NCBI RefSeq assembly: GCF_017304615.1
Contig: NZ_JAFKLZ010000001.1
Coordinates: 1 to 64,000, forward strand
Length of the DNA stretch: 64,000 nt
Source of the DNA: Sphingomonas sp.
GTDB taxonomy: Bacteria; Pseudomonadota; Alphaproteobacteria; Sphingomonadales; Sphingomonadaceae
Direction: 5' to 3'
The position numbers were made by a program, and so were the translations under genes. The notes below the pieces were generated by a model that saw nothing but the letters and a program-made list of their open reading frames with translations, was not told where the DNA came from and searched no databases. Positions 1 to 64,000 of the stretch are shown piece by piece; the first letter of the stretch is position 1; each line of letters starts with the position of its first letter.

Positions 1-130
1 GCCCGACCGTCGGCGTTCCCGCCGGGACCGGCGACGTGACCCTGTTCGACCCGGCGCCGCTTTCGCGCCTAGAGGCGCGCAAACGAATTGACTCGTTTGC
101 TGCACTGCGTCAGACAAACCAACAGTCGCT
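1..130. other. Window edge and leader upstream of the glycine riboswitch; no assignable gene
   Basis: No complete gene can be supported here. One plus frame carries a stop at 37-39 and could be the last codons of an upstream gene. Another frame stays open through the riboswitch and is not credible. Two adjacent hairpins are visible: 64-69 pairs with 74-79 around a TAGA loop, and 79-86 (GCAAACGA) pairs with 93-100 (TCGTTTGC) around six bases. There is no T-run after the second stem, so a terminator is only possible. The promoter for the riboswitch transcript should lie in or before this stretch, but I cannot place it. Confidence 0.35.
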
Positions 131-330
131 GACAGCGCGGGAGAGCGCGGGTCCTTTCAGGAACTCGCCGCCGAAGGAGCAACCGCCCCGGAATCTCTCA
201 GGCAAAAGGACCGCTTCTGTCGGTAGCGACGCTCTGGAAAGAGTCCGGTTCGTCCGGGCCGCCGAAGGGGTAAGCCGGGCGCTTTGCGCGACCGGTGAAA
301 GCTCTCAGGTTCCGTGACAGAGGGGGCGGC
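131..330 (+). ncRNA. Tandem glycine riboswitch (two aptamers) upstream of gcvT
   Basis: Two consecutive glycine-aptamer cores are visible. The first spans about 131-222 and carries GCCGAAGGAGCAA followed by ATCTCTCAGGCAAAAGGACCG, split here as the usual conserved pieces at 171-184 and 193-212. The second spans about 226-328 and carries GCCGCCGAAGGGGTAAGCC, then GGTGAAAGCTCTCAGG, then GTGACAGAGGGGG. The short linker between them is typical of the tandem class. The element sits 60 bases before the gcvT start, and its usual role is to switch on glycine cleavage genes when glycine is high. The expression platform between about 330 and the Shine-Dalgarno near 376 is short. No strong terminator with a T-run is obvious, so control may act on translation; that last point is inference. 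Confidence 0.93.
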
Positions 331-386
331 GGATATTCGGTCCATGCGGGCCGTTGTCGCGCCGTCATCTGTTGTGGAGACCGGGT

Positions 387-1535
387 TTGACCGACATCGA
401 CCTCGCCAATGACTATGTCGAAGTGGAGCTCGAAACGCTTCCGCTCGACGCCTGGCATCGCGCTCGCGGCGGCCGGATGGTGCCGTTCGCGGGCTATCAC
501 ATGCCTGTCCAGTATGAAGGTATCATGGCCGAGCATCTGTGGGTGCGCGAATCGGCCGGTCTGTTCGACGTCAGTCACATGGGTCAGCTGCTGCTGTCGG
601 GTGACGGACTGGACGAAGCGCTCGAAAAGCTGATCCCGGCCGATGTGAAGGGCGTCCAACTGGGTCAGCAGAAATATTCGCTGCTGCTCGCCGACAATGG
701 CGGGATCCTCGACGACCTGATGTTCACGCGCTGGCCGGGCGGCATCTACATGGTCGTCAACGGCGCGGTTAAATATGATGATATCGCGCATCTGCGCGAA
801 AACCTCCCCGACGAAATTACGATCAATCACCTCGACGATCGCGCGCTGCTGGCGTTGCAGGGACCGAAGGCGTTCGACGCGCTGAAGCGCCACACCACCG
901 GTGAATGGCCACTCGACGTGCTGGTGTTCATGAGAGGCGGGCGGTTCGAGATCGCCGGGGTCAACGCCTACATCAGTCGCTCTGGCTATACCGGCGAGGA
1001 CGGGTTCGAGATTTCGATCCCGGCCGACCAGGCGGAGAAGATCGCTGACCTGCTGTGCGGCGAGCCTGAGGTGAAGATGATAGGTCTGGGCGCGCGCGAT
1101 TCGCTGCGGCTTGAAGCGGACTTGCCGCTTTACGGGCACGATCTCGATCCGGAGACGACGCCGATCATGGCTGCGCTAGGCTTCGCTGTCGCCAGCAAGC
1201 GCCGCCGGGGGGAAGCCAATTTCCCTGGCGCCGAACGCATCCTGCTGGAGCGCGACCAGGGTCCGGTCGCGAAGCGCGTCGGACTGTTGGTCGAAGGGCG
1301 TCAGCCGGTGCGCGAGGGCGCGGCGGTGCTCGATGCAGAGGGTTCCGAGGTCGGCAAGGTCACGTCCGGAGGCTTCGCCCCGACACTCGGCGCGCCGATC
1401 GCGATGGCCTATGTTCCCGCGGCGATGGCCGAAATCGGCACTCGCATTCAGCTTTCCCAGCGCGGCAAGGTCCACGAGGCGACCGTCACCGCGATGCCGT
1501 TCGTCCCCCACCGCTATGTCAGAGGAGCGAAGTAA
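387..1535 (+). CDS. gcvT: Glycine cleavage system T protein (aminomethyltransferase)
   Basis: This is the T-protein, which moves the methylene group from the aminomethyl-lipoyl arm of GcvH to tetrahydrofolate and releases ammonia. The product is about 382 residues, a normal length. It opens with the family signature [20 protein letters not shown] and contains [10 protein letters not shown] and [19 protein letters not shown], both typical of the folate-binding domain. No ATG lies near the expected N-terminus. I place the start at TTG 387, seven bases after GGAGA (376-380). TTG 354 and TTG 372 are in frame but lack such a site. It is the first gene of gcvT-gcvH-gcvPA-gcvPB and lies under the glycine riboswitch; gcvH begins one base after its stop. 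Confidence 0.93.
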
Positions 1536-1536
1536 G

Positions 1537-1905
1537 ATGCGCTATTTCACCGAGGATCATGAATGGGTCGATGTCGATGGCGACGTCGGCACGGTCGGCA
1601 TCACCGACTATGCGCAAGGCCAGCTCGGCGACATCGTGTTCGTCGACGTGCCCGAAGAGGGCAAGACGGTCAGTAAGGGCGACGAAGCGGCGGTGGTCGA
1701 GAGCGTCAAGGCGGCGTCGGACGTCTATTCGCCGGTGTCGGGCACGGTGATCGAAGGCAATGCCGACCTTGCCGACAATCCGGGCCTGGTGAACGAGGAC
1801 GCCGACGGCGAAGGCTGGTTCTTCAAGCTGACGCTCAGCGACACGAGCGAGCTCGAGGACCTGATGGACGAAGCCAAGTACGAGGCGTTCGTCGCGAAGC
1901 TCTAA
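1537..1905 (+). CDS. gcvH: Glycine cleavage system H protein (lipoyl carrier)
   Basis: This is the H-protein, whose lipoyl-lysine arm carries the aminomethyl intermediate between the P, T and L proteins. It has 122 residues, the usual size. The lipoylation site is in [15 protein letters not shown], with Lys58 as the modified residue. The N-terminus [10 protein letters not shown] is characteristic of the family. The ATG lies one base after the gcvT stop, and GAGGAGCGAAG inside the end of gcvT serves as ribosome binding site, so translation is probably coupled. A dispersed palindromic element separates it from gcvPA. Confidence 0.97.
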
Positions 1906-1913
1906 TCAATACC

Positions 1914-1987
1914 GTCATGCCAGCGGAAGCTGGCATCTCGCGCCGTATTGCAATCGGCCTGAGACCCCAGCTTTCGCTGGGGTGACG
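1914..1987. repeat. Dispersed intergenic palindromic element, copy 1
   Basis: Two hairpin halves face each other: TGCCAGC-GGAA-GCTGGCA at 1918-1935 and CCCCAGC-TTTC-GCTGGGG at 1965-1982. They are bounded by CGTCA on the left and TGACG on the right, and TCTC/GAGA continues the outer symmetry. This is the layout of short mobile-like palindromes scattered between genes in sphingomonads. A related copy lies at 58176-58269. Here it sits inside the gcv operon, where it could act as an mRNA stability element between gcvH and gcvPA; that role is inferred. Confidence 0.75.
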
Positions 1988-2004
1988 AATTTCAGGAATT
2001 CGTC
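1984..2004 (+). promoter_or_regulatory. Hairpin enclosing the gcvPA Shine-Dalgarno
   Basis: GACGAATT (1984-1991) pairs perfectly with AATTCGTC (1997-2004) around the loop TCAGG. The stem ends exactly against the gcvPA ATG at 2005. The only plausible ribosome binding sequence, AGGA (1994-1997), lies in the loop and its first closing base. This could tune gcvPA translation relative to gcvTH. The structure is seen in the sequence; the effect is inference. Confidence 0.5.
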
Positions 2005-3363
2005 ATGCGCTACCTGCCCCTGACCCAGCCCGATCGCGAGGCGATGCTCGCCGTTATCGGCGCTTCCTCGATCGACGATCTGTTCGTCGACGTGCCCGCG
2101 GAGGCGCGGCTCGACGGGCCGATCCACGGCCTGCCGCCGCACGCCAGCGAGCTAGCGGTCGAGCGTCACATGACGGCGCTCGCGCGCAAGAACCTGTCGG
2201 CGGGGGACGCGCCGTTCTTCCTCGGCTGTGGGGCGTACCGGCATCATGTGCCGGCGTCGGTCGATCACCTGATCCAGCGCGGCGAGTTCCTGACCGCCTA
2301 CACGCCCTACCAGCCCGAAATCGCGCAGGGCACGCTGCAGATGCTGTTCGAGTTCCAGACCCAGGTCGCGCGGCTGCTCGGCACCGACGTCGCGAACGCC
2401 AGCATGTACGACGGCTCGACCGCGTGCTGGGAAGCGATCGGCATGGCACGGCGCATCACCAGGCGGGCAAAGGCGATCCTGTCGGGTGGGCTGCACCCGC
2501 ATTACGTCTCGGTCGCGAAGACGATGGCCAAGTACACCGGCGACGCGCTCGAAACGTCGCGGCCAAGCCTGACCGCCGATATCGATATCGACAGCCTGAT
2601 CGCAAGCATCGACGACGACACGTCGTGCGTGGTCGTCCAGTACCCCGACATCCTCGGTCGCATCACCGACCTCCGGCCGCTGGCCGACGCCTGTCACGCT
2701 AAGAAAGCGCTGCTGATCGCGGTCATCACCGAGCCGGTCGCGCTCGGCGCGCTCAAGTCGCCCGGCGAGATGGATGCCGATATCGTGGTCGGCGAGGGCC
2801 AGTCGATCGGCGTCGGGCTGCAGTTCGGCGGGCCGTATGTCGGCCTGATGGGCTGCAAGGAGAAATATATCCGCCAGATGCCCGGCCGCTTCTGCGGCGA
2901 GACGGTGGACGCGGAAGGGAAGCGCGGCTTCGTGCTGACGCTGTCGACCCGCGAGCAGCACATCCGGCGCGAAAAGGCGACGTCGAACATCTGCACCAAC
3001 AGCGGCCTGTGCGCGCTGGCCTTCTCGATCCACATGACCTTGCTGGGCGAAGCAGGGCTGCGCGCGCTGGCGGCGACCAATCACAGCCTTGCGGTCGCGG
3101 CGGCCGATCGGCTGGCGCAGGTGCCGGGCGTCGAGCTGGTCAACGACACCTTCTTCAACGAATTTACGCTGAAGCTGCCGCAGGAAGCGCGCCCGGTCGT
3201 CCGCGCGCTAGCCGACAAGGGTATCCTCGCGGGCGTCTCGCTCGGGCGGCTCTATCCGGGCGAGGATGCGCTCGCGAACGGCCTCGTCGTCGCGGTCACC
3301 GAAACCACTACAGCGGAGGACGTCGGGACACTTGCCTCCGCGCTCGAGGAGGCGCTGGCATGA
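2005..3363 (+). CDS. gcvPA: Glycine dehydrogenase (decarboxylating) subunit 1
   Basis: This is the alpha half of the split P-protein, which decarboxylates glycine with pyridoxal phosphate and loads the aminomethyl group on GcvH. The 452-residue length fits the two-subunit type. Family blocks visible include [48 protein letters not shown] and a C-terminal region with [15 protein letters not shown]. It carries no PLP lysine; that residue is in gcvPB. Its stop overlaps the gcvPB start in ATGA (3360-3363), which indicates coupling and matched subunit synthesis. A hairpin encloses its ribosome binding site. Confidence 0.96.
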
Positions 3364-4931
3364 GCATCAACCAGAGCGGCTGGCGCCCGGCCACCCCGGA
3401 AGCGGGCGAGAGCAACGGCCAGACCTTCACCGGCAACCGCGCGCTGATGCTGGAAGAACCGCTGATCTTCGAGATCGGCTCGACCGACACGATCGGCGTC
3501 GAAGTCGCCGAACCCGCCAAGGTCGCGTCGAAGCTCGGTGGGCTGAAACGCTCGGCCCCGATCGGTCTGCCTGGCCTGTCCGAGCCGGAAACCGTCCGCC
3601 ACTACACCCGCCTGTCGCGCCAGAACTACGCGATCGACCTCGGCCTTTTCCCGCTCGGTTCGTGCACGATGAAGCACAATCCGCGGCTGAACGAGAAGAT
3701 GGCGCGGCTGCCGGGGTTCGCCGACATCCATCCGCTCCAGCCGGTCGATACCGTGCAGGGCGCGCTCGGTGTGATCAACGAGCTCGCAATGTGGCTGATC
3801 AAGCTGACCGGCATGCACGGCGTCGCGATGACGCCCAAGGCCGGCGCGCACGGCGAACTATGCGGCATATTGTGCATCAAGGCGGCGCTGGAAGCGCGCG
3901 GTGAGGGACATCGCAGCGTCATCCTCGTCCCCGAAAGCGCGCACGGCACCAACCCCGCCACTGCGGCCTTCGCGGGCTATTCGGTGGAGAACATTCCGGC
4001 GACCGCCGATGGGCGTGTCGATCTGGCGGCGCTCAAGGCACGGCTGGGACCGGACGTCGCCGGGGTGATGATCACCAACCCCAACACGTGCGGTCTGTTC
4101 GAGCGCGACATGAAGGCGATCTCCGACGCGGTCCACGCGGCGGGCGGCTACGTCTATTGCGACGGCGCGAACTTCAACGCGATCGTCGGGCGTGTGCGTC
4201 CGGGCGACCTCGGCGTCGATGCGATGCACATCAATTTGCACAAGACCTTCTCCACTCCGCATGGCGGCGGCGGGCCGGGCTCGGGGCCGGTAGTGTTGTC
4301 GAAAGCGCTGTCGCCTTATGGCCCGCTGCCCTTCACCGAACGCCATGCGGATGGGCACATCACGCTGGTCGAGGAGGAGACGGTCGGCGACCGCCACCCC
4401 GACAGCTTCGGCCGCATGTGCGCGTTCCATGGCCAGATGGGGATGTTCACGCGCGCGCTGACCTATATCCTCAGCCACGGTGCCGACGGCCTGCGCCAGG
4501 TCGCTGAGGATTCGGTGCTCAACGCCAACTACATCCTGCGTAGCCTGGAAAACACGCTCGATGCGCCGTTCGCGGACTCGGGGCCCTGCATGCACGAAGC
4601 GATCTTCAGCGACGACGGCCTGCCCGACGGTTTCTCGACGATCGACATCGCCAAGGGGATGATCGACGAGGGCTATCACCCGATGACGATGTACTTCCCG
4701 CTCGTCGTCCACGGCGCGATGCTGGTGGAGCCGACCGAGACCGAATCGAAGGCGGCGCTCGACCAGTTCATCGGCGCGCTACGGTCGGTCGCGGAACGCG
4801 CGAAGGCGGGGGACGAGGCGCTCAAGTCCGCCCCCCATTTCGCCCCGCGCCGCCGCCTCGACGAGACGCTCGCGGCTCGCAAGCCGGTGCTGGTGTGGAA
4901 GGAGCCTGAGCTGGCGCAAGCGGCGGAGTAG
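3360..4931 (+). CDS. gcvPB: Glycine dehydrogenase (decarboxylating) subunit 2
   Basis: This is the beta half of the split P-protein and contains the cofactor site. The product is 523 residues, usual for this subunit. The PLP-binding lysine is Lys295 in [19 protein letters not shown]. Other conserved stretches are [16 protein letters not shown] and [12 protein letters not shown]. The start is the ATG at 3360, overlapping the stop of gcvPA by four bases; a longer in-frame extension upstream runs inside gcvPA and is not real. It ends the operon. The lipoamide dehydrogenase (L protein) is not in this window. Confidence 0.96.
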
Positions 4932-5010
4932 GCCTGCCGCAATAATACCGGCTGGCGATCTGGTGCGTTAGTCTGCTAACACGCGGGCCAACGCAACACG
5001 GGGGTCACGC

Positions 5011-5520
5011 ATGAACGGTCAGATCGTCCAGCCGACGGGAATCGTCCAGTACCTGATCCCGATCGCGGTGTTCTTGGTGATCTTCGCGTTTCGCGCGCGG
5101 AGCCTGTCGAGACTGCGCCCGCTCAAGCTCGAACGGCTGTGGATCGTGCCGGCGATCTACCTTGCCATCGTTGTCGCCAATTTCGTCGCGAAGCCGCCGA
5201 CTCTGGCGGCCTGGATCGCGTCCGTCATCGCACTGTTGGTCGGCGCGGCACTCGGCTGGCAGCGCGGACGGATGATGCAAATCCATGTCGATCCAGAAAC
5301 ACATGCGCTCAACCAGAAGGGCTCGCCTTGGGCCATCCTCTTCCTGATGGCAATCGTGCTGGTGAAGATGGCGGCGCAGGGCGAAGGGCGCGCGCTGGGT
5401 TTCGACGTGACGCTGGTGACCGACGCCGCCCTGGCGTTCGCGCTGGGTATGTTCACGATGACGCGGGTCGAAATGTACCTGCGCGCCGGGCGGCTTCTGG
5501 AAGCTGCCCGCCTTAGTTAG
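5011..5520 (+). CDS. Small membrane protein resembling the DUF1453/CcdC family
   Basis: The product is 169 residues with about four hydrophobic segments, near residues 13-27, 43-58, 65-82 and 107-119, and a further one near 131-147. The stretch IHVDPETHALNQKGSP between helices, with a following segment ending TMTRVEMYLRAGRLL, is what I associate with DUF1453 (CcdC-like) proteins. That assignment is from memory of the family pattern and is moderate. GGGGG six bases before the ATG is a good ribosome binding site. It follows the gcv operon by 79 bases on the same strand but has no obvious link to glycine metabolism. Function unknown. Confidence 0.7.
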   Translation: MNGQIVQPTGIVQYLIPIAVFLVIFAFRARSLSRLRPLKLERLWIVPAIYLAIVVANFVAKPPTLAAWIASVIALLVGAALGWQRGRMMQIHVDPETHALNQKGSPWAILFLMAIVLVKMAAQGEGRALGFDVTLVTDAALAFALGMFTMTRVEMYLRAGRLLEAARLS

Positions 5521-5736
5521 GTCGCGACGATTGACGAGCGAGAGTTAAAGTTACCACCAGCCAACGGCATACTTTGATCGTGACGCTCAATTTCTGGCTC
5601 ATATCCGGCCCTTTATCCTAACTGGCGACCGCTACGATCGACAGACCATCAGGCTTACGCCTCGGGGAGAAAAATCCAGAGAAGAGAACCATCCGATCAG
5701 GATCCAAACTGATCGAGAACGGATGATTTTTGTAGT
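5521..5736. other. Gene-free AT-richer stretch before the cas5-like gene
   Basis: No frame on either strand gives a credible protein, and I see no remnant of cas3, cas7 or cas8 and no repeat-spacer structure. Composition changes here: hand counts give 31 G+C in 5521-5580 and only 22 in 5701-5760, against 40 in a comparable 60-base block inside gcvPB. Together with the following gene this marks an acquired or decayed island. The SOS-type box is at its right end. Confidence 0.6.
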
Positions 5737-5751
5737 GAACATACAACGAAC
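5737..5751 (+). promoter_or_regulatory. Candidate LexA (SOS) box GAAC-N7-GAAC
   Basis: GAAC at 5737-5740 and GAAC at 5748-5751 are separated by seven bases (ATACAAC). This matches the direct-repeat LexA operator known from Alphaproteobacteria (GTTC-N7-GTTC on the other strand). It lies 18 bases before the ATG of the cas5-like gene in an AT-rich promoter-like stretch. Eight fixed bases would occur about twice by chance across both strands of a window this size, so position and context, not the motif alone, carry the weight. Confidence 0.55.
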
Positions 5752-5769
5752 ATAAGCAATGGTCGCGCT

Positions 5770-6336
5770 ATGTTCCGTTTTCACGTTTGGGGAGATCGAG
5801 CGTGCTTTGCGCGACCCGAGTTTCGGCGGGATAGGATTTCTTACGACATCATCACCCCTTTAGCCGCCCGTGGAATTCTGGAATCAATCTACTGGTCGCC
5901 GGCGATCAGGTGGCACGTCGATAGAATCCACGTGCTTCAGCCCATCATCTTTGACTGGTTGGGCTCTGAACCATGCCGACAGTGCGATCTGATCGATGTT
6001 GCGTATGTTATCGAAGCGCATTTCGACCTTAGCGACCGCGCGACACAGACAGATCATGTCGCCCAACACGCATCGCTCGTTCGCCGACGTGCGAGGCGTC
6101 AGGAGCCTTATCGCCAGCCATTTCTTGGCACCGGCGCCTATCCCGCACACTTTCGTTCGCTTGAAGCTGGCGATGATCTGCCGCCATCAAGCTTTGCCAA
6201 CGAATCGGTCTATCTAGGCTGGACAATCCACGATCTGGATACGGAGCGCCCGCCGCAATTGCGCTTCTTTCGACCGGTCATTCGCCGGGGGATAGTCGAG
6301 CTTGCCAATTTATCGGCAACAGATCTTCCCGCCTAG
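5770..6336 (+). CDS. Solitary Cas5d-like protein (type I-C CRISPR Cas5 family), internally shortened
   Basis: The 188-residue product reads as a Cas5c/Cas5d protein. Matching blocks are RFHVWGDRACFARPE (residues 3-17), SYDIITPLAARGILESIYW (24-42), PAIRWHVDRIHVLQPI (44-59), DVAYVIEAHFDL (76-87) and RRRARRQEPYRQPFLG (105-120). Type I-C Cas5 normally binds crRNA in Cascade and, lacking Cas6, cuts pre-crRNA using a Tyr plus a Lys-His pair. Tyr41 is kept. At the Lys-His position this protein has Gln99-His100. The family's segment between PIxF and the DVxYVIEAHF block, some 40-50 residues, is mostly absent here. The frame is otherwise open. No cas3, cas7, cas8, cas4, cas1, cas2 or array flanks it. 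G+C is roughly 52-58% in blocks counted by hand, below its neighbours. The ribosome binding site is weak. It could be a decaying remnant or a repurposed RNA-binding protein. Confidence 0.82.
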   Translation: MFRFHVWGDRACFARPEFRRDRISYDIITPLAARGILESIYWSPAIRWHVDRIHVLQPIIFDWLGSEPCRQCDLIDVAYVIEAHFDLSDRATQTDHVAQHASLVRRRARRQEPYRQPFLGTGAYPAHFRSLEAGDDLPPSSFANESVYLGWTIHDLDTERPPQLRFFRPVIRRGIVELANLSATDLPA

Positions 6337-6339
6337 GCC

Positions 6340-7260
6340 TCAGTCCGCGATCGCTTCCTGCACCTGAGGGTGTGGCGCGACGCGGCGTTCGCGCCACACG
6401 ATGTAAAGTCCGCTCGCGATGATCACCGGCGCGCCAACCCATGTCCACGGCGTCGGCAGCATGTCGAACAGGAGCCAGCCGTAGAGCGTCGCCCAGATCA
6501 GGCTCGAATAGTCCATCGGCATCACGGCGGAAACCGGCGCGTAGCGGAGTGCGGCGGTGAAGGCGATCTGGCCCAGCCCGCCGAACAGCCCCATCGCCGC
6601 CAGGATCGCGAACGTGGTGAGGTCATGGCTTTGCGCGAAGAACGGGTAGAGCAGACCGAGCGGGACCATCGACAGCGTCGAGAACCAGAACACCGTCGTC
6701 ACCGGGCGGTCGACCTTGCCGATCTGGCGGAGCTGGATCGCGACGATGGCGACGAAGACGGACGAGGTCAGCCCGACCGCAACACCGGCCAGCGGGAAAT
6801 GGCCGCTACCCGGCTGGGTCACGATCAGCACGCCGATAAAGCCCACGACCACCGCGCCCCAGCGATGCCAGCCGGTCGGTTCCTTCAGCACCAGCGCGCC
6901 GAGGATCGTGGCGAAGATCGGCACCGTGAAAGCGAGCGTCGTCGCTTCGGCGAGCGGCAACAGCAAGACCGCGCCGAAATTGAACGCCATCCCCGTCACG
7001 CCGATCGCGGCGCGGACAACCTGCCCGCGAAACGCGTTCGAGCGGATCGCGCCGATACTGCGGTCGGTGATCGCCATATAGGCCAGCACCACCGGGATCG
7101 CCGCGCCCTGCCGCCAGAACATGATCTCGACGAGGCCGGCGCCGCGCGTCTCGGCAAGCTTGATCAGCGCCGACAGCGTCGCCAGCAACAGCACCGCGAG
7201 CAGACGCATCGCGATGCCGAGCATGACCCTGTCGTCCGCGTCCCCCATGGCTGTCGCCAT
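6340..7260 (-). CDS. DMT superfamily transporter (EamA domains)
   Basis: This is an inner-membrane transporter of the drug/metabolite type with about ten hydrophobic helices and two EamA repeats. Typical features are an early LLLATLSALIKLAE helix, the LPLAEATTLAFTVPIFATIL block closing repeat one, and AALRYAPVSAVMPMDYSSLIWA in repeat two. About 306 residues from the ATG I chose at 7260. ATG 7248 and 7224 are in frame alternatives. A still longer frame to 7353 would overlap proS and is unlikely. It is divergent from proS and convergent on the cas5-like gene, whose stop is 3 bases away. Substrate unknown. Confidence 0.85.
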   Translation of the reverse strand: MATAMGDADDRVMLGIAMRLLAVLLLATLSALIKLAETRGAGLVEIMFWRQGAAIPVVLAYMAITDRSIGAIRSNAFRGQVVRAAIGVTGMAFNFGAVLLLPLAEATTLAFTVPIFATILGALVLKEPTGWHRWGAVVVGFIGVLIVTQPGSGHFPLAGVAVGLTSSVFVAIVAIQLRQIGKVDRPVTTVFWFSTLSMVPLGLLYPFFAQSHDLTTFAILAAMGLFGGLGQIAFTAALRYAPVSAVMPMDYSSLIWATLYGWLLFDMLPTPWTWVGAPVIIASGLYIVWRERRVAPHPQVQEAIAD

Positions 7261-7327
7261 GCGCCCCGGCGCGCGCTGCGACAAGTCCGGGGTGACGAAG
7301 CGGTTTTGGCGGACTAAGCGCACCTGC

Positions 7328-8863
7328 ATGATCAAGCACGCTTTATCCGTCACGCGCGCCGACGACTTCGCGCAATGGTATCAGACCGTGATCGCGGAGG
7401 CCGACATGGCCGAGGAATCCGGGGTGCGCGGGTGCATGGTGATCCGGCCATGGGGCTATGGCATCTGGGAGCGGATGCAGCGCCTGCTCGACGACAAGAT
7501 CAAGGCGACGGGGCACGAGAATTGCTATTTCCCGCTGTTCATCCCGCTCTCCTATTTCGAGAAGGAGGCTGAGCACGTCGAGGGCTTCGCCAAGGAAATG
7601 GCGGTCGTCACGCACCACCGCCTGATCCCCGATGGCAAGGGCAAGCTGATCCCCGATCCCGCCGCCAGGCTGGAGGAACCGTTGGTCGTCCGCCCGACGA
7701 GCGAGACGGTGATCGGCACCGCTTTCTCGCGCTGGGTGCAGTCGTGGCGCGACTTGCCCGTGTTGATCAACCAATGGGCGAACGTCGTGCGCTGGGAAAT
7801 GCGCACGCGGATGTTCCTGCGCACGGCGGAGTTCCTGTGGCAGGAAGGGCATACAGCGCACGCTTCGGAGGCCGAGGCGCGCGAGGAAACGCTCAAGATG
7901 CTCGAGGTGTATCGCTCGTTCGCCGAGGATTGCGTCGCGCTGCCCGTGGTGGCGGGCGAGAAGCCCGAGAACGAGCGTTTCCCCGGTGCGGTGGAGACTT
8001 GGTCGATCGAGGCGATGATGCAGGACGGCAAGGCGCTCCAGGCGGGCACCTCGCACTTCCTCGGCACCAATTTCGCGCACGCTCAGGACATCAAGTTCCA
8101 GAATGCGTCGGGCGAACTCGAATTCGCCAACACGACCAGCTGGGGCGTGTCGACGCGGATGATCGGCGGGCTGATCATGGTGCATGGCGACGACGACGGC
8201 CTGCGCGTTCCGCCGCGCATCGCACCGTGGCAGGTCGTGATCGTGCCGATGCTGCGCGACAATGACGAGGACGCGGCGTTGATCGATTACTGCAAGGGGC
8301 TGCAGGGCGAGCTCGCGGCGCTGTCGGCGTGCGGCGAGCCGGTGCGTGCTTTGCTCGATCTCAAGCCGGTCAAGTCGACCAACAAGCGCTGGGCTTGGGT
8401 CAAGAAGGGCGCACCGATTGTGATTGAGGTCGGCGGGCGCGACATGGCAGGCGGCAATGTCAGCGTGATCCGCCGCGATCGACTGTATCGCGAGGACGGC
8501 AAGCTCGACAGCGCGGCGGTCGCGAAGGGCGATTTCGTCGGCGGTGCGGCGGCGATGTTGGAGGAGATTCAGGCCGGCTTGTTCGCCGACGCCAAGGCGC
8601 GGCTCGACGGCAGCATCGCGCGCGACGTCACCGACATAGCGGGGCTGCAGGCGTTCTTCGCCGAGGGCGTGAAGAACCCCGGCTGGGTCGAGGCGGGCTG
8701 GTCGAAGCCGACCGGCGCCGCGCTCGACAAGGTGGTCGAAACGCTCAAGTCGATGAAGTTGACGCTGCGCAATGTGCCGCAGGGCGCGGCGCCCGCGACC
8801 GGCGCGTGCATTTTCACCGGCGAGCCCGCGGTCGAGCGTGTCCTGATCGCGCGGGCATATTGA
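7328..8863 (+). CDS. proS: Prolyl-tRNA synthetase, archaeal/eukaryotic type
   Basis: The enzyme charges tRNA-Pro with proline. The 511-residue product belongs to the short ProRS type (archaeal/eukaryotic-like) without the inserted editing domain between class II motifs 2 and 3. Recognisable parts are GVRGCMVIRPWGYGIWERMQ near the start, VVRPTSETVIG, the motif 2 region RWEMRTRMFLRTAEFLWQEG, motif 3 around STRMIGGLIMVHGDDDG, and the characteristic final tyrosine (RVLIARAY). The ATG at 7328 gives the expected N-terminus; the upstream in-frame extension lies in the divergent transporter gene. The thioesterase gene follows one base after its stop. Confidence 0.94.
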   Translation: MIKHALSVTRADDFAQWYQTVIAEADMAEESGVRGCMVIRPWGYGIWERMQRLLDDKIKATGHENCYFPLFIPLSYFEKEAEHVEGFAKEMAVVTHHRLIPDGKGKLIPDPAARLEEPLVVRPTSETVIGTAFSRWVQSWRDLPVLINQWANVVRWEMRTRMFLRTAEFLWQEGHTAHASEAEAREETLKMLEVYRSFAEDCVALPVVAGEKPENERFPGAVETWSIEAMMQDGKALQAGTSHFLGTNFAHAQDIKFQNASGELEFANTTSWGVSTRMIGGLIMVHGDDDGLRVPPRIAPWQVVIVPMLRDNDEDAALIDYCKGLQGELAALSACGEPVRALLDLKPVKSTNKRWAWVKKGAPIVIEVGGRDMAGGNVSVIRRDRLYREDGKLDSAAVAKGDFVGGAAAMLEEIQAGLFADAKARLDGSIARDVTDIAGLQAFFAEGVKNPGWVEAGWSKPTGAALDKVVETLKSMKLTLRNVPQGAAPATGACIFTGEPAVERVLIARAY

Positions 8864-8864
8864 G

Positions 8865-9293
8865 ATGATCTGGCTCAACGGCACCAAGCCCGACCTCGCG
8901 GCGATGACCGCGCTCGGCGCGAAGTCGATGCCCGGCCTGCTCGGGATCGAGTTCGTCGATGCCGGCGACGACTGGGTGTCCGCGCGAATGCCGGTCGATG
9001 CGCGCACGCATCAGCCATTCGGGCGGCTGCACGGCGGCGCCTCGGTCGCGCTGGCGGAGACGGTCGCGTCGATGGGCGGAGCGATGACGCTCGATCTGAC
9101 GAAGCAGACGACCGTGGGGCTGGAGATCAACGCCAATCATATCCGCCCGGCGATGAGCGGTTACGTCACAGCGACCGCCAAGGCGGAGTCGGCCGGCCGC
9201 ACGACGCAGATTTGGACGATCCGCATCACCAATGAGGAAGGCAAGCTGGTGTGCCTGTCGCGGATCACGCTGGCGGTCATTTCGGTCGCCTAG
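8865..9293 (+). CDS. PaaI/YdiI-type hotdog thioesterase
   Basis: The 142-residue protein has a single hotdog fold of the acyl-CoA thioesterase II-like (PaaI, EntH, MenI) family. The diagnostic stretch is FGRLHGGASVALAETVAS, with the catalytic acidic residue (Glu) in the central helix and HGG forming the oxyanion/CoA site. GLEINANHIRP and a C-terminal strand set complete the fold. It starts one base after the proS stop, so the two are probably co-transcribed. The acyl substrate cannot be read from sequence; 1,4-dihydroxy-2-naphthoyl-CoA or a phenylacetyl-CoA derivative are family precedents only. Confidence 0.88.
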   Translation: MIWLNGTKPDLAAMTALGAKSMPGLLGIEFVDAGDDWVSARMPVDARTHQPFGRLHGGASVALAETVASMGGAMTLDLTKQTTVGLEINANHIRPAMSGYVTATAKAESAGRTTQIWTIRITNEEGKLVCLSRITLAVISVA

Positions 9294-9349
9294 CGAAGGA
9301 TAAAGCGCGCTTAGCCGTTGGGCCTCGCATGGAAAGCTGGAGGGCGAGC

Positions 9350-10243
9350 ATGCGCGGGGTGTTGATCGGGCTGGGTTTGATGGGCGTCGCGCTGCAACTG
9401 GCTGCTCCCGCCCCTGCCGCCGAACCGTCGTTGCAATCGATGACGGTCGGCAGCCGCGAATACAAATTGTTCGTGCCGCCGCGGCCGGGCCCCAAGCCGC
9501 TGGTAATCGTGCTCCACGGCGGCGGGGGCAATGGCGCGCAAGTCGCGCGATCGGCGGGTCTGGTCGAGAAAGCGGCGAAGGAAGGCTTCGTGCTCGCGCT
9601 CCCCGAAGGTACGGCTCGGTTAGGCAAACTCCAGACGTGGAATGCCGGCGGCTGCTGTGCCTACGCGATGCGACAGGGGATCGATGATGTCGGCTTCATC
9701 CGGGCGCTGATCGATGCCGAGGTCGCAAGCGGCCGCGCCGATCCGAAGCGCATCTATGTCGCGGGCATGTCGAACGGGGGGATGATGACGCACCGGATCG
9801 CGATCGCGCTGGGCGATCGTATCGCCGCCGCGACCGTGTTCGTCGGTTCTCTCTTCGGCGACGAGGCAAAGCCCGTTGCGCCGGTGCCGATGCTGATCGT
9901 CAATGCCGCCAACGACGAGGATGTGCCGATCGAGGGTGGGATCGGTTCGAAGACGGTACGCGGCGCGCAGTCGGCGCCGTTCAAACCGGCGCGCTATGCC
10001 GCGACATGGTGGGCGAGCGCCGACGGATGCCGCGTAAACCCGACGCGATCGGAGACGGCCGACTATGTACGGGAGTTGTGGAGCGATTGCGCGAAGGGCA
10101 GCGCGGTCGATTTCTACATCGTCAAGGATGCCGAACATGGCTGGCCCGGCGGCACGATTGGTCGTCCCGGCGTGACGCGGTCGACGGGAAGGGTGAACGG
10201 CACCGATCTGATGTGGGCATTCTTCGCCGCCCACCACCGCTAG
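9350..10243 (+). CDS. Secreted alpha/beta-hydrolase of the LpqC/PHB-depolymerase-like family
   Basis: A 297-residue exported esterase. The N-terminus MRGVLIGLGLMGVALQLAAP is a signal peptide with probable cleavage after APAA. The hydrolase core shows LVIVLHGGGGNG (oxyanion loop), the nucleophile elbow GMSNGG with Ser, an acid loop near NAANDEDVPI, and the catalytic His in AEHGWPGG. This is the COG3509 pattern, which includes polyhydroxybutyrate depolymerases and feruloyl esterases. ATG 9350 is chosen because GGAGG (9339-9343) precedes it by six bases. ATG 9329 is possible but has no site. Paired cysteines GGCC and later Cys suggest a periplasmic disulfide. Substrate not certain. Confidence 0.85.
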   Translation: MRGVLIGLGLMGVALQLAAPAPAAEPSLQSMTVGSREYKLFVPPRPGPKPLVIVLHGGGGNGAQVARSAGLVEKAAKEGFVLALPEGTARLGKLQTWNAGGCCAYAMRQGIDDVGFIRALIDAEVASGRADPKRIYVAGMSNGGMMTHRIAIALGDRIAAATVFVGSLFGDEAKPVAPVPMLIVNAANDEDVPIEGGIGSKTVRGAQSAPFKPARYAATWWASADGCRVNPTRSETADYVRELWSDCAKGSAVDFYIVKDAEHGWPGGTIGRPGVTRSTGRVNGTDLMWAFFAAHHR

Positions 10244-10247
10244 AACG

Positions 10248-10580
10248 TTACGCGATCCGCAGGGTGAGTGCACGCATCATGGCGCGTTCGATCTGTTCGT
10301 CGAAGCGGCATCCGACCATGCCGTCCACGCACCACACCACGGTCGCCGCGACCGGCATCCGCCCGTCGAAACGAAGCCACAGCCGCTCGCCTTCATCCGC
10401 CTCGATCCCCGCCGCAAGGCGGCAGCCGTAGGTCGAAAGATCGTGGAGCAACGCATCGACCGGCGTCTTGCCGTGGCGGCGCACGCTCGCTCGCGTGATC
10501 GACAACTTGAGGCGCGGTTCGGCGCGCTGTTCGAGCGATGCCGGTTCGACCCGGCGATATTGCGAATATCTCGTTGCCAC
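10248..10580 (-). CDS. PilZ domain protein
   Basis: A 110-residue single-domain protein. QRAEPRLKLSITRASVRR resembles the RxxxR c-di-GMP-binding loop at the start of PilZ, and DLSTYGCRLA corresponds to the DxSxxG motif. The rest forms the small beta barrel ending RFDEQIERAMMR. It may read the second messenger c-di-GMP, although the first motif is not a perfect RxxxR. I start it at GTG 10580, preceded by GGGGGC four to five bases upstream. The open frame continues to 10739, but that part lies inside trhO. It is convergent with the esterase gene. Confidence 0.82.
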   Translation of the reverse strand: MATRYSQYRRVEPASLEQRAEPRLKLSITRASVRRHGKTPVDALLHDLSTYGCRLAAGIEADEGERLWLRFDGRMPVAATVVWCVDGMVGCRFDEQIERAMMRALTLRIA

Positions 10581-10635
10581 GAACGGCCCCCGGTATGCCC
10601 GGGAAAGAGCGTGACCGGAATAGGTTAACAAATCG

Positions 10636-11559
10636 TTAAGAACTGTCTTTAGTATAGGTCGCGCCGACATGCGTTTCGCCGCGTGCTTCGGCGAGCATCG
10701 CCTGGCGATGACGTTCGGCATAGCCCGCGCGGGCGGCATCGTCGCGTGTGCCGTGGCAAGCGGGGCAGCTCACGCCTTCCTCGTAGAGGGCGGACGCGCG
10801 GTCCTCGGGACCGACCGGCATACGGCAGCCGCGGCAGAGTTGGTGGGTACCGACGGTCAGGCCGTGGCCGAGCGCGACGCGTTCGTCGAACACGAAACAC
10901 TCGCCGTGCCAGCGGCTTTCGTCTGCGGGAACCTCCTCTAGATACTTCAGGATGCCGCCTCGCAAGTGGCGGACGTCCGCGATCCCTTCCGCCTTGAGCA
11001 GGGCGGTTGCCTTCTCGCAACGGATGCCGCCGGTACAGAACATCGCGACGCGCTCCGCCCGCTCGATCTCGTCGCGGTGGGCGCGGAACCAAGCGGGAAA
11101 GTCACTGAAGCTCGCCGTCCGCGGATCGACCGCGCCGGCGAAACTGCCCACACGCACTTCGTAATCGTTGCGCGTGTCGATCACGAGCGTGCCGGGCTGT
11201 TCGATCAGCGTGTTCCAGTCGGCGGGCGCGACGTACGTGCCGACGCTGCCGATCGGATCGACCGCCTCTCCCATCGTCACGATCTCGCGCTTGAGCCGGA
11301 CCTTGAGGCGGTGGAATGGCATAGTCTCCGCGGTCGAGAACTTGACCTCCAGATCGGCGCAATCGGGCAGGGTAAGGATGTACGCGAGCACTCGATCGAT
11401 GCCGTCGGGTGGCCCGGCGATGGTGCCGTTGATCCCCTCGGTCGCGAGGAGAAGCGTGCCTTTAATCCCTTCCGCTACGCACAAATCGAGTAACGGCTCC
11501 CGTAGCGCGGCGGGGTCGGGGAAGTGGGCGAAACGATAGAGCGCGGCGACCTGAATCAC
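10636..11559 (-). CDS. trhO: tRNA uridine(34) hydroxylase, rhodanese-like
   Basis: TrhO (formerly YceA) hydroxylates U34 of certain tRNAs with molecular oxygen, the first step to 5-oxyacetyl-uridine wobble bases. The 307-residue protein has an N-terminal domain with LLLATEGINGTIAG, a rhodanese domain with VIDTRNDYEVRVG, and the active-site loop MFCTGGIRCEKA (Cys175). A C-terminal tail carries CRGCRMPVG and CPACHG cysteine pairs, likely zinc-binding. The start GTG 11559 overlaps the glpD stop as GTGA, so the two are translated in series; the five-residue longer frame is unlikely. Confidence 0.92.
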   Translation of the reverse strand: MIQVAALYRFAHFPDPAALREPLLDLCVAEGIKGTLLLATEGINGTIAGPPDGIDRVLAYILTLPDCADLEVKFSTAETMPFHRLKVRLKREIVTMGEAVDPIGSVGTYVAPADWNTLIEQPGTLVIDTRNDYEVRVGSFAGAVDPRTASFSDFPAWFRAHRDEIERAERVAMFCTGGIRCEKATALLKAEGIADVRHLRGGILKYLEEVPADESRWHGECFVFDERVALGHGLTVGTHQLCRGCRMPVGPEDRASALYEEGVSCPACHGTRDDAARAGYAERHRQAMLAEARGETHVGATYTKDSS

Positions 11560-13007
11560 GCCAGCGCATCCCACGCCTTTTCAAACGCCGCGCGCTGGTC
11601 GGCGGTCAGGTGCAACCCCAACTTGCTGCGCCGGTCGAGCGCGTCGGCGGCGGTCCTCGCCCATTCGCGATCGCGCATCCAGCGCGCCTCGACCTCGGTC
11701 AGCCCGCCGCCCAAATCGGTGCCCATCCCAGCCTCGTCGGCCACGCCCGCCAGCATCTCGGCGAGCATCGTACCGTACGCATGCGCCATCCGCGCGGACC
11801 GCTCGTAGCCCAGGAACGGCCAAGTCGCGCGGACCTTTACCAGATAGGCGTCGAAATCGCCGATCGCCCCGCCGGGGAACACCCGCGCCCGCGTCACTGG
11901 ATGCGCATCGATGCCGAGCGACGGCGCGAGCTTGCCCATCGCTTCTTCGGCGAGGTGGCGGCCGGTGGTGATCTTGCCGCCGAACACGCTGAGCAACGGC
12001 GGGCCGTTTGTGTCGAGTTCGAGGACGTAGTCGCGCGTCACCGCCTTCGCCTCGCTCGCGCCATCGTCGTAGAGCGGACGCACCCCCGACCAAACGTGCG
12101 TCACGTCCGCAGGGCTGATCTGCTTCACGAAGTGGTGGTTCGCGCCCTCGCACAGATACTTGATCTCGTCGTCGGAGATGACGGCGTCCTCGGGCTTGTC
12201 GACCGGAATGTCGGTGGTCCCGATCTCTGTCTCGCCTTGCCAGGGGATCGCGAAGATGATGCGGCGATCGGGAAGTTGCAGGATATAGGCGTGGTCGCCG
12301 TCGTAGAGTTTGGGCACGACGATGTGGCTGCCTTTGACCAGCCGCACATTCGCCGCGGCGCTCACGCCGAGCTTCTCCAGCATCAAATGGACCCACGGTC
12401 CCGCGGCGTTGACCATCGCGCGCGCCTCGACGGTCCGCCCGTCGGACAGGGTCGCCCGCCACACACCACCCTCGCGCCGCGCGCTCTCAAGCGCCACGCC
12501 CGTGCAGATCTCCGCCCCGTTCGCCGCCGCATCGACCGCGTTGAGCAGCGTCAGCCGCGAGTCGTCGACCTGCGCGTCCGAATAGACGAACCCACTGTCG
12601 CCGCCCTTCAGCGGGGCGATGTAGTCCGTGTCGCTCTTGCGCAGTCCGCGTGATCGCGGGAGCGACATCTTCCCGCCGAGGAAATCGTAGAGATAGAGGC
12701 CGATCCGCACCATCCACCATGGACGTACCGCATTTTCCTGCGGCAGCACGAAGCGCAGCGGCCGGATAATGTGCGGCGCGGCATGGACCAGCCGCTCGCG
12801 TTCGCGCAACGCTTCCGCGACCAGTTTGAACTCATAATATTCGAGGTAGCGCAGTCCGCCGTGGATCAGCTTGGTCGATGCCGACGAGGTATGGCTGGCC
12901 AGGTCGTCGCGTTCCACCAGCAGCACGGTCTGGCCGAGCAGCGACGCTTCGCGCGCGATGGCGCAGCCGTTGATGCCGCCGCCGATGATCAGGAGGTCGT
13001 AAGTCAC
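11556..13007 (-). CDS. glpD: Aerobic glycerol-3-phosphate dehydrogenase
   Basis: A membrane-associated flavoenzyme that oxidises glycerol-3-phosphate to dihydroxyacetone phosphate and passes electrons to quinone. The 483-residue product has the FAD dinucleotide fold at its N-terminus (DLLIIGGGINGCAIARE), then LVERDDLASHTSSASTKLIHGGLRYLE, which is diagnostic for GlpD. IGTTDIPVD and the YLCEGAN region follow, with VFGGKITTGRHLAEEA near the C-terminal domain. It is the first gene of a pair with trhO and is divergent from rnr across 48 bases. No glycerol kinase or facilitator gene is in the window. Confidence 0.95.
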   Translation of the reverse strand: MTYDLLIIGGGINGCAIAREASLLGQTVLLVERDDLASHTSSASTKLIHGGLRYLEYYEFKLVAEALRERERLVHAAPHIIRPLRFVLPQENAVRPWWMVRIGLYLYDFLGGKMSLPRSRGLRKSDTDYIAPLKGGDSGFVYSDAQVDDSRLTLLNAVDAAANGAEICTGVALESARREGGVWRATLSDGRTVEARAMVNAAGPWVHLMLEKLGVSAAANVRLVKGSHIVVPKLYDGDHAYILQLPDRRIIFAIPWQGETEIGTTDIPVDKPEDAVISDDEIKYLCEGANHHFVKQISPADVTHVWSGVRPLYDDGASEAKAVTRDYVLELDTNGPPLLSVFGGKITTGRHLAEEAMGKLAPSLGIDAHPVTRARVFPGGAIGDFDAYLVKVRATWPFLGYERSARMAHAYGTMLAEMLAGVADEAGMGTDLGGGLTEVEARWMRDREWARTAADALDRRSKLGLHLTADQRAAFEKAWDALA

Positions 13008-13055
13008 GCGCTTCTCCTAGCGTGATCGTCGCGAACCGCCTATCTCCCTCGTCAG

Positions 13056-15287
13056 ATGGCGAAACCACGAAAACAACCCGGCCTGCCGAGCCGCCAGCAG
13101 ATCATCGACTTCATCACCTCGTCACCGACTCCGGCGGGCAAGCGCGAGATCGCCAAGGCTTTCGGGCTGACAGCGCAGGAAAAGATCGCGCTGAAGGCAC
13201 TGCTCAAGGGCATGGCCGACGAGGGCCTGATCGACAGCGCGCCCGGCCGCGCGTTCCACAAGATGGGCGGACTGCCCAAGGTCACGGTGCTGCGGATCAC
13301 CGATGTCGATGACAGCGGTAATGTCTGGGCGGTGCCGGAGCGCTGGGACGCCGACGCCATGCCGATGCCGAAACTGCGCGTGCGTGAGCGGGGGAAGCGG
13401 TCGGCGCTCGGGGTGGGCGACCGTATCTTGGCGCGCACCGAGGAAGCCGGGAAGGGCTGGATCGCGCATCCGATGAAGCAGCTTGCCAAAGGCGACGAGC
13501 TGATGCTCGGCGTGCTGCGCAAGGAAGCGAACGGGCTGTGGCTCGAAGGCGTCGAGAAGCGCGAGCGGCGGCAATATCCCGTCAGCGACGCGGGCGATGC
13601 GCAGCCCGGCGACCTGGTGCTGGCGGAAAAGGCGGGGCGCCCGCCGCGGATCACCGCGCGCGTGACCGAGCGGCTCGGCGATCCGTTCGCGCCACGCAGC
13701 TTCTCGCTGATCGCGATCCACGAGCACGGCATCCCGGACGTGTTTGCGCCGGAAGCCCTTGAAGAAGCGGAGCGCGTTGCGAAGCAGCCATTGGGTACTG
13801 GCCGCGAGGACCTGACCCACTTGCCGATCGTCGCGATCGACCCGGCCGACGCACGCGACCATGACGATGCTGTGTGGGCCGTGCCCGACGACGATCCGGC
13901 CAATGCCGGCGGGTGGAAAGCGGTGGTCGCGATCGCCGACGTGTCGTTCTATGTTCACCCCGGCTCGGCGATCGACCGCGAGGCGCGGCGGCGCGGCAAT
14001 TCGGTCTATTTCCCCGACCGCGTCGTGCCGATGCTGCCCGAAATCCTGTCGGCGGAAGTGTGCAGCCTGAAGACCGGCGAGGATCGCGCCGCGCTCGCCT
14101 GCCATCTGAAGGTCGGCAAGGACGGGCAGCTCAAAAGCTGGCGCTTCACCCGCGCGGTGGTGCGGATCGCGGCGAACATCGCCTATGAGGATGCGCAGGC
14201 CGCGATCGACGGACAGCTCGACCATCCGCTGACCGAGGTTGCGTTGAAGCCGCTTTGGGCCTGCTGGCACGCGCTTGCCAAGGCGCGCGATGCCCGCGAA
14301 CCGCTCGATCTCGATCTCCCCGAAAGGCGCGTCGTGCTCGACGAGAAGGGGCGGATCATGTCGGTCGCGCCGCGCGAGCGGCTCGACGCGCATCGGCTGA
14401 TCGAGGATTACATGATCGCCGCCAATGTGGCGGCCGCCAAGGCGCTCGAGGCCAAGAAGGCGCCGGTCATGTACCGCGTCCACGAACCGCCCGCGCGCGA
14501 GAAGTTGATCGGGCTGAAGGATTATCTGGAGACGTACGGCGTCAAGCTGGCGCTGGGTCAGGTGATTCGCCCGTCGACGTTCAACCACATCCTCGATCGC
14601 GTCGGCAACGTCGATTTCCGCCCGCAGGTGATGGAGCAGATCCTGCGCAGCCAGACCCAGGCCTATTACGCACCGGCCAATCACGGCCATTTCGGGCTCG
14701 CGCTGGGTAGTTACGCCCACTTCACCTCACCGATCCGGCGCTATGCCGACATGCTGGTGCATCGCTCGCTGGTCGAGGCCTACAAGCTCGGCCCCGGCGG
14801 GCTGACGCCGGACGAGGCCGCGGGGATGGAGCGGATCGGCGAGGCGATCAGCCGGCTCGAACGCCGTGCGATGGAGGCGGAACGCGACACGATCGACCGC
14901 TATGTCGCGGCCTATCTGGCGGAACGTGTCGGCGAACTGGTCGAGGTGCGGATCACCGGGGTCACCAACTTCGGCTTTTTCGCGACGGTCGACGGGATCG
15001 GCGGCGACGGGCTGATGCCGGTACGCGATCTGGGTGGTTCTTCGGGCGGCGAGTATTTCCGCTACGACGAAACGGCGAAAAAGCTGGTCGGCGAGCAATC
15101 GGGCGACGAGTTCACCATCGGCCAGCGGCTGACGTTGCGGCTGGCGGAATCGAACCCGGTGTCGGGCGCGTTGCGCTTCGAACTGCCGGAGGGGAAAGGC
15201 GCAAGGCCCGGCAGCCGGCCACCACGAGTCTTGAAACGGCGCGGGCGTCCGTCCAACATCCGCCATCAGGGCAAGCGACGGAAGTAG
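13056..15287 (+). CDS. rnr: Ribonuclease R
   Basis: This is a processive 3'-to-5' exoribonuclease of the RNB family that degrades structured RNA. It has 743 residues. Order of parts: an N-terminal winged-helix-like region (about 1-75), cold-shock domains, and the RNB catalytic domain starting near DPADARDHDDAVWA with its metal-binding aspartates. YAHFTSPIRRYADMLVHR is the typical RNB C-terminal block. An S1 domain (VEVRITGVTNFGFFATVDG) comes next, followed by a basic tail ending in KRRK. The ATG at 13056 gives the expected N-terminus. Two small membrane-protein genes follow directly. Confidence 0.95.
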   Translation: MAKPRKQPGLPSRQQIIDFITSSPTPAGKREIAKAFGLTAQEKIALKALLKGMADEGLIDSAPGRAFHKMGGLPKVTVLRITDVDDSGNVWAVPERWDADAMPMPKLRVRERGKRSALGVGDRILARTEEAGKGWIAHPMKQLAKGDELMLGVLRKEANGLWLEGVEKRERRQYPVSDAGDAQPGDLVLAEKAGRPPRITARVTERLGDPFAPRSFSLIAIHEHGIPDVFAPEALEEAERVAKQPLGTGREDLTHLPIVAIDPADARDHDDAVWAVPDDDPANAGGWKAVVAIADVSFYVHPGSAIDREARRRGNSVYFPDRVVPMLPEILSAEVCSLKTGEDRAALACHLKVGKDGQLKSWRFTRAVVRIAANIAYEDAQAAIDGQLDHPLTEVALKPLWACWHALAKARDAREPLDLDLPERRVVLDEKGRIMSVAPRERLDAHRLIEDYMIAANVAAAKALEAKKAPVMYRVHEPPAREKLIGLKDYLETYGVKLALGQVIRPSTFNHILDRVGNVDFRPQVMEQILRSQTQAYYAPANHGHFGLALGSYAHFTSPIRRYADMLVHRSLVEAYKLGPGGLTPDEAAGMERIGEAISRLERRAMEAERDTIDRYVAAYLAERVGELVEVRITGVTNFGFFATVDGIGGDGLMPVRDLGGSSGGEYFRYDETAKKLVGEQSGDEFTIGQRLTLRLAESNPVSGALRFELPEGKGARPGSRPPRVLKRRGRPSNIRHQGKRRK

Positions 15288-15296
15288 GGGTCGAAT

Positions 15297-15611
15297 ATGG
15301 GTGGAGCAGCGGCAGGAGCAGCAGGGGCGGCCATGGCACGCGCACGGCGGCGGTTGATCTCGCATTTCATGACGGCCGATGCGGTCGCGGCCGACAAGGC
15401 GATTGGTTACGCGCCCGAACGTGGGATGGAGCGGCGGTTGCTCGAACGGCTGATCGAGCAAGGCGTGCTACACGTCGCCAAGGCCGGGACTTATTGGCTC
15501 GACATTCCCGCCTACGACAAATGGAACCGCAAGCGGCGGCGGCGCGCGGGGATCATGGTGGGCACGGCGGTCGCGATCGGCGCGGCGCTCAGCATCTTTG
15601 CGGGCGGATGA
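15297..15611 (+). CDS. Small tail-anchored protein, paralogue A
   Basis: A 104-residue protein of unknown function. It has an Ala/Gly-rich start, a helical middle (residues about 20-60), a VAKAGTYWLDIPAYDKW stretch resembling a wing of a small winged-helix fold, an Arg/Lys cluster (KRRRR), and one C-terminal membrane helix (about 84-101). The basic patch before the helix predicts the N-terminal part stays in the cytoplasm. AGGGG six bases before ATG 15297 supports that start; ATG 15333 is an alternative. It overlaps the next gene as ATGA, and the next gene encodes a protein of the same plan. It follows rnr by nine bases. Confidence 0.75.
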   Translation: MGGAAAGAAGAAMARARRRLISHFMTADAVAADKAIGYAPERGMERRLLERLIEQGVLHVAKAGTYWLDIPAYDKWNRKRRRRAGIMVGTAVAIGAALSIFAGG

Positions 15612-15952
15612 CCGACCGGCTGCGGCTGACCGGCCTCACGCCGCCCCCTGCGCCGCCGCGATTGCCGCCGGGCGCCTTACGGGTGCGCGGGCGGATCGCC
15701 GAGGCGATGCTGGCGGCGCACGCGCTGTCGCCCGAGGATGCGATCGATTTCACGCCCGACCCGCGCGACGCGACGGCGTTCGCGAAGCTGTGTGACGCCG
15801 GGATCGTTCGCGCAGTGCCGGGCGGGCAGTTCTGGTTCGATCTCGTGGCGTACCACTTGCGCGAACAGGCGCGCAGCCGCGACGCAGTCATCTGGAGCCT
15901 TGGCGTCTCGGTGATGATCGCTGCCGCTGCTCTGTTATTCTATCGTGGCTAG
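15608..15952 (+). CDS. Small tail-anchored protein, paralogue B
   Basis: A 114-residue protein of unknown function. A Pro-rich N-terminus is followed by a helical section, GIVRAVPGGQFWFDLVAYHLRE, and a C-terminal membrane helix (about 96-111). The line-up with the preceding gene is clear: GVLHVAKAGTYWLDIPAY there matches GIVRAVPGGQFWFDLVAY here, with a basic segment and a terminal membrane helix in both. The pair therefore looks like a tandem duplication that diverged. Start ATG 15608 overlaps the upstream stop by four bases. Its 3' end overlaps the convergent reductase gene by four bases. Confidence 0.78.
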   Translation: MTDRLRLTGLTPPPAPPRLPPGALRVRGRIAEAMLAAHALSPEDAIDFTPDPRDATAFAKLCDAGIVRAVPGGQFWFDLVAYHLREQARSRDAVIWSLGVSVMIAAAALLFYRG

Positions 15953-17109
15953 CCGCAGCGGAAGGTCAGCCCCGCCTTCGCCACCAGCCGTTCGCGCAGT
16001 TCATCGCCCATCAGCGCGCCCGGGGTCCAGATGCCGCCGTCTCCCTTGACATCCTGCACGAGGCACAGCGCGCTTTCGGCGATCATCTTGCTGGTCGATC
16101 CGTAGCCGGGGTCCTTGTCGCCGGTAACGACGCATTCGACGCGCCCGCCGTCGGGATATTCGCCGATGAACAGGATATCGTAATGCCCCGCGTCGCGCTC
16201 CTCCTTCGACGGGCCTTCGCCGGGCTTCGGCCCCTTGTCGCCCGCCAGCGGATTGACCTTGGCAATCGCTTCCGCCGCCGCCTTGCCGAGATCGCCCAGC
16301 CCGGCGACCATCATCTCGTCATAGACGAAATCCGCGCCATAATGCTCGCCGAGCAGGAAGTTGGTGCGGTGGACGTTCTTGGTGTTGATCGGTGCCATGA
16401 TGAACGGTGCGACCCACGCCCCGACCGACGAATCATATTCGGGGATCAGCCCGGTCGGCTGGTGAGGCCCCTTGAAGCCGGGAGTCAGCGCGAAAGGGCT
16501 GGTAAGCAAAGCGACGATCCGTGGGTCACGCGCAGCGGCGGCGAGCGTAGCCTTAAGGCTCGCCGCCGTGCCGCCGGAAAAGCCGCCTTTCATCACCCGC
16601 ACCCGACCCTTCACGCGAGGCGCGGGCTTACCGTGCTTGGCGATGGCGCATTGCTGCAGTGTCAGCACGCCCACGTCGAACGGGATCGAATCGAACCCGC
16701 AGGAAAAGACGATCCGCGCGCCGCTGGCTTTGGCGTCGTCATGGTGCGCGTCGATCATGTGGCGCATCCACGCTGGCTCGCCGCACAGATCGACATAAGC
16801 GGTGCCCGTCGCGGCGCAGGCGGCGACCAGGTCACTGCCATACAGCTGATACGGCCCGACGGTTGAAATGACGACCGTCGTACGCTCGCACATGGCCTTC
16901 AGGCTGGCGGGGTCGTCCGAATTGGCGGTTATCAGCGTGGTGCCGGCGGGCGCGCCGATCAGATCGCGCACTTCCTCCAGCTTGGTCAGCGACCGCCCGG
17001 CCATCGCCCACGTCACGCCGCTGGGATACGCCTCGACCAGATATTCGGCGACCAGCCGCCCGGTGAACCCGGTCGCGCCATAGACGATGATGTCGAACTC
17101 GCGCGCCAT
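15949..17109 (-). CDS. Saccharopine-dehydrogenase-like NADP-binding reductase
   Basis: A 386-residue protein with an N-terminal Rossmann fold (FDIIVYGATGFTGRLVAEYL) of the saccharopine dehydrogenase-like/trans-acting enoyl reductase family. Other family marks are TVVISTVGPYQLYGSDLVAACA and YVDLCGEPAWMRHMIDAHH, and FSCGFDSIPFDVGV. Proteins of this family include mycobacterial enoyl reductases acting with polyketide synthases and the human SCCPDH type; the true substrate here is unknown. I start at ATG 17109. The longer frame to 17553 runs antisense-like inside the ABC transporter gene and is rejected. It lies 14 bases downstream of the ABC exporter gene on the same strand. Confidence 0.85.
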   Translation of the reverse strand: MAREFDIIVYGATGFTGRLVAEYLVEAYPSGVTWAMAGRSLTKLEEVRDLIGAPAGTTLITANSDDPASLKAMCERTTVVISTVGPYQLYGSDLVAACAATGTAYVDLCGEPAWMRHMIDAHHDDAKASGARIVFSCGFDSIPFDVGVLTLQQCAIAKHGKPAPRVKGRVRVMKGGFSGGTAASLKATLAAAARDPRIVALLTSPFALTPGFKGPHQPTGLIPEYDSSVGAWVAPFIMAPINTKNVHRTNFLLGEHYGADFVYDEMMVAGLGDLGKAAAEAIAKVNPLAGDKGPKPGEGPSKEERDAGHYDILFIGEYPDGGRVECVVTGDKDPGYGSTSKMIAESALCLVQDVKGDGGIWTPGALMGDELRERLVAKAGLTFRCG

Positions 17110-17123
17110 TCTATCTCTCCCGA

Positions 17124-18890
17124 TCAGGCAGCCTCGCTGAACTGCAGCGCCGCCAGCCTGGCATATAATCCGCCGCGCGCATTGAGGCTGGCGTGCGTAC
17201 CTTCCTCGACGATGCGGCCGTCGTCCATCACGATGATCCGCCCAGCGGCGCGCACGGTCGCCAGGCGGTGCGCAATGACGAGGGTGGTGCGCCCGTCCAT
17301 CAGCCGTTCGAGCGCTTGCTGCACCAGCCGCTCGCTCTCGGCGTCGAGCGCGCTGGTCGCTTCGTCGAGCAGCAGGATCGGGGCATCGCGGAGCAGCGCG
17401 CGGGCGATCGCGAGCCGCTGGCGCTGGCCGCCGGACAGGCGCGCGCCGCCTTCGCCCATGAAGGTGTCGAGGCCGTCGGGCAGCTTGCGGAGGAATTCGG
17501 CGGCGTTCGCAGCCTCGGCGGCGGCCCAGATTGCGTCGTCGCTCGCGCCCCATTCCCCGTAACGGACATTGTCGCGCGCGGTCGCGCCGAAGATCACCGT
17601 TTCCTGCGGCACCATCGCGATGCGGCGGCGGATGTCGGCGGGATCGGCTTGCGGGAGCGCGACGCCGTCGATCGCAATGCTCCCAGCTTGCGGATCGTAG
17701 AAACGCTGGATGAGCTGGAACAGCGTCGATTTGCCCGCGCCCGATGGCCCGACAACTGCCAACGTCTCGCCCGGCGCGATGTCGAGCGAGAAATCGTGCA
17801 ATGCGGAAACATCGGGCCGGGTCGGGTACCGGAACTCGACATGGTCGAAGCGGATCGCGCCACGCGCCGGTTCGAGCAGCGCAACGGGGTTGGCGGGGGC
17901 GGCGATCTTGGGCTGCTCGGCGAGCAATTCGCTCAGCCGCTCGGCGGCGCCCGCCGCGCGGAGCAAGTCGCCATAAACTTCGGTCAGCGCGCCGAACGCG
18001 CCCGCGACAAGCACGCTGGTCGTGACGAACGCGAGCAATGTCCCCGCAGAGATCGAACCCGCCGACACCGCGCCGAGCATCGTCCGCAACAGCAAGGCGA
18101 GTCCGCCGAACAGCAGCCCGATCACCAGCGAGGTCATCACCGCCCGGATCAGGATGCGGCGCTTGGCGGCTGCGAACCCGCGATCGACAGCCCCGGCGAA
18201 CCGTTCCGACTCGCGCCGTTCCTGCGAAAACGCCTGGACGACCTTCATCGCCGACAATGTCTCGACCGCCATCGCGCCAATATCGGCGATGCGGTCCTGG
18301 CTCGACCGCGAGGTAGCGCGCACGCGTCGGCCGAGCAGCACGATCGGCAGCACGACGACCGGAATCCCGATCACCAGCAACCCCGCGAGCGAGGAATCGT
18401 AATAGAACAGCAGCCCGAGGCCACCGATCCCGGTCAGCAGGTTGCGCAGCGCGACCGAGACGGTGGAACCGACCGCCATTTCGATCTGCGCGGTGTCGGC
18501 GGTGAGGCGCGACGCGATCTCCGACGGACGGTTTTCCTCGAACCAGCCCGGTTCGAGCCGCAACAGGTTCGATTGCACCAGAACACGAACGTCGGCGACG
18601 GTGCGCTCACCCAGCCACGACACGAAGTAGAAGCGGATCGCGGTCGCTATCGCCAGCACGCCGACCAGGATGAACAGCAACAGGAACGCGCGATCGTCGC
18701 CGACACCCGCCCGCCCGTCGATCGCCATCCGCAGAACATAGGTAAGGCTGAGCGTCGTCGCGGTCGTCGTCAGCAGCGCCGCCAGCGCCACCGCCAGATG
18801 GCCCGGATAGCGGCCCACCGCGCGCCAGACCATTTTCAGACTACCGAGCTTGCGGCCCGGCTTCGGCGTGTCGGTAACGGGGTCGGCCAT
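17124..18890 (-). CDS. ABC exporter, fused membrane and ATPase domains (MsbA/ABCB type)
   Basis: A 588-residue half-transporter. Six membrane helices occupy about residues 25-320. The nucleotide-binding domain shows Walker A GPSGAGKST, the signature LSGGQRQRLAIARALL, Walker B ILLLDEATSALD and the switch AHRLATVR. GWFEENRPSEIASRLTAD is the usual coupling-helix stretch of the B-family exporters. It would act as a homodimer in the inner membrane. Lipid or drug export is the family norm; substrate cannot be told. Probably co-transcribed with the downstream reductase. Confidence 0.93.
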   Translation of the reverse strand: MADPVTDTPKPGRKLGSLKMVWRAVGRYPGHLAVALAALLTTTATTLSLTYVLRMAIDGRAGVGDDRAFLLLFILVGVLAIATAIRFYFVSWLGERTVADVRVLVQSNLLRLEPGWFEENRPSEIASRLTADTAQIEMAVGSTVSVALRNLLTGIGGLGLLFYYDSSLAGLLVIGIPVVVLPIVLLGRRVRATSRSSQDRIADIGAMAVETLSAMKVVQAFSQERRESERFAGAVDRGFAAAKRRILIRAVMTSLVIGLLFGGLALLLRTMLGAVSAGSISAGTLLAFVTTSVLVAGAFGALTEVYGDLLRAAGAAERLSELLAEQPKIAAPANPVALLEPARGAIRFDHVEFRYPTRPDVSALHDFSLDIAPGETLAVVGPSGAGKSTLFQLIQRFYDPQAGSIAIDGVALPQADPADIRRRIAMVPQETVIFGATARDNVRYGEWGASDDAIWAAAEAANAAEFLRKLPDGLDTFMGEGGARLSGGQRQRLAIARALLRDAPILLLDEATSALDAESERLVQQALERLMDGRTTLVIAHRLATVRAAGRIIVMDDGRIVEEGTHASLNARGGLYARLAALQFSEAA

Positions 18891-18999
18891 GATCGTTACG
18901 CCCTAGAGCGGTGTCCCACGGCCCGCAACGTCGCATCTTTTTGGACGTTGTGTGCGCTGCAACACGGTTCTAGTGGTTCGGACAAAGGAAATGATCGCG

Positions 19000-20232
19000 A
19001 TGTATAACGAACCCATGCTGTACAACGCTTACGAATTTCAACGCTCGATGCTGGCCAGCGCCAGCGCATGGGCCAATTTCGGCGCGGAGTTGCTGAGCAA
19101 TCCGGCCAATCCGTTCGCCTATTTCGGTGGCGGCCCGGTGCTGGCGTCGGCGCTGGAGGTGTTCGCCCATGCCGCGGCGCCGCGCGGCAAGCCCGAATTC
19201 GGACTCAATCACACCGTGATTGACGGCAAGGAGATCGACGTCACCGAGTCGATCGTGCTCAGGAAGCCGTTCGGTCAGCTCAAGCGCTTCGTGCGGCATG
19301 GTGTGGAAGGCGGCCCGCGGTTGCTGATCGTCGCGCCGATGTCGGGCCACTACGCCACGCTGCTGCGCGGCACGGTTGAACGGATGTTGCCGTTCGCGGA
19401 CGTCTACATCACCGACTGGCGAGACGCGCGGCAAGCGCCGCTGACGGACGGCCGTTTCGATCTCGACGACTATATCGATTACCTGATCGAGTTCATGCAC
19501 GTGATCGGGTCGGGCGCGCATATGCTGGCGGTGTGCCAGCCCTCGGTGCCAGCCTATGCCGCAGCGTGCGTGATGAGCGCCGACAAGGATCCCTGCCGCC
19601 CGAAGACGCTGACGCTGATGGGCGGCCCGATCGATACGCGCGAGGCGCCAACGGCGGTCAACACGCTGGCGACCGAACGCCCGTTCGCCTGGTTTGAGCA
19701 GAATGTCATCGCGACGGTGCCGATGAACTATCCGGGCGCTGGACGGAAGGTCTACCCGGGCTTCCTCCAGCTCGCAGGGTTCATGACGATGAACCTCGGC
19801 AACCACATGATGTCGCATTGGGAAATGTTCAAACATCTCGTCCAGGGCGAGGACATGGAAGCCGAAGCGACCATGAAGTTCTACGAGGAATATCGGTCGG
19901 TCTGCGACATGACCGCCGAATTCTACCTCCAGACGATCGACGTGGTATTCCAGAAGCACGCGCTGCCCAAGGGCGAGATGACGCACCGTGGCCGCCTGGT
20001 CGATCCGGCGGCGATCACCGACATCGCGCTGTTGGCGATCGAGGGCGAGCGTGACGACATTTCCGGACTCGGCCAGACCAAGGCGGCGCTAACGATCAGC
20101 AAGAACGTGCCCGCCGCGATGAAGCGGCATTTCGTCGCCGACGCCGGCCATTATGGCATCTTCAACGGCAGCAAGTGGCGCAACCAGATCGCGCCGGTGG
20201 TGGAGAAGTGGATCAGCGCGCACGGCGGGTAA
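19000..20232 (+). CDS. phaZ: Intracellular polyhydroxyalkanoate depolymerase
   Basis: This enzyme breaks down stored polyhydroxyalkanoate granules. The 410-residue product starts MYNEPMLYNAYEFQRSM, as expected for the intracellular PhaZ family. It uses a cysteine nucleophile: MLAVCQPSVPAY (Cys179), with Asp in EGERDDISG and His in DAGHYGIFNGSKW completing the triad. AAGGAA (18985-18990) lies nine bases before ATG 19000, which I prefer over ATG 18991 and the longer GTG-type frame at 18952. It points to polyester storage in this organism; the thiolase and MaoC hydratase further along could serve the same pathway. Confidence 0.93.
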   Translation: MYNEPMLYNAYEFQRSMLASASAWANFGAELLSNPANPFAYFGGGPVLASALEVFAHAAAPRGKPEFGLNHTVIDGKEIDVTESIVLRKPFGQLKRFVRHGVEGGPRLLIVAPMSGHYATLLRGTVERMLPFADVYITDWRDARQAPLTDGRFDLDDYIDYLIEFMHVIGSGAHMLAVCQPSVPAYAAACVMSADKDPCRPKTLTLMGGPIDTREAPTAVNTLATERPFAWFEQNVIATVPMNYPGAGRKVYPGFLQLAGFMTMNLGNHMMSHWEMFKHLVQGEDMEAEATMKFYEEYRSVCDMTAEFYLQTIDVVFQKHALPKGEMTHRGRLVDPAAITDIALLAIEGERDDISGLGQTKAALTISKNVPAAMKRHFVADAGHYGIFNGSKWRNQIAPVVEKWISAHGG

Positions 20233-20279
20233 ACTCGCCGGCGCGCCGCTTCACCCGTCAGGTACGGTCAGGCTCCGCC

Positions 20280-20756
20280 CTACTCCGCTGTGGTACTCAC
20301 CTTCGCGTGGCTGCCTTCGTCGCCGACCTTGATCGTGCCGCCGAACAGCATCTTCACCTTGCCGGCCAGCGACATGTCGGTCTCCCACATCTCGGCATCG
20401 GCTATGTCGAAGCGCAGCAGCGCAAGGTTGGGATCATCCTTGCCACCCGGAAACCAGGCCTCGACCTGCTTGTTCCAAAGCTTGTCGATCATCGCGAAGT
20501 CGTTGTCCACGCGCGCGGTGCCTGCCAGGCAGGCGAAGAAATCGTGCCCCTTCGATACGAACTGCGCCATCGCCCGGCCGCCGCCCGCGAGCCGATTGTC
20601 CTTCCCGATAAAGAAGAACAGCGTGTCGACCTGATCCTGATCGAGCTGCGCGGTGAGCGGTTCCGCGTGACCGCCGCCATCCAGGCCGATCATCAGAAAC
20701 GGGCTGTCGGCAAGCTTCTTCCAGAAATGCTGCTTGATCTCGTGCGTGTCGGCCAT
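20280..20756 (-). CDS. Pyridoxamine 5'-phosphate oxidase-like general stress protein
   Basis: A 158-residue split-barrel flavin-binding protein of the general-stress-protein-26 group. Indicators are SPFLMIGLDG near the start, LFFFIGKDNRLAGG, FACLAGTARVDNDFAMIDKLWNKQVEAWFPGGKDDP, which is the characteristic long block (quoted in pieces: the W-N-K-Q and W-F-P-G-G-K motifs), and RFDIADAEMWE. Members bind FMN or F420-like cofactors and often have no known substrate. It is convergent with phaZ, 47 bases apart, and stands alone on its strand. Confidence 0.87.
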   Translation of the reverse strand: MADTHEIKQHFWKKLADSPFLMIGLDGGGHAEPLTAQLDQDQVDTLFFFIGKDNRLAGGGRAMAQFVSKGHDFFACLAGTARVDNDFAMIDKLWNKQVEAWFPGGKDDPNLALLRFDIADAEMWETDMSLAGKVKMLFGGTIKVGDEGSHAKVSTTAE

Positions 20757-20834
20757 CGTCTTCGCTCCTCGATTGGATCTACCGGGGAAAACGACGCTCG
20801 GCCGCCTTGGTTGCGCGGCATGCGGGCCTCCGAT

Positions 20835-23192
20835 TCAGGCGGGTGCGCAAAGCTTGATTTTAAGCGCCTCACTTTGGGGCAGGTTCTTGCGGGCATCGAG
20901 CGCGCCCAGATTGCCGCGCGCGCGAATGTCGCTCCATACTGTGAACGCGCGGGTCGCGGCGGCGCAGGCTTGCTGCTGATGCCCGAGCTTGTCGAGCAGC
21001 TTGGCGTGCGGGGCCAGGCCGATCGCGAGATCGCGCATCCGCTGCGGGTTGCCGGGCGACCGTGCCAGTCGCGCTTCACGCAGCGCCACGCTCGCCGCCG
21101 AGGGTTCTAGCGCGTCGACCGCACGCCCCATGTCACCTAGCAGGGCGGCCTGCTGGCCGTAGAGCACCAGCAGTTTCTTTTCCGCCGCCGCGTCGGGGCC
21201 GTAGACGAGCAGCTTCTTGAGCGTCGCGACGCCCTGTTCGGCGACCGACAGCGCCTCGGCTTCCTGCCCGCTATCGCCGAGCGAGCCGGAGATGTTGAAC
21301 GCTTCCTCGCCCTTCTGGATCAGCCATTGCGGGATCGCGCCGTCCTCAGCGATTGCGGCATCAATCAGCGCGTCGGCGGCGCGATAGGGGCCGAGGCTGC
21401 CGGGAATATCGCCGGTGTAATAAAGCGCGTCGCCGATCCGGTTGAGCAGGCTGATCTCCAGTATCCGCGCTTGGCGGGCAAGCGACGCGGGCCATTTTCG
21501 TGCCTTCAGCCGGGCGAGCGCCGCGCGCATCTGCGGCAACGCCTCGGCGGATTTGTCGGCGCTCCAGATCAGGTCGTAACCAGTATTCTTTTCGGCGGTC
21601 AGCTTGCCGAGCAAGGCCGACGCGTTGTTGGGTGCGATCGTCAGCGCGGCGTCGAACCACTTGATCGCGGCGCGGTTGGCGGCCGGCGAATCCTGGTTAT
21701 CGGCGTGCAGCGACCAGCGATCGGCATAAACCCAGCCGAGTTCGGCGAGCGCATCGGCGTTACGCGGGCGATCAGCGATCAGCGGCGTGAGGATCGCCTC
21801 CGCCCGGTCGAGCGCGGCCGCTGCCTTGTCGGGCCGGCCCAAATCCGAATTGCCGGGCAATCCCTCGATCGCCGCCAGCCGCCGATAGCTCTTTGCGCCG
21901 TCGAGCCTGAGGTCGACTGTGCTGTTCTTCGTCAGCATCAGCCGGTCGAGATAGCGCGCCGCCGTCGCGGCGATCTCGGCCCGCTTGGCGACGGTGCCGG
22001 GCTGGCGCGCGAGTTCGTCGTATAAGTCGAACAGCATGAAGTGCGATAGATCGCGCACTTCGTCGAACCGCGCTTCGGCGACCGTCCTGTTCTGTTCGGC
22101 GCGGACATAGCTGGTCGTCGCGACCAGCGAGGTGGCGCTCAGCAGCACAAGGGCCGCGCCCGTCGCACCGACCCCGATGCGATGGCGCGCGACGAACTTG
22201 TTCGCGCGATACCGCACCGTCGCGGGCAGGGCGGAGACCGGCAATTGTCCGCGCCAGCGCTCGACGTCGGCGATCAGCGCGGCGACGCTGCCGTATCTTC
22301 TCTGTTCCTCGGGATGCTGCGCCTTGGCGGCGATCGCCGCGAGTTCGGAATCGTCCTCGTCTTCGATCATCACCGACAGCGTGCGGCCCAGCGCAAACAC
22401 ATCGTCGGCGACCGACGGCCCGGCGCCGGCCAGACGCTGTGGGCTGGCGAACGCGCGCGTGATCGCGCCGGAGGACGAGCCCGCCGAGGGCGGCGCGTGC
22501 CGGGCCTCGCCGTCGATCAGTTGCGAAATGCCGAAGTCGAGCAATTTCAGCCGTCCATTACGGCTGACCAGGATATTGGACGGCTTCAGGTCGGCGTGCG
22601 CGATCATCCGGCTATGGGCATATTGCACCGCGTCGGCGGCCTTCACGAACAAGGTCACGCGTGCGTCGAGCGGCAGATCCTCCGCGGCTTCGTCGATCGG
22701 CACGCCATCGACATATTCCATCGCCAGCCACGGCAGCCCGTCTTCGGTGACGCCGCCGTCGATCAGCCGCCCGATATTGGGATGCTCCAGCCGAGCGAGA
22801 AATCGGCGCTCGTCGTTGAACGCCTCTGCGGCGCGGGCCAGCGCGTGGCGCTGGATCAGCTTGATGGCGACGGTCTGGTCGAACAGCCCGTCGTCGCGCA
22901 CGCCGGCCCACACCTCGCCCATGCCGCCGCGGCCGACGCGCTCGGTCAGCCGGAACGCACCCACCTTGGTGGGAGGAAGCGCCGCGTTGTCGAACTCGCC
23001 GCTCCCCGGGATCAGCGTCGGCAATGCGTTGCGGCCGGTATCCAGCCTCGCCTCGAGCGCGGCGACGCGCGCGAGCACCTCGGGACTGGCCCCGGCGAGG
23101 ATGCGTGCGCGCTGGCGCTCCGTCGTCGCGTCGACCAGCCGTTCGACCCGCGCGAGCGCGTCGCGCTCGACATCAACCGATAGAATCGTCAT
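20835..23192 (-). CDS. Membrane-anchored Ser/Thr protein kinase with a TPR-rich C-terminus
   Basis: A 785-residue protein. The Hanks-type kinase covers about residues 78-320: glycine loop GRGGMG (87-92), Lys111 in VAIKLI, catalytic loop HADLKPSN (199-206) and DFG at 219-221. The usual HRD is HAD here, so it belongs to the non-RD kinases. A membrane helix lies near 339-361. The remainder is helical and repeat-like, probably tetratricopeptide repeats facing the periplasm. ATG 23192 overlaps the end of the sigma factor gene by 20 bases, so the two are translated together. An ECF sigma factor with a partner kinase is a known arrangement in which phosphorylation activates the sigma factor; applying that here is inference. 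Confidence 0.88.
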   Translation of the reverse strand: MTILSVDVERDALARVERLVDATTERQRARILAGASPEVLARVAALEARLDTGRNALPTLIPGSGEFDNAALPPTKVGAFRLTERVGRGGMGEVWAGVRDDGLFDQTVAIKLIQRHALARAAEAFNDERRFLARLEHPNIGRLIDGGVTEDGLPWLAMEYVDGVPIDEAAEDLPLDARVTLFVKAADAVQYAHSRMIAHADLKPSNILVSRNGRLKLLDFGISQLIDGEARHAPPSAGSSSGAITRAFASPQRLAGAGPSVADDVFALGRTLSVMIEDEDDSELAAIAAKAQHPEEQRRYGSVAALIADVERWRGQLPVSALPATVRYRANKFVARHRIGVGATGAALVLLSATSLVATTSYVRAEQNRTVAEARFDEVRDLSHFMLFDLYDELARQPGTVAKRAEIAATAARYLDRLMLTKNSTVDLRLDGAKSYRRLAAIEGLPGNSDLGRPDKAAAALDRAEAILTPLIADRPRNADALAELGWVYADRWSLHADNQDSPAANRAAIKWFDAALTIAPNNASALLGKLTAEKNTGYDLIWSADKSAEALPQMRAALARLKARKWPASLARQARILEISLLNRIGDALYYTGDIPGSLGPYRAADALIDAAIAEDGAIPQWLIQKGEEAFNISGSLGDSGQEAEALSVAEQGVATLKKLLVYGPDAAAEKKLLVLYGQQAALLGDMGRAVDALEPSAASVALREARLARSPGNPQRMRDLAIGLAPHAKLLDKLGHQQQACAAATRAFTVWSDIRARGNLGALDARKNLPQSEALKIKLCAPA

Positions 23193-23730
23193 CGCCCAGA
23201 TGTTCCAACAACCAGGCGCGCGCGGCTTGCCAGCGGCGCTTGATCGTGCGCTCGGCAAGGCCGCTGGCCTGGGCGGCTTCCTCGACCGTCAGGCCGAGCA
23301 TGAACCGCAATTCCACGACTTGAGCATGTTCGGGCGACACCTCGGCCAATGCTTCGAGCGCGCGGTCGAGATCGTGGATGTCCATCAGCGCGGCGGCGGG
23401 ATCGTCGGGCCACCGCGTGACCATGGTCGGCATCCGGCGCTTGCCCGCCGCGCCCTTGCGCGCTTCGTCGATCATGATGCGGCGCATCGTCCGCGCGGCC
23501 ATCGCCAGCATGTGCGCCTTGCCGTGGACCTCCATGCGGTCCAGCCCGATCAGCCGGATCGCCGCCTCATTGGCCAGTTCGGTCGCCTGCAGGGAACGGT
23601 TCGGGCCGTCGCGCGCGACGATGCCGCGCGCGATACGACGAACGTCGTCATAGCAGGCCGCGAGCAGTTCGGCGGATACCCCCGCGCTGCCGCGCCCGGC
23701 CCGGACCTTGGCGCCTTCCCCATCAGACAC
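23173..23730 (-). CDS. ECF-type RNA polymerase sigma factor (kinase-associated group)
   Basis: About 185 residues. Region 2 includes ELLAACYDDVRRIARG and ATELANEAAIRLIG, then AHMLAMAARTMRRIMIDEARK, a pattern of the sigma-70 X6/TIGR02999 ECF group that often neighbours Ser/Thr kinases. Region 4 is EHAQVVELRFMLGLTVEEAA plus GLAERTIKRRWQAARAWLLE (helix-turn-helix). The start is uncertain: GTG 23730 gives a sensible N-terminus but has no clear Shine-Dalgarno, and the frame stays open further upstream into the PEP-CTERM gene. No anti-sigma gene is adjacent; the overlapping kinase gene is the likely partner. Confidence 0.85.
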   Translation of the reverse strand: MSDGEGAKVRAGRGSAGVSAELLAACYDDVRRIARGIVARDGPNRSLQATELANEAAIRLIGLDRMEVHGKAHMLAMAARTMRRIMIDEARKGAAGKRRMPTMVTRWPDDPAAALMDIHDLDRALEALAEVSPEHAQVVELRFMLGLTVEEAAQASGLAERTIKRRWQAARAWLLEHLGDDDSIG

Positions 23731-23852
23731 GCGCGGGAGTGTCGCTGCAACCGGCGGCACTTGCAAGCGCCGACCGCGATGCCGCAGGTGGCGCGGATTG
23801 GGACAGTTGATATCCCCTGCGAAGCGCCGACCTTGGGCGATAGCGGGCATGG

Positions 23853-24584
23853 TCACACGGCGAAACGGACGCGCCGAACCGGACGCCGCCGCAATGCTAG
23901 TCCGATCATGCCGAAGCCCAGCATCATCGTCGCCCAAGTGGCTGGTTCCGGCACCGCATTGGTCGGGGCCGGGGTTGCGTAGAGCAAGCCGGTGCCGATC
24001 GTCTGACCGTTCGAAAAGGCGATCGCGGCGAACGTGTCGCGCAGTCCGAATCCGGCGTCGCCATTGGGTCCCGTCAACGCGACCCCACTGGCGAAGTTGG
24101 ACAGCAGGTCATAGTCGCTGTCGATGCCGGTGCCGTTCGCCATCGACAGCAATGCCGCGATCAACTGAGCTTCATTGCTGGTTGGGAACAGGGTGCCGAA
24201 CGCGATGCCTTGCGCGCTCGCGGCGAACGCGGTGTTGGTGAACACCACCAGATGCTGCTGACCTGTCGGGTCGCCGGGCAAATCGCTGGCGACGCCCAAC
24301 AGGATGGCGCGCGTAATCGGGTCAGTCTTGGGAAAGATGTCGGTCAGCGTGCTCGCGCCGGCTGGTGCGGTGTCCGAATTGCTGATGCCCGATCCGCAGG
24401 CGCCAAATTCGGTGTATTTGGCGATCGCATAGACCTCATAGGTCTGGGCGAAATCGTAATTGGCCAGATACGGAGCCGAAGATCCGCAAACATAGTCTTC
24501 CGCCACGGCGGGCGTCGCGGCGAACAAGGCGAAGCTGGCCGACAAGATTGCCAGACCGGCGGAAAGGAAGGACGGTAGATGCAT
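23853..24584 (-). CDS. Secreted PEPxWA-CTERM protein
   Basis: A 243-residue exported protein. The signal peptide covers about residues 1-28 (LAILSASFALFAATPAVA). The body has no motif I recognise. The C-terminus is a classic exosortase sorting tail: VPEPATWATMMLGFGMIGLA followed by the Arg-rich end RRRPVRRVR. It should be cleaved and anchored or released at the envelope by an exosortase/XrtA system, which often also glycosylates its targets. The exosortase itself is not in the window, but its glycosylation partners are at 34-37 kb. ATG 24584 follows GAGGGGG by five bases. It lies upstream of the sigma-kinase pair on the same strand. Confidence 0.9.
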   Translation of the reverse strand: MHLPSFLSAGLAILSASFALFAATPAVAEDYVCGSSAPYLANYDFAQTYEVYAIAKYTEFGACGSGISNSDTAPAGASTLTDIFPKTDPITRAILLGVASDLPGDPTGQQHLVVFTNTAFAASAQGIAFGTLFPTSNEAQLIAALLSMANGTGIDSDYDLLSNFASGVALTGPNGDAGFGLRDTFAAIAFSNGQTIGTGLLYATPAPTNAVPEPATWATMMLGFGMIGLALRRRPVRRVRFAV

Positions 24585-24707
24585 GAAAAGCCCCCTCATG
24601 GTTGAACTCAACAACCGATAAGGCGGCCTTGCCCGTCAAACGGGGCCAACCGAGGAGTAGAATTCGTCGATTCGCTTCGATGAGTTGTCGCGCGGCGCCG
24701 GTGGTTG

Positions 24708-25505
24708 TCAGTCGCGCCGGACCAGCCGTTGCAAACGGCCTGCTACTCGCCGGGCGGGGCGGCCGACGAAATGACTGACGTGGCGATCGGCGAGCATCCG
24801 CGCGCGTCGTGTGGGCGGCATGTCGGCCACGGCGATCAAGTGATCGAGTCCGTCGCGGGTCAGCGCGGTCCGTTCGAGTTCGCCATCCTGATACCGGAGG
24901 GCGGCGACTTCGTGGACTTGCTCATACCAATGCCCCTCCGCCGCCGGGAATTCGGTCACGCGAATATCGTTCAGCGCCAGGTAGAAGGAAATCCAAAGGT
25001 CGTCCTGATAGACGAACCGCGTCCCCGCGACGCAACGGTCGAAGAACACCTGCGCTCCGGCCAAATGCGGCGTCCACACGCTGAACCCGTCGCAGCCCTG
25101 GCCGATCGTCAGGCCGTTGCAGCGATAGGTCCAGCCGCTGAACGCGCGGTCGAGTGCCGCCATCTGCGCCGCCGCGAAGCGCGAGACGAAATCGCGGGCG
25201 TAGCGCACGTCGTCATCGGCCAGGATTAGCACCGCCGGTTCTGCAATCGCCGCGAGCGCGCCGAGCAGCTTTGATCCCGGCCCATAATCGCGCGGCGGCC
25301 GGGCGATCTCGACGATGCCGCCATGCCAGGCGCGATCGCCGAGAAAGTCCGGGACGTCATAGCCGTCCGCCTCCCGCAACAACGCGTCGGGCAAGGTGAG
25401 CACGATCCGGTCGGGCGGGCGGTCGCCGTCGAGCAGCGATTCGAGGCACGGCCGGATCAGGCCGATACGGCTCGGCAGCGTCGTGATCCCCACGACAACC
25501 GGCAC
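24708..25505 (-). CDS. Glycosyltransferase-like protein (GT-A fold)
   Basis: A 265-residue protein. The N-terminus VVVGITTLPSRIGLIRPCLE is the usual first strand and helix of a GT-A fold. VLILADDDVRYARDFV carries the metal-binding acidic motif (DDD). GVDLWISFYLA-like WISFYLALNDI and a downstream VYQDDLW Asp pair may form the second acidic site. It is on the same strand as the PEP-CTERM gene, 123 bases upstream of it, and could modify secreted proteins or surface polymers; this link is only positional. No membrane segment is seen. Confidence 0.72.
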   Translation of the reverse strand: MPVVVGITTLPSRIGLIRPCLESLLDGDRPPDRIVLTLPDALLREADGYDVPDFLGDRAWHGGIVEIARPPRDYGPGSKLLGALAAIAEPAVLILADDDVRYARDFVSRFAAAQMAALDRAFSGWTYRCNGLTIGQGCDGFSVWTPHLAGAQVFFDRCVAGTRFVYQDDLWISFYLALNDIRVTEFPAAEGHWYEQVHEVAALRYQDGELERTALTRDGLDHLIAVADMPPTRRARMLADRHVSHFVGRPARRVAGRLQRLVRRD

Positions 25506-25545
25506 TTCTCCCCGACTGGCCGACCCCCCGCCGATATGAACCCCC

Positions 25546-26724
<1,179 letters not shown>

Positions 26725-26804
26725 TGGTAAGTCCTTATCTTTGACGTGAACGGAAGATGGAGAGTGCGCCGCGCAAAGTCAGCCCCACCCTCGGCTCCTG
26801 GGGA

Positions 26805-27266
26805 TCAAACGAAAATCTGGCTGATCCACTCGGCGATCAGGGCGGGCTTGTCCTTGCCCTCGATCTCGACGGTGAATTCGTTGGTCTGCTGCCACTGGCC
26901 GGGGCGCTTTTCGACCAGTTCGAGCAGCTTGAATCGCCCCCGAACGCGGCTGCCCGACGGCACCGGGGTCAGGAAACGGGTTTTGTTGCCGCCGTAATTG
27001 ACCCCCATCTTTACGCCTTCGATGTTCGGCGCGTCCTTCACCAGCGAGGACAACAGCGGCATTAGCGACAGCGTCAGGAAGCCGTGGGCGATCGTGCCGC
27101 CGAACGGCGTCATCTTGGCCATTTCGGGATTCACGTGGATGAACTGGTGATCGCCGGTCGCGTCGGCGAACTTGTTGATCATGTCCTGCGTCACTTCGAC
27201 CCAATCGGACACGTTTTCGCTGCCGATCTGCGTCGCGCGTTCCTGAATCGTGATGGTGGCGGTCAC
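26805..27266 (-). CDS. MaoC family (R)-enoyl-CoA hydratase
   Basis: A 153-residue hotdog-fold hydratase. The catalytic Asp-His pair lies in FADATGDHQFIHVNPEMA, and FGGTIAHGFLTLSLMPLL is the second family signature. NYGGNKTRFLTPVPSGSRV completes the pattern. Such enzymes hydrate trans-2-enoyl-CoA to the R-3-hydroxy form and can feed polyhydroxyalkanoate synthesis. It lies upstream of a thiolase gene on the same strand and is divergent from putA. Confidence 0.9.
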   Translation of the reverse strand: MTATITIQERATQIGSENVSDWVEVTQDMINKFADATGDHQFIHVNPEMAKMTPFGGTIAHGFLTLSLMPLLSSLVKDAPNIEGVKMGVNYGGNKTRFLTPVPSGSRVRGRFKLLELVEKRPGQWQQTNEFTVEIEGKDKPALIAEWISQIFV

Positions 27267-27364
27267 GGCATTCCCCTTGAAGCGGTTTCGGCGCTAAGGC
27301 CGTCGGCATTCCTCTGGCGTGCCCGCGCGTGCGACGCAAGCCCGACCCGACCGAGAATTGGAAA

Positions 27365-30343
27365 ATGACAAGAGACGCTACGTCTTCCGCCCGCAAAACC
27401 ATGGCCGCGCAGTATCGGGCGGCCGAACCCGATATTCTAAAGCCGCTTTTGGCGCGTGCCGCACTGACCCCCGACTCGCGCGCCCGAGTGCTGGGACATG
27501 CGTCCGGCCTGCTCGCCGATCTGCGCGCGGCGCAGAACAGGGGGTGGGTCAACCAGTTCCTGCAGGAATACCGGCTCAACTCGTCAGAGGGCGTCGCGCT
27601 GCTCAGCCTCGCCGAGGCGTTCCTGCGCGTGCCCGATCCCGAAACCGCCGATCTCCTGATCGCGGACAAGCTCGGCGATGCCGACTGGCGCGCACATACA
27701 GGGGAAAGCAATTCTAGTCTGGTGAACATCGCCACCTGGGGGCTGGTGGTCGGCCGCGTACTGGTGGGTGAGGGGGAGGCGGGACCCTTGCGCCGCCTGA
27801 TCAGCCGCGCGGGCGAGCCGTTCGTGCGCCAGGCGGTCGGTGCGGCGATGCGGATGATGGGCGAAATCTTCGTGATGGGCCGAACCATCGACGAGGCGAT
27901 GGCCCGGATGCGGAAGGGCGAGAACAAGGGTTTCACCGCCAGCTTCGATATGCTGGGCGAGGCGGCGCGCACGGTCGAGGACGCCGCGCGCTATTTCAAT
28001 GCCTATACCGACGCGATCGATGCGGTGGGCAAGGACCCGGTGGCGGGCCATTCGATCTCGGTAAAGCTGTCCGCGCTCCACCCGCGCTACGAGGTCGCGC
28101 AATATGATCGCTGCGTCCCCGCGCTGACCGGGATGCTGGAGGCGCTGGCGGTGCAGGCGGCGGGGAAGGGCATCGCGCTGACCGTCGATGCGGAGGAGTC
28201 CGAACGGCTCGAGATGAGCCTCGACATTATCGGCGCGGTCGCCTCGCTGCCGAGCCTGAAGGGCTGGGACGGGTTCGGCATGGCGGTGCAGGCGTATGGC
28301 AAGCGCGCGCGGCCGGTGATTGACTGGGCGAACAACCTCGACCGTCTGATGAACGTCCGTTTGGTCAAGGGTGCCTATTGGGATAGCGAGATCAAGCGCA
28401 CGCAGGTCGAGGGGTTGGCCGACTATCCGCTGTTCACGCGCAAGGCGGCGACGGACGTGTCGTATCTCGCGGTGGCGCGCGACATGCTAGATGCGAAGAA
28501 CATCCGCCCGGCCTTTGCCAGCCACAATGCGCTGACCGTTGCGACGCTGATGGAATGGGCCGGCAACACGCGCGATTTCGAGTTCCAGCGGCTCCACGGC
28601 ATGGGCGACGGCCTCTACGAGCGGCTGGTGCGCGAACAAGGCTATCATTGCCGCATCTATGCGCCGGTCGGCGGGCATCGCGACTTGCTAGCGTACCTCG
28701 TGCGGCGTTTGTTGGAGAATGGCGCGAATTCGAGCTTCGTGCATCAACTCGCCGACGAGCGCCTGTCGGAGGACGAGATCCTCGCCGATCCGGTCGAGAA
28801 GATCGCCGCGGTCGGCGGCGCGCGCCACCCGAGCATCCCGCTGCCGATCGACCTGTTCGGCGACCGCAAGAATTCAAGCGGGATCGATTTGAGCGATCGG
28901 GAGGTGCTGGCCGACACCGAACGGGCGGTACGGGAGCCTTACCCGGATCTCATCGCCAAGACGATCGAGATGCCTGTCGCGAAGGTCGGAGACGCCATCG
29001 CTCGTGCTGCCGCTGCATTTCCGGGCTGGTCCGCCACGCCGGTTGAACAGCGCGCGGCGATCATGGAGCGGCTTGCCGATCTGCTGGAATCCAATCGCGA
29101 CGAACTTATGGCGATTTGCGTGCAGGAAGCGTTCAAGACGATTCCCGACGCAATCGGCGAGGTGCGCGAGGCCGCCGATTTCTGCCGCTATTACGCGCAG
29201 CAGGCGCGTGCCGGCCTGCAACCGATCGAGCTCCCCGGCCCGACCGGCGAACGCAACACCCTGCATCTGGACGGGCGCGGGGTGTGGGCGACGATCGCGC
29301 CGTGGAATTTCCCGCTCGCCATTTTCCTCGGTCAGACTGTCGCGGCTTTGGTCACCGGGAATACTGTCGTCGCCAAACCCGCGCCCCAGACGCCTTTCAT
29401 CGCAAATCGTGCAGTCGAGTTGGCGCACGAGGCAGGCATTCCAAAAGACGCATTGATCCTCGTCCCCGGCGGGCCGGAGGCCGGCGCTGCGCTGACCGCC
29501 GATCCGCGCGTGATGGGTGTCGCCTTTACCGGATCGACCGCGACCGCCAAGAAGATCGCGCGCAGCCTCCTCGCCGATGACGACCGCCCAATCGTCCCGC
29601 TGATCGCGGAGACCGGCGGCATCAACGCGATGATCGTGGACTCCACCGCGCTGCCCGAACAGGTCGTGGTCGACGTCGTGACCTCATCGTTCCGTTCCGC
29701 CGGCCAGCGCTGTTCGGCGCTCCGGCTGCTGCTGTTGCAGGATGACATCGCCGACGGCGTGATCGACATGCTCAACGGGGCGATGGAGCTGCTAGTGCTC
29801 GGCGACCCCGCCGATCCGCGCACGGACGTCGGCCCGGTGATCGATCAGGCCGCCTACGACAAACTCATGGCCTATCGTGCCGCGCCCAAGGGCAAGGTGC
29901 TCAAGACGCTCGACCCGCCAGCGTCTGGCCTGTTCGTGCCGCCGACTCTGATCCGGCTCGACGCCGTCGAGGACTTGACCGCCGAATGGTTTGGGCCGGT
30001 GCTCCACGTCGCGACCTGGCCCGCGGGCAAGCTCAGCGAGACGATCGCGCGGGTCAACGCCAAGGGCTATGGCCTGACGATGGGCCTGCACAGCCGCATC
30101 GCGCGCGCCGGCGACGTGGTCGAGGCAGAGGCGGCGGTCGGCAACCTTTACGTCAACCGCAGCATGATCGGCGCGGTGGTGGGGTCTCAGCCGTTCGGCG
30201 GAGAGGGCCTGTCGGGCACCGGGCCGAAAGCGGGCGGGCCGCATTACCTCTATCGCTTCGTCGCCGAGCGGGCGGTTTCGGTCGACACGACCTCGGCTGG
30301 CGGCAACGCGACCTTGCTCAGCCTCGACGAGGGCGGGATTTAG
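27365..30343 (+). CDS. putA: Bifunctional proline dehydrogenase / pyrroline-5-carboxylate dehydrogenase
   Basis: PutA oxidises proline to glutamate in two steps. The 992-residue product is of the shorter type without an N-terminal ribbon-helix-helix DNA-binding domain, so it should not be a repressor. The proline dehydrogenase domain covers about residues 100-440 (VKLSALHPRYE, LTVDAEESERLEMSLDII, MNVRLVKGAYWDSEIK, FASHNALTVATLME). The aldehyde dehydrogenase domain covers about 490-960 (APWNFPLAIFLGQTVAALV, VAFTGSTATAKKIAR, active Cys in SAGQRCSALRLL). ATG 27365 is preferred over GTG 27329. Its stop overlaps the convergent mscS-type gene by three bases. Confidence 0.94.
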   Translation: MTRDATSSARKTMAAQYRAAEPDILKPLLARAALTPDSRARVLGHASGLLADLRAAQNRGWVNQFLQEYRLNSSEGVALLSLAEAFLRVPDPETADLLIADKLGDADWRAHTGESNSSLVNIATWGLVVGRVLVGEGEAGPLRRLISRAGEPFVRQAVGAAMRMMGEIFVMGRTIDEAMARMRKGENKGFTASFDMLGEAARTVEDAARYFNAYTDAIDAVGKDPVAGHSISVKLSALHPRYEVAQYDRCVPALTGMLEALAVQAAGKGIALTVDAEESERLEMSLDIIGAVASLPSLKGWDGFGMAVQAYGKRARPVIDWANNLDRLMNVRLVKGAYWDSEIKRTQVEGLADYPLFTRKAATDVSYLAVARDMLDAKNIRPAFASHNALTVATLMEWAGNTRDFEFQRLHGMGDGLYERLVREQGYHCRIYAPVGGHRDLLAYLVRRLLENGANSSFVHQLADERLSEDEILADPVEKIAAVGGARHPSIPLPIDLFGDRKNSSGIDLSDREVLADTERAVREPYPDLIAKTIEMPVAKVGDAIARAAAAFPGWSATPVEQRAAIMERLADLLESNRDELMAICVQEAFKTIPDAIGEVREAADFCRYYAQQARAGLQPIELPGPTGERNTLHLDGRGVWATIAPWNFPLAIFLGQTVAALVTGNTVVAKPAPQTPFIANRAVELAHEAGIPKDALILVPGGPEAGAALTADPRVMGVAFTGSTATAKKIARSLLADDDRPIVPLIAETGGINAMIVDSTALPEQVVVDVVTSSFRSAGQRCSALRLLLLQDDIADGVIDMLNGAMELLVLGDPADPRTDVGPVIDQAAYDKLMAYRAAPKGKVLKTLDPPASGLFVPPTLIRLDAVEDLTAEWFGPVLHVATWPAGKLSETIARVNAKGYGLTMGLHSRIARAGDVVEAEAAVGNLYVNRSMIGAVVGSQPFGGEGLSGTGPKAGGPHYLYRFVAERAVSVDTTSAGGNATLLSLDEGGI

Positions 30344-31557
30344 GCCACATCCTCCTGATCGGCCGCCGACGTGTCGCCCGATGAGGGCGGCTTGGCGATC
30401 GTTTCGTTCGATTCCCTGATCTTGCGCGCGCGCTTCGGCTGGATCAGGCCTGCTTCCTCGGGGGTCAGGCCGACCTCGGTCGGATAGGCGAAGGCGATGC
30501 GGTCTTCGTTGAAGCGCTTGACGATCGCCAGACCGATCGAATGGCGCAGGTCGAACATGTCCTGCAACGCCGCACTCGGCGAATCGAACTGCAATTCGAA
30601 GTCGTAGCTTTGCGTGCCGAACCCGACGAACCCGGCGCGGACGAACTTGCCCTCGTGATCCTCGACGATGTCCTTCAACAGATGGGGCAAAGCCTCCATC
30701 ACCGGCACCGGCGTGGTCTGGACGATGCCGAGCGTGAAGATCACGCGACGCATCTCGCGCTGGGTGTTGTTGATGATCTCCTGGTCGAGCAGCCGCTTGT
30801 TGCCGATGATCCGCGCCTCGCCATTGGTGCCGCGGATGCGGGTGGATCGCATGCCGATGTCCTCGACCGTCCCCGACGATTTGTCGAAGGTGATCGCATC
30901 GCCCTTCTTGAACGGTCGGTCGAAGATGATCGCGATAGCGGCGAACAGGTCGGCGAAGATGCTTTGCGCGGCCAGGCCGATCGCGATGCCGCCGACGCCC
31001 AGGCCCGCGACCAGACCCGTGACGTTGACCCCCAGATTGCCGAGCACCAGCACCAGCGCGATCGCGAACACGGCAAAGCTGACAAACAGGCGGATCAGGC
31101 CCATCGCGTTGACCAGCGCCTCGCCATGATAGTCCTGCGCCGACGTCCGGTGCTCAATCGCGCCCAGGATGATCTCGCGCGCCCACACCGCGCCCTGGAG
31201 CACCGCGGCGATCGTGAACAGGAAATGGATCACCGACACGATTCCGGCGGGCGCGTCCGCAAACCGCGCAAAGCTCATGACGATCTCGGCGGCGGCGGAG
31301 GCAATGAACAGGTTGCTCGTCTTGGCGAGCGCCCGCCCGAACACGGTGCCCCAGCCCATGCGCGACGTGTCGCGCGCGCACATCCGCCTGCCGATGCCGC
31401 GTACGAAATGCAGTGCCGCAAACAACAGGACGCCCGCGCCGATCGCGATCAGGATCTGCAGCCAGTGCAACACGAACCAGGCGATCGTCGCGTCGTACAA
31501 TTCGCCGGCCTGGTCGCGCAGATCTGTTGCGGGATGAGACGCGGTCTTTTCGATCAT
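30340..31557 (-). CDS. MscS-family mechanosensitive channel
   Basis: A 405-residue membrane protein that should open under osmotic downshock. Several N-terminal helices precede the pore-lining TM3 and beta domain: GVNVTGLVAGLGVGGIAIGL, AAQSIFADLFAAIAIIFDRP and FKKGDAITFDKSSGTVEDIG, the MscS signature set. RSTRIRGTNGEARIIGNKRL continues the beta domain. A cytoplasmic region and a charged tail follow. It lies ten bases downstream of the topoisomerase gene on the minus strand, and its stop codon overlaps that of putA. Confidence 0.92.
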   Translation of the reverse strand: MIEKTASHPATDLRDQAGELYDATIAWFVLHWLQILIAIGAGVLLFAALHFVRGIGRRMCARDTSRMGWGTVFGRALAKTSNLFIASAAAEIVMSFARFADAPAGIVSVIHFLFTIAAVLQGAVWAREIILGAIEHRTSAQDYHGEALVNAMGLIRLFVSFAVFAIALVLVLGNLGVNVTGLVAGLGVGGIAIGLAAQSIFADLFAAIAIIFDRPFKKGDAITFDKSSGTVEDIGMRSTRIRGTNGEARIIGNKRLLDQEIINNTQREMRRVIFTLGIVQTTPVPVMEALPHLLKDIVEDHEGKFVRAGFVGFGTQSYDFELQFDSPSAALQDMFDLRHSIGLAIVKRFNEDRIAFAYPTEVGLTPEEAGLIQPKRARKIRESNETIAKPPSSGDTSAADQEDVA

Positions 31558-31567
31558 GGAACTCTCT

Positions 31568-32569
31568 TCAAGCTACCGGTCGGCGGGGTTGCGCCTCGCG
31601 CTTCAGGAACGCGATCAGCCCGCGCTCGTAACGATCGAGATAGCGCGTCGCGCGCGGCAGGGCGAGGTCCTTGCGAAACCGCTCCTGGCCCTGCTTGGTC
31701 AAGTCGATCAGCGCCGGGTGGACATATGATTTTCGCGCAATGGCGGGCGTGTTGCCGAGCGCTTGGGTGACGCGTTCGAGCATCGCCTTGAGCCCGACGT
31801 CGTGGTCGGCCCCGGCGAGCGTCTCGAACGCGATCACGCTCGCGCCCCACGTGCGAAAATGCTTTGCGGTGAAGTCGCAGCCGGTCGCTTCGCGAATATA
31901 GTCGTTCACGTCGGACGAGGTGACGGGGTGTGTCAGGCCCGCGGCGCCGACATATTGGAACAGATGCTGGCCGGGCAGATCCTGGCATTGCTTGACGAAC
32001 CGGGCGAGGCTGCGGTCGGTGATTGCGAGTTCGCGTATCTTGCCCGACTTGGCGCGATACTGGAGCTTGATCGTGGCGCCCCGGATTTTCGCGTGCCGGT
32101 TGCGCAACGTGGTCGCGCCGAAACTCTTGTTCGCCTTGGCGTAGCTCTCGTTGCCGACGCGCAGGTGCCCGATGTCGAGCAGCTTGACGATCGCGGCGAC
32201 CGTGCGTTCCTTGCTGTGGCCGCGCTTGCGCATGTCGGCGTCGACACGGGCGCGAAGCTTCGGCAACGCCTCGCCGAAGATCGAGCAGCGGTTATATTTC
32301 TCGCCCTCTTGCCGGGCACGGAAATCGGGATGGTAGCGATATTGCTTGCGGCCCTTGTCGTCCTTGCCCGTCGCCAGAATATGCCCGTTCGGCTTCGGGC
32401 AGAACCACGCGTCGGTATAGGCCGGCGGCAGTCCGACGCGATTGAGCCGGTCGATCTCGTCGCGATCGGTAATTCGCTTGCCGTCGGCATCCCAATAGCC
32501 CCAGCCGTGCCGCACCTTTTGCCGGGTGATGCCGGGCTGGCTGTCGTCGCAATAGACTAGTCGGGTCAT
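31568..32569 (-). CDS. DNA topoisomerase IB (poxvirus-like)
   Basis: This type IB enzyme relaxes supercoils by nicking one strand through a 3'-phosphotyrosine. It has 333 residues. Visible blocks are the N-terminal GWGYWDADGKRITDRDEI, LPPAYTDAWFCP, RKQYRYHPDFR, the catalytic core LLDIGHLRVGNESYAKANKS with Arg, KIRELAITDRSLARFVK, the FRTWGASVIAFETLA segment, and the active tyrosine Tyr282 in ARKSYVHPALI. Start ATG 32569; the in-frame extension to 33007 is antisense to the PfpI gene and is rejected. Divergent from the PfpI gene with 102 bases between. Confidence 0.93.
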   Translation of the reverse strand: MTRLVYCDDSQPGITRQKVRHGWGYWDADGKRITDRDEIDRLNRVGLPPAYTDAWFCPKPNGHILATGKDDKGRKQYRYHPDFRARQEGEKYNRCSIFGEALPKLRARVDADMRKRGHSKERTVAAIVKLLDIGHLRVGNESYAKANKSFGATTLRNRHAKIRGATIKLQYRAKSGKIRELAITDRSLARFVKQCQDLPGQHLFQYVGAAGLTHPVTSSDVNDYIREATGCDFTAKHFRTWGASVIAFETLAGADHDVGLKAMLERVTQALGNTPAIARKSYVHPALIDLTKQGQERFRKDLALPRATRYLDRYERGLIAFLKREAQPRRPVA

Positions 32570-32671
32570 GGGTCTCCGTTCGCTAGAGCCAAGGAAATGC
32601 GCGGTTCGCCGCTTCGTTCCGGAACGGTATAGCAGGCAGCGGGTTAGGTAGGCTGACCAAGGAGACTCCAG

Positions 32672-33223
32672 ATGCCCGACCTTAATAATGCCCGCGTCCT
32701 GATGATTGCCACTGATGGCTTCGAGAACGACGAACTGTTCAAGCCTCGCCAGGCGCTTATCGACGCCGGCGCCACGGTAACGCTCGCGTCGATCAAGATC
32801 GATCCGATCCAGGGCGAGAAAGGCGGAGAGAAAGCCGACACCATCACCCCCGACCTGCCGCTCGATAACGTCGATACCGAGGAGTTCGATGCGTTGGTGA
32901 TACCGGGTGGGGTCGGCAATCCCGACAAGATGCGGATGCAGGAACGCGCCGTCCAAATCGTCGAGGAGTTTATGAACGACGACAAGATCGTCGCGGCGAT
33001 CTGTCACGGTCCATGGCTGCTTGTCGAGGCAGATGTGGTCGACGGACGTACCGTAACGAGTTGGCCCTCGGTTCGCACCGATCTGGAAAATGCCGGCGCC
33101 GACGTGGTCGATCAGGAGGTAGCTATCGACCGTAAGCTGATCACCAGCCGCAATCCCGACGACATCCCGGCGTTCAACCAGGCTATCATCTCGGCCTTGG
33201 CGGAAGAGCTAGCCGAGGCGTAA
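32672..33223 (+). CDS. DJ-1/PfpI family protein
   Basis: A 183-residue single-domain protein of the class I glutamine amidotransferase-like fold. The nucleophile elbow is AAICHGPWLL with Cys111-His112, and Glu18 in DGFEND sits at the usual position to support it. FDALVIPGGVGNPD is the oxyanion-side loop. Members act as proteases, deglycases or stress chaperones, and the biochemical role is disputed across the family. AGGAGA about eight to ten bases before the ATG is a good binding site. Its last 15 bases overlap the convergent acyltransferase gene. Confidence 0.9.
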   Translation: MPDLNNARVLMIATDGFENDELFKPRQALIDAGATVTLASIKIDPIQGEKGGEKADTITPDLPLDNVDTEEFDALVIPGGVGNPDKMRMQERAVQIVEEFMNDDKIVAAICHGPWLLVEADVVDGRTVTSWPSVRTDLENAGADVVDQEVAIDRKLITSRNPDDIPAFNQAIISALAEELAEA

Positions 33224-34306
33224 TTCGGCGGAGTGCCGGCGTGGAAAAGCGAGGGCGTTGACCCATTTTTGCGCGGGCCGCTCGACTAGGTGATAGAGCG
33301 CGATCGAGCAGGCGAGGACCATCGCGAGGTAAAGCCCGACCAACAGCGGCGGGATCGCATGCGCGTCGGCGACGAAGGCGAGCTTGAACACGACGAACAG
33401 CATGAAGTGCGATAGGTAGGTCGCGTAGCTGATCTCGCCCAGATAGTGGAGCGGCGGCGCGTCGAGCGGGTTGCCGCGCAAACCGGCGGTGAGGGCGAGG
33501 CCGAGCAGCAGCCCGGCGAAGGCGAACGGGATCGCGAGCGTTTCGGGCAGACCAAACGCCCAGCCGGCGATGGCGGTTGCGCTGAAGCCGAAGGCCACAA
33601 GGGCGGGTAGGCGAGGGGCCGCCCTCCACCGCAACCACAAGGCGCAGATCGCGCTGCCCGCGGCGAATTCGGTCAGGCAACGGATCAGGCCGAAGCGCGC
33701 AATGTCATGGCCGAGCGTCGGCTGGTTCGCCATGACCGCGGCGAGGATCAGGAGAAACGCCGCGGCGGCCCCGGCGACGAGCCAGCTTGGCAACGTCCGC
33801 CAATCGACCGCACGGACCAGTAGCGGGAAGGCAAGGTAGGCGGCCAGCTCGCAGCTGATCGACCAGGCCGGGTCGTTCCAGGCGAGGCGATCGGTGAAGC
33901 CCCAATTCTGCAGCAGGAAGATGTGCAGCGGCAGCTCGCCGAAGGGATATTCGGCCGGGTTGGCGCGGCCAGTCGCCGCGAGCAACACCGCCAGCGCCAC
34001 GGCCCCGCCGAGCACGACGAGATGCAGCGGCCATATCCGCGCGATTCGCTTCTGCAGGAAATGCGGCACCTCGCGCCAGCCACCTTCGCGCAACCGTGGT
34101 CCCCAGCTCAGCCAGATGACGAACCCCGACAGCAGGAAGAAGAAATCGACCGCCAGATACCCCTTGGCGAAGAACTTTACCCAAGCGTCGGGCAAGCCCG
34201 CGACCGACAGGCGGATATGATAAAGCACCACCATCCACGCCGCGATGCCGCGAACGCTGGTCAGCGCACGGAGTTCGCTCCCACCCATTGGAACTTCGCC
34301 GCTCAT
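33209..34306 (-). CDS. Acyltransferase 3 family membrane protein
   Basis: A 365-residue integral membrane protein with about ten helices. The N-terminus LRALTSVRGIAAWMVVLYHI and the LAVDFFFLLSGFVIWLSWG block are hallmarks of acyltransferase-3 proteins, which O-acetylate sugars of lipopolysaccharide, capsule or other polysaccharides. The catalytic His is in VVLYHIRLS, and RIARIWPLHLVVL contains the conserved Arg-rich loop. ATG 34306 overlaps the stop of the upstream O-glycosylation ligase gene as ATGA, so it belongs to that locus and may decorate the same glycan. Confidence 0.9.
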   Translation of the reverse strand: MSGEVPMGGSELRALTSVRGIAAWMVVLYHIRLSVAGLPDAWVKFFAKGYLAVDFFFLLSGFVIWLSWGPRLREGGWREVPHFLQKRIARIWPLHLVVLGGAVALAVLLAATGRANPAEYPFGELPLHIFLLQNWGFTDRLAWNDPAWSISCELAAYLAFPLLVRAVDWRTLPSWLVAGAAAAFLLILAAVMANQPTLGHDIARFGLIRCLTEFAAGSAICALWLRWRAAPRLPALVAFGFSATAIAGWAFGLPETLAIPFAFAGLLLGLALTAGLRGNPLDAPPLHYLGEISYATYLSHFMLFVVFKLAFVADAHAIPPLLVGLYLAMVLACSIALYHLVERPAQKWVNALAFPRRHSAELRLG

Positions 34307-35673
34307 GCCAGCGCCGGTTGCGGCTCGGCGGCCTTGGCGCGTTTCATCATCGGGCGGAAGCTCGCCTCGGCACGCTTGCGGCCAAGGTAGGTGTCGAGCC
34401 CGATCTGCGCGCCGATCAGCATGAACATGAACGGCTGGAACGCGATCGCGATGAAGCACGCGCCGAGCATATAGAGCAATTGCCCCGCCTGGAGCGCGCT
34501 GGCGAGCGGGGCGATCCACGCCTCGTCGCCCTCCGCATTGCGGTAACGGCGGCGGATCACTTCCATCCGGAACAGCCCGCCCAGGCAGATCATCGCCCAC
34601 AGGATGAAGCCGGGCCAGCCCTGTTCGCCCAGCATCTCGAAATAGGCGGAGTGATAGGCGCGCGCGCGGTCGGTGGTCAGCTTGCTGTCGAGCCTGGCGT
34701 TGTCCTTGGTCCCGTCCGCCTTCACGATGTCGTAGCGGATCTGGTTCTGGCGATACATTTCAAACCCGCCGCCCAGTGGATGTTGCTGGACATGCTCCCA
34801 CGTCCATTTCCACACCGCGACGCGCGTCGCGGCGGACTCGTCCTGCTGGTACGTCTTGATCGTCGACATGCGGTCGGTGAACGACGTCGGCAGGAACGGC
34901 ACGGCGGCGAGACCAAGCACGCTGATCATGCCGATATAGAGGAGCTTGCGCTTCGAATCGCGCAGCTTCAGCAGCACGAGCAGACCGATGCACAGCAGGC
35001 CGGTGCGGGTCGAGGTGCCGATCGGGATCAGCAGGCACGCGAACACCAGCGCGGCGGTGAACAATTTCACCTTCCAGTCGCGCTTGAAGATCGTGCCGTA
35101 CTTGCCGAGCCACAGGATCGTCGGGATGATCGCGATCGCAACCGTGGAAATGGTCGAGCCTTCGTACAGCCCCGAATTGTTTGTCACCATCAGATCGAGC
35201 GAGCCGTAGCCGCCGCCGCCCGCCGCGGTCTTGATCCCGCCGACTATGATGATCGACGCCGCCGACAGACACATGAAGGTGAGCAAGGATTCGATCCGCA
35301 ATCGCGTCCGCAGCGTCAGCGGCAGGAAGGCGGCGAACGCCAAGCACTTCCACACCCAGTCCCATTTATCCAGCGCATCGGCGGGGAAATCCGCGCGCAT
35401 CGTCGTCACCGCGCACCAGCCGAGCAGCAGCAGGATGAGGATCTGACGTGGCGCGACGCGGCTGTCCTCCTTGCGATCCACCAGCATCCACGACCCAACC
35501 GCCAGCGCGACCGCGATCAGCGAGATCGGCACCGAATTGAGCAAAGTATAGGTCAGCCGCTGCGGCGAGACGATGTCGATATAGACGTAGACCAGGATGA
35601 ACAGGAACGGCCGCCGCAGCGCGAGTCCCATCAGCGCGGCGAGGAACCCGACAAAGGCGAGATCGTGCAGCAC
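34303..35673 (-). CDS. Putative O-glycosylation ligase, exosortase-A-associated
   Basis: A 456-residue multi-helix membrane protein of the Wzy/O-antigen ligase superfamily. The opening LAFVGFLAALMGLALRRPFL and YVYIDIVSPQRLTYTLLN is what I recognise from the exosortase-A-associated ligase group (TIGR03097 type), thought to transfer glycan to PEP-CTERM proteins. A large loop with HPLGGGFEMYRQNQIRYDI and AYHSAYFEMLGEQGWPGFIL is the typical ligase loop. The start GTG 35673 directly follows the stop of a 45-residue ORF. It overlaps the acyltransferase gene downstream and is divergent from a glycosyltransferase of the same system. Confidence 0.88.
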   Translation of the reverse strand: MLHDLAFVGFLAALMGLALRRPFLFILVYVYIDIVSPQRLTYTLLNSVPISLIAVALAVGSWMLVDRKEDSRVAPRQILILLLLGWCAVTTMRADFPADALDKWDWVWKCLAFAAFLPLTLRTRLRIESLLTFMCLSAASIIIVGGIKTAAGGGGYGSLDLMVTNNSGLYEGSTISTVAIAIIPTILWLGKYGTIFKRDWKVKLFTAALVFACLLIPIGTSTRTGLLCIGLLVLLKLRDSKRKLLYIGMISVLGLAAVPFLPTSFTDRMSTIKTYQQDESAATRVAVWKWTWEHVQQHPLGGGFEMYRQNQIRYDIVKADGTKDNARLDSKLTTDRARAYHSAYFEMLGEQGWPGFILWAMICLGGLFRMEVIRRRYRNAEGDEAWIAPLASALQAGQLLYMLGACFIAIAFQPFMFMLIGAQIGLDTYLGRKRAEASFRPMMKRAKAAEPQPALA

Positions 35674-35811
35674 TCAGCGGCTGCCGTCGCGCTTCAGCGG
35701 TTTTTGCGGCGGTTCGGGACGCTCATCGTCGAGGTCGCGACGCATCACCAGCAACCATGCCGCCAGCAGCATCAGTCCATGGCTTACGGCCAGCGCGAAA
35801 TTGTCGATCAT
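35674..35811 (-). CDS. Very small single-span membrane protein (45 residues)
   Basis: ATG 35811 opens a 45-residue frame whose TGA (35674-35676) abuts the GTG start of the O-glycosylation ligase. One membrane helix is predicted near residues 5-23 (FALAVSHGLMLLAAWLLVM), followed by a charged, Pro-containing tail ending KRDGSR. The exact junction with the ligase gene and the hydrophobic-then-charged pattern argue for a real coupled gene. No clear Shine-Dalgarno is seen upstream, which lowers confidence. Function unknown; it may be an accessory of the ligase. Confidence 0.55.
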   Translation of the reverse strand: MIDNFALAVSHGLMLLAAWLLVMRRDLDDERPEPPQKPLKRDGSR

Positions 35812-35898
35812 TGGCCCGGTGTCCGCCTGTGTTCGGATTGCCTAGCGACGGCGGGTTGACGCTGCGTTAAACACTGTCGTGGCAGAGACTCGTCCGCG

Positions 35899-37143
35899 AT
35901 GCGCATCCTCCACGTCCTCGATCATGGGTTGCCGCTGCAAAGCGGATACACCTTCCGCACGCGCGCCATTTTGAAGGCGCAGATCGCGCGTGGGTGGCAG
36001 GTCGCGGCGGTTACAGGCGCGCGGCAGGGGGTGCGGGAAGCGGCCCAGGAGACGATCGACGGGCTCGACTTCTATCGCACTATGCCCCCCCCCAAATCGC
36101 TGCCGGTGATCGGCGAATGGCGCGAGGTCGATGCGTTGGCGAAACGCGTCGCGGCGGTCGCGCGCGAATTCCGGCCCGACGTAATCCACGCGCACTCCCC
36201 GGTGCTCGACGCTATGGCGGCGCTGCGCGTCGGCAAGGCGATCGGCGTGCCGGTGCTCTACGAAATCCGCGCCTTCTGGGAAGACGCAGCGGTCGGTAAC
36301 GGGACGGGGACCGAGGGCTCGCTCAAATATCGCGCGATCAAATGGCTCGAAACGCGCGCGGTGCGCCGGGCGGATGCCGTCGCGGTGATCTGCGAGGGGC
36401 TGAAGGGCGATCTCGTGTCGCGCGGAATCGCGGCGGACAAGATCATGGTGTCGCCCAACGGCGTCGACCTGTCGCTGTTCGGTCAACCTGCTCCGCGCGA
36501 CGCTGCGCTCGCCGCCGGGCTTGGATTGGCCGAGACCGACGATGTCGTCGGGTTCATCGGCAGCTTCTACGATTATGAAGGTCTCGACGATCTGATCGCG
36601 ACGATGCCCGCACTAGTCGGCAAGCGCCCGAACGCCCGGCTCCTGTTGGTCGGCGGCGGCCCGATGGAGGCGGCGCTCCGCGCACAGGCCGCCGCGTCAC
36701 CCGTGGCGGCGGCGATCCGTTTCGTCGGGCGCGTGCCGCACGATCAGGTCGAACGGTATTACAGTCTGGTCGATGTGCTCGCCTATCCGCGCAAGAAGAT
36801 GCGGCTGACCGATCTCGTCACGCCATTGAAGCCGCTCGAGGCGATGGCGCAGCGCCGGCTCGTCGCCGCGTCGGACGTCGGCGGCCATCGCGAACTGATC
36901 CGCGACGACGACACCGGCACGCTGTTCGCACCCGGCAGCCCCGCCGCCATCGCCGACGCGATGTCCGCCTTGTTTGCCGATCGCTCCGGCTGGGACGCTC
37001 GCCGGGAACGCGGACGCCGGTTCGTCGAGGAACATCGTAACTGGTCGTCAAACATTTCACGTTACGTCCCGGTTTACCAAAGCTTAGTCGACGCACGGAA
37101 ATCGGACCTGAAATGTTTGCAACAGTCGGTAGCCAGCGCGTGA
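35899..37143 (+). CDS. Glycosyltransferase, PEP-CTERM/exosortase-A-associated (GT4 family)
   Basis: A 414-residue GT-B glycosyltransferase. The start MRILHVLDHGLPLQSGYTFR is typical of the exosortase-A-system-associated GT4 group (TIGR04063 type). The acceptor domain includes DVIHAHSPVLDAMAAL, and the donor domain has VSPNGVDLSLF, LLLVGGGPMEAAL and the E-x7-E-like YPRKKMRLTDLVTPLKPLEA. It likely builds the glycan that the divergent ligase transfers. The intergenic gap to the 45-residue ORF is 87 bases. A hypothetical membrane protein gene begins inside its 3' end. Confidence 0.88.
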   Translation: MRILHVLDHGLPLQSGYTFRTRAILKAQIARGWQVAAVTGARQGVREAAQETIDGLDFYRTMPPPKSLPVIGEWREVDALAKRVAAVAREFRPDVIHAHSPVLDAMAALRVGKAIGVPVLYEIRAFWEDAAVGNGTGTEGSLKYRAIKWLETRAVRRADAVAVICEGLKGDLVSRGIAADKIMVSPNGVDLSLFGQPAPRDAALAAGLGLAETDDVVGFIGSFYDYEGLDDLIATMPALVGKRPNARLLLVGGGPMEAALRAQAAASPVAAAIRFVGRVPHDQVERYYSLVDVLAYPRKKMRLTDLVTPLKPLEAMAQRRLVAASDVGGHRELIRDDDTGTLFAPGSPAAIADAMSALFADRSGWDARRERGRRFVEEHRNWSSNISRYVPVYQSLVDARKSDLKCLQQSVASA

Positions 37144-38000
37144 CCCCCTTCGCATCCCTGTTCGACCATCGCACCAAGGTCGCACTGCCGATCGCGACCG
37201 TCGCGGGTGTCGTCGTCGCGGGGCTGGTCGCGATCGCTTTCCTCATCATGCCGATCGCGGTGATCGAGAACATGGCGGTCGACAGCGGCATCGCGTCGAT
37301 CCTGACCGCCGCCGCGCCGCCGCTCGGGCTGACCGCCAGGCTAGCGGTGGCGTTCTTTGCGGCGCTGGTCGCCGGTGGGCTTACCTGGTTCGGCCTGTTC
37401 CTGATTCTCGGCGCGCGATCGATGCTGCTCCGGCGTGGGGAGAGCGCGGACGGCGTGCCCGTGCTGCGCCGCGCGGACGCGCATCCCGACGCCCCGCCGC
37501 GCCGCCCGGTCTTCGCCAACAGCGATCTCGGCACGCCGTTCCTCGACGTGAAGGCGGATCCGATCGAGGTCGCTGCGGAATTCGAAATCGTCAGCGCGCG
37601 CACTGTGCCGGCCGATCTCGACACGCCGATCGCGGAATATTGGACGCCCAGTGACGCGCCGTTGCCCGACGCGGATCCCGAGCCCGTCTTCGTGCCGATC
37701 GTCCTGCCGGAGCCGGAGGCGATAGTGCCGCCGGTCGAGGAGCCCGCGCCCGCGCCGGTCCTCACCCCGGTCTCTGCGCCGCGGTTCGCGCCGCACGAGC
37801 GGATCGAGACCTTCGGCCTGACGCCGCCCTCGCCCGACGACGAAACCACCCGGCCGCTGCCGCAGGCGACGATCCACGACCTGCTCGAACGGCTCGAACG
37901 CGGCGTCGCCAAGCGTCAGCCCGAGTCGGAAGCGCCGCGCGAACAGACGCTCGAGGAAACGCTCGACGCCTTGCGCGCGCTCGCTCGCCGGGTCGGCTAA
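37113..38000 (+). CDS. Hypothetical membrane protein with acidic Pro-rich tail
   Basis: Unrecognised. The 295-residue frame has two hydrophobic helices (about 26-52 and 76-100), then a long low-complexity stretch rich in Pro, Glu and Ala (about 195-245), and a C-terminal amphipathic helix (ATIHDLLERLERGVAK, then ETLDALRALARRV). It overlaps the glycosyltransferase gene by 31 bases from ATG 37113. GTG 37140 overlaps that stop as GTGA and is an equally good coupled start. Possible roles in the envelope locus are positional guesswork. Its stop overlaps the convergent next gene by four bases. Confidence 0.7.
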   Translation: MFATVGSQRVTPFASLFDHRTKVALPIATVAGVVVAGLVAIAFLIMPIAVIENMAVDSGIASILTAAAPPLGLTARLAVAFFAALVAGGLTWFGLFLILGARSMLLRRGESADGVPVLRRADAHPDAPPRRPVFANSDLGTPFLDVKADPIEVAAEFEIVSARTVPADLDTPIAEYWTPSDAPLPDADPEPVFVPIVLPEPEAIVPPVEEPAPAPVLTPVSAPRFAPHERIETFGLTPPSPDDETTRPLPQATIHDLLERLERGVAKRQPESEAPREQTLEETLDALRALARRVG

Positions 38001-38281
38001 GACTCCACGATCAGCAGTTCGATCGTCGCGGCGTTCGCGCGGCGCTCGATCACGTCGACGCTCGCGGCGAAATGGCCGGGCCAGGTCAGTTCGGTCTCGG
38101 GCAGCGTGACCAGCCAGTCGTCGAGCCGCGAATCTTCATCGGCCGCTACCGAGATCGTCAGGCGATGCCCGACGAACAGCGCGGATGCCCAGGGACGGCA
38201 TTCCTTGACCGTCGCCTCCAGGCAGCAGTCCGGCGCGCTCGCCCGCAGCACGCGCACGCAATCGCGCTCGACCTTGCTCAT
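37997..38281 (-). CDS. Hypothetical protein, 94 residues
   Basis: Unrecognised soluble protein. It is acidic, with Cys pairs near the N-terminus (APDCCLEATVKEC) and a beta-rich pattern (LFVGHRLTISVAA, WPGHFAASVDVIE). ATG 38281 overlaps the TGA of the upstream small HTH-like gene (ATGA), so the two form an operon divergent from an S24-type regulator. The longer frame to 38467 is antisense to nothing but lies inside the HTH-like gene in another frame, and is rejected. Confidence 0.72.
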   Translation of the reverse strand: MSKVERDCVRVLRASAPDCCLEATVKECRPWASALFVGHRLTISVAADEDSRLDDWLVTLPETELTWPGHFAASVDVIERRANAATIELLIVES

Positions 38282-38460
38282 CGCGCCTGATCCTGCGCGG
38301 CGATGAAGTCGATCACCCGTTGCGCGGTATGCGGGCGCGGCTCGCGCCCCATCCGCAGGTCCAGCACGAAGCGCGGATCCCTGACGGCGAGCCGTCCGAA
38401 CTTGGTCGCGGGCATGCCCGTCCGCCGCAGAAATTTCTCCACTTCCCGTCCCACGTGCAT
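38278..38460 (-). CDS. Small HTH-like protein, 60 residues
   Basis: A 60-residue basic protein: HVGREVEKFLRRTGMPATKF, then GRLAVRDPRFVLDLRMGREP, then a short C-terminal helix (RVIDFIAAQ). The pattern fits a compact helix-turn-helix of the kind found in small sphingomonad XRE-like proteins; the match is by eye. ATG 38460 is preceded by CGGAGGAC eight bases away, an excellent binding site, so the longer frame to 38514 is not needed. It is followed in ATGA overlap by the 94-residue protein. The divergent promoter region holds an SOS-type box and a palindrome. Confidence 0.7.
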   Translation of the reverse strand: MHVGREVEKFLRRTGMPATKFGRLAVRDPRFVLDLRMGREPRPHTAQRVIDFIAAQDQAR

Positions 38461-38489
38461 GAACCATGTCCTCCGACTCGCTTTCTTCT

Positions 38490-38504
38490 GTTCATGTTCT
38501 GTTC
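38490..38504 (+). promoter_or_regulatory. Candidate LexA (SOS) box GTTC-N7-GTTC
   Basis: GTTC at 38490-38493 and GTTC at 38501-38504 are separated by seven bases (ATGTTCT). This is the alphaproteobacterial LexA direct-repeat operator in the opposite orientation to the one at 5737. It lies in the 89-base divergent region between the small HTH-like gene (start 38460) and the S24-like regulator (start 38550), so it could control either or both. Chance occurrence across the window is possible, but few matches would fall in promoters. Confidence 0.5.
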
Positions 38505-38518
38505 CTAAATCCAACTTG

Positions 38519-38537
38519 TCTAGGAAGATTTCCTAGA
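38519..38537. promoter_or_regulatory. 19-bp perfect palindrome, candidate operator
   Basis: TCTAGGAA-GAT-TTCCTAGA: eight-base arms with a three-base centre. It lies 12 bases before the ATG of the S24-like regulator and 15 bases after the SOS-type box. A dimeric HTH protein would bind such a site, and the adjacent regulator is the obvious candidate for autoregulation. As RNA it would form a hairpin before the start codon, so an effect on translation is also possible. Confidence 0.55.
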
Positions 38538-38549
38538 TTACAGTTGGTC

Positions 38550-39170
38550 ATGGACGGAGCGCGGCACACGTTGGTCGAGATGGCCGAACGGAGGGGCAAA
38601 AGCCTCGCGGCGCTGTCACGCGTGATCGGCCGCAACGAGGCCTATCTGCAGCAGTTCGTGAAGCGGGGGACGCCGCGCAGGCTGGACGATGCGGCGATTG
38701 ACCGGCTGTCGGCGTTTCTCGGGATCGATCGCGGCTTGCTCGGCGGGGCGGTCGCCGACCCGATGGTGTCGGTGCGCCGCATCGACGCGCTAGCCGCCGC
38801 CGGGCCAGGCGGGCTGGTCGATGACGACCGCGCGATCGGCGAGGAGCGGATCGATCCGCGCATCGCCAAACGGCTGGGCGTCGCGGCGGACGCGCTGACG
38901 ATGATCACCGCGCGAGGGGACTCGATGGAGCCGCTGATCCATGACGGCGATGCGCTGTTCGTCGACAGCGGCGACCGGCGATTGTCGTCGCGGCCCGGTT
39001 TGTTCGTGCTGCGGCTCGACGGCACGCTGCTGGTCAAGCGAGTCGCGCGGATCGGACTGGAGCTGCGGATCGCCAGCGACAATCCCGCCGCCCCGCCGAT
39101 CGCGCCGGTGCGCGCCGACCGTGCGGAGATTATCGGCCGCGTGGTGCGGCTGGCGCGGTCTTTGAAATAG
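38550..39170 (+). CDS. S24 family (LexA/CI-like) HTH repressor-peptidase
   Basis: A 206-residue protein. The N-terminal helix-turn-helix covers about residues 5-60 (KSLAALSRVIGRNEAYLQQF). The C-terminal S24 peptidase fold has Ser125 in ARGDSMEPLIHDGDALFVD and Lys163 in GTLLVKRVAR, the Ser-Lys dyad. An Ala-Gly bond at residues 84-85 sits in the linker, about where LexA and phage repressors are self-cleaved. Ser-Lys spacing is 38 here and 37 in LexA. RecA-triggered cleavage is therefore possible but not shown. ATG 38550 is chosen; the upstream extension to 38466 would cross the palindrome and SOS-type box. Confidence 0.85.
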   Translation: MDGARHTLVEMAERRGKSLAALSRVIGRNEAYLQQFVKRGTPRRLDDAAIDRLSAFLGIDRGLLGGAVADPMVSVRRIDALAAAGPGGLVDDDRAIGEERIDPRIAKRLGVAADALTMITARGDSMEPLIHDGDALFVDSGDRRLSSRPGLFVLRLDGTLLVKRVARIGLELRIASDNPAAPPIAPVRADRAEIIGRVVRLARSLK

Positions 39171-39173
39171 GGT

Positions 39174-39353
39174 TCAGCGCTGCCGGTCGATCAACCACAC
39201 CGCAATGGCAGCGGCGATCCCGGCCAGCGCCCCAGCGAGCAGCCACAGCAACGCATTGCCGCGCGTCATCCCCAGTACCGCGCCGACCGTGAGGCCGATG
39301 GCGATCAGGAATCCGCCCGCAGCGGGGCTTTTCGACTGCGAAGGACGAGTCAT
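39174..39353 (-). CDS. Small two-helix membrane protein, 59 residues
   Basis: ATG 39353 to TGA 39174 encodes 59 residues: a short polar start, then two hydrophobic helices (about 14-28 and 34-54) with Gly-rich faces (GLTVGAVLG, LAGALAGIAA), ending WLIDRQR. This composition on the minus strand is far more protein-like than the overlapping plus-strand frame. It is convergent with the S24-like gene, three bases away. Function unknown; similar tiny membrane proteins are frequent in sphingomonads. Confidence 0.65.
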   Translation of the reverse strand: MTRPSQSKSPAAGGFLIAIGLTVGAVLGMTRGNALLWLLAGALAGIAAAIAVWLIDRQR

Positions 39354-39532
39354 GCCGATGCGCCTGCCATGTTCCGTTCCGGGACGCCAGTGTCTCGCGA
39401 TGGGATCGGTGGCACAGCGCGCTTACAGGCGTTTACCATTGTAACCCCTGCGTTACCGTCGATCCCCGGGACTGGCACGCGCCTTGAAGAATGGAGGGGC
39501 CGCGCTACCCCGTTCGCGCGTCGGAGTATCGC

Positions 39533-39739
39533 ATGCACCTCTACCTCGCCGATCGTTCATCCGTCGCCGTCGCCCAGGAGTTGATCGCGACATTCGGGGA
39601 CGAAGCGGGGGTCGAAGCGGCAACGCGGGCGGACAGGAGCCGCGACCTCGGCAACCACATCCACTTCTGCCGCTGGCGCCAGATAGAGCGGCTGATCATC
39701 CTGATGTCGGTCGGGCGAGCGGTCGGGACCGTTCACTGA
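39533..39739 (+). CDS. Small conserved-type hypothetical protein, 68 residues
   Basis: The product has AQELIATFGDEAGVEAA followed by GNHIHFCRWRQIERLIILM and ends GTVH. I recognise this combination (GDEA, HFCxWRQIER, GTxH) from short sphingomonad proteins of unknown function (DUF6961-like, from memory). GGAG eight bases before ATG 39533 supports the start. It is followed by a series of hairpins that probably end the transcript. Confidence 0.72.
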   Translation: MHLYLADRSSVAVAQELIATFGDEAGVEAATRADRSRDLGNHIHFCRWRQIERLIILMSVGRAVGTVH

Positions 39740-39749
39740 GCTCGGCGCA

Positions 39750-39837
39750 GTGAAATAGGATCGCTATTTCACGTCCCGACGCCGAGCGCGGCCGGCGATG
39801 CACAGCATCGGTCGACGGCGCGAATTCACTTCGCGCC
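39750..39837. terminator. Run of hairpins between convergent genes
   Basis: GTGAAATAG (39750-39758) pairs with CTATTTCAC (39764-39772), and GGCGCGAA (39817-39824) pairs with TTCGCGCC (39830-39837). A smaller CGATG/CATCG stem lies between them. They sit between the 68-residue protein gene and the convergent aldehyde dehydrogenase gene, as expected of a two-way terminator. T-runs are absent, so termination efficiency is uncertain. Confidence 0.5.
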
Positions 39838-39849
39838 GCCGCGTCTGCC

Positions 39850-41274
39850 TCAGGCTGGCTCGCCCACGATGGTCTTCAATTCCATGAAGTCGGCCAGGCC
39901 GTATTTGCCGCCCTCACGTCCATTGCCCGACTGCTTGTAGCCGCCGAACGGCGTGCCCCCGCCGCCCGACCAGGCGTTGATCGTGACCAGCCCCGCGCGC
40001 AGGTGCGGCGCGACTTTCGTCGCTTCCGCCGGGTCGCCCGAAATCGTCGCCGACAGCCCGTAATCGGTGTCGTTGGCCATCTCGATCGGATCGTCATTGT
40101 CGGTATAGCGCGTAATCGTCGCGACCGGGCCGAACGTCTCCTCGCGATAGATGCGCATGTCGGGCGTGACGTCGGCGAGCAGGGTCGGCTTGACGAAGAA
40201 GCCCGCGTTGCGCCCGTCGGGCCGCCCGGGACCGCCTGTCACCAGCGTCGCGCCCTCGTCGATGGCTGACTGGATCAGACCCTGGATCTTCTCGTACTGC
40301 GCCTTGTTGACGACCGGACCGATATGCGCGCCCATCACACTGGCGGCGTCGACCGGAGTCGCTTCCATGATGCCCTTTACGACGGCGGTCGCATCGGCGA
40401 TCTGGCTGTCATGGACGAGCAAACGCGTCGGCGCGATGCAGCTTTGCCCGCTGTTCGCCAGCACGCCGGCGATCGTCGGCGGCAGCACGGTGGGCAGATC
40501 GGCGCCCTTCAGCACCAGGTTCGGCGCCTTGCCGCCCAGCTCCTGGTGCACGCGCTTGACGGTCGGGGCGGCCGCCTGAGCCACGGCGACGCCCGCGCGA
40601 GTCGATCCGGTGAAGCTCACCATGTCGACGTCCTTGTGGCCGCTGATCGCCGCGCCCACGCCCGGCCCGTCGCCATTGACCAGGTTGAAGACGCCCGCGG
40701 GCACGCCCGCCTTGTCGAGAATCTCTGCCAGGATCACCGCATTGCCGGGCGCTTCCTCGGAGGGCTTGAGGATCATCGTATTTCCCGCCGCCAGCGCCGG
40801 CGCGACCTTCGCGCAGATCTGGTTGAGCGGCCAGTTCCACGGCGTGATCATCCCGACCACGCCGATCGGTTCGTGAACGACACGGTTCTTGCCGACCTGC
40901 TCCGAAAAGCTGAACTCCTTCAGCGCGGAGAGCGTGCCGATGAAATAGCCGAGACCGGCGGGCGCCTGCGCCATGGTCGCGAAGCCGATCGGTGCGCCCA
41001 TTTCCTCGCTGGTCGCGGCGGCTAGGTCGGGGATGCGCGCCTTGTATTCCTCGATGATCCGTTCGAGCAGCGCGATGCGGTCGGCGACCGAGGTCTGGCT
41101 GTAGGTCTTGAACGCCTTCTTCGCGGCGGCGACCGCCTTGTCGACATCGGCGGCGGTGCCGAGGGTGATCTCGCTGACCGGCAGTTCCGTCGAAGGATCG
41201 ATGACCTCGTGGCGCTTGCCGCCCTCGCTATCGACCCAAACGCCGTCGATATACTGCTTCAGGTAGCTCTTCAT
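39850..41274 (-). CDS. NAD(P)-dependent aldehyde dehydrogenase
   Basis: A 474-residue aldehyde dehydrogenase superfamily enzyme. Asn in TPWNWPLNQ, Lys in LKPSEEAPG, the FTGSTRAG cofactor loop, the general base Glu245 in HQELGGKAPN and the nucleophile Cys279 in NSGQSCIAPTR are all present. EETFGPV and PFGGYKQSGNGREGG complete the family pattern. Aldehyde specificity cannot be told. It is divergent from a quinone oxidoreductase gene with 121 bases between. Confidence 0.92.
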   Translation of the reverse strand: MKSYLKQYIDGVWVDSEGGKRHEVIDPSTELPVSEITLGTAADVDKAVAAAKKAFKTYSQTSVADRIALLERIIEEYKARIPDLAAATSEEMGAPIGFATMAQAPAGLGYFIGTLSALKEFSFSEQVGKNRVVHEPIGVVGMITPWNWPLNQICAKVAPALAAGNTMILKPSEEAPGNAVILAEILDKAGVPAGVFNLVNGDGPGVGAAISGHKDVDMVSFTGSTRAGVAVAQAAAPTVKRVHQELGGKAPNLVLKGADLPTVLPPTIAGVLANSGQSCIAPTRLLVHDSQIADATAVVKGIMEATPVDAASVMGAHIGPVVNKAQYEKIQGLIQSAIDEGATLVTGGPGRPDGRNAGFFVKPTLLADVTPDMRIYREETFGPVATITRYTDNDDPIEMANDTDYGLSATISGDPAEATKVAPHLRAGLVTINAWSGGGGTPFGGYKQSGNGREGGKYGLADFMELKTIVGEPA

Positions 41275-41395
41275 CCTCGCCTCCGCTCATTTTGGAATAC
41301 CGGGTATGCGGAAGCGTAGATGGCGCGGCGTGAACTAGGTTGCAACCCGAAACGCGACTCCCCAGTTGAGGCTTATCGCAACGGGAGAACGGTAC

Positions 41396-42367
41396 ATGGC
41401 GCGCGTCGCACGGATCAGAGAACATGGCGGGCCGGAAGTAATCGAGTGGATCGACGTCGATCTGCCCGATCCCGGTCCCGGTGAGGTGCGGATCAAGGCG
41501 ACCGCGGTCGGGCTGAACTTCATTGAAATCTATCAGCGCAACGGACTCTACCCGCTCAAGCTGCCGAGCGGGCTGGGCGGCGAGGGGACAGGCGTGGTCG
41601 AGGCGATCGGTCCCGGCGTCGCGGGAGTCCAGATCGGAGACCGCGTCGGCACGTTTGGTCCGATCGGCAGCTATGCGACAGCGCGCATCGTGCCCGCAAC
41701 GATGCTGATCCCGCTGCCTGACGACATCGACGATCGGACCGCTGCGGCGATCCTGCTCAAGGGCGGCACAACCGAATTCCTGATCGAACGCTGCGCGAAA
41801 GTACAGGCTGGCCAGACCGTGCTGGTCCATGCCGCGGCGGGCGGCGTTGGCCATCTCGCGGTCGGCTGGCTCAAGGCGATCGGCGCGACGGTGATCGGCA
41901 CGGTCGGCTCGCCCGACAAGGCCGAGCGCGCACGGCGGGCGGGCGCGCATCATGTGATCGAATACAAGAAGGAGGACATCGCCGCGCGCGTAAAGCAAAT
42001 AACCGGCGGCGCGGGCGTGCCAGTGATTCTCGACGGCGTCGGCAAGGATACCTGGGAAGCTTCGCTGGCGAGCGCCACACCGCGCGGAATGATCGTTAGC
42101 TACGGCAATGCCAGCGGGCCGGTGACGGGCGTCAATCTGGGGACGCTGGCCAGCCACGGATCTCTGTTCGTCTCGCGGCCGACAATGTTCCATTACTACG
42201 CCACGCCGGAGGACCGGAAGGCGGGATTCGACCGCGTCTTCGCGATGTTGCGCCAAGGCGCGATCAAGCCCGAAATCGGCCAGACCTTCGCGCTGGAAGA
42301 CGTCGCCGACGCCCACTGCGCGCTGGAGGCGGGGAAGACCGAGGGCGCGACGGTCTTGCTGCCTTAG
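41396..42367 (+). CDS. NADPH:quinone oxidoreductase (zeta-crystallin family)
   Basis: A 323-residue medium-chain reductase without zinc ligands. Its start ARVARIREHGGPEVIEW, the NFIEIYQRNGLYP stretch, GGEGTGVVEAIGPGV and the NADPH site VLVHAAAGGVGHLAVGWLKA are typical of bacterial QorA. GGGAGA seven bases before ATG 41396 fixes the start; the frame extends ten codons further without a site. It probably reduces quinones or reactive carbonyls in the cytoplasm. Confidence 0.92.
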   Translation: MARVARIREHGGPEVIEWIDVDLPDPGPGEVRIKATAVGLNFIEIYQRNGLYPLKLPSGLGGEGTGVVEAIGPGVAGVQIGDRVGTFGPIGSYATARIVPATMLIPLPDDIDDRTAAAILLKGGTTEFLIERCAKVQAGQTVLVHAAAGGVGHLAVGWLKAIGATVIGTVGSPDKAERARRAGAHHVIEYKKEDIAARVKQITGGAGVPVILDGVGKDTWEASLASATPRGMIVSYGNASGPVTGVNLGTLASHGSLFVSRPTMFHYYATPEDRKAGFDRVFAMLRQGAIKPEIGQTFALEDVADAHCALEAGKTEGATVLLP

Positions 42368-42370
42368 CGA

Positions 42371-43183
42371 TTATTGCTGACCGCTATCGGCAGGGTCTTC
42401 GGGACCGACTTTTGGCCCGTCGTCGAACGGCAGCTTCGGTCCGGCGGGCCGCTTCGCCACAGTGACGTGGAAGTCGATTCGGATGCTCACCCACGATCCG
42501 ATCAGCGGCTTGCCGCCGCGGCGGGGCGGGCGGACCAGGAATTGCCACGCCGCCAGCCGCATGTCGCGGCCAAGGCCCGATCCGAGCGGCGATTCGCCGA
42601 TCGATCGGCAATTGTCGACATGGTAATTCTCGACCGTCCGGCACGCGATCAGCGCCCAGCCGCTGCCCTCCGGCAACTTCTTCACATAGCCGTTGAGTTC
42701 GGCATTGGTCGGCTCGCGATACCATTCGGCGCGATAGAGCGGCATGCCGCCCGGACCCAGGCCGGGGCCATAGGCCAGCTTGCTGTCCTCTCCTTGGCCG
42801 GCATCCTCGCCCTGGCCCGATCCTTTGATCTTGCTGATGTCGAAATTGCCCAGGTTGAGCGGCGTCACGCCGGGCAGCGGTGTCGGCGGCGCGGTGGCCT
42901 TGGGTGGCGGCGCGACGTCGGGTGGGAGCGGCGCGGGCGGGGCGGAGGCGCTTTTCGGCTTCGCTGAATTATCCGCCTTCTTGGTGCGATCCGGCTCGGT
43001 CGAGACGCTGTCGTCGGGCGGAATCAGCGTGAACGTGTCGGGACGTTCGGCCTTCGGTTCGGTCGTCACGCGCGGGCCGAAGAACAGTAGGATTATGATC
43101 AGCGCAATCTCGACCGCTAGCGCCAGCGCGAACGAGGTGGCGCGACGGCGGTCCGGCAACCAGCGCTTTAACACGACACGCAT
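42371..43183 (-). CDS. Hypothetical TonB-like-architecture envelope protein
   Basis: A 270-residue protein with a single N-terminal membrane helix (about 17-35), a Pro/Ala/Lys-rich linker (about 60-110) and a C-terminal periplasmic region with two Cys (ALIACRTVENYHVDNCRSIG). The plan resembles TonB-type proteins, but I do not see a proper TonB C-terminal domain, and no exbB/exbD are adjacent. The Cys pair could form a disulfide. ATG 43183 starts it; the frame up to 43228 adds an unlikely leader. Function unknown. Confidence 0.7.
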   Translation of the reverse strand: MRVVLKRWLPDRRRATSFALALAVEIALIIILLFFGPRVTTEPKAERPDTFTLIPPDDSVSTEPDRTKKADNSAKPKSASAPPAPLPPDVAPPPKATAPPTPLPGVTPLNLGNFDISKIKGSGQGEDAGQGEDSKLAYGPGLGPGGMPLYRAEWYREPTNAELNGYVKKLPEGSGWALIACRTVENYHVDNCRSIGESPLGSGLGRDMRLAAWQFLVRPPRRGGKPLIGSWVSIRIDFHVTVAKRPAGPKLPFDDGPKVGPEDPADSGQQ

Positions 43184-43270
43184 CGGCGCGCCGCCTACGC
43201 TTATGCGCCGGGTGCTGCAATGCCGCATCGCGCGGCTCGTCGCATTGAACCCATGCGGAACGGCAGCGCG

Positions 43271-44755
43271 TCAAAGACTGCCCAGGAACGGCTCCGCCAC
43301 GAAGATGTCGCCATCGAGATCGACGATATAGAGGTTGCCCGCATTATCCGCTGCGAAATCGACGATCATGTTGATCGTCCCTGCGTCCGGCGCGAAATCC
43401 GCGTTTCGCCGCTCGTAGCTTGACGAAGCGAGCATCGATCCGGCGACAAGGGACGCCGCGGGCACGGTCCACAAATTTCCGCTGACTTCGTCGGCAAATA
43501 CATACGACCCCTTCAGCGAAGCGATCGGCCCGTTATAGACTAGCCCACCGATGATCGCATTGCCTTGGCGGGGGCCGGAGCCGTGGGCGTACTGGCTGAC
43601 CGGGTCGCTCAGCCCGGCGGGCGGCGTCCCCTGGAAGGTTGCGGTGCCTTCCTTGAAGTTCCACCCGAAATTGCGCCCCGGATCGGTGATTCCGAGCAGG
43701 TCGATCTCCTCGGTGCGGCCTTCGCCGACATCGGCGATGATCAGGCGATTGCCGTCGAACGCATTGCGGAACGGGTTGCGCAGGCCAAGCGCATAGACAT
43801 AGGGGTCGCCGCCGCCGCCCGCGAACGGGTTGCCCGCCGGGACCGTTACCACGCCCGCGGCGCTGACCGCGACGCGCAGCATCTTGCCGAGACGCGAATT
43901 GGTGTTCTGCGCATTCCCCGCCGGATCGCCTGATCCCCCGCCGTCGCCCGTCGCGATATAGAGCAGCCCATCCGGACCGAACCCCAGCCAGCCGCCATTA
44001 TGGTTGCTGTTGGTCGGGTGCGGGACGGTCAGCAGCGTCGTCGATCCGGTGACGGCGAAGCTCGCCGGGTTCACCGTATATTGGATGATACGGATCGCGC
44101 CCGTCGTGTCGGTCGCATAGACGACGAAACCGCCGGTGGTTGCGAAATCGGGCCGCGCCGCGATGCCTAGCAACCCGCGCTCGCCGTCGGTGGTGACGCC
44201 GGGGACCGTGGTAATGAGCGTCTTTGCCCCGGTTGCCGTGGTGAAGCGATAGACGTTCCCACCGCGTTCGATCAGGAACATCGTCGCATTATCGCCAGGG
44301 ATGGGCGCGAGCATCATCGGCTGGTTCAGCCCGGTCGCGATGCGGCGCACCTCGATCCCTTCGCGGCTGTTGCTGACGGTGACGCGCAGGTCGAGCGTCG
44401 ACGTCAGGCTGCCGTCGCTGGCGCGGAGCTGGACCTCATAGACATTGTCGCCATTGGCGTCGCCCGGCAGGTCGAAATTGGGGGCGCTGTTGAAGCTCAA
44501 CGCGCCCGTGCCGCTGAGCGTGAACTTGCCGGCGTCTGCGCCGCCCGAAATCGAATAGGTGATCGCATTGGCCTCGGCATCGGTCGCGGCCGCCTGATAA
44601 GTAAGCGCGGTATTTTCCACGACGCTCGCGGTCGCGGCGGAGGTGAACGTAGGGGCGGTGTTGGTCGGGGTTGGCGTCGGCGTCGTTCCGCCGCCATCGC
44701 CGCAGCCGCCGATCGCGAGCAATACGGGCAAGGTCAGATAGGACAGACTGCGCAT
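43271..44755 (-). CDS. PQQ-type sugar dehydrogenase lipoprotein with cadherin-like domain
   Basis: A 494-residue envelope lipoprotein. The lipobox is LAIGGC with Cys18. A Thr/Pro linker is followed by a cadherin-like/Ig repeat (about 30-130: APTFTSAATASVVENTALTY and the matching ASDGSLTSTLDLRV strand). The rest is a six-bladed propeller of the glucose/sorbosone dehydrogenase kind: GERGLLGIAARPDF, HNGGWLGFGPDGLLYIATGDGG and YALGLRNPFRNAFD. Whether PQQ is bound and which sugar is used are unknown. ATG 44755 follows AGGGGAAG by about five bases. Confidence 0.86.
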   Translation of the reverse strand: MRSLSYLTLPVLLAIGGCGDGGGTTPTPTPTNTAPTFTSAATASVVENTALTYQAAATDAEANAITYSISGGADAGKFTLSGTGALSFNSAPNFDLPGDANGDNVYEVQLRASDGSLTSTLDLRVTVSNSREGIEVRRIATGLNQPMMLAPIPGDNATMFLIERGGNVYRFTTATGAKTLITTVPGVTTDGERGLLGIAARPDFATTGGFVVYATDTTGAIRIIQYTVNPASFAVTGSTTLLTVPHPTNSNHNGGWLGFGPDGLLYIATGDGGGSGDPAGNAQNTNSRLGKMLRVAVSAAGVVTVPAGNPFAGGGGDPYVYALGLRNPFRNAFDGNRLIIADVGEGRTEEIDLLGITDPGRNFGWNFKEGTATFQGTPPAGLSDPVSQYAHGSGPRQGNAIIGGLVYNGPIASLKGSYVFADEVSGNLWTVPAASLVAGSMLASSSYERRNADFAPDAGTINMIVDFAADNAGNLYIVDLDGDIFVAEPFLGSL

Positions 44756-44840
44756 CGGACTTCCCCTAGTGTCGCCTTGGCTGGCGATCATTCACTCAAG
44801 ATGAACATTCGATAGGGATTTCCGTTGCACGGCAAGAAAA

Positions 44841-44873
44841 GGGGCACCCGGATTGCGCCGGATGCCCCTTTTT
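44841..44873. terminator. Two-way intrinsic terminator after glnA
   Basis: GGGGCACCCGG pairs with CCGGATGCCCC with one mismatch (stem 44841-44851 and 44858-44868) around a short loop. On the plus strand TTTTT follows at 44869-44873. On the minus strand TTTTCTTG follows. It lies 70 bases past the glnA stop and about 85 bases upstream of the lipoprotein gene, so its main job is probably to end the glnB-glnA transcript. Confidence 0.75.
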
Positions 44874-44939
44874 CCAAGTCAGTCGCGGCAAAGCCGCATT
44901 GAGAGGGTCATCGCTCGCGCCAGCGGCGTTCCCTCAGGG

Positions 44940-46352
44940 TTACGCGCTATAATACATGTCGAATTCGACTGGGCTCGGCGTCATCTCGAACCGAGCGACG
45001 TCGCCGCGCTTGATTTCGATATAGGCTTCGATCTGATCCTTCGAGAACACGTCGCCCTTTAGCAGGAAGTCGTGATCGGCCTCCAGGCTATCAAGCGCCT
45101 CGCGCAGCGAACCGCACACGGTCGGCACCTCGGCCAGTTCGGCCGGGGGCAGGTCATAAAGGTTCTTGTCCATCGCCTCGCCGGGATGAATCTTGTTCTG
45201 GATGCCGTCCAGGCCCGCCATGAACAATGCCGCGTAGCACAGATACGGATTGGCCATCGCGTCGGGGAAGCGCACTTCGACGCGCTTCGCCTTGGGGCCG
45301 GTGCCGTACGGAATGCGGCACGAAGCTGACCGGTTGCGCGCGGAGTAAGCGAGCAGCACCGGCGCTTCATAGCCCGGCACCAGCCGCTTGTAGCTGTTGG
45401 TGGTCGGGTTGGAAAAGGCGTTGATCGCCTTGGCGTGTTTGATGATGCCGCCGATGAAATACAGACACATCTCGCTCAGACCGGCATAGCCGTTTCCGGC
45501 GAACAACGGCTCCTTGCCTTTCCAGATCGAAAGGTGGGTGTGCATGCCCGACCCGTTATCTTCCTTGATCGGCTTGGGCATGAAGGTTGCCGACTTGCCA
45601 TAGGCGTTCGCGACCTGGTGCACGACATATTTGTAGATCTGCATGCGGTCGGCGGTGACCGTCATCGTGCCGAATGTCAGGCCGAGTTCGTGCTGCGCCG
45701 CTGCAACCTCATGATGATGCTTGTCGCACGGCAGGCCCATTTCCAGCATCGTCGAAACCATTTCGCCGCGAATGTCGACGGCGCTGTCAACCGGCGCCAC
45801 GGGGAAGTAACCGCCCTTTGCGCGCGGCCGGTGACCTAGATTGCCGCCGTCATAGCTGGTGCCGGTATTGGTCGGAAGTTCGATGTCGTCGATCTTGTAG
45901 AACGACTGGTTGTAGCTGGTGTCGAACTGGACGTTGTCGAACATGAAGAATTCGGCTTCCGGGCCGATATAGACCGTGTCGCCGATACCCGTGGTCTTGA
46001 GGTATGCCTCGGCGCGCTTGGCGGTCGAGCGAGGATCGCGGGCGTAAAGTTCGCCGGTCGATGGCTCGACGATATCGCATACCAGGATCAGCATCGGTGT
46101 GGCCGAGAATGGATCGATATAGACCGCGTCGAGGTCGGGCTTCAGGATCATGTCCGACTCGTTGATCGCCTTCCAGCCTTCGATCGACGATCCGTCGAAC
46201 ATGAAGCCGTCGGTCAGTTCGTCCTCGCCGACCACCGACGACACCATTGTCAGGTGCTGCCACTTGCCCTTGGGATCGGTGAAGCGCAGGTCGACCCACT
46301 CGATCTCCTCTTCTTTGATCTTCTTCAGGATATCGTGTGCCGACGTCGCCAT
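44940..46352 (-). CDS. glnA: Glutamine synthetase type I
   Basis: The enzyme makes glutamine from glutamate, ammonia and ATP and forms dodecamers. It has 470 residues, the normal length. Motifs: DGSSIEGW near the start, metal ligands in [25 protein letters not shown], the ATP-binding [13 protein letters not shown] and [10 protein letters not shown]. The adenylylation site is Tyr399 in [10 protein letters not shown], so GlnE-type control is expected. The gene follows glnB by 105 bases on the same strand, the usual alphaproteobacterial order, and ends in a good terminator. Confidence 0.97.
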
Positions 46353-46457
46353 TGCCCCTAGCCCTTTCGTGTTGATGCGTTTCCCCGCCGTTGGGGAGAA
46401 TCATGTTGCTCGTGCGAGCGTGTTGCTGTCACATTATGCTGCGCTGCGTCAAATCCC

Positions 46458-46904
<447 letters not shown>

Positions 46905-47035
46905 CTAGCAAATGCCCAGCAATTAGGCAGCACGAATTCGGTTGCCCGTTCGCGGAGCAGCCGACCCGCGCCATGGCGCGCGTCATTTCAGCGTGATAGC
47001 GTAACCGCGTCTGCAGCGGGGGGAACGGAACCGGT

Positions 47036-48199
47036 ATGGCATCGCCATTTCAGCATTTCATCGACGATCTCGAAGCGCCGGTGTCGGCGCGGCGGTTCGG
47101 CAGCGGCTGGTTCGCGGGGTTCTTCGGCCTGTTACTGGCGTGCGCAGGGTTCGGGCTGGTCGTCGCGCTTCGCTATCCCGACTGGTTCTCGATGCCCGAA
47201 CTCAAGGCGGCCGAGCAGACCAACTGGTTCCGCCCGCTCATTCACATCATCCTGCTCGCGGGCTACGCACTGGCACTGCTCAGCCTGTTGCTGCGGCGGA
47301 AAAAGGCGATCGGCTTCACCGCATTGATCATCGGCATCGCCGCCGCATTGCTGGGCGGCGCAAACGTCTCGCCGCGTGAAACGCACGATTGGGGTATCTT
47401 CTTCGGGGTCGATTTCTTCGTCGTGAACCTGATCGCGGCCGGCCTGATCTTCGCCCCGATCGAGCGCTTCTGGCCGCACAACCGCGACCAGCGTCTGTTC
47501 CGTATCGAATGGCGCGAGGACCTGTTCTACTATCTCATCAGCTCGATGCTGGTGCAGGTCTTCACCTATCTCGCGCTTGCGCCGTCGAGCATCATCAACG
47601 CCAACACCACGAACCTCGCGAGCATTCGCGCCGCGATCGGCGGCCAACCCTGGCTGCTGCAGTTCGTCGAAGCGATGATCCTGACCGACCTCGCGCAATA
47701 TTGGTTCCACCGCGCATTCCACCGCTTCCCGTTCCTGTGGGGGTTCCACGCGGTCCACCATTCGGCGAAGGCGATGGACTGGCTGGCCGGCGCGCGGATG
47801 CACTTCGTCGAGATCATCCTGCTGCGCGGCGTGACCTCGCTGCCGCTGCTGACGTTCGGCTTCCTGCCCTCGGTGATGCAGGCGTATGTGGCGCTGGTGT
47901 ACGTCTATTCGGGGCTGGTCCACGCCAACCTGAAGGGCGATTTCGACCGCTTCGGCCACGTCATGGTGACGCCACGGTTTCACCATTGGCACCACGGGAT
48001 CGAGAAGGAAGCGATCGACGTCAATTTCGCGATCCACTTCCCGCTATGGGATAAATTGTTCGGGACCTTCTATTTCCCGAAGGGCAAATGGCCGAGCGGC
48101 TATGGTGTGCCGGAAAAGGTGCCGAACGGCTATTGGAAACAGTTGGCGTATCCGTTCGTGCGACGGCAGAAGGAGGTCGAGGCGGCAAGGGTAGAGTAA
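47036..48199 (+). CDS. Sterol desaturase / fatty acid hydroxylase superfamily protein
   Basis: A 387-residue membrane protein with about six to seven helices. The di-iron histidine clusters are all present: HRAFH, HAVHH and HHWHH, in WFHRAFHRFPFLWGFHAVHH and TPRFHHWHHGIEKEAIDVNF. Such enzymes hydroxylate or desaturate lipids, and in sphingomonads candidates include hydroxylation of sphingolipid or hopanoid-type lipids; the substrate here is not known. The first 130 residues form extra hydrophobic helices before the catalytic part. Confidence 0.9.
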   Translation: MASPFQHFIDDLEAPVSARRFGSGWFAGFFGLLLACAGFGLVVALRYPDWFSMPELKAAEQTNWFRPLIHIILLAGYALALLSLLLRRKKAIGFTALIIGIAAALLGGANVSPRETHDWGIFFGVDFFVVNLIAAGLIFAPIERFWPHNRDQRLFRIEWREDLFYYLISSMLVQVFTYLALAPSSIINANTTNLASIRAAIGGQPWLLQFVEAMILTDLAQYWFHRAFHRFPFLWGFHAVHHSAKAMDWLAGARMHFVEIILLRGVTSLPLLTFGFLPSVMQAYVALVYVYSGLVHANLKGDFDRFGHVMVTPRFHHWHHGIEKEAIDVNFAIHFPLWDKLFGTFYFPKGKWPSGYGVPEKVPNGYWKQLAYPFVRRQKEVEAARVE

Positions 48200-48224
48200 G
48201 GAGTTTGGCCTCATTCGACATGAA

Positions 48225-48377
48225 TTATCGATCAACTTCGTGCGATCTCGACGGGTAGCTGGTAGAACAGGGCGCGACCGTTGCCTGAACCCAAGGAAGC
48301 ATCGTTTGTGATAGAACCGCTGCTGCAGCGAGCAATGCTGCGATGGCATTTAAAAAGGCCGGATTTCCAGACCCCAT
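48225..48377 (-). CDS. Possible very small membrane protein, 50 residues
   Basis: A frame from ATG 48377 gives a 50-residue product with one hydrophobic helix (FLNAIAALLAAAAVLSQTML) and a polar tail. GGAA lies close upstream. It is on the same strand and 38 bases downstream of the 47-residue ORF. The region has lower G+C than the neighbours and no conserved domain. A longer frame to 48536 exists but overlaps the other small ORF. Reality uncertain. Confidence 0.35.
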   Translation of the reverse strand: MGSGNPAFLNAIAALLAAAAVLSQTMLPWVQATVAPCSTSYPSRSHEVDR

Positions 48378-48415
48378 AACCGTTCCGTTCAACACGACGG
48401 CGCTGAGATTTGGCG

Positions 48416-48559
48416 TCACACTTTTTTCTGCGCAGCTTTGATCTGCTTCGCCTTGTAGCGATCGTAAGATAATCCCGCATATCCAGAACAACCCCAAACG
48501 ATCGCCGATCCGAGGCCAGCGATCGTAGCTGCCCATTGCAATATTATCGCGAAGACCAT
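48416..48559 (-). CDS. Small membrane protein, 47 residues
   Basis: ATG 48559 to TGA 48416 encodes 47 residues: a hydrophobic helix (about 2-22, FAIILQWAATIAGLGSAIVW), then SGYAGLSYDRYKAKQIKAAQ and a Lys-rich end. GGGAGGG four to five bases before the ATG is one of the strongest ribosome binding sites seen in the window, which favours a real gene. Function unknown. It stands upstream of another possible tiny membrane ORF in an otherwise gene-poor 430-base stretch. Confidence 0.6.
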   Translation of the reverse strand: MVFAIILQWAATIAGLGSAIVWGCSGYAGLSYDRYKAKQIKAAQKKV

Positions 48560-48625
48560 CCGCCCTCCCGCAATTATTGTTAAATGTGAAGGCGACCGAT
48601 TCTCGCCTGTAGGAACGTCACCAAA

Positions 48626-49450
48626 TCAATAAGGCGGTCGATCAAATCCCCCAGGCGACCCCGTAAATATCTCGCACCCGTCCTCGGTGATGCCGATCGA
48701 ATGCTCGAACTGCGCCGACAGCGACCGGTCGCGCGTCACCGCGGTCCAGCCGTCGTCGAGCAGTTTCACGTCGGGCTTGCCGATATTGATCATCGGCTCG
48801 ATCGTGAAGATCATCCCCGGCTTCAGCTCCGGCCCCGTCCCCGGACGGCCGACATGCACCACTTCCGGCGCGTCGTGGAACAGTCGGCCGACGCCGTGGC
48901 CGCAGAAATCGCGGACGACGCCATAACGGTGGGCCTCGGCATGGCGCTGGATCGCATGCGCGACGTCGCCCATCGTGTTGCCGGGCTTCGCCTGCTCGAT
49001 CCCGAGCATCAGGCATTCGTATGTCACGTCAACCAGCCGCCGCGCCTTGATCGGCACGTCGCCGACCAGATACATCCGGCTGGTGTCGCCGTGCCAGCCG
49101 TCGAGCAACGGGGTTACGTCGATATTGACGATGTCGCCATCCTTCAGCGTGCGCTCGCCCGGAATACCGTGGCACACGACATGGTTGATCGAGATGCAGC
49201 TCGAATGCGTGTAGCCGCGATAGCCCAAGGTCGCCGGCACCGCGCCGCCCGCGACCATGAAGTTGCGGATCAGATCGTCCAACTCGCCCGTCGTCACGCC
49301 CGGAATGACATGCGGCACGAGCATGTCGAGCGTCTCGGCGGCCAGCCGCCCGGCCTTGTGCATGCCGTCGAACGCGTCGCGGCCATAGAGCTTGATCGCG
49401 CCGTTGCGCGCCAGCGGAGCGTCGTTGGTCACTGTCATGTATTCGGTCAT
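48626..49450 (-). CDS. map: Methionine aminopeptidase type I
   Basis: The enzyme removes the initiator methionine from new proteins. It has 274 residues. Metal ligands and motifs are VNIDVTPLLDGWHGDTSRMY (two Asp), CGHGVGRLFHDAPEV (His), GMIFTIEPMINIG (Glu) and SAQFEHSIGITEDG (Glu), the type I set. THSSCISINHVVCHGIPG contains the substrate His. ATG 49450 fits the family length; the frame to 49696 is antisense to the CinA-type gene. The two genes are divergent with 52 bases between. Confidence 0.95.
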   Translation of the reverse strand: MTEYMTVTNDAPLARNGAIKLYGRDAFDGMHKAGRLAAETLDMLVPHVIPGVTTGELDDLIRNFMVAGGAVPATLGYRGYTHSSCISINHVVCHGIPGERTLKDGDIVNIDVTPLLDGWHGDTSRMYLVGDVPIKARRLVDVTYECLMLGIEQAKPGNTMGDVAHAIQRHAEAHRYGVVRDFCGHGVGRLFHDAPEVVHVGRPGTGPELKPGMIFTIEPMINIGKPDVKLLDDGWTAVTRDRSLSAQFEHSIGITEDGCEIFTGSPGGFDRPPY

Positions 49451-49502
49451 GACGGGCCATATAGCGGTGACGGCGCGAATTTGCGAGGCTATCGGTATCT
49501 GT

Positions 49503-50258
49503 ATGAGCGAGAGGATCTGGACAGCTGCCTTAGTCGTGATCGGCGACGAGATCCTGTCGGGCCGCACGCAGGACAAGAACGTCGCGCAAATTGCGGTGTG
49601 GCTCAATGTCCAGGGCATCCGGCTGGCCGAGGTGCGCGTCGTTCCCGATGTCGAAGCTGCGATCGTCGAGGCGGTCAACGCCTTGCGCGCGCGCAACGAC
49701 TATCTGTTCACGACCGGCGGGATCGGGCCGACGCACGACGACATCACCGTCGATGCGATCGCGGCGGCGCTCGGCGTGGGCGTGTTGCATCACCCGGACG
49801 CGGTGGCGGTGCTCGAACGTTACTACGCCAGCAGGGGCGGCACGACCGAGGCGCAGCTCCGCATGGCGCGCGTGCCGGCGGGGGCGGACCTGATCCCCAA
49901 CCGGCTGTCGGGCGCGCCGGGTATCAGGATCGGCAACATCTTCATCATGGCGGGCGTGCCGCACATCACCGCCGGGATGCTCGATGCGCTGACGGGGACG
50001 CTGGAGGGCGGACGGCCCGTGGTTAGCCGCACGATCGGGTGCTGGGTGCCCGAAAGCGAGGTCGCCGACCTGCTCGGCGAAACCGAGCGCGCGCATGAAG
50101 GCGTCGCGATCGGCAGCTATCCGTTCTTCCGCGAAGGGCGGGTCGGCGCGAACTTCGTCGTGCGCAGTCCTGACGCGGCCTCGGTCGACGCGACTATCGC
50201 CGATTTGACCTCGCGGCTGGAGGCGGAGGGGCGCACCGTGATCGCGGACGGCATCTGA
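49503..50258 (+). CDS. CinA-type molybdopterin-binding domain protein
   Basis: A 251-residue protein made mainly of the MoCF/MogA-like domain found at the N-terminus of CinA. WTAALVVIGDEILSGRTQDKN and LFTTGGIGPTHDDITVDAIA are diagnostic. It lacks the C-terminal deamidase domain of full-length CinA (about 400 residues), a form common in Alphaproteobacteria. Despite the historic competence/damage-inducible name, no SOS-type box lies in the short region upstream. The function of the stand-alone form is unclear; ADP-ribose pyrophosphatase activity is known for some family members. Confidence 0.88.
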   Translation: MSERIWTAALVVIGDEILSGRTQDKNVAQIAVWLNVQGIRLAEVRVVPDVEAAIVEAVNALRARNDYLFTTGGIGPTHDDITVDAIAAALGVGVLHHPDAVAVLERYYASRGGTTEAQLRMARVPAGADLIPNRLSGAPGIRIGNIFIMAGVPHITAGMLDALTGTLEGGRPVVSRTIGCWVPESEVADLLGETERAHEGVAIGSYPFFREGRVGANFVVRSPDAASVDATIADLTSRLEAEGRTVIADGI

Positions 50259-50297
50259 ATGACGGCTCGTGCGTTCGGACAAGAGAGGAGAGTGATG

Positions 50298-50687
50298 ATG
50301 CGGACCGGTTTGGCCTTGGTGGCGCTCGGCGCGATGCTGGCGGGGTGCGGGGGCGGTGGGACGCCGTCCGGCGGGAACAACGCCGCGCCCGCTGCAGCCG
50401 CGACCGTCGACCCGATGGAGGCGAAGATCGACGCGCTCAACGATGGCCAGCGCAAGACCGCCTTCTTCCGCGCGATCTACGACGCCGATTATCAGTGCGA
50501 CGAAATTACCAAGGTTACCGAGCGCCCGCGCGACAATGGCAAGCGCGCGTGGCTGGTGACCTGCAGCGACACCGGCGACTACTATGTCACGCTCCAGCCC
50601 GGCGGCATCTTTACCGTCAGCGGGACGCCACAGACCAAGACGCGGATGCCGAAGGGAACCAAGATCCTGCCGCCGGGGACGAAGTAG
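50298..50687 (+). CDS. Hypothetical lipoprotein, 129 residues
   Basis: The signal peptide ends in the lipobox LAGC (LVALGAMLAGC), so the protein should be lipidated and envelope-bound. The mature part has a Gly/Ala-rich linker and a small domain with two Cys (DADYQCDEITKV and LVTCSDTGDYYVTLQPGG). No family is recognised. AGGAG (50286-50290) precedes ATG 50298 by seven bases; ATG 50295 is the alternative. It follows the CinA-type gene by 39 bases. Confidence 0.75.
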   Translation: MRTGLALVALGAMLAGCGGGGTPSGGNNAAPAAAATVDPMEAKIDALNDGQRKTAFFRAIYDADYQCDEITKVTERPRDNGKRAWLVTCSDTGDYYVTLQPGGIFTVSGTPQTKTRMPKGTKILPPGTK

Positions 50688-50733
50688 TTCAGCTTGCGCG
50701 GATCGCCGGGCGCGGTTAGACGCCCCGGCCAGC

Positions 50734-50807
50734 GCGGGTATAGCACAATGGTAGTGCAGCAGCCTTCCAAGCTGAATACACGGGTTCGATTCCCGTTACC
50801 CGCTCCA
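50734..50807 (+). tRNA. tRNA-Gly (UCC anticodon)
   Basis: The acceptor stem GCGGGTA (50734-50740) pairs with TACCCGC (50797-50803). The discriminator is T and CCA is encoded (50805-50807). The anticodon loop CTTCCAA gives anticodon TCC at 50766-50768, reading GGA. GGTTCGATTCC forms the T arm, and TAGCACAATGGTAGTGCA the D arm. It is 74 bases in all. Confidence 0.97.
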
Positions 50808-50903
50808 GCTTTCGCAGCGGACTAGCTGCGCAAATTCGTGACTTGCGAACGATCGGACGGCGGCGCCGATGCGCCGACCGAGGGCGTGGCTTTTGCCACG
50901 CCG

Positions 50904-52559
50904 CTACTTCTTCTCCGCCGCCGCCCTGATTCCGTCGAGCGTCGCGGTCGGCGTGATCGCCTGCGGGTCGAGCAGGCAATGCAGGATCGCGGGCTTGCCG
51001 CTCGCCAGCGCGCGTTCGAATGCGGGGGCGAACTCGGCGGTCGTCGTCACCGTCTCGCCATGCCCGCCATAAGCGCGGGCGAGTGCGGCGAAATCGGGGT
51101 TGGTCAGCGTGGTCGCGGAAATGCGGCCGGGGAAATTGCGCTCCTGATGCATCCGGATCGTGCCATAGATGCCGTTGTCGATCACCGCGACGATCAGCGG
51201 GATGCCGTGATGCACTGCGGTCGCGAATTCCTGGCCGTTCATCAGGAAGTCGCCGTCGCCGGCGATCGTCAGGACGATGCTGGCGGGCTTCTGGCGCTTG
51301 GCCATGACGCCGGCGGGCAGGCCATAGCCCATCGACCCGCTGGTCGGCGCGAGCTGCGTGCCGAAATCGCGGAAACGGTAGTAACGGTGGATCCAGCTCG
51401 CGAAATTGCCCGCGCCGTTACAGATCACCGCGTCGGGCGGGAGCCGATCGCGCAGCCACAGCATGACCTCGCCATATTGGAAGTCGCCCGGCACGGGCGG
51501 CGGCGCATCGGACCAGGCGAGATAGTCGCCGCGCGCATCCTCCACGCTGCGCCCACTGCGCACCTGCATGCCATAAGCGGCGGTCAGGAACGTGCCCGGC
51601 GTCGCATTGATCGCCAGTGTTGGCTGGTACACGCGGCCGAGTTCCATCGGGTCGGGATGGATATGGACGATCTTCTGCGCGCCGTTCGGAATGTCGAGCA
51701 ATGTATAGGACTGCGACGCGATCTCCGACATCCGTCCGCCGATCAGCAGGATCAGGTCGGCGGCCTTGACGCGGTCGATCAGCTTCGGATTGGGCGCAAG
51801 ACCGAGGTCACCGATGAAGAAGTCGTCGGTCGCCGGGAACAGGTGCGCGCGACGGAACTGCGCCGCGACCGGCAAGTCGTAAATGTGCGAGAACATCACC
51901 ATCGCGTCGCGCGATTCGGCGGTCCAGCGCGACCCGCCGACGATGGCGATCGGACGCTCGGCGGCATCGAGCAAATCGGCCAGCGCGGCGATGTCGTCGG
52001 GAGAAGGGCAAGGTTCGACCGGCTCGACGCGCGGCTCGTCCGCCACGTCGGCCACGTCGTTCAGCATATCCTCGGGCAGCGCGATCACCACCGGGCCGGG
52101 CCGCCCCTGCATCGCGACACGGAATGCGCGAGCGACGATTTCCGGGATACGATCGGCGTCGTCGATCTCGACTACCCATTTGGCCAGCGCGCCGAACGTC
52201 GCGCGGTAATCGAGTTCCTGAAACGCCTCCCGGTCGCGCATCCCGCGCTCGATCTGGCCGACGAACAGGATCAGCGGCGTCGAATCCTGCACCGCGATAT
52301 GCAGCCCCGGACTGGCGTTGGTCGCGCCCGGCCCGCGCGTCACGAAACAGATGCCGGGTCGCCCGGTCAGCTTGCCGTACGCCTCCGCCATCATCGCAGC
52401 GCCACCTTCGGCGCGGCACGTCAGCAGGTCGATGCCCGACCCGATCAGCGCGTCGAGCACTTGCAGATAGCTCTCGCCCGGCACGCAGGTGGCGCGGTCG
52501 ACGCCCTGCGCGACGAGTTGATCGACCAGAATGCGGGCGGCGGTGCGGGGCGTGGACAT
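50904..52559 (-). CDS. Thiamine-diphosphate-dependent enzyme, acetolactate synthase large-subunit-like
   Basis: A 551-residue three-domain ThDP enzyme. The N-terminal pyrimidine domain has VPGESYLQVLDAL with the catalytic Glu in CRAEGGAAMMAEAYGKLTG. The middle domain contains PIAIVGGSRW, and the ThDP/metal motif is GDGDFLMNGQEFATAVHHG through VIDNGIYGTIRMHQE. It resembles acetolactate synthase large subunits, but no regulatory ilvN-type gene is adjacent. Related enzymes (for example glyoxylate carboligase or sulfoacetaldehyde acetyltransferase types) cannot be excluded. A palindromic repeat precedes it. Confidence 0.86.
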   Translation of the reverse strand: MSTPRTAARILVDQLVAQGVDRATCVPGESYLQVLDALIGSGIDLLTCRAEGGAAMMAEAYGKLTGRPGICFVTRGPGATNASPGLHIAVQDSTPLILFVGQIERGMRDREAFQELDYRATFGALAKWVVEIDDADRIPEIVARAFRVAMQGRPGPVVIALPEDMLNDVADVADEPRVEPVEPCPSPDDIAALADLLDAAERPIAIVGGSRWTAESRDAMVMFSHIYDLPVAAQFRRAHLFPATDDFFIGDLGLAPNPKLIDRVKAADLILLIGGRMSEIASQSYTLLDIPNGAQKIVHIHPDPMELGRVYQPTLAINATPGTFLTAAYGMQVRSGRSVEDARGDYLAWSDAPPPVPGDFQYGEVMLWLRDRLPPDAVICNGAGNFASWIHRYYRFRDFGTQLAPTSGSMGYGLPAGVMAKRQKPASIVLTIAGDGDFLMNGQEFATAVHHGIPLIVAVIDNGIYGTIRMHQERNFPGRISATTLTNPDFAALARAYGGHGETVTTTAEFAPAFERALASGKPAILHCLLDPQAITPTATLDGIRAAAEKK

Positions 52560-52587
52560 AGAAATAGGATCACCGATCAGAACGAGG

Positions 52588-52665
52588 CCGTGCTCCTGCG
52601 AAGGCAGGAGCCCAGGGCAGCGAAGCGCGTCACGACCCTAGGCTCCTGCCTTCGCAGGAGCACGG
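52588..52665. repeat. Dispersed intergenic palindromic element, copy 2 (variant type)
   Basis: A long inverted repeat: CCGTGCTCCTGCGAAGGCAG with following GAGCC on the left (52588-52612) is repeated in reverse complement at the right end (52641-52665). A short unpaired middle lies between, and AGGG/CCCT extends the symmetry. Each arm also folds on itself (CTCCTGC-GAA-GGCAGGAG). It lies between the ThDP enzyme gene and the semialdehyde dehydrogenase gene. The arms differ from copies 1 and 3 but the architecture, with a CGAA centre, is shared. Confidence 0.75.
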
Positions 52666-52688
52666 AATATTTGGCAACCCCGTGGCGA

Positions 52689-54122
52689 TCAGGCGATGTG
52701 TACCGCCTTGGTGATCGTATGCGCGAGAATGCCTTCCGGGCCGTCCTCGGATCCGAATCCCGATTCCTTGACCCCGCCGAACGGCGCGTCGGGCCAGGTC
52801 AGGCGCACCTGATTGATCGCGACCATCCCCGATTCGACGGTTTCGCTCAGCACATTCTGCCGCCGCCCGTTCTCCGTGAAGCAATAGGCGGCGAGGCCGT
52901 AGGGCAGGCGGTTCGCCTCAGCGATGGCGTCTTCGTCGGTCGCGAACGGACGGATCAGCGCGACCGGACCGAACGGCTCGTCGTTCATCGCCCTGGCCTC
53001 GAGCGGGACGTCGGCAATGACGGTCGGTTGATAGAAAAAGCCGCCGCCGGTGCCGGGTTCGCCGCCCGTCAGCACGCGCGCGCCGATGCTGCGTGCATCG
53101 TCGACCATCGCGGCGATCGCGTCGGGGCGGCGCGGGTTCGCCATCGGACCCATATTGCTCGCAGAGTCGAGGCCGTCGCCGATGTTGAGCTTGCGCGCCC
53201 GCTCGGCGAAGCCCTGAACGAACCGCTCGTAAATGCCTTCCTGCACGTGGAACCGCGTCGGCGACACGCAGACTTGGCCGGCGTTGCGAAACTTGTGTGC
53301 GACCAGCGTATCGAGCGTCTTTTCCAGATCGCAATCGTCGAACACCAGCACGGGCGAATGCCCGCCCAGTTCCATCGTCATCCGCATCACGCTGTCGGCG
53401 GCGAGCTTCATCAGCGCCTTGCCGACCGGGACCGATCCGGTGAAGCTGAGCTTCTTCGTAACCGGCGAGGCGAGCAGGTGGCGCGAAATCTGGTCGGGCA
53501 CGCCGAACACGATCTGCGCGACATTACCGGGCAGGCCGGCGTCCTGGAAACAGCGCATCACCTCGACCGCGCTGCCGGGCGTTTCCTCGCTCGGCTTGAG
53601 GATGATCGAACAGCCCGCAGCGATGGCGGGGGCGACCTTGCGCACGACGTTGAGTGCCGGGAAATTCCACGCGCAGAACGCCGCGACCGGGCCGACCGGC
53701 TGGTGCAGCACCATGCTGCGCATCCCCGCCGCGCGCATCAGCACGCGGCCATAAACGCGCTGGCCCTCGGCGGCGTGGAACTCGATCAGGCCGGCGCTGG
53801 CGATCACTTCGCCCTTGGCTTCGGCGAGCGTCTTGCCCTGCTCCATCGTTGCCACGCGCGCGATGTGATCGGCGCGTTCGCGGATCAACGCCGCCGCCTT
53901 GTTGAGGATCGCCGCGCGCGCTTCGGGTGCTACCTTGCGCCATTCGGCGAACCCGCGTTCGGTGGCTTCCAGCGCGCGATCGAGATCGGCAATGGTCGCC
54001 AGCGGCAGGTCGGCCTGTCCCGCGCCGGTCGCGGGGTTGAGCAAGCGGTGGGTATCGCGCCCGCCGCCGCTGATCCATTCGCCGTCGATGTAGAGGCCCA
54101 GTTTGCTCGGATAGTCGGTCAT
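52689..54122 (-). CDS. Succinate-semialdehyde dehydrogenase-type aldehyde dehydrogenase
   Basis: A 477-residue aldehyde dehydrogenase. LYIDGEWISGG, EQGKTLAEAKGEV, AWNFPALNVVRKVAPAIAAG, LKPSEETPGSA, SFTGSVPVGK, ELGGHSPVLVFDD and the nucleophile in NAGQVCVSPTRFHV fit the GabD/succinate-semialdehyde group, ending PFGGVKESGFGSEDGPEGI. It would feed succinate into the citric acid cycle from GABA or related compounds; no gabT is nearby. It is 31 bases downstream of the AI-2E family gene on the same strand. Confidence 0.87.
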   Translation of the reverse strand: MTDYPSKLGLYIDGEWISGGGRDTHRLLNPATGAGQADLPLATIADLDRALEATERGFAEWRKVAPEARAAILNKAAALIRERADHIARVATMEQGKTLAEAKGEVIASAGLIEFHAAEGQRVYGRVLMRAAGMRSMVLHQPVGPVAAFCAWNFPALNVVRKVAPAIAAGCSIILKPSEETPGSAVEVMRCFQDAGLPGNVAQIVFGVPDQISRHLLASPVTKKLSFTGSVPVGKALMKLAADSVMRMTMELGGHSPVLVFDDCDLEKTLDTLVAHKFRNAGQVCVSPTRFHVQEGIYERFVQGFAERARKLNIGDGLDSASNMGPMANPRRPDAIAAMVDDARSIGARVLTGGEPGTGGGFFYQPTVIADVPLEARAMNDEPFGPVALIRPFATDEDAIAEANRLPYGLAAYCFTENGRRQNVLSETVESGMVAINQVRLTWPDAPFGGVKESGFGSEDGPEGILAHTITKAVHIA

Positions 54123-54153
54123 GCCGCGTCCTCTACGCCTCCCGGCGCGCGGT

Positions 54154-55221
54154 TCAAGCCACTGGACCCGGCTCGTGCTCGACCAGCTCGCGCCACAGCA
54201 TCACCAGCACCGCCATCGTCGCCGGCCCGACGAACAGGCCGAGCAGCCCCAGCGTTTCTACCCCACCGAGAATCCCGATCAGCACCCACAGGAACGGCAA
54301 CCGGGTCGCGCTGCCGATCAGCGCAGGGCGGATGAAATGGCCCGCGATGAATTCGACCGCGAAGCCGATGACGGCAACCGCAATCGCGGCTCCGGGCGAG
54401 CCTTGCGCGAGGAGCAGCAACGCGGCGAGCGCGAAGGCGACCACCGGTCCGAACGGGATCATCGCGGCCAGCGCCGTGAACAGGCCGAGCAGGACCGGGT
54501 GCGGCACGCCAAACACGAAATAGACCACAGCCATCACCGCGCCGACCCCCAGTCCGACCAGCACCAGCCCGTCGATCGTGCCACGCACCGACAGCAAGGC
54601 CTGCTTGCCGATCCGCTCGCCGGTCGGACCCAGCATCTTGGCGCTCGCGCTGCGGCACTGGGCGATGAAAGCGTCGCGGTCCCGCACCAAAAAGAACAGC
54701 GCCAGCACCGTAAACCCGAAAATCACCGACCGGTGCGCGATGCCCTTGCCGATCAACGTTCCGTTGGTCGCGATCAACGTGTGCTGAAGCCCGTCGAGAT
54801 AGGCCGTCGCGGTCACCGGATCAGCGAAATGGTCGCGCCACCAGCCGGTCAGTTCGACGCTGCCGAACGGCAAGGTCGCGATCCAGGCCGGCGGGGGCAC
54901 GCCATGGTGGCGCGCGTCGGCGATCCAGGCGAAAATATCGTGCGACTCGCGTGCGCCCTGCGCGACGGCGAACCCGATCGGGACCAGTACGACCAGCGCA
55001 AAGGCGAGCGTGAACAGCAGCGCGATCAGGCTGCGCGATGTCGTCGGGAACCGCGCTTCTGCCCTTTCGACCAACGGATCGATCGCCACCGCGATCACGA
55101 TCGCCCAGATCAAGGCCGGCAGGAAGCCGGATACGATCCACAGTCCGAGCGCGATAAGCAGCACGATCAGCGTGGCGCGGGCGATCATGCCGCGACGGGC
55201 ATCGGGGGACTGGCTGGGCAT
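54154..55221 (-). CDS. AI-2E family transporter-like membrane protein
   Basis: A 355-residue protein with about eight membrane helices. LWIVSGFLPALIWAIVIAVA at the start and the C-terminal set FAVEFIAGHFIRPALIGSAT plus LWVLIGILGGVETLGLLGLF, GPATMAVLVMLW are the AI-2E (TqsA/PerM/YdiK) pattern. Known members export small molecules or act as Na+/H+ antiporters; the substrate is not known. ATG 55221 is the start; a longer frame overlaps the permease gene on the other strand. Divergent from that permease by 79 bases. Confidence 0.87.
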   Translation of the reverse strand: MPSQSPDARRGMIARATLIVLLIALGLWIVSGFLPALIWAIVIAVAIDPLVERAEARFPTTSRSLIALLFTLAFALVVLVPIGFAVAQGARESHDIFAWIADARHHGVPPPAWIATLPFGSVELTGWWRDHFADPVTATAYLDGLQHTLIATNGTLIGKGIAHRSVIFGFTVLALFFLVRDRDAFIAQCRSASAKMLGPTGERIGKQALLSVRGTIDGLVLVGLGVGAVMAVVYFVFGVPHPVLLGLFTALAAMIPFGPVVAFALAALLLLAQGSPGAAIAVAVIGFAVEFIAGHFIRPALIGSATRLPFLWVLIGILGGVETLGLLGLFVGPATMAVLVMLWRELVEHEPGPVA

Positions 55222-55300
55222 GGGGCATCGTGCCGCGCGTAACGCTGGCGCGCAACCGCCTGATGTGCTCTGGTGTGCGCGGGCTCTGGGGAGAGCGGGG

Positions 55301-56593
55301 ATGGAGACAGTCGAGCAACGGCCGTTCGGGTTCTGGACGGCGGTGGCGTTCGTGATCGGCGGGGTGATCGGTGCGGGCATCTATGTCGTACCGGGATCGT
55401 TCGCCGCTTATGGCTGGAGCGGCGCGCTGGCTTGGGTCGCAGGTGGCGCCGGCGCGCTGATTATCGGCCGGGTGCTGGCCACGCTGACGGCGTCGCGTCC
55501 GCAAGCACCGGGACTCGTGGCGGTGATCGGACTAGAACTAGGGCCGATTGCAGGCGTGCTGGTCGGGTGGGGCGCGTGGGTCAGTTATTGGTGTGCGAAT
55601 GCCTATATCGCGCTGACCTCGGCGCGCTATGCGGGCCAGATCATGCCGGGGTTGGCGGCGACGCCGCTGCGTCAGGCGATGACCGCGACGCTGCTGATGG
55701 TTGCGCTGACGCTGCTCAATTTGAGCGGCCTAAAGAGTTCCGGCCGGTTCCAGGTCGTGACGACCGCGCTGAAGCTGTTGCCGCTGTTCGCGGTCGTCCT
55801 GATCGCCGGGATGATGGCGCTGGGCGACCACGCCGCGTTCACCGCCACGCCGCACGCGCCAGTCGCCTTCGCGCCGCTCCTGTCCGCCACCGCGCTGACG
55901 ATGGTCGCGATCATCGGGTTCGAATCGGCGAGCATCGCGGCCGAACGCATCCGCGATCCCGAACGCAATGTCATGCGCGCGACGATGACCGGGATCGTCC
56001 TGTCCTGCCTGCTTTATCTGGTCGTCTGCACCGCGATCACGTTCACCGTTCCGGCTGCCGAATTGTCGGCATCGAACGCCCCGGTCGCGTTGTTCATCGA
56101 ATGGCATTGGGGGCGTTGGGCGGGCGATTTCGTCGCAGCGTTCGCGGTGATCTCCACCGTCGGGTGCCTTAACGTCTGGGTGTTGCTTCAAAGCGAGATA
56201 CCGCTCGGCCTCGCGCGGGCGGGCCAGCTGCCGTCCTGGTTCGGCAAGACCAACGCGAGGGACATCGCGACGCTGCCGTTGGTGCTCGGGTCGGTGCTCA
56301 CCTGCGCACTGTTGCTGATCGGATCGTATCGCAGCGGCGCCGCATTGATGGATTTCATGCTGCGGCTGACGGCGGCCTCGGGACTGTGGATCTACGCCTT
56401 TGCCGGACTCGCCGCGATCAAGGCGCGGGTGCGGCCGGTGCTGGCGTTGCTCTCCCTGCTCTTCTCGCTCGCGATGGTGGTCGGGTCGGGCACCGAGGCG
56501 GCGTTGCTCAGCATTGCGCTGATGGCGATCGCGTTGCCGCTCTATGCAATGACGCGCCGTGCAACCGCGTCAGCCGAACAGCCGGCCGAATAG
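55301..56593 (+). CDS. APC superfamily amino acid permease
   Basis: A 430-residue transporter with 11-12 helices. AVAFVIGGVIGAGIYVVPGS is the first-helix signature of the amino acid-polyamine-organocation family, and ATALTMVAIIGFESASIAAE with RDPERNVMRATMTGI is the central one. GGGGAGAG about six bases before ATG 55301 fixes the start. Substrate unknown; related proteins carry amino acids or exchange them. Its last 24 bases overlap the convergent oxidoreductase gene. Confidence 0.9.
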   Translation: METVEQRPFGFWTAVAFVIGGVIGAGIYVVPGSFAAYGWSGALAWVAGGAGALIIGRVLATLTASRPQAPGLVAVIGLELGPIAGVLVGWGAWVSYWCANAYIALTSARYAGQIMPGLAATPLRQAMTATLLMVALTLLNLSGLKSSGRFQVVTTALKLLPLFAVVLIAGMMALGDHAAFTATPHAPVAFAPLLSATALTMVAIIGFESASIAAERIRDPERNVMRATMTGIVLSCLLYLVVCTAITFTVPAAELSASNAPVALFIEWHWGRWAGDFVAAFAVISTVGCLNVWVLLQSEIPLGLARAGQLPSWFGKTNARDIATLPLVLGSVLTCALLLIGSYRSGAALMDFMLRLTAASGLWIYAFAGLAAIKARVRPVLALLSLLFSLAMVVGSGTEAALLSIALMAIALPLYAMTRRATASAEQPAE

Positions 56594-58165
56594 GGAACGA
56601 TCGCGCAAGATTTCGTGCGCCGCATTGTGCCCCGGCGCGCCGGTAACACCGCCGCCCGGGTGTGTGCCCGATCCGCACATATAGAGTCCCCTGATCGGGC
56701 TGCGATAGTCGCCATGGCCCAACATCGGTCGCGCCGCCCAGAGCTGGTCGAGGCTCATGTGCCCATGGAAGATGTCGCCGCCGATCAGCCCGAACTTACG
56801 CTCGAGGTCGAGCGGCGAGAGGATCTGACGCGCGATCACCGCCGCCTTGAAATTGGGGGCGTGGTGCGTGACGGTGTCGATGATCAGGTCGGCCACCTTT
56901 TCGCGATGCGCGTCCCAATCGGCCGCCGGATCGAATTGCTGGCAGAACAGGCTGGCGACGTGCTGTCCCGGTGGCGCCAGGCTGTCGTCGACCGTGCTGG
57001 GGATCTTCATCTCGACGATCGGCTGCTTGGACCAGCCCTGCGCCTTCGCGTCGGTATAGGCGCGGTCCATGTAATCGAGCGTCGGGGCAATGATGATCCC
57101 GGCGGTGTGATGCTCGGCCTTGTCCTTGCCCGGCAGCACCGTGAAGTCGGGCAGTTCGGACAGCGCGACGTTCATCCGGAACGTGCCTGAGCCGGTCTTG
57201 AAGCGGTCGATGCGGTGCGCGAAATCGGCAGGCAGGTCGGCGCGATCGACCAGCTGGCGGAACACCAAAGCCGGGCCGGCATTGGCGATCACCGTGTCGG
57301 CCGCAATCTCCTCGCCGCTTTCCAGCTTCACGCCGACCGCTTTTCCGCCATCCACCAGCACCTTGGCGACCGGCGTTTCCAGGCTGATCTCGACGCCCAG
57401 GTCAATGCAGGCCTCGGCCATGTAGCGTGTGATCGCGCCCATGCCGCCGACGCTGTGACCCCACATGCCCTTCTTGCCGTTGATCTCTCCGAAGACGTGG
57501 TGGAGCAGGACATAGGCGCTGCCCGGCGTGTCGGGACTGGCATAATTGCCGACCACCGCGTCGAACCCAAACGCCGCCTGGACGAACTCGTTCTCGTACC
57601 ACCCCTCCAGGAAGTCGCGCGCCGACTTGACGAACAGGTCCATGACGTCGCGCTGCGCTTCGAGGTCCATCCCCGCGAGCCGTTTGCCCTGCACAGCCGC
57701 GGCGAGCAGCGCCCGCAGCCCACCGCCCGCGTTGGGCGGGGTCTTGAGCGCCATGTTGCGCAGCACTTCGGCGACGCGCTCCAGCGCTTCCTCGTAGCGC
57801 GGGAAGGTATCGGCATCCTTCTGGCTGAATCGCGCGAACTCCGCCTGCGTCCGCGCAGCGCCGCCGCCGAGCTTGAGATAGCCGTCCTCATGCGGGAAGA
57901 AGTTGCTGATCGTCCGCTCGACGATCCGCCAACCGCGCTCGTGCAGCCGCATGTCGGCGATCACCTTGGGGCGCAGCAGGCTGACCGTGTAGCTCGCGGT
58001 GGAGTTACGGAAGCCGGGATGGAATTCCTCGGTCACCGCCGCGCCGCCGATCACGTCGCGGCGTTCGAGGATGCGCACCTTCAGCCCCGCACGCGCGAGG
58101 TAGAAAGCGCAGACCAAACCATTATGTCCCCCGCCGATGATGAGGGCGTCGTATCGTTTCGTCAT
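56570..58165 (-). CDS. Phytoene-desaturase-like FAD oxidoreductase (PYROXD2 group)
   Basis: A 531-residue flavoprotein. It begins with the FAD fold DALIIGGGHNGLVCAFYLAR and LERRDVIGGAAVTEEFHPGF. The C-terminal MCGSGTHPGGGVTGAPGHNA is the carotenoid-desaturase/PYROXD2 signature. Such proteins share the fold of CrtI but usually do not act on carotenoids, and no other carotenoid genes are adjacent. A role beside the Rieske oxygenase upstream on the same strand is possible but only positional. It overlaps the permease gene at its 3' end. Confidence 0.86.
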   Translation of the reverse strand: MTKRYDALIIGGGHNGLVCAFYLARAGLKVRILERRDVIGGAAVTEEFHPGFRNSTASYTVSLLRPKVIADMRLHERGWRIVERTISNFFPHEDGYLKLGGGAARTQAEFARFSQKDADTFPRYEEALERVAEVLRNMALKTPPNAGGGLRALLAAAVQGKRLAGMDLEAQRDVMDLFVKSARDFLEGWYENEFVQAAFGFDAVVGNYASPDTPGSAYVLLHHVFGEINGKKGMWGHSVGGMGAITRYMAEACIDLGVEISLETPVAKVLVDGGKAVGVKLESGEEIAADTVIANAGPALVFRQLVDRADLPADFAHRIDRFKTGSGTFRMNVALSELPDFTVLPGKDKAEHHTAGIIIAPTLDYMDRAYTDAKAQGWSKQPIVEMKIPSTVDDSLAPPGQHVASLFCQQFDPAADWDAHREKVADLIIDTVTHHAPNFKAAVIARQILSPLDLERKFGLIGGDIFHGHMSLDQLWAARPMLGHGDYRSPIRGLYMCGSGTHPGGGVTGAPGHNAAHEILRDRSLFGRLFG

Positions 58166-58175
58166 TCACCAGTTC

Positions 58176-58269
58176 CGTCATTCCCGCGAAGGCGGGAATC
58201 AATTGCCGCCACCGCTAGTTATTATCCGCTACGTCGCGCGAATGGATCCCCGCTTTCGCGGGGATGACG
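58176..58269. repeat. Dispersed intergenic palindromic element, copy 3
   Basis: CGTCATTCCCGCGAAGGCGG and GAATC on the left (58176-58200) mirror GATCCCCGCTTTCGCGGGGA and TGACG on the right (58245-58269) with a few mismatches. The middle holds about 44 bases. It has the same plan as copy 1 (CGTCA, self-paired arm with a GAA centre, spacer, arm, TGACG). It separates the Rieske oxygenase gene from the oxidoreductase gene. Confidence 0.78.
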
Positions 58270-58270
58270 C

Positions 58271-59446
58271 TCAGACGGGATGCGGTCGACGGCTCCACCC
58301 CGGAGCGGGTGCGCGATGCTGGCGCGCTTCGGGGATGAGGCAGCGTATCTTCTTGGCGAAACTGCGCAGGCACACTTCGCTCGCGCCGATCGGGCCTACG
58401 GCGTAGCTGCGGCTTGCCATGCCCTGCTGGACGCGCTCGATCAGCCACGTATCCTCGGCATTGACCACGCGGTTGATCCGCCAATTGGCGTAGCGCACCA
58501 GCTTCATCTCGCGGCGGCCATCCGGCAGCGCGAAGGCCATTTCGCGCAGCACGCACGTCGTCGGCCCGGTCGGCAGCCATTGCATGAAATCGATCTGGTC
58601 GGCGTAGAGGTCGAACGCCATGTTCGGCCAGAGCTTGTAATACAGCCACAGCCGCTGGTTCTCTTCGGGCAAGTGATCCACGAGCGGCAGGTGCTTCTGG
58701 TAGAAGCGCTCCCACGGATTGTCGGAAGCGCGATCGACGATCTGGCCCGACATCTTGTCGACCCACGGCTGCGCCTCGATCGCATAGGATTTGCCGAACA
58801 GCCTGGTCAGCCCGTCATGCGCGACCGGGATGTGGAGGTTGTCCGAATAATTGTCGCCGACATTCTTCCAGTTGACCGCGCGCGGCCGCTCGCGAACCGG
58901 GGAGATGCAACGCATTTCCTCGAACCGATAGGGTGCGATCTCGTGCTCGTACGGCGCCATCATCGCCGCGACCGATGGCCCGTCGCCCTCCAGCCGGACG
59001 AACACGAAGCCGCGCCATAGTTCGACATCGATCGGCGACAGGCCGTTCTCCTCGAGCCGCAACGCCGGATAGTCGCCCTTCATCGGCACGCCGGTCAGCC
59101 GCCCGTCGGTCGCGTAGGTCCAGGCATGATACGGGCAGACGAGCTTCCTGGCGCACCCCGCCGGCCCCTCGACCAGCCGCATCGCGCGGTGGCGGCACAC
59201 GTTGGTGAAGCCGCGCACCTGACCGTCGTCGCCGCGCGCGACGATGACGCTCTCGCCCAGATAATCGATCGTGTGGAAATCGCCGGAGCGCGCGATCTGG
59301 CTTTCGTGGCACACGATCTGCCACGAGGGACGAATCACGCGCTCCATCTCGACGCCGAAATATTCGGGGTCGGTGTAGAGCCAGCCGGGCAAGCTCCAGT
59401 CGGCGTCGGGATCGGTGTCTTCGATGTCAGCGAAAGCGTGCGCCAT
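58271..59446 (-). CDS. Rieske-type aromatic-ring-hydroxylating oxygenase alpha subunit
   Basis: A 391-residue oxygenase subunit. The Rieske [2Fe-2S] ligands are Cys84 and His86 in TNVCRHRAMR and Cys104 and His107 in LVCPYHAWTY. The catalytic domain has the iron ligands in DNYSDNLHIPVAHDGL (two His) with a later Asp. It would need a reductase chain, and no ferredoxin or reductase gene is beside it. Substrates of this group include aromatic acids, and in many Proteobacteria quaternary ammonium compounds such as choline or carnitine derivatives. The substrate is open. Confidence 0.9.
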   Translation of the reverse strand: MAHAFADIEDTDPDADWSLPGWLYTDPEYFGVEMERVIRPSWQIVCHESQIARSGDFHTIDYLGESVIVARGDDGQVRGFTNVCRHRAMRLVEGPAGCARKLVCPYHAWTYATDGRLTGVPMKGDYPALRLEENGLSPIDVELWRGFVFVRLEGDGPSVAAMMAPYEHEIAPYRFEEMRCISPVRERPRAVNWKNVGDNYSDNLHIPVAHDGLTRLFGKSYAIEAQPWVDKMSGQIVDRASDNPWERFYQKHLPLVDHLPEENQRLWLYYKLWPNMAFDLYADQIDFMQWLPTGPTTCVLREMAFALPDGRREMKLVRYANWRINRVVNAEDTWLIERVQQGMASRSYAVGPIGASEVCLRSFAKKIRCLIPEARQHRAPAPGWSRRPHPV

Positions 59447-59508
59447 CGCCCATGTCTAGCAGACGTCATAGTCACAACGTAAGCCTGTGCCGGTTTTGGG
59501 AGACGATG

Positions 59509-60105
59509 ATGCCGGACGTGATGTTCGTGATGGCGACCGAGCAAGAATACGGCGCCGAGCTGCGCCGCCGGATTACACCAGTGATGGTGGGCGTCGGACC
59601 GATCGAATCGGCGATCGGCACCGCCCTGGCGCTGCGCGCGCGCGCCGACGCGGGCGATCTGCCCAGCCTGGTCGTCTCGCTCGGTTCGGCGGGGTCGCAC
59701 CGCCTCCAGATCGGCTCGACCTGGCAGATATCGAGCGTGTCGTGGCGCGACATGGACGCCTCCCGGCTGGGTTTCGAAAAGGGCGTCACCCCGTTCTGCG
59801 ACCATCCCGCCGAGATCGCGCTGCCGACCCCGCTCCCAGGCGTGCCGAGCGCAACCCTGTCGACCGGTGGCGAGGTGATGGGGGGTGAGGCCTATCATCG
59901 CGTGCTGGCCGACCTGGTCGATATGGAAACCTTCGCCGTCGTGCGCGCGTGCCAGCGGTTCGGCGTGCCGGTGATCGGGTTGCGCGGCGTGTCGGACGGG
60001 CCGGGGACGCTCAAGGGCATCGACGACTGGACCGGGATGCTCGGCGTGCTCGACGAACGGCTGGCGGCGTTGGTGGACCTGGTCCCCGCAACGCTGGGTC
60101 GTTGA
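59509..60105 (+). CDS. MTA/SAH-nucleosidase-like phosphorylase
   Basis: A 198-residue protein of the nucleoside phosphorylase superfamily. VMVGVGPIESAIGTALAL is the family glycine loop, LVVSLGSAGS the second motif, DMETFAVVRACQRFGVPV the purine/ribose site with Glu, and LRGVSDGPG the catalytic Asp. That pattern fits 5'-methylthioadenosine/S-adenosylhomocysteine nucleosidase, though it is shorter than most (about 230). GGGAGA five bases before ATG 59509 supports the start; ATG 59506 is adjacent. The next gene follows after 53 bases on the same strand. Confidence 0.84.
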   Translation: MPDVMFVMATEQEYGAELRRRITPVMVGVGPIESAIGTALALRARADAGDLPSLVVSLGSAGSHRLQIGSTWQISSVSWRDMDASRLGFEKGVTPFCDHPAEIALPTPLPGVPSATLSTGGEVMGGEAYHRVLADLVDMETFAVVRACQRFGVPVIGLRGVSDGPGTLKGIDDWTGMLGVLDERLAALVDLVPATLGR

Positions 60106-60158
60106 GGCGCGGAGCAGTTTCGGGCACAGTCGGTGCGTACTTGGGGTGGAGCACGACG

Positions 60159-61865
60159 ATGGCCAACGCGACGGAACGCCACGATCAAATCTACCCGGTG
60201 CTGACCGCGGCGCAGATCGAGACCGCGCGGCGCTTCGCGAGCGGGCCGGAACAGACATTCGCGCCGAACGAGTTGATCTATGATTTCGGCGTGCGCGACG
60301 TGCCCGCCTGGCTGATCCTCGATGGATCGGTCACGGCGTTCCGGCGGAGCGGGATCGGCGCCGAAGCGACGATCGCGAGCTATGCGCCCGGCCAGATCAC
60401 CGGCGAGACCAACCAGTTGAGCGGCCATGCCACGCTTGCCGCGGTGCGCGCCGGGGACGCGGGTGCGGTGGCGCTGCCGTTCGATGCGGCACACCTACGC
60501 GCGCTGATCATCGGGTCGGCGGATGTCGGCGAGACGATGATGCGCGCCTTCATCCTGCGCCGCGTCGCCTTGATCGAGGCGGGGCAGAGCGGCGGCGCCG
60601 GGTCGGTGCTGGTCGGCGAGCGCAACGCCGCCGACGTCGTGCGCCTGTCGGGCTTCCTCACGCGCAACGGCTATCCGCATATGGTGCTCGCGACGTGCGA
60701 GGCGGAGGGACGCGAACTGGTCCAGCGCCTCGGCGTGCACGACGACGACCTCCCGCTGATGATCTGTCCCAACGGCACCGTGCTAAAGCACCCGACCGAT
60801 CACGAAGCCGCGACCTGCCTCGGCATCCTGCCCGAGCTACCGGCGGGCAAGGTCTATGACGTCGCGGTCGTGGGGGCTGGTCCGGCCGGGCTGGCGACGG
60901 CGGTCTATGCGGCGTCGGAGGGGCTGTCGGTGCTCGTCTGCGACACGCGAGCGTTCGGCGGCCAGGCCGGCGCGTCGTCGCGCATCGAGAATTATCTCGG
61001 CTTCCCGACCGGCATTTCGGGCCTCGCGCTTGCCGGCCGCGCGTTCAATCAGGCCACGAAGTTCGGCGCGGAACTGGCGATCCCGCTGGCGGTCGATCGG
61101 CTGCATTGTGGCGACGGAGGAGACCAGGGCGGTTTCACGCTCGATTTCAGCGACGGCCAGTCGGTCCGGGCTCGCACGGTCGTCGTCGCATCGGGCGCGC
61201 AATATCGCCGCCCGGACATTGCCAATTTCGATGAGGTGGAGGGTTCCGGCGTGTCCTATTGGGCGTCGCCGATCGAAGCCAAATTGTGCGAGGGCGAGGA
61301 AATCGCGCTGGTCGGCGGCGGCAACTCGGCGGGGCAGGCGGTGGTGTTCCTCGCGCCCTATGTGCGCACCCTGCACTTGGTCGCGCGGCGGCCGCTCGCG
61401 CAAACCATGTCGCGCTACCTGATCGACAGGATCGAGGCGCTGCCGAACGTCGAATACCATATCGGCTGCGAGATCGACGCGATCGAAGGATCGCGTGCGA
61501 CGGGCGTCACCGGTGCCGTGTTCGCCGATCGCGCGTCGGGCGCGACCAAGCGCCACGATTTCCGTCACGTTTTCCTGTTCATCGGCGCCGATCCCAATAC
61601 GCGATGGCTCGACGGCTGCGTGGCGCTCGACAATCGCGGGTTCGTGCTGACCGGGGAAGCGGCGGGGGCCGGCGTACGCTCACCGCTCGAAACCAGTCGC
61701 CCCGGCATCTTCGCCGCGGGCGACGTTCGCGGCGGATCGACCAAGCGCGTCGCCGCCGCGGTGGGCGAAGGGGCGGCGGTGGTCGCGCAGATCCACGCCT
61801 ATCTGGCGGCACTTGATCAGGATTCGACGGCTGTAACGGAACAGCGTGTTCCTGCGTCAACCTGA
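60159..61865 (+). CDS. Cyclic-nucleotide-domain / thioredoxin-reductase-like fusion without CxxC
   Basis: A 568-residue protein. Residues about 20-145 resemble a cyclic-nucleotide-binding (CRP-like) domain (PNELIYDFGVRDVPAWLILD, then GQITGETNQLSG). Residues about 150-225 look like a small glutaredoxin-like or thioredoxin-fold linker (FLTRNGYPHMVLATCEAEG, DDLPLMICPNGTVLKHP). The rest, from VYDVAVVGAGPAGLATAVYA, is a thioredoxin-reductase-like flavoprotein with GGQAGASSRIENYLGFPTG and LVGGGNSAGQAVVFLA. The redox pair, normally CATC after GVSY, is WASP here (GVSYWASPIE), so disulfide reduction by the usual route is not expected. GGTGGAG precedes ATG 60159. Function unknown; perhaps a signal-gated flavoenzyme. 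Confidence 0.85.
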   Translation: MANATERHDQIYPVLTAAQIETARRFASGPEQTFAPNELIYDFGVRDVPAWLILDGSVTAFRRSGIGAEATIASYAPGQITGETNQLSGHATLAAVRAGDAGAVALPFDAAHLRALIIGSADVGETMMRAFILRRVALIEAGQSGGAGSVLVGERNAADVVRLSGFLTRNGYPHMVLATCEAEGRELVQRLGVHDDDLPLMICPNGTVLKHPTDHEAATCLGILPELPAGKVYDVAVVGAGPAGLATAVYAASEGLSVLVCDTRAFGGQAGASSRIENYLGFPTGISGLALAGRAFNQATKFGAELAIPLAVDRLHCGDGGDQGGFTLDFSDGQSVRARTVVVASGAQYRRPDIANFDEVEGSGVSYWASPIEAKLCEGEEIALVGGGNSAGQAVVFLAPYVRTLHLVARRPLAQTMSRYLIDRIEALPNVEYHIGCEIDAIEGSRATGVTGAVFADRASGATKRHDFRHVFLFIGADPNTRWLDGCVALDNRGFVLTGEAAGAGVRSPLETSRPGIFAAGDVRGGSTKRVAAAVGEGAAVVAQIHAYLAALDQDSTAVTEQRVPAST

Positions 61866-62236
61866 TTGACGCGGTTTCGAGGGTGGTGGTGGACAGGGCT
61901 TCCATCGAACAGAGAGGCCAAACAAACTGAAAATAAGTGGAATATTGCGCCCACATTTACGCCGTCCCCACATTATTCCCCACGGCACGCTTGCTCTGCG
62001 ACATTCAAAGTCTAATGGTCGGGTCCTCCGAGAAGAGCCAAGTTTGCCAGAGCGATACAGGCGCGCAAAAGGGGCGATCTTGCGAGACATAAATTTCGAG
62101 GCGGAGCGACGGCGGGTTCGCGCCCCAGTATCGGTCATTCCGTGCCTTGGCGACTCGTCCTAAAAGCCGCCGATTCTCTTAAATAAGTCTCCTCCGGTGG
62201 GTCGCGGCTAACGTTACATCGGCAAGGCCTTTCGCC
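61866..62236. other. Gene-free AT-richer stretch before groEL
   Basis: Two open frames of 72 and 93 codons overlap here on opposite strands, but both are rich in Arg and Pro and show no domain or good start, so I do not call them. A hand count gives 26 G+C in 61921-61980, the lowest outside promoters. No tRNA, repeat or insertion-sequence end was recognised. It may mark the edge of an acquired segment that includes the groEL copy. Confidence 0.5.
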
Positions 62237-63877
<1,641 letters not shown>

Positions 63878-63880
63878 TCA

Positions 63881-64000
63881 TCAGAAGGGTCGCCGGAGAT
63901 CCCGCACCCGCAGCGTTAATCGCGCGGCGGAGATTGACGTGTCCCGTTCATACGGTTCTCCGTCCGAAGACGCCGCCGATACGAGCGCCTCCTCGCGTGA
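63881..64000 (-). other. Window edge: possible 3' end of an unidentified minus-strand gene
   Basis: One minus frame is open from the window edge to a TGA at 63881-63883 and reads as a charged 39-residue tail (ending RDLRRPF). The other frames have early stops. It does not look like groES. The remaining 63 bases to the groEL start should hold its ribosome binding site. The call is weak because the window ends here. Confidence 0.25.

Follow-up and report, generated by a model that had tools for sequence, protein, structure and literature searches.

The window (the whole 64-kb stretch of Sphingomonas DNA analysed here) contains a gene, referred to below as solo cas5 (5770..6336, + strand), that encodes a 188 aa Cas5c-like protein which lacks a Lys-His pair and is shortened after residue 60. 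With modest confidence, we regard it as an exapted, non-cutting, SOS-induced Cas5 that has a role separate from CRISPR and probably acts by binding nucleic acid. Its ancestor would have been a type I-C Cas5 of the sphingomonad type that left CRISPR (once, judging by the tree, in the lineage leading to the Sphingomonas copies), lost the presumed pre-crRNA-cutting residue together with the greater part of the segment that follows residue 60, and gained LexA control, so becoming a stand-alone DNA-damage-response gene. LexA would repress solo cas5 until RecA-driven LexA cleavage frees it, and the small Cas5-fold protein would then bind RNA or DNA via its Cas5 core, without cutting. Such binding would need no Cas7, Cas8 or guide array.

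If this is correct, solo cas5 would plainly illustrate how selection can maintain a cas gene beyond CRISPR, within the SOS regulon, and the clade, the conserved sites and the promoter box make a role for Cas5 without Cascade directly testable. The family models call the solo proteins type I-C Cas5c, and such proteins may hence be overlooked by being taken for CRISPR remnants. Literature on solitary or orphan cas5, on Sphingomonas I-C cas5 and on co-option of cas genes, a body of sources that takes in few subscription papers or preprints, does not describe the family, and neither do the matches listed for Cas5 with anti-CRISPR and for orphan cas genes. The accessible parts of the literature on cas5 with LexA or SOS include no LexA-controlled cas5.

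Identity and fold of the solo Cas5

The open reading frame at 5770–6336 starts with ATG and is uninterrupted over 188 aa. Its product matches PF09704 (Pfam; E 1.4e-20, 74.7 bits against a curated cut-off of 23) and TIGR01876 cas_Cas5d (NCBIfam; 102.4 bits against a curated cut-off of 85), PADLOC likewise assigns it to Cas5c/Cas5d, and phmmer matches it to the PDB Cas5c chains 7kha and 8dex at E ~1e-46. When the AlphaFold (AF2) model of the protein (pLDDT 94.1, pTM 0.90) was compared with the PDB using Foldseek, the top matches were Cas5c structures (TMq 0.82–0.89, probability 1.00), and a second, distant solo member also models as Cas5 (AF2 and Foldseek). TIGR01876 is matched at E 0.001 or better by 19/19 solo proteins. 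The product is a true Cas5c/Cas5d by both profile and fold, and the preliminary description, which had recognized a type I-C Cas5 in an intact frame of 188 codons, was correct on both points.

Absence of type I-C partners

The window's 3.34-Mb genome contains no second Cas5 and no Cas8c, Cas1 or Cas7 of PF05107 and, hence, no I-C operon of the form cas3-cas5-cas8c-cas7(-cas1-cas2). The repeat taken from sphingomonad I-C loci, which was used as the pattern for the genome scan, is absent at <=3 mismatches, and the genome thus holds no CRISPR array with this I-C repeat. A repeat search around the gene found no array near solo cas5, and Rfam gave nothing beside it. For Cas5, Cas8c, Cas1, Cas7 of PF05107 and the I-C repeat, the earlier remark that no other cas gene or array lies nearby thus applies to the whole genome, and an intact type I-C locus elsewhere from which the gene could recently have been duplicated, a source that had been allowed for, was rejected as there is no further Cas5, Cas8c, Cas1, Cas7 or I-C repeat.

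The same holds for Cas7 (PF05107) in the other carriers, as it was found in 0/30 solo-carrying genomes (29 of the genus plus G556; four hold only interrupted copies or a fragment). Cas1 is absent from 26/30 of them and present in G014, G063, G073 and G241. As a positive control, identical searches recovered Cas7 and Cas1 in 5/6 I-C genomes.

Distribution and phylogeny

Cas5-like matches were found in 35/295 Sphingomonas genomes. Six of these 35 carry I-C loci (G005, G023, G116, G154, G179 and G200, with G154 lacking Cas1 and Cas7), and the remaining 29 genomes carry 34 solo loci, namely 28 intact copies spread over 25 genomes, five interrupted copies (L077, L099, L100, L101 and L102) and one fragment (L105). 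The patchy distribution of solo cas5 (any copy, broken ones included, in 29/295 genus genomes), the interruption of 5/33 loci and the one fragment indicate that the gene is dispensable. A solo and an I-C Cas5 were not found together in any genus genome, which is uninformative because only ~0.6 would be expected by chance. A scan of named genomes with the motif ACF[PRA]RPEF, which was derived from these same solo copies, returned 18 loci, all in Sphingomonas. Wider samples gave matches in 11/298 genomes of the family and 15/385 genomes of the class.

A maximum-likelihood tree was built from 53 proteins after the columns of the shortened segment and of the Lys-His pair had been removed; its bootstrap is not wholly settled and it includes several long branches. 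All 28 solo proteins from Sphingomonas group together in a single clade (99/98), nested in a group (95/95) that also holds 12 I-C Cas5, of which 11 come from the same family and the twelfth from a different one. Within the solo clade, the window protein sits on the first branch (94/76), and the intact copies from the priA/atp site form, with L096, a branch of their own (96/89). The short protein of G556, which has kept the Lys-His pair, is placed elsewhere on the tree (89/80) and is perhaps a second departure from CRISPR. G556 belongs to another genus of the family and has two short Cas5 copies (L103 and L104), one intact with Lys-His, the other interrupted with a LexA-type box.

Catalytic residues and the shortened segment

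The catalytic triad proposed for Cas5d is Tyr46/Lys116/His117 (PMC3652601). At these columns of the 53-row alignment, the window protein has Tyr41, Gln99 (the Lys116 position) and His100, which confirms the Gln99-His100 reading of the preliminary description and leaves the protein without the complete triad, as Gln99 replaces the Lys. That the nuclease Tyr is kept, as was also noted, is true of the residue but tells little, because the 24 I-C proteins have His (21/24) or Leu (3/24) in the Tyr41 column, and the I-C proteins of this branch are already unlike B. halodurans at that position. The Lys is kept in 24/24 I-C proteins, where it is followed by His in 21 and by Tyr in three. The Lys-His pair is found in 0/28 intact solo proteins; the row for L092 has a Lys at the catalytic column next to a gap, and the alignment is unsure there. 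Given the loss of the Lys, solo Cas5 probably no longer cuts.

The phmmer alignment is broken at window residues 63–74, where D. vulgaris 7kha spans 65 to 108. In the 53-row alignment, the segment between window residues 60 and 74 amounts to 14 residues in the window protein, compared with 45–46 in 21/24 I-C proteins (45 once) and 34–36 in the other three. The window protein is ~32 residues short relative to I-C Cas5 and does not have the full-length segment, in agreement with the earlier statement that most of the stretch equivalent to residues 62–75 is gone. Neither change is confined to the window, as all of the 28 intact solo relatives lack Lys-His and have shortened segments. Their segments are 13 to 34 residues long, all below the 46 of sphingomonad I-C; hence, the shortening is general, though its size is not uniform. 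Of the eight matched genomes that belong to the family but not to the genus, seven encode the 46-residue segment, G556 being the one with a short form, and 12/14 genomes of the class-wide sample other than the window's were aligned (G638 and G930 were left out), all having 34–46 residues. The lost segment may be the one that forms the Cas5c thumb. A thumb in Cas5c is mentioned in PMC7684278.

A LexA-type box upstream of solo cas5

A putative LexA (SOS) box, GAACATACAACGAAC, lies in the promoter region at 5737..5751 (+ strand), positions -33 to -19 relative to the ATG, and is new relative to the preliminary description. The alphaproteobacterial LexA motif is given as GAAC-N7-GAAC, or GTTC-N7-GTTC on the reverse strand, in PMC9578287 and PMC3323433. 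Within the 64-kb window, this motif is unremarkable (4 matches, 1.87 expected, i.e. not rarer than chance), and the case therefore rests on comparison. An exact GAAC-N7-GAAC was found <=60 nt upstream in 19/35 solo loci (33 of the genus and two in G556, with L105 omitted), where 0.06 are expected per 35 shuffled windows. As the motif was picked after seeing the window, the window can be set aside, leaving 18/34. Among other genes of the same stretches the exact box precedes 0/122, though these controls include operon-internal genes, and it precedes 1/5 I-C cas5 genes. Allowing one mismatch, the box is present at 25/35 solo loci compared with 2/122 controls, and 10/35 solo loci have no box even at this setting. 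At L088, L095 and L097, GAAC units recur with an 11-bp period as far as the start codon.

In the whole genome, GAACA-N6-GAAC occurs at 30 sites compared with 7 for the reversed control. All 30 sites were checked by eye and ten chosen genes were profile-scanned. The box precedes two imuA-like genes, an imuB-like gene, dnaE2, uvrA and a TIGR03916 repair radical-SAM gene, and the ten also include an RNA 2',3'-cyclic phosphodiesterase-like gene, EgtB and two genes without a match; the scores for imuA, imuB, the phosphodiesterase and the cut-off dnaE2 and uvrA frames are under the curated cut-offs. Many others of the 30 sites look like chance. The distribution of the box suggests that LexA binds and represses solo cas5. 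The boxes of the RNA 2',3'-cyclic phosphodiesterase-like gene, in L139 (1498–2076), and of the EgtB gene, in L134, lie directly upstream of these genes.

A TCC-N5-GGA palindrome, TCCGATCAGGA, at 5692..5702 is a possible second operator. It was found at 20/35 solo loci, 2/5 I-C cas5 genes and 9/122 controls, and in front of solo cas5 and certain I-C cas5 genes it is sometimes paired, with a spacing of ~21–23 bp.

Selection and conserved residues

The preliminary description offered two readings, a fragment in decay or a Cas5 fold retained for some other function. Among solo pairs for which dN/dS (Nei–Gojobori) could be estimated, the five closest have values of 0.07, 0.12, 0.21, 0.24 and 0.27, three of the pairs sharing members; a sixth pair was saturated in dS, and the I-C pairs listed gave 0.12–0.39. 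By these estimates, close solo pairs are under purifying selection. Nineteen of the residues that are invariant in 21 I-C proteins remain at least 85 % conserved across the 28 solo proteins. Many other I-C-invariant residues are lost from the solo proteins, including some in the MK.ER, RRNEV and QQRA stretches, and binding of a handle in the style of Cascade is therefore doubtful. We infer that the solo protein binds nucleic acid.

The second of the two readings is supported, because the copies fall in one clade, have lost the Lys-His pair, have shortened segments and show dN/dS of 0.07–0.27 in close pairs. The first, in which solo cas5 would be a functionless, decaying remnant of lost type I-C systems, fits the patchy distribution, the interrupted L077, L099, L100, L101 and L102 and the fragment L105, but we consider it highly improbable in view of the 28 intact copies in a single clade, the dN/dS values far under 1, the common promoter element and the conserved core residues.

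Chromosomal positions

To the left of solo cas5 lies a gene for a small protein (5011..5520, + strand) with a weak DUF6622 likeness below the curated cut-off, which we place outside the system. An EamA-type transporter gene (6340..7353, - strand) lies to the right and is followed by proS (prolyl-tRNA synthetase; 7328..8863, + strand), the landmark of a conserved site. Elsewhere in the window, a tandem glycine riboswitch (two RF00504 aptamers) is found at 129–330, upstream of glycine cleavage genes. The G+C content drops to 0.52 at 5501–6000, the surroundings being at ~0.65. Relative to the near relative G146, whose proS is 95 % identical to the window's and which has no solo cas5 at this site, the window contains an insertion at ~5511..6386 (876 bp here, 46 bp in G146, a difference of 0.83 kb), for which no target-site duplication was seen by eye. 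Insertion and synteny were compared at 11 of 30 proS loci.

The 33 genus loci fall into several settings (neighbours other than EamA, proS and the profile-scanned genes were recognized by eye). Seventeen are at the EamA end and/or directly before proS, eight are beside priA and/or atp genes, three lie elsewhere, flanked by EamA and an epimerase gene, and four are in other settings (L075, L079, L094 and L096). The window copy alone is on the other side of that EamA gene, most relatives with a solo cas5 at the proS site having it on the opposite side. In two of the other settings (L075 and L094), solo cas5 lies behind a RadC-domain gene. At L075, in a stretch reaching from 0.7 kb upstream of cas5 to 6.2 kb downstream of it, the RadC gene is directly before cas5, and further on comes a type II CBASS operon encoding a Cap15-type effector, JAB, E1-E2 and a DncV-like cyclase. 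At L094 the order is a second RadC gene, a 123-aa open reading frame without a Pfam match, and solo cas5.

At the proS site, cas5 identity tracks proS identity (r = 0.67 over 105 pairs from 15 loci, the window included), which is what a long-resident, fast-evolving cas5 should show. The data do not support the window copy having been inherited vertically at the usual position on the proS side, because it lies across EamA from the copy in G028 and is only 35 % identical to it, though the proS genes are 91 % identical. Hence, the acquisition that had been proposed stands for the window copy, an insertion missing in G146, but not for the proS-site copies, which look long resident. A functional tie to the EamA transporter was also considered and rejected; solo cas5 occurs at proS without EamA and at EamA without proS, and synteny is therefore the simpler reading.

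The RadC-linked copies, one of them near CBASS, count against an exapted SOS-response protein, as they would fit a defence or mobile-island gene equally. An SOS-induced defence or toxin-like effector, which would harm or arrest the cell or block phage by binding an essential RNA, could account for the SOS box, for the quick divergence and frequent loss of the gene and for the copy behind a RadC gene near the type II CBASS operon. We judge it improbable, since no possible antitoxin partner is common to the sites and the copies are mostly single genes amid housekeeping genes.

Plasmids, phages and possible interference with foreign Cascade

An origin of solo cas5 in phages or plasmids is not backed by the plasmid, phage and viral-contig searches. 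Among the 40 plasmid matches listed of 50 records, 33 are annotated as Cas5 type I-C and seven are without a named gene; genes annotated as I-C cas5 are found, among the matches listed, on plasmids of other alphaproteobacteria. Phage records gave one weak match, to an unannotated record (34.8 % identity), two pattern-based scans of viral contigs found no relatives, and the single hit from a Foldseek comparison with viral structures was weak (E 3.5e-4, TMq 0.47).

The main rival to the reading favoured here, with a toxin-like or defence role and decay ranked lower, is that solo Cas5 is a decoy, made on DNA damage or DNA entry, that replaces Cas5 in an incoming I-C Cascade and spoils the complex. 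By analogy there is a precedent in AcrIB3 of Listeria, a Cas5 homologue or mimic without an 18-residue hook that displaces the native Cas5 from I-B Cascade, as reported in the review PMC13131331. The solo proteins also retain the Cas5c fold while being short of one segment, annotated I-C cas5 genes are carried by plasmids of other alphaproteobacteria, and SOS control would suit a response to DNA entry or self-targeting. However, Cas7 of PF05107 is found in 0/30 solo genomes, two pattern-based scans of viral contigs gave no relatives and phages one weak match, most copies are at core chromosomal sites, and identity between the window protein and sphingomonad I-C Cas5 is no more than ~45 %. On this evidence a decoy role is possible but unlikely, and it is a little more doubtful still that a LexA-released, cut-dead, shortened Cas5 would specifically disarm plasmid-borne I-C Cascade. 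If true, hosts without I-C would possess a chromosomal guard against foreign CRISPR, timed by SOS.

Comparison with known systems

The solo protein is closest to the Cas5 of type I-C systems (D. vulgaris 7kha/8dej, B. halodurans 4f3m), with which it shares the fold (TMq 0.82–0.89), the family profiles and the core residues A11, RPE15-17, YD25-26, P30, G120 and G150. It differs from them in standing apart from other cas genes, in the lack of Cas7 from its genome, in the replacement of Lys116, in a segment of 14 rather than 46 residues and in the addition of a LexA box.

AcrIB3 is carried on mobile elements of hosts having I-B. Like solo Cas5, it is a Cas5 homologue without one segment (PMC13131331 for AcrIB3). 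AcrIB3 is type I-B-like, whereas solo Cas5 is I-C-derived, preceded by an SOS box and located mostly at core chromosomal sites, in hosts without I-C.

With the LexA regulon of alphaproteobacteria (imuA-imuB-dnaE2, uvrA), solo cas5 has in common a GAAC-N7-GAAC near the start codon, and it is, by eye, the sole cas gene among the 30 box sites of the genome.
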